Below, piece after piece: positions 1 to 10,305 of a stretch of DNA of 10,305 nucleotides. How positions within the stretch are numbered: the stretch's first letter is position 1; each line of letters starts with the position of its first letter. A program made the position numbers and the translations under genes. The notes under the pieces are model-generated. The model saw only the letters and a program-made list of their open reading frames with translations, made no database searches and had not been told where the DNA came from. Origin of the DNA: an uncultured Chloroflexota bacterium (GTDB taxonomy: Bacteria > Chloroflexota > Dehalococcoidia > UBA3495); the NCBI GenBank assembly GCA_913052545.1, contig CAJXEF010000072.1, positions 1 through 10,305 of the forward strand, read 5' to 3'.

Positions 1-2
1 TT

Positions 3-107
3 GATCTTGATAATGGAATAACTCGTAAACCGGCATTTGACTGGGTTGAGTCTTTCCCTAATGATAGGCTTGACGCCTCTCATTCTAGCCGTAGATGTAG
101 ATACTAA
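3..107 (+). CDS. C-terminal tail of an unidentified upstream gene (partial, 5' end outside window)
   Basis: The third forward frame is open from the window edge to TAA at 105-107, while the other two forward frames stop within the first 21 bases. The 34 residues read plausibly as a protein end (for example FDWVESFPNDRLD, then a basic tail with SSRRCRY). I do not recognise the family and the piece is too short to assign. It lies just upstream of the promoter of the sulfurtransferase gene. It may instead be a chance open stretch at the edge, since 34 codons is weak evidence. Confidence 0.3.
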   Translation, partial: DLDNGITRKPAFDWVESFPNDRLDASHSSRRCRY

Positions 108-126
108 CAAGTTAAGGATCACTTAA

Positions 127-155
127 TTGACCGCTATGTTTTGGTGTCCTAGAAT
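127..155 (+). promoter_or_regulatory. Sigma-70-type promoter for the sulfurtransferase gene
   Basis: A -35 box TTGACC (127-132, 5 of 6 to consensus) is separated by exactly 17 bases from a -10 box TAGAAT (150-155, 5 of 6). Transcription would start near 162, giving a leader of about 40 nt before the ATG at 202. The leader holds the Shine-Dalgarno-like GGAGAG at 193-198. The position between the end of the upstream frame and the gene start supports it. There is no experimental evidence. Confidence 0.55.
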
Positions 156-201
156 TGCCTGACTAAAATCCTTTGTTTTTTGACACGCCCATGGAGAGTT
201 T

Positions 202-1032
202 ATGACGTTGAACAGCGAATTTGCACACCCCGAATATTTGGTTGATGCTGAATGGGTTGACATGCATAAAGGTGATCCGAGCGTGATCGTTGTGGATTCA
301 GATGTGCCAGAAGGGTACAGGCGAGGCCATATTCCTGGATCTGTGATGGTGCCAGATAATTGGGAAAAGGATCCCGATACCGACCGGATTCATATCATGA
401 ATCCGAAACAATTCGCTTCTATGTGCGAGAGCCTAGGGATTGGTGACAAGAGCGAAGTAGTTGCTTATGACGGTTCTCAAAGCCTCTATGCCGCAAGGTT
501 GTGGTGGTCATTAATTTACTACGGACATCGGAAAGTAAAAGTATTGGACGGTGGATGGCGCCGATGGGTATTTGAAGGGAGAACAATTAGTTTTGATAGG
601 GCGGAAAAGGCTAGCGGTACTACATTCACCCCGAAAAGCGACGATTCAGTTATCGCTGGAGTAGATGAGCTCAAAAGAGCGTGTCATATGGAAGATGCTG
701 TTATTTGGGATGTCCGTAGCAGGGGTGAGTACGATGGTTCTAATAGTGAGGACAACAGGCGAGCGGGACATATCCCAGGTGCAGTTAATCTAGAATGGTT
801 CAACGTTGTTGATAGGCATTCCCACAAATTCAAAGACCCAAAAGAGATTAGGAAAATATTAGAAGACGGGGGGATAACCCCCGATAAGCCTATCTATTCT
901 TATTGACAAGGAGGCATCCGTGCGGCGCACGGGATGTTCGTCCTGAGCCTACTTGGCTATCGGAGGGTGAAAAACTATGATGGCTCAATGGCTGAATGGG
1001 CTAATCGGGATGACACTCCCTTGGATTTATAG
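202..1032 (+). CDS. Selenocysteine-containing rhodanese / thiosulfate (3-mercaptopyruvate) sulfurtransferase, TGA read through
   Basis: This is a tandem-rhodanese sulfurtransferase, a family that moves a sulfane sulfur from thiosulfate or 3-mercaptopyruvate to a thiophilic acceptor. Domain 1 (about residues 10-130) has the inactive-type core, with VVAYDGSQSLYAARLWW and LDGGWRRW. Domain 2 (about 150-270) has WDVRSRGEY and GHIPGAVNLEW. The normal catalytic loop is Tyr-Cys-Gln-Gly-Gly; here it reads Tyr-TGA-Gln-Gly-Gly (TGA at 904-906, residue 235). The frame continues with GIRAAHGMFVLSLLGY and NYDGSMAEWANRDD, the expected family C-terminus, to TAG at 1030-1032. The total is 276 residues, normal for the family; stopping at the TGA would leave 234 without an active site. 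The start is ATG with GGAGAG at 193-198. A SECIS-like hairpin follows the TGA. The alternative is a recent Cys-to-TGA nonsense mutation, which the intact downstream frame and hairpin argue against. Confidence 0.88.
909..944 (+). promoter_or_regulatory. Candidate bacterial SECIS element (selenocysteine insertion hairpin) in the coding sequence
   Basis: The upper stem pairs CATCC-GTGC (915-923) with GCAC-G-GGATG (927-936), nine pairs with one bulged G at 931, closing a GGC loop at 924-926. The lower stem can extend with G913-C939, a G914-U938 wobble and AGGA (909-912) with TCCT (941-944), leaving G940 and U937 bulged. The loop begins 17 nt after the TGA, and its first two bases are G. As I know them, the published bacterial SECIS constraints are a loop 16-37 nt from UGA, a short loop and a G in its first two positions. 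Wobble positions of 13 codons across and just after the hairpin (910-948) are G/C in 11, unlike the surrounding gene, consistent with selection on RNA structure. SelB binding is inferred. Confidence 0.75.
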
Positions 1033-1095
1033 GCTGAACGCACATCGTAGTCAGGAAATTCAATTATCTGGAGAGTGGTAATAACTATATTTAGA

Positions 1096-2232
1096 TCACT
1101 CCCTTAACAATTGTCTGGCGATAGTCTGACGTTGGATTTCTGATGTTCCTTCATAGATTGTTAGAGCTCGTATTTCCCTATAAAGTCTTTCTATACGGTT
1201 TCCTTTTTGGAGTCCTGCTCCTCCATGAATTTGTAGCGATTCGTTAACTATCCTAGATGCGGCTTCTGTGGCAAAAAGCTTGGCGAACGAGGCCTCTTTG
1301 ATGATTGTTTCTTGCCCGGAATCTTTTAACCAGGCTGCACGGTAGTTCAATAGGCGAGCGGCGTCGAGAGATACCGCCATATCTGCAAGCTTGAACTGGT
1401 TTACCTGAAAATCACTGATTGATTGACCGAAAGCTTTCCGATTACGGCTGTAATTCAAAGCAGCTTCATAGGCAGCTTGCCCCATACCCACTGCAGCGGC
1501 TCCGACGGTTGTTCTGAATGTGTCAAGGGTTCCCAAAGCTAACCTTATCCCTTGCCCGGGTTCTCCTATTATGTTGGTATAGGGGATCCGGCAGTTAGTG
1601 AATATGGGTTCTCCAATGGGATGAGCAGCCATCAGTTCCATCTGGATCGAATCATCGAATCCTGGAGTCCCCTTCTCTACTATAAAAGCCGATATCCCTC
1701 TGCTTCCTGCGGTCGGATCAGTCTTGGCAAAAACAGTGTATGTATTTGCGTCACCGGCCTGACTGATAAATTTCTTGGATCCATTTAAGACCCATTCGTC
1801 ATCTTCTCTGGTAGCTTCGGTGAGCATATTGATGACATCTGATCCGGCGTGCGGCTCAGTAAGGGCAAAAGCAGCAATGGCACTTCCTGCCGCGATATCG
1901 GGAAGGTATTTATTTTTTTGATCAATGGTCCCTCCCAGGGATATGGGATAGCTACCGAGACCTTGCATAATGAAATTGGTATCAGCTTGAGCTGATATCC
2001 GGGCCAATTCCTCCCGGATTATACAGAGATTAGTCACTTTTATATCGTACCCACCATGTTCTTTTGGTACTGTGTATTTAAGCAAACCCGATCTGGCTAG
2101 TATCTCCATGAGACCCTTGTGAACTCTGTTGGATTCATCGGCTTCGTGGGCTATGGGTTCGATACTAGTTTCTGCTAGATGTTTGACTTCTTTCTGAAGT
2201 AATTGTTCTTCTGGAGTAAAGCTAAAATCCAT
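1096..2232 (-). CDS. Acyl-CoA dehydrogenase family flavoprotein
   Basis: This cytosolic FAD enzyme would introduce an alpha,beta double bond into an acyl-CoA and pass electrons to electron-transfer flavoprotein. The 378 residues are the normal length. The N-terminal helical domain begins MDFSFTPEEQ. FALTEPHAGSD (about 122-132) is the flavin/substrate segment, RKAFGQSISDFQ lies near 266, QIHGGAG at 334-340, and IYEGTSEIQR at 359-368 carries the likely catalytic base Glu361. The frame is open further upstream to 2358, but that stretch overlaps the SDR gene. ATG at 2232 is preceded by AGGAG and begins at the family's usual N-terminus. The gene follows the SDR gene by 8 bp, so the two are probably co-transcribed, with the ribosome site next to the SDR stop. 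It ends in TGA. The acyl substrate (short-chain, branched or other) cannot be told. Confidence 0.93.
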   Translation of the reverse strand: MDFSFTPEEQLLQKEVKHLAETSIEPIAHEADESNRVHKGLMEILARSGLLKYTVPKEHGGYDIKVTNLCIIREELARISAQADTNFIMQGLGSYPISLGGTIDQKNKYLPDIAAGSAIAAFALTEPHAGSDVINMLTEATREDDEWVLNGSKKFISQAGDANTYTVFAKTDPTAGSRGISAFIVEKGTPGFDDSIQMELMAAHPIGEPIFTNCRIPYTNIIGEPGQGIRLALGTLDTFRTTVGAAAVGMGQAAYEAALNYSRNRKAFGQSISDFQVNQFKLADMAVSLDAARLLNYRAAWLKDSGQETIIKEASFAKLFATEAASRIVNESLQIHGGAGLQKGNRIERLYREIRALTIYEGTSEIQRQTIARQLLRE

Positions 2233-2240
2233 TGTGTCTC

Positions 2241-3029
2241 CTAGAGGTGTAACCTTCTTACCAATTCCTCGTCTGTGACTGTGGCTCCGCTCATGCTTTG
2301 ACCTGTCTGGTTGGCTAAAAAGATCGCTGCTTTCACCATATACTCTGGGCTGACCCAATTAGAGAAGTCAGCATCAGGGCGTTGAGTTACGAAACCTTCA
2401 GTAAGAACTGGTCGTAAGGGTTTTAGAATATTAACGGCTATGTTGTGGTGTCCTAATTCAGTAGCGAGACCCCAACTGAATCTTTCTAATCCGGCTTTTG
2501 CTGATCCATATGCTTGCCCGAGTAAGGCTATATCTGCCTGTTCATCTGTTTCAGTAGTTGATGAAAAAATATGGGTTGCTGCATGAGATGAAATATTTAT
2601 TATGCTTCCGCGTCCTTGTTCCATCATAGAGGGGATTACGGCTTTACAGCAGATAAACGGTGCTCTTAAATTGATGTCCATTACCAAATCCCATTCTTTG
2701 ATTGAAGATTCGTGAATGGTTCGATAGCTCCCTACTCCGGCGTTGTTCACTAGAATATCGATCTTTCCATAGGTGTCTAGAGTCTTTTGCACCATCGAAT
2801 ATATGCTAGCTTCATCCCGTACGTTGCAGCCGATTGCTAATGCTTGACCACCATCAGTTTGAATCTCAGCTACTGTACTGTGGATGTTGCCGGGCACGCT
2901 GTCACGCTCTGTTTCCGACCTGGCGGCGACAACTACAGATGCACCTTCTTTGGCGAATCCCAATGCAATCGCTTTACCAATCCCACGGCTTGCCCCTGTC
3001 ACGATCGCTACCTTACTTTGAATAGACAA
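2241..3029 (-). CDS. Short-chain dehydrogenase/reductase (SDR), classical type, TTG start
   Basis: This NAD(P)-dependent oxidoreductase has a Rossmann fold of 262 residues. Visible motifs are the cofactor loop TGASRGIG (11-18), NNAG (95-98), Ser147/148 in NISSHAA, and the catalytic pair Tyr174 and Lys178 in YGSAK. AARS after the second strand, with a basic residue, hints at NADP(H) preference. About 26 residues separate the catalytic Ser and Tyr, roughly twice the usual spacing, so there is an insertion around TTETDEQADIALLG that may shape the substrate site. The TTG start at 3029 is chosen because GGAGG lies 6 bases upstream and the protein then begins SIQSKVAIVTG, the classical N-terminus. 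The open frame reaches 3110, but the extra 27 residues are not SDR-like and overlap the promoter/operator region. The gene is probably first in an operon with the acyl-CoA dehydrogenase and might act on a hydroxyacyl-CoA or ketoacyl-CoA; that is inference. Confidence 0.9.
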   Translation of the reverse strand: MSIQSKVAIVTGASRGIGKAIALGFAKEGASVVVAARSETERDSVPGNIHSTVAEIQTDGGQALAIGCNVRDEASIYSMVQKTLDTYGKIDILVNNAGVGSYRTIHESSIKEWDLVMDINLRAPFICCKAVIPSMMEQGRGSIINISSHAATHIFSSTTETDEQADIALLGQAYGSAKAGLERFSWGLATELGHHNIAVNILKPLRPVLTEGFVTQRPDADFSNWVSPEYMVKAAIFLANQTGQSMSGATVTDEELVRRLHL

Positions 3030-3035
3030 TCTTTG

Positions 3036-3040
3036 CCTCC
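3036..3040 (-). promoter_or_regulatory. Ribosome binding site fixing the TTG start of the SDR gene
   Basis: On the minus strand GGAGG sits 6 bases before TTG (3029-3027). It is the only strong Shine-Dalgarno match near the start of the SDR homology and overrides the longer ATG frame beginning at 3110. Confidence 0.7.
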
Positions 3041-3096
3041 GAACATTTAAGTAACTTGAATAGGTTTCAGATTTCCATTCAATCGGTTTGGAGAAG

Positions 3097-3113
3097 GTCT
3101 TGAAATACAAGAC
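3097..3113. promoter_or_regulatory. Perfect 17-bp dyad, candidate operator for the SDR/acyl-CoA dehydrogenase operon
   Basis: GTCTTG-AAATA-CAAGAC is a perfect inverted repeat with 6-bp arms and a 5-bp spacer. It lies where transcription from the minus-strand promoter at 3148-3120 would begin, a typical repressor site. TTG-N5-CAA-type dyads resemble some GntR-family operators, but no regulator gene is in the window and the family assignment is speculative. Confidence 0.4.
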
Positions 3114-3119
3114 TTCGAA

Positions 3120-3148
3120 AATGTACGTGTTGCCACGAGTTTGGTCAA
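3120..3148 (-). promoter_or_regulatory. Candidate sigma-70 promoter for the SDR/acyl-CoA dehydrogenase operon
   Basis: On the minus strand TTGACC (3148-3143, 5 of 6) is 17 bases from TACATT (3125-3120, 4 of 6). The predicted start near 3113 falls at the edge of the dyad 3097-3113. A small inverted repeat CGTG-N4-CACG lies in the spacer (3126-3137). It gives a leader of about 84 nt. Confidence 0.4.
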
Positions 3149-3189
3149 GAGTGTTTCTAGGCCGTCAGTCGATGTCCTACTTGATTTGC

Positions 3190-3218
3190 TTGCCAAGAAA
3201 AATCCGCTGTACTACTAT
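3190..3218 (+). promoter_or_regulatory. Candidate promoter for the coxS-coxM-coxG-like cluster
   Basis: TTGCCA (3190-3195, 5 of 6) and TACTAT (3213-3218, 4 of 6) are 17 bases apart, in the divergent intergenic region 3030-3268. The predicted start is near 3225, about 45 nt before the ATG at 3269. The -10 box is a modest match. Confidence 0.35.
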
Positions 3219-3268
3219 GAGCGAGGTGATACTGATTAGCTTGTATGGTTAGTATGGAGATGATAGGT

Positions 3269-3748
3269 ATGAACGAGATCATTCATCTAAAAGTTAATGG
3301 CACCGAACATGAATTAGAAGTGCCAGCTCGGAGATTATTAGTCGATTGCCTACGTTACGACATAGGGCTTACTGGTACAAAGGAGGGATGTAGTGTCGGG
3401 GTGTGTGGTGCCTGTACGGTATTGATTGACGGGGAAATGGCGGCCTCTTGTATTACCTTGGCTGTAGCTGCCGATGGATTGGATATCACAACTATAGAAG
3501 GATTGGCTAACGGGAAGGAACTACATCCTATACAACAATCATTTATTGATCATGGTGGTTTCCAATGCGGTATCTGTACACCTGGTCAAATAATGGCTGC
3601 TAAGGCTTTGTTGGATGTAAATCCAGATCCCACCGAGGACGAGGTTAAAGAGTGGATGATGGGAAACTTGTGTAGGTGTACTGGGTATTACAAGATATTG
3701 GAGTCCGTTATGGAAGCCGTTAAGCCTACTCAGGATGTAAATAAATGA
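3269..3748 (+). CDS. CoxS-type [2Fe-2S] subunit of a xanthine/CO-dehydrogenase-family molybdenum hydroxylase
   Basis: This small subunit carries two [2Fe-2S] clusters that relay electrons from a molybdenum site to FAD. At 159 residues it has the usual length. The N-terminal plant-ferredoxin domain has Cys41, Cys46, Cys49 and Cys61 (GCSVGVCGACTV). The C-terminal helical domain has Cys100 and Cys103 (CGICTPGQ) and Cys135 and Cys137 (GNLCRCTGYY). All eight ligands are present. The ATG at 3269 is chosen because GGAG lies 9 bases upstream and the protein begins at the family N-terminus; three earlier in-frame ATGs (3245, 3254, 3260) lack a well-placed site. Its TGA stop overlaps the next ATG (ATGA at 3745-3748), indicating translational coupling. 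The name CoxS is by family; sequence alone does not separate CO, nicotinate, xanthine or other hydroxylases. Confidence 0.93.
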   Translation: MNEIIHLKVNGTEHELEVPARRLLVDCLRYDIGLTGTKEGCSVGVCGACTVLIDGEMAASCITLAVAADGLDITTIEGLANGKELHPIQQSFIDHGGFQCGICTPGQIMAAKALLDVNPDPTEDEVKEWMMGNLCRCTGYYKILESVMEAVKPTQDVNK

Positions 3749-4614
3749 TCGATTTTCAATACCATACGCCAAATACCCTGGAAGAAGTTTTTGATTTATT
3801 GAACACATACGGTGAAGATGCTCGGGTTATGGCCGGTGGGACGGCTTTAGTTATCCAAATGAAACAAAGATTGCTACAGCCTGAGCATGTCATAAATTTG
3901 CGAAAAATTTCGGGACTCTCAGGTATAAACAAATCGGAGGATGGAATTCAGATAGGCTCTCTTTGCACACAGAGAGCTGTAGAAACGGATCCTCTGGTTT
4001 CTGAGATTGTTCCTTTGGTAGCAAATGCCTACGGTCGTATAGCGACCCCGCGGATTCGTCATATGGCTACGGTTGGCGGTGGATTAGTACATGGTGATCC
4101 GAGTCAGGATCCTCCTCCTAGCCTTATTGCATTAGGGGCACGCGTAATTTTGACCTCCGATAGTGGGGAACGTGAATTAATGCTTGAAGATTTCTATCTT
4201 GATTACTATGAGACTGATGTCAGGGAAGGCGAGGTATTAACGGCTTTGATTGTGCCTGCTGCGCCGATCGGATCTGGAACAGCCTATCTAAAATTCTTGC
4301 CTAGGACAGCAGATGATTACGCTACGGTATCAGCGGCCGCAGTGGTTTGCAGAGCAAGTGATAATACGTGTGAAGATTTGAAACTGGTATTGGGATCTGT
4401 TGGAGTTACTCCTATCAGGGCGGCTGAAGCGGAACAACGTTTGATAGGAAAATCATTGACAGACGAAAATATCCGAGCAGCAGTGGCAACAGTTAAAGAC
4501 GTTGTGGATCCGCTAGAGGATTACCGTGGCTCGGCGGACTACAAACGAGATATGGCGGAAGTATTCGCAAGAAGAGCCATTGAGAGAGCGGTCGAGGACA
4601 TTGTAGATATCTAA
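3745..4614 (+). CDS. CoxM-type FAD-binding subunit of a xanthine/CO-dehydrogenase-family enzyme
   Basis: This 289-residue subunit would bind FAD and pass electrons from the CoxS-type clusters to a quinone or other acceptor. FAD motifs are AGGTALV (30-36) and ATVGGGLVHGDPSQDPP (108-124), corresponding to the family's AGG and TIGG segments. The C-terminal CO-dehydrogenase flavoprotein domain follows, with the FLPRTADDYATVSAAAVV segment near 190 and ending in FARRAIERAVEDI. The length is normal. The start overlaps the coxS-type stop by 4 bp. In known systems these two subunits function only with a large molybdopterin subunit of about 780 residues, which is not present here, so the complete enzyme needs a gene elsewhere. 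Confidence 0.92.
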   Translation: MIDFQYHTPNTLEEVFDLLNTYGEDARVMAGGTALVIQMKQRLLQPEHVINLRKISGLSGINKSEDGIQIGSLCTQRAVETDPLVSEIVPLVANAYGRIATPRIRHMATVGGGLVHGDPSQDPPPSLIALGARVILTSDSGERELMLEDFYLDYYETDVREGEVLTALIVPAAPIGSGTAYLKFLPRTADDYATVSAAAVVCRASDNTCEDLKLVLGSVGVTPIRAAEAEQRLIGKSLTDENIRAAVATVKDVVDPLEDYRGSADYKRDMAEVFARRAIERAVEDIVDI

Positions 4615-4639
4615 ACTAGTGTCGTTTGAGGATTAGCTA

Positions 4640-5092
4640 ATGAAGTTGGAAAACCGGTGTGTGGTGCCAGCCAACATCCAGAAGACTTGGGATTTGATCA
4701 TGGATATCCCTCGTGTAGCGACATGTGTTCCGGGGATGCAGGAGATAACTGTAGATGAAGATGGGAACTATCAAGCGAGTCTCAGAGTCAAAGTCGGGCC
4801 GATGGGTCTAACTTTATCGGGATCATTGCATATCGTTGAACAGGATTCATCGGGTAAAGAGGCCCGGTTTTTGATCGAGGCATCAGATCGCCGCGTTGGT
4901 GGTGCCCTGAGAGCTGACCTAGTGATGCAATTAGTGCAACAAGAAGAAGACCAAACCGAAGTGGTTCTAAATACTGACACTACGTTCATCGGCAAATTAG
5001 GTGAGTTGGGGCAACCTATTATCAGAAGGAAGGCTAATAATACCATGCAAGAATTTGCCGATAATCTATCGAAGAAAGTAAATCAATCCTAG
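4640..5092 (+). CDS. CoxG-like SRPBCC-fold protein (CO dehydrogenase subunit G family)
   Basis: This 150-residue protein of the CoxG family has the START/SRPBCC ligand-binding fold. CoxG is linked to membrane recruitment of CO dehydrogenase and, in studied actinobacteria, to quinone handling. Homologues here are identified by the N-terminal segment PANIQKTWDLIMDIPRVATCVPG and the C-terminal segment GKLGELGQPIIRRKANNTMQ. There is no long C-terminal hydrophobic anchor, unlike longer CoxG proteins, so it ends soon after the fold. ATG at 4640 has GAGG at 4628-4631. It lies 25 bp after the CoxM-type gene and is followed by a terminator, so it is probably the last gene of the operon. Its exact ligand is unknown. 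Confidence 0.88.
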   Translation: MKLENRCVVPANIQKTWDLIMDIPRVATCVPGMQEITVDEDGNYQASLRVKVGPMGLTLSGSLHIVEQDSSGKEARFLIEASDRRVGGALRADLVMQLVQQEEDQTEVVLNTDTTFIGKLGELGQPIIRRKANNTMQEFADNLSKKVNQS

Positions 5093-5126
5093 GCTAACTA
5101 ATTTCAAATTCAAGCTTTAGACTATG

Positions 5127-5160
5127 AGGAGCGGGCGAGAATGGTCCGCTCCTGATTTTT
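5127..5160 (+). terminator. Rho-independent terminator after the coxS-coxM-coxG-like cluster
   Basis: AGGAGCGG (5127-5134) pairs perfectly with CCGCTCCT (5146-5153), an 8-bp GC-rich stem with an 11-base loop, followed by GATTTTTGTT. It lies 34 bp past the CoxG-like stop and marks the operon end on the plus strand. Confidence 0.8.
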
Positions 5161-5247
5161 GTTGGTGCTTATGGGCAAGATTGCCCGAAATACATACTTA
5201 TCCATTGAAGTTAATCCTTAGACATCAGGAGTCAGTCGATTCTGAGC

Positions 5248-5439
5248 ATGCTCACAATTTTTATATTGTTTATATTGAGCCACCACGGAGAGGCGGATCC
5301 AGAACTATTAATATGGATTAAAGACTTACTTGACCAGATGGTTGGAATGTCACCATGGACGATTGTTATAGCGATAGGGTTGGTTCTGATCGCTATCCCG
5401 ATTGGGGTTACGGCGTTATTTCTTTTTCAGCGCAGATGA
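5248..5439 (+). CDS. Small single- or double-pass membrane protein, unknown function
   Basis: A 63-residue reading frame. The N-terminus (about residues 1-10, MLTIFILFIL) is hydrophobic. An acidic/amphipathic middle (EADPELLIWIKDLLDQM) follows, then a strong transmembrane segment at about 36-60 (TIVIAIGLVLIAIPIGVTAL), ending in FQRR, which suits a cytoplasmic C-terminus by the positive-inside rule. I do not recognise the family. AGGAG at 5226-5230 is 17 bases before the ATG, too far for an ideal site, so the start is uncertain; the stop TGA at 5437-5439 is firm. It sits between the cluster terminator and the ThDP-enzyme gene. The hydropathy pattern argues for a real gene, but its short length leaves doubt. 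Confidence 0.5.
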   Translation: MLTIFILFILSHHGEADPELLIWIKDLLDQMVGMSPWTIVIAIGLVLIAIPIGVTALFLFQRR

Positions 5440-5470
5440 GTTCGTGGTGTTATGGGAGTAACTGCTTTGA

Positions 5471-5535
5471 TTGGTATTTACCAAACACGATGCCTATAGG
5501 CAATGATTCAATTCCTTTCATGTTGAGGGCATGCC
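5471..5535. promoter_or_regulatory. Palindrome-rich upstream region of the ThDP-enzyme gene (candidate operators)
   Basis: Within 65 bases are a 14-bp inverted repeat TTGGTA-TT-TACCAA (5471-5484), a 10-bp perfect palindrome GCCTATAGGC (5492-5501) and an 8-bp palindrome GGCATGCC (5528-5535). None is followed by a T-run, so they are not terminators. The first has TGGT and ACCA half-sites like FadR-type GntR operators but with a 4-bp rather than 3-bp spacer. Regulation of the gene at 5596 is inferred; no convincing promoter boxes were found. Confidence 0.35.
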
Positions 5536-5595
5536 ATCCTATATGCTAATTACTTGTGTTTACTGTGTCTTATCAAATAATAGTGGAGGTCTATT

Positions 5596-7266
5596 ATGGC
5601 TCGAATGACTGGTGCTAAGTATATGGTTGAAACCATGAAAGAATATGGTGTGACACATGTTTTTTACATGCCAATGATCGTAACCAAGGCGCTCGTTGAG
5701 ATGGAGAAAGTAGGTATTGGCAGGATAATGGCACATAGCGAAAAAGCTGCAGCGTATATGGCAGATGGTTACGCTAGGGCAGCCCATGGGCCCGGAATAT
5801 GTATGGCTCAGAATGTTGGGGCGGCCAATTTAGCTGCAGGATTGCAGGATCCCTACTTGGCTTGCTCCCCTGTGATAGCTCTTACTGGTCGAGCGGCTTC
5901 TATGAACCAGTATAGAAATCATTATCAAGAAGTAGATCATATTCAACCTTTTCATGCGGTAACAAAATATAACGCTATGGTAGATAGTACCGAGCAGCTT
6001 CCTCTGTTACTCAGGCAAGCTTTCCGCACTGCAACCTCCGGGTCCCCGGGCCCCGTTCATCTGGATCTGCAGAGCAGTAACGGTAGCGCTATCATGGATG
6101 TAGAAGCGGATCTCGATGTTATCGTTGAGCCACAGTTTGCCAGAGTCCCCCCGTTTAGAGGTGAGCCTGAAATCGCAATGGTAAGAGATGCCGCGCGGGT
6201 TTTAACTTCTGCCAGACGCCCGATCATAGTAGCCGGAGGAGGGGTTGCCTCATCCGGCGCTCAACAGGAGGTTGTTGAACTGGCCGAGATGCTTTCAATC
6301 CCGGTAGCTACTTCCTTAAATGCAAAAGGGACCATTCCAGATGATCATCCGTTATCGGTAGGAGTTTGCGGCACCTATTCGCGCCGCTGTGCAAACCAGG
6401 CAGTTTCTGAAGCTGACTTGGTGTTCTTCATTGGCAGTCATACTGGCAGTCAAGTCACTACTGAGTGGAAAATTCCAGCCCAGGGTACTCGTGTTATCCA
6501 GCTGGATATTGATCCATATGAATTAGGCCGAAGTTATCCTATCGAGGTCGGTCTTCAAGGTGACGCTAAAGCATCGCTACGTAAATTGATAGAAGTTTTG
6601 GAGCCGATGGGGGGCAGAGAGGATTGGGTTGCACATTGCCAAGAATTTGTAAGGTCCTGGAGGGAATCTGTAGCTGATAAGGTCAATTCCGATGCGTCGC
6701 CAATGAGACCCGAACGGTTGTGTAAGGAAATTACCGATTGGTTGCCCTCTGATGGAGTTCTGGTAACCGATACAGGGCATTCGGGTATTTGGACGGGGAC
6801 AATGGTGGATTCCAAAACGCCGGAGCAAATGTTTTTGCGATGTGCCGGTTCGTTAGGATGGGCTTTTCCTGCGGCATTGGGAGCTAAATGCGCTCTCCCA
6901 GATCGTCCAGTGATGTGTTTTACGGGGGACGGCGGATTTTGGTACCATATTTCCGAATTGGAAACAGCTGCTAGATATGGAATTAATACTATTACTGTAG
7001 TTAATAATAACCATTCTCTGAATCAAGAAAAACAGGGAAATGAACGATACTATCAAGGTGAGTCGGGTAATATAGAAGAACTGTGGGTATTTCCTGAGAC
7101 TAATTTTGCCAAGATTGCCGAGGACATGGGGTGCGTTGGTATTAGAGTTGAGGATCCTAACCAGGTTCAATCGGCGATCCAAGAAGCACTTGAGTCTAAT
7201 AAGCCGGCAGTAATAGACGTCATTTCAGATATAGACGGTATTGCGGAGCGAGCTTGGACTCCTTAA
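5596..7266 (+). CDS. Thiamine-diphosphate-dependent enzyme, acetolactate-synthase/decarboxylase-like
   Basis: A 556-residue member of the acetolactate synthase/benzoylformate decarboxylase superfamily, which breaks or makes C-C bonds next to a keto group. The N-terminal pyrimidine-binding domain contains the catalytic-type Glu49 in HSEKAAAYMADGYARA. The central domain has RRPIIVAGGGVASSGAQ and HTGSQVTTEW. The C-terminal cofactor-binding domain has GDGG (444-447) and NNN (470-472), the diphosphate/Mg motif with the usual spacing. GGAGGT at 5585-5590 precedes the ATG by 5 bases. No separate regulatory subunit follows, so a biosynthetic IlvB role is unlikely. It converges on an aldehyde dehydrogenase gene, so decarboxylation of a 2-keto acid to an aldehyde is conceivable but not shown. 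Substrate unknown; oxalyl-CoA decarboxylase or sulfoacetaldehyde-type activity is not excluded. Confidence 0.9.
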   Translation: MARMTGAKYMVETMKEYGVTHVFYMPMIVTKALVEMEKVGIGRIMAHSEKAAAYMADGYARAAHGPGICMAQNVGAANLAAGLQDPYLACSPVIALTGRAASMNQYRNHYQEVDHIQPFHAVTKYNAMVDSTEQLPLLLRQAFRTATSGSPGPVHLDLQSSNGSAIMDVEADLDVIVEPQFARVPPFRGEPEIAMVRDAARVLTSARRPIIVAGGGVASSGAQQEVVELAEMLSIPVATSLNAKGTIPDDHPLSVGVCGTYSRRCANQAVSEADLVFFIGSHTGSQVTTEWKIPAQGTRVIQLDIDPYELGRSYPIEVGLQGDAKASLRKLIEVLEPMGGREDWVAHCQEFVRSWRESVADKVNSDASPMRPERLCKEITDWLPSDGVLVTDTGHSGIWTGTMVDSKTPEQMFLRCAGSLGWAFPAALGAKCALPDRPVMCFTGDGGFWYHISELETAARYGINTITVVNNNHSLNQEKQGNERYYQGESGNIEELWVFPETNFAKIAEDMGCVGIRVEDPNQVQSAIQEALESNKPAVIDVISDIDGIAERAWTP

Positions 7267-7307
7267 TCTAATTTAGATCCGATATATGGCATGTCTAGGT
7301 AAACCGA

Positions 7308-8804
7308 TCATATGAAATTGGCCGGAGCTTTGGCTTCATCTGCGTAGTCTATGTAGACGGTTATTACTTCGCTGAAGAAATTGAATGCTTCGACTCCTTG
7401 TTCTCGTTGGCCTACTCCAGATGCTTTTAATCCTCCAAAGGGGAGATGTACTTCCCCGCCGAGTGTTGGGGCGTTAACGTGGACCATGCCGGCTTCGACT
7501 GTATTGACATATTTAAAAGCTCGGGGTAGGTCCCTAGTATAAACTGAGGAGGATAGGCCAAATTGTACATCGTTTGATATTCTAACGGCGTCTTCAAGAT
7601 CGGTTGCTTTGAAAACAGTCAAAACAGGTCCGAAAATCTCTTCTTTTGCTATACGCATGTCTGGTGTAACATCGGTAAAAACCGTGGGTTCAATGTAATA
7701 GCCTTTGGAATAGTCTCCATCGCTCAAAACGTGGCCACCGTATGCTAGGTTAGCTCCCTCTTCCGTTCCAATTCCTATGTATTCCATTACCTTATCAAGT
7801 TGATATTGGCTGGATAGTGGGCTTACGTCTACGTCCGGATCTAATCCATCTCCTATTTTCAGTTGGGCTGTTCTGTCGATTAGTTGATCAAGGAATTCGG
7901 AATAAATGCCTTCTTCTACTATGGCCCTGCTAGTGGCAGTGCAACGCTGTCCGGTCGAGCCAAACGCTCCCTGTACAATGCCACTTAGTGCCTTGTCTAG
8001 GTCAGCGTCGGACAACAAAATTACGGCATTTTTGCCCCCCATCTCACATTGAACCTTTTTTAATAGTTTGGCTCCTGCACTATAGATGCCAGTTCCAATT
8101 TCTGTTGATCCTGTGAATGATATGCCGCTAACCTTTGGGTTCTCTACTAAAGAATTTCCGACCGATGAACCTGGGCCGGTAATCAAATTTAAAACACCGG
8201 GAGGAAGGCCAGCTTCTTCGAATATTTCCACCAACTTGACTGCACTTAGTGGAGTAGCGGAAGCTGGCTTAAAGACTACGGTGTTGCCGCAAATCAGGGC
8301 TGGAGCCAACTTCCATGCGGGTATTGCAATAGGAAAGTTCCATGGTGTAATAAGTGCTACTACCCCTAATGGGCGTCTGACGGTGTAAGCCATGGTATTT
8401 GGCAGTTCTGACGGCGTTGTATATCCGAACATACGCCGGCCTTCGCCAGCTGAATATTCGATAATGTTCATTGCTCGTCTTACTTCACCTCGGGCATCTG
8501 ATATAGGCTTTCCTTCCTCTATCGTGATGGTTTCGGCGAGTTCTTCCGACCTACGTTCCATTATTTCGAGGGCCTTATAAAGGATATGGGCACGGGCAGG
8601 TGCTGGTGTATCGGCCCAACTGGCTAGTGCCGAATGGGCTGCGTCTACAGCTTGGGAGACATCGTCTACTCCCGAAATTTGGAATGACCCTAGAACTGAG
8701 TCTTTATTTGCTGGGCTGGTGATTTCATAAGTGTTCTCCCCATTGGAGCTCAACCATTGGCCTCCGACATAATTTTTAAAAATTTCTGTGTGTTGGTCTG
8801 CCAT
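7308..8804 (-). CDS. NAD(P)-dependent aldehyde dehydrogenase, 2-oxoglutarate-semialdehyde or succinate-semialdehyde type
   Basis: This soluble oxidoreductase of 498 residues would oxidise an aldehyde to a carboxylate. Visible are TPWNFP (with Asn156), VFKPAS (Lys179), FTGSTEIG, the general base Glu254 in QCEMGGKN, nucleophile Cys288 in GQRCTATSR, and EEIFGPVL. The GQRCTATSR signature resembles the 2-oxoglutarate-semialdehyde dehydrogenases of sugar-acid breakdown as I recall them; succinate-semialdehyde dehydrogenase is the main alternative. The start at 8804 is set by AAAGGAG (8811-8817) six bases upstream; an ATG at 8822 has no such site. It lies 91 bp downstream of the HpcH/HpaI aldolase gene on the same strand, with no terminator between, so the two probably share a transcript. 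It ends in TGA and converges with the ThDP gene across 41 bp. Confidence 0.92.
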
Positions 8805-8895
8805 GGTAATCTCCTTTAACAAAAATCATTTACTGTAAACTCGGGATTACTTATCTCTTCTAACTCAACACTAAGGTTGAAGTCTGTGATTTTAA

Positions 8896-9666
8896 TTAAT
8901 TATTCATCTCTTGTAAGAATTCATCTCCACTCTTTTTAATCAATTCTTGCGCCCCGACTGAGAGTAGTTGCACACCTTGTTGAGCGAAATGTTTAAACCG
9001 AGGAATATTACTTATTGTCATTCCGGCGCCTGCTACTCCAACTATTTTCCCTTCGGCCTTAGCCCCTTTTATGACCTCCGCGATTGCCTCGTCGACTTTA
9101 TCGGCTGTAGGCATTCCCATGGCCTGCGTTAAATCGCTGGACCCAACTAGTACAGCATCTACCCCGGGGACTGCTGCAATTGCTCGAACGTTTTCCACGG
9201 CTTCCGGAGTTTCTATCATCGTAATGACTAATGTTTCTTTATTAGCGGCTTCATAGTATTCCGAGGGCGTTAGGCCAGCTCCTAATCGGTTAGTTCTTCC
9301 CCCTGTAGCACTGCTTCGGTCACCTAGTGGATAATAGTGAGAAGCTTGGGCGACGGCTTCGGCCTCTGATTTATTGGAAATATGGGGCACTATTAGACCC
9401 TGTGCCCCCCTGTCTAAAAATCTCAGTAATGTAGAAGGAAAAGCGTTTGGAACCCGGACTATAGGTGTCAAGTCGTATAATTCCGCTGCCCGGATCATGT
9501 TTTCGGCTTCGGAATCATTGGATGATCCGTGTTCGCAGTCTATCCAGACCCAGTCAAAGCCCATAACTCCATAGAGTTCGGCAATTACTGGAGCATAAAA
9601 ATTCAGATTTGCTCCCAAAGCTAATTTTCCTTCTAATAATTTAGCTTTGGTCTTATTGATTCTCAC
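8896..9666 (-). CDS. HpcH/HpaI-family class II (metal-dependent) aldolase
   Basis: This pyruvate-type aldolase cleaves 2-keto-3-deoxy or 4-hydroxy-2-oxo acids into pyruvate plus an aldehyde using a divalent metal. At 256 residues it has family length. From the GTG start, His46 (in IDCEHG), Arg71 (IVRVPN), Glu152 (MIETPE) and Asp178 (GSSDLT) fall almost exactly at the positions known for E. coli HpcH catalytic and metal residues (45, 70, 149, 175). GAQGLIVPHI is also typical. The start is GTG at 9666 (8 bases from GGGAGG at 9675-9680) or TTG at 9669 (5 bases); the frame is open to 9723 but the extra residues are not family-like. Aldolase followed by aldehyde dehydrogenase suggests that the released semialdehyde is oxidised next. 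Possible substrates include 2-dehydro-3-deoxyglucarate or 4-hydroxy-2-oxoheptanedioate; not determined. Confidence 0.92.
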   Translation of the reverse strand: MRINKTKAKLLEGKLALGANLNFYAPVIAELYGVMGFDWVWIDCEHGSSNDSEAENMIRAAELYDLTPIVRVPNAFPSTLLRFLDRGAQGLIVPHISNKSEAEAVAQASHYYPLGDRSSATGGRTNRLGAGLTPSEYYEAANKETLVITMIETPEAVENVRAIAAVPGVDAVLVGSSDLTQAMGMPTADKVDEAIAEVIKGAKAEGKIVGVAGAGMTISNIPRFKHFAQQGVQLLSVGAQELIKKSGDEFLQEMNN

Positions 9667-9674
9667 CAATTTAT

Positions 9675-9680
9675 CCTCCC
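9675..9680 (-). promoter_or_regulatory. Ribosome binding site for the aldolase gene (non-ATG start)
   Basis: Minus-strand GGGAGG is followed after 5 bases by TTG and after 8 bases by GTG, both in frame with the aldolase. No ATG lies at the family N-terminus, so a non-ATG start is likely; which of the two is used cannot be decided. Confidence 0.65.
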
Positions 9681-9760
9681 TATACTGAGTATGAATCGAA
9701 AGCTGTGGTAACTCACTCCGCAAATTTAGGCAGATATCTTAATCACGGTCGTCGTATTTT

Positions 9761-9791
9761 ATTATAAATCGGAACGGATGTGTTATGTCGA
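9761..9791 (-). promoter_or_regulatory. Candidate promoter for the aldolase/aldehyde dehydrogenase operon
   Basis: On the minus strand a perfect -10 box TATAAT (9766-9761) has TCGACA (9791-9786, 5 of 6 to the -35 consensus) 19 bases upstream. The spacer is longer than ideal. The predicted start near 9754 gives a leader of about 88 nt. The rest of 9667-9865 shows no gene and only a 5-bp hairpin at 9832-9845. Confidence 0.35.
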
Positions 9792-9865
9792 GGGGATGTA
9801 TATCGTGGATAGATCGGGCGAATTGATCCTGATGTGCCACCACATGATTGTAGTCTTTCAATGGG

Positions 9866-10305
9866 CTACGGCTCATTACCAGTCACTCCCAGGGTTTTTA
9901 CGTGATTTATAGTGTGCCAAATCTCATCATCCGTTAATTCGTCTTCTAACGGCAACATGGCGGTTCCGGGTATTCCGTGTTTTACGAAATCGAACAGAGC
10001 AGCTTCCGGATGTAGCGGAACGTGCACTGAAAGATCGGCGGGTCGTGGATTCAAATTGTATGATGCTGGTCCATCTCCGAGTCCTTCAATCCCATGGCAG
10101 GATTGGCATCTAAGTTTATATATTTGTCTTCCAATAGTTAACGATTCATTTGTTGGAGGAAAGGGGTTTATGAGTATGGTGGAGGGTTCGGAACTGAAAA
10201 AATCAGTACTAACTGCCAGAAAAATTCCCAGAATAAATGCTGTCAGTCCCGATCCCATTATCAAAGCCCCCTGTGGCTTCCACCATCCGCCTAGCGGTAT
10301 GCCGG
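9866..10305 (-). CDS. Membrane-anchored monohaem cytochrome c (5' end beyond window)
   Basis: This c-type cytochrome domain would carry electrons on the outer face of the membrane. CQSCH (haem attachment; Cys, Cys and proximal His) lies at 10108-10094. GIPGTAMLPLEDELTDDEIW supplies the likely distal Met and the typical C-terminal helix. Ahead of the haem domain is a membrane segment LTAFILGIFLAVS and a short linker rich in Pro. A start at ATG 10258 or TTG 10264 would give about 130 residues, but the frame stays open to the window edge and reads sensibly (GIPLGGWWKPQGAL), with no clear ribosome site before those codons. The gene therefore probably starts outside and may be the C-terminal domain of a larger membrane protein. 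It is 199 bp upstream of the aldolase, same strand; a functional link is not evident. Confidence 0.82.
   Translation of the reverse strand, partial: GIPLGGWWKPQGALIMGSGLTAFILGIFLAVSTDFFSSEPSTILINPFPPTNESLTIGRQIYKLRCQSCHGIEGLGDGPASYNLNPRPADLSVHVPLHPEAALFDFVKHGIPGTAMLPLEDELTDDEIWHTINHVKTLGVTGNEP

Follow-up and report, generated by a model that had tools for sequence, protein, structure and literature searches.

A predicted tandem-rhodanese (SseA/COG2897-like) selenoprotein with selenocysteine at the position of the catalytic cysteine

The family to which the gene described here belongs is already known. In the Sargasso Sea survey of 2005, the passage on COG2897 counts this rhodanese-related sulfurtransferase (3 sequences) among the new selenoprotein families, gives it a SECIS element, and states already then that selenium is implicated in sulfurtransferase function (PMC1088965); the original prediction was thus correct in pointing to rhodanese selenoproteins from marine metagenome surveys. 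Later entries include the sulfurtransferases cd01449 (8 sequences) and COG2897 (1) in the relevant part of PMC2398784, 'COG2897 (SseA), MQG53192.1' in a 2022 review (PMC9312934) and 'rhodanese form 4, PF00581, UxxG, MCY3690685.1' in a 2026 review (PMC13188914), where form 2 also carries UxxG. Form 4 appears to be the same family, since that review places it together with other families from the Sargasso Sea. Sulfurtransferase and rhodanese-like selenoproteins are also mentioned for a deltaproteobacterium in a passage of PMC8318568, and one rhodanese-like sulfurtransferase stands in the list of PMC5029168. The passages on the family in this literature yielded no biochemical work on the COG2897 Sec rhodanese, and for papers on selenocysteine in SAR202 or Dehalococcoidia neither the titles and abstract openings nor the passage of PMC5649159 concerned this enzyme. 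The passages on the family offer 3 sequences or one example accession each, whereas the host group, the prevalence, a covarying hairpin, Sec/Cys switching and the link to the Sec machinery are measured here.

The window, which is the whole stretch of 10,305 nucleotides that was analysed, agrees with these COG2897 selenoproteins, as their entries describe them, in an SseA-type rhodanese, the UxxG motif (U-Q-G-G in the window) and a predicted stem-loop after the TGA (PMC1088965, PMC9312934, PMC13188914). Short rhodanese (seleno)proteins (NF041203) share rhodanese homology together with Sec, but their model has 126 positions, the window matches it weakly (28.8 bits; cut-off 115), and their motif is CxU in the corresponding entry of PMC13188914 instead of UxxG. 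The two-domain fold itself is that of the solved thiosulfate sulfurtransferases from Thermus (1uar), Mycobacterium (SseA/CysA2/CysA3: 3hzu, 3hwi, 3aay/3aax) and Azotobacter (1e0c), with query TM-scores of 0.87-0.90, although these enzymes carry Cys and not Sec and are only 32-38% identical to the window protein. In 1uar and 3hwi the catalytic residue lies at the same place and an Arg likewise ends the loop, which reads CRIAER or CRIGER as opposed to UQGGIR in the window. The 3-mercaptopyruvate sulfurtransferase SseA of E. coli (1urh) also shares the fold (query TM-score 0.79-0.81), but its loop, CGSGVT, lacks the terminal Arg, and the window scores 136 bits (E 1.3e-39) with the corresponding NCBIfam model, NF008557, below the curated cut-off of 250.

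The gene occupies positions 202..1032 of the forward strand and is preceded on the same strand by GGAGAG (193..198), a likely ribosome-binding site 3 nt upstream of the ATG. Re-translation of 202-1032 with TGA as U gave 276 residues up to a TAG (1030-1032), so the frame does continue past the TGA as had been proposed, and a single TGA was found, at 904..906 (+), codon 235. A profile search delimits two PF00581 (rhodanese) stretches in the product, the C-terminal one (residues 154-268; 661..1005, +) bearing residue 235, and solved thiosulfate sulfurtransferases are matched over nearly the full length. In the alignment, residue 235 falls on the Cys of 'YCRIAERSSH' in Thermus 1uar and of 'YCRIGERSSH' in mycobacterial 3hwi, which we take to be the catalytic Cys; the placement of the only in-frame TGA at the active-site Cys of the second rhodanese domain, the core of the original prediction, is thus upheld. 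The odds that one random stop would fall on this codon are 1/276. On the evidence of the sequences, the TGA is almost certainly a selenocysteine codon, neither a pseudogene mutation nor an error, by which Sec would replace the catalytic Cys of domain 2, and the product is most likely a sulfur-transfer enzyme with selenium in its active site.

A protein search returned 5248 relatives, the best 120 of which are 59-97% identical to the window protein, one of them named SAR202. As far as protein records go, 119 of these best 120 end at query residue 234 and the remaining one at 231, which is precisely the truncation that automated annotation had been expected to produce. At the nucleotide level, codon 235 in 226 non-identical homologue rows is TGA in 78, TGC in 135 and TGT in 13, although the 78/226 does not represent a frequency because TGA loci were chosen deliberately; the rows do not count 22 Sec genes of a second class added afterwards. 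Neither TAA nor TAG occurs at this column, so that only Cys codons or TGA are found there, as the prediction had anticipated, and together with the 1/276 this places the position of the TGA beyond chance. Two of the Cys-type rows (L011 and L043, kept within the Cys count) show other in-frame stops, one and two respectively, and may be pseudogenes or frameshifts.

Among 80 loci from titled genome records, TGA stands at column 235 in 4, and TGC or TGT in 76. Two of the four TGA loci are near-identical, L001 from a record titled Gemmatimonadetes and L002 from one titled Candidatus Binatia: over about 14 kb, 11 of their 12 predicted proteins are 100% identical and the remaining one 96%, so that one contig may be mis-binned or mislabelled. 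A broader sample, of 393 genomes, covered the class to which G007 belongs, the genome that holds a locus titled Dehalococcoidia bacterium (L012). A match was obtained in 230 of them and, among the matches listed, every one is either stop-free or interrupted by a single TGA; at least 74 genomes have a TGA match among those listed, and the 75 genes taken from them all carry the TGA at column 235. Seven further TGA genomes came from the SECIS pattern search described below, which raises the figure to at least 81/393. In a second class, that of the genome with the Candidatus Binatia locus (G002), 24 of 145 genomes contain a match with one TGA and, among the matches listed, no other stop. All 22 of the Sec genes examined there have the TGA at column 235 with six hairpin pairs formed; the genes of the other two genomes are L002 and L003.

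Directly 3′ of the TGA, ATCCGTGCGGCGCACGG or a near variant is present in nearly all Sec genes. Its core in the window is a SECIS-like hairpin, CCGUGC-GGC-GCACGG (918..932, +), with six pairs joining nucleotides 12-17 to 21-26 counted from the TGA, and the loop GGC at nucleotides 18-20 (924-926). According to PMC1088965, a bacterial SECIS is a stem-loop that follows closely after the TGA and has a G in its small apical loop, and the window hairpin has such a G-containing loop just downstream of its TGA. Minimum-energy folding extends the hairpin to 909..944 (+; -16.3 kcal/mol), with G931 bulged and the outer pairs shifted by one, a register known from the single fold of the window. Pairing was counted in 79 Sec rows, with L001 and L002 entered separately, and 73 of these rows have His at +8; these rows are sequences and not separate events. 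In the 73, pairs 13-25, 14-24, 16-22 and 17-21 are always intact, 15-23 is intact in 72 and 12-26 in 71. The outermost pair, 12-26, is C-G in 59 rows, G-C in 10, A-U in 2 and unpaired in 2, so that it has been preserved by changes on both sides in 12/73 rows. By comparison, the 19 Cys genes that encode identical residues here form pair 12-26 in 2 cases, 13-25 in 10, 15-23 in 4 and 17-21 in 11, while 14-24 and 16-22 are formed in all 19 and therefore provide no evidence for a SECIS. All six core pairs are formed in the window, as in 69/78 Sec rows, against 0/83 Cys rows; five are formed in 6 of the latter.

Codon usage is also constrained. The Arg codon within the hairpin is CGT in 72/79 Sec rows, as opposed to 120/1299 upstream Arg codons of the same genes, and over 23 close Sec pairs pS is 0.46 before the TGA and 0.33 after the hairpin, but 0.023 in the four hairpin codons. 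Single-sequence folding is more variable: of 2000 synonymous recodings, 26 fold at least as stably as the original for the window, and 12 to 473 for seven relatives (473 for L091), so that, folding being weak for several relatives, the argument is carried by covariation and codon constraint. A search with the exact TGA-plus-hairpin pattern gave 75 matches in 74 of the 393 genomes, every one in the rhodanese gene (68 in known TGA genes and seven more in the same gene with TGA), and 0 with a reversed control, which tests specificity only because the pattern was built from the genes that it finds. The pattern had no match in the viral contigs searched. A plasmid search was negative too, and Rfam at its gathering threshold gave no match in the window, a result that does not by itself exclude a SECIS. 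In six Sec rows (L171, L006/L182, L166, L174, L169 and L159) the residue at +8 is Phe, Leu or Val and not His, and in these a hairpin of -11.9 to -14.5 kcal/mol is predicted by folding about 3 nt further downstream, as if the SECIS had been rebuilt upon the residue change.

In relatives, the machinery required for Sec insertion mostly accompanies the TGA form. In the class of G007, SelB was found in 72 of the 81 TGA genomes versus 183 of the 312 others (Fisher p=6e-8), a value that overstates independence because members of a class share ancestry, and the 312 may include further TGA forms. The SelB threshold (E<=1e-62) excludes other elongation factors and loses fragmentary SelB, possibly in G004. 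At least one of SelB and tRNA-Sec is present in 80/81 TGA genomes: of the nine that lack a SelB match, eight have a tRNA-Sec (E<=1e-10) and G350 has neither, and our guess is that incomplete assembly lies behind such missing matches. Of 14 control genomes, the tRNA-Sec model matches two at E<=1e-10, those of E. coli and M. jannaschii, whereas at E<=1e-3 all 393 genomes of the sample match, 317 of them over the model's cut-off, because other tRNAs cross-match. Eight TGA genomes were checked individually, including the nearest relatives G376, G016 and G075, and SelB, selA and a tRNA-Sec with TCA anticodon were found in 8/8, and selD above the cut-off in 7/8, with none above it in G353. The selD match of G376, G016, G075, G093, G328, G034 and G065 contains one TGA, which indicates that SelD itself is probably a selenoprotein in these seven. 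Two genomes hold both Sec and Cys copies of the rhodanese enzyme, G350 (L159/L218) and G065 (L091/L230).

An AlphaFold2 model of the protein, with Cys at 235, reached a mean pLDDT of 95.7 and a pTM of 0.93, and its best Foldseek matches are thiosulfate sulfurtransferases (query TM-score 0.89 for Mycobacterium SseA 3hzu and 0.90 for Thermus 1uar). The active-site loop U-Q-G-G-I-R has six residues, and its Arg240 is kept in 78/78 Sec rows; a six-residue anion-binding loop is the rule for SseA-type sulfurtransferases. Asp90 occupies the matching position of the N-terminal domain in the window, as does Asp in 94% of the 78 Sec rows, so that Sec235 is likely the sole catalytic chalcogen. In the Sec rows, Cys is most frequent at columns 33 (50 of 78) and 152 (48 of 78), which hold Ser33 and Ala152 in the window, and two of the 78 aligned regions contain no other Cys at all. 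This lack of a conserved Cys column makes an internal resolving Cys unlikely.

The explanation that we favour, with a probability of roughly 0.85, is a tandem-rhodanese (SseA/COG2897) selenoprotein whose UGA would be read as Sec and whose selenolate would carry out sulfane-sulfur transfer. SelB and a Sec-tRNA(UCA) would decode UGA 235, with the small hairpin just downstream directing the insertion. The selenolate of Sec235 would then most likely accept sulfane sulfur from thiosulfate, or from another anion like it, forming an enzyme Se-S(-) intermediate, from which the sulfur would be handed to an external thiol or a protein acceptor. We infer this Se-S(-) chemistry from the sequences and the structural model, and naming thiosulfate as the donor is guesswork based on the loop Arg. 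In the passage on human TST in PMC9369223, donor specificity is set by loop charges.

A truncated protein of 234 residues, or a decaying pseudogene with the TGA as a true stop, is what the 119 of the best 120 database relatives (of 5248) whose predicted proteins end there would seem to indicate. However, the segment after the TGA is the better conserved one, with 31/41 residues identical to the nearest relative (L087) versus 136/234 before it, and the 23 close Sec pairs give a pN/pS of 0.115 after the TGA versus 0.179 before, a sign that selection keeps the C-terminus. Purifying selection on this segment, a column free of TAA and TAG in all 226 rows and the conserved hairpin leave this explanation very little credit. 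A sequencing error would need only one base, since TGC and TGT are that close to TGA, but the same TGA recurs in at least 81/393 and in 24/145 other genomes, and the window has the full set of hairpin pairs that marks most Sec rows and none of the 83 Cys rows; the chance of such an error seems negligible. Equally far-fetched is a genome-wide reassignment of TGA to Trp, Gly or Cys, which would also account for an in-frame TGA with conserved sequence beyond it. In the window, TGA terminates three well-identified genes, those of the acyl-CoA dehydrogenase, CoxS and the aldehyde dehydrogenase, as well as a 63-aa ORF (5248-5439), which agrees with its use as a normal stop in the original prediction; it also ends 25/78 Sec genes, and the eight relatives checked encode SelB, SelA and a tRNA-Sec with the TCA anticodon. 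Pseudogene, sequencing error and reassignment were all rejected on account of the conservation, the recurrence of the TGA, the hairpin and the TGA stops elsewhere.

A different kind of alternative accepts the Sec and questions its role, which might lie in selenium handling, as a carrier towards SelD, or in redox chemistry, as a reductase or peroxidase, instead of sulfur transfer. In vitro, TST takes up selenium 1:1 in the form of a perselenide, and it may supply the synthesis of selenophosphate, according to the corresponding passage of PMC9369223, and a section heading of PMC1088965 states that 'Most selenoprotein families serve redox functions'; moreover, the Cys at columns 33 and 152 in 50 and 48 of the 78 Sec rows would allow some members of the family a partner Cys. 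Against such roles stand the sulfurtransferase-type fold, the conserved loop Arg, the Ser33 and Ala152 of the window and the two aligned regions devoid of other Cys. A function in Sec supply makes less sense where a stop-free match goes without any SelB match, as it does in at least 14 genomes. Altogether we regard a selenium or redox role as unlikely, though worth keeping in mind, and sulfane-sulfur transfer by Sec235 remains our preferred reading.

With regard to the history of the family, a quickly built tree of 78 Sec and 82 Cys rows, 160 in all, implies 13 Sec/Cys changes, at least 8 of which are forced by the starred branches, compared with a mean of 53 when the Sec/Cys labels are shuffled; 42 of its 157 inner branches are open and several end branches are long. 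The window clusters with L087 (G376), L088 (G016) and L089 (G075) with an SH-aLRT of 99, and Sec and Cys forms appear as sister pairs in L182/L239 and L177/L221. What this analysis would contribute to the known family, as far as sequence comparison goes, is its prevalence (at least 81/393 genomes in one class and 24/145 in a second), the conservation of its SECIS and the repeated changes between Sec and Cys. The wider proposal, that these genes represent a widespread Sec sulfane-sulfur transferase working as a Se-S(-) carrier, which has undergone at least 8 Sec/Cys switches on the tree, occurs in two classes of probably different phyla and is overlooked by annotation, seems to us slightly better than an even bet. 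The family would have been missed because gene prediction stops one codon ahead of the active site, and the ending of 119 of the 120 best-matching database proteins (of 5248) at that point amounts to a systematic annotation gap. According to the pertinent passage of PMC2398784, oxidoreductases make up the majority of the selenoproteins whose function is known, and a Sec sulfurtransferase, if true, would be a test of what selenium brings to sulfur transfer, for which close relatives such as the two sister pairs make matched enzyme comparisons possible.

The surroundings of the gene in the window follow the order rhodanese, acyl-CoA dehydrogenase, SDR, CoxS and CoxM, also present in G376 with extra predicted ORFs in between. 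Among the 11 other loci compared, only this nearest relative shares the order, so the neighbourhood gives no functional clue. Among the named matches of the TPP enzyme encoded in the window, one is a SAR202 cluster bacterium and one a Candidatus Entotheonellia entry, and others are labelled Dehalococcoidia or Chloroflexi. The host is probably a Chloroflexota bacterium of the SAR202/Dehalococcoidia type. CoxS, CoxM and CoxG are adjacent at 3245-5092, and no gene for the large catalytic subunit (CoxL) was found in the window. The stretch that separates CoxG from the TPP enzyme (5093-5595) contains overlapping small ORFs, of which the one at 5248-5439, the TGA-terminated frame of 63 aa, resembles a membrane peptide.
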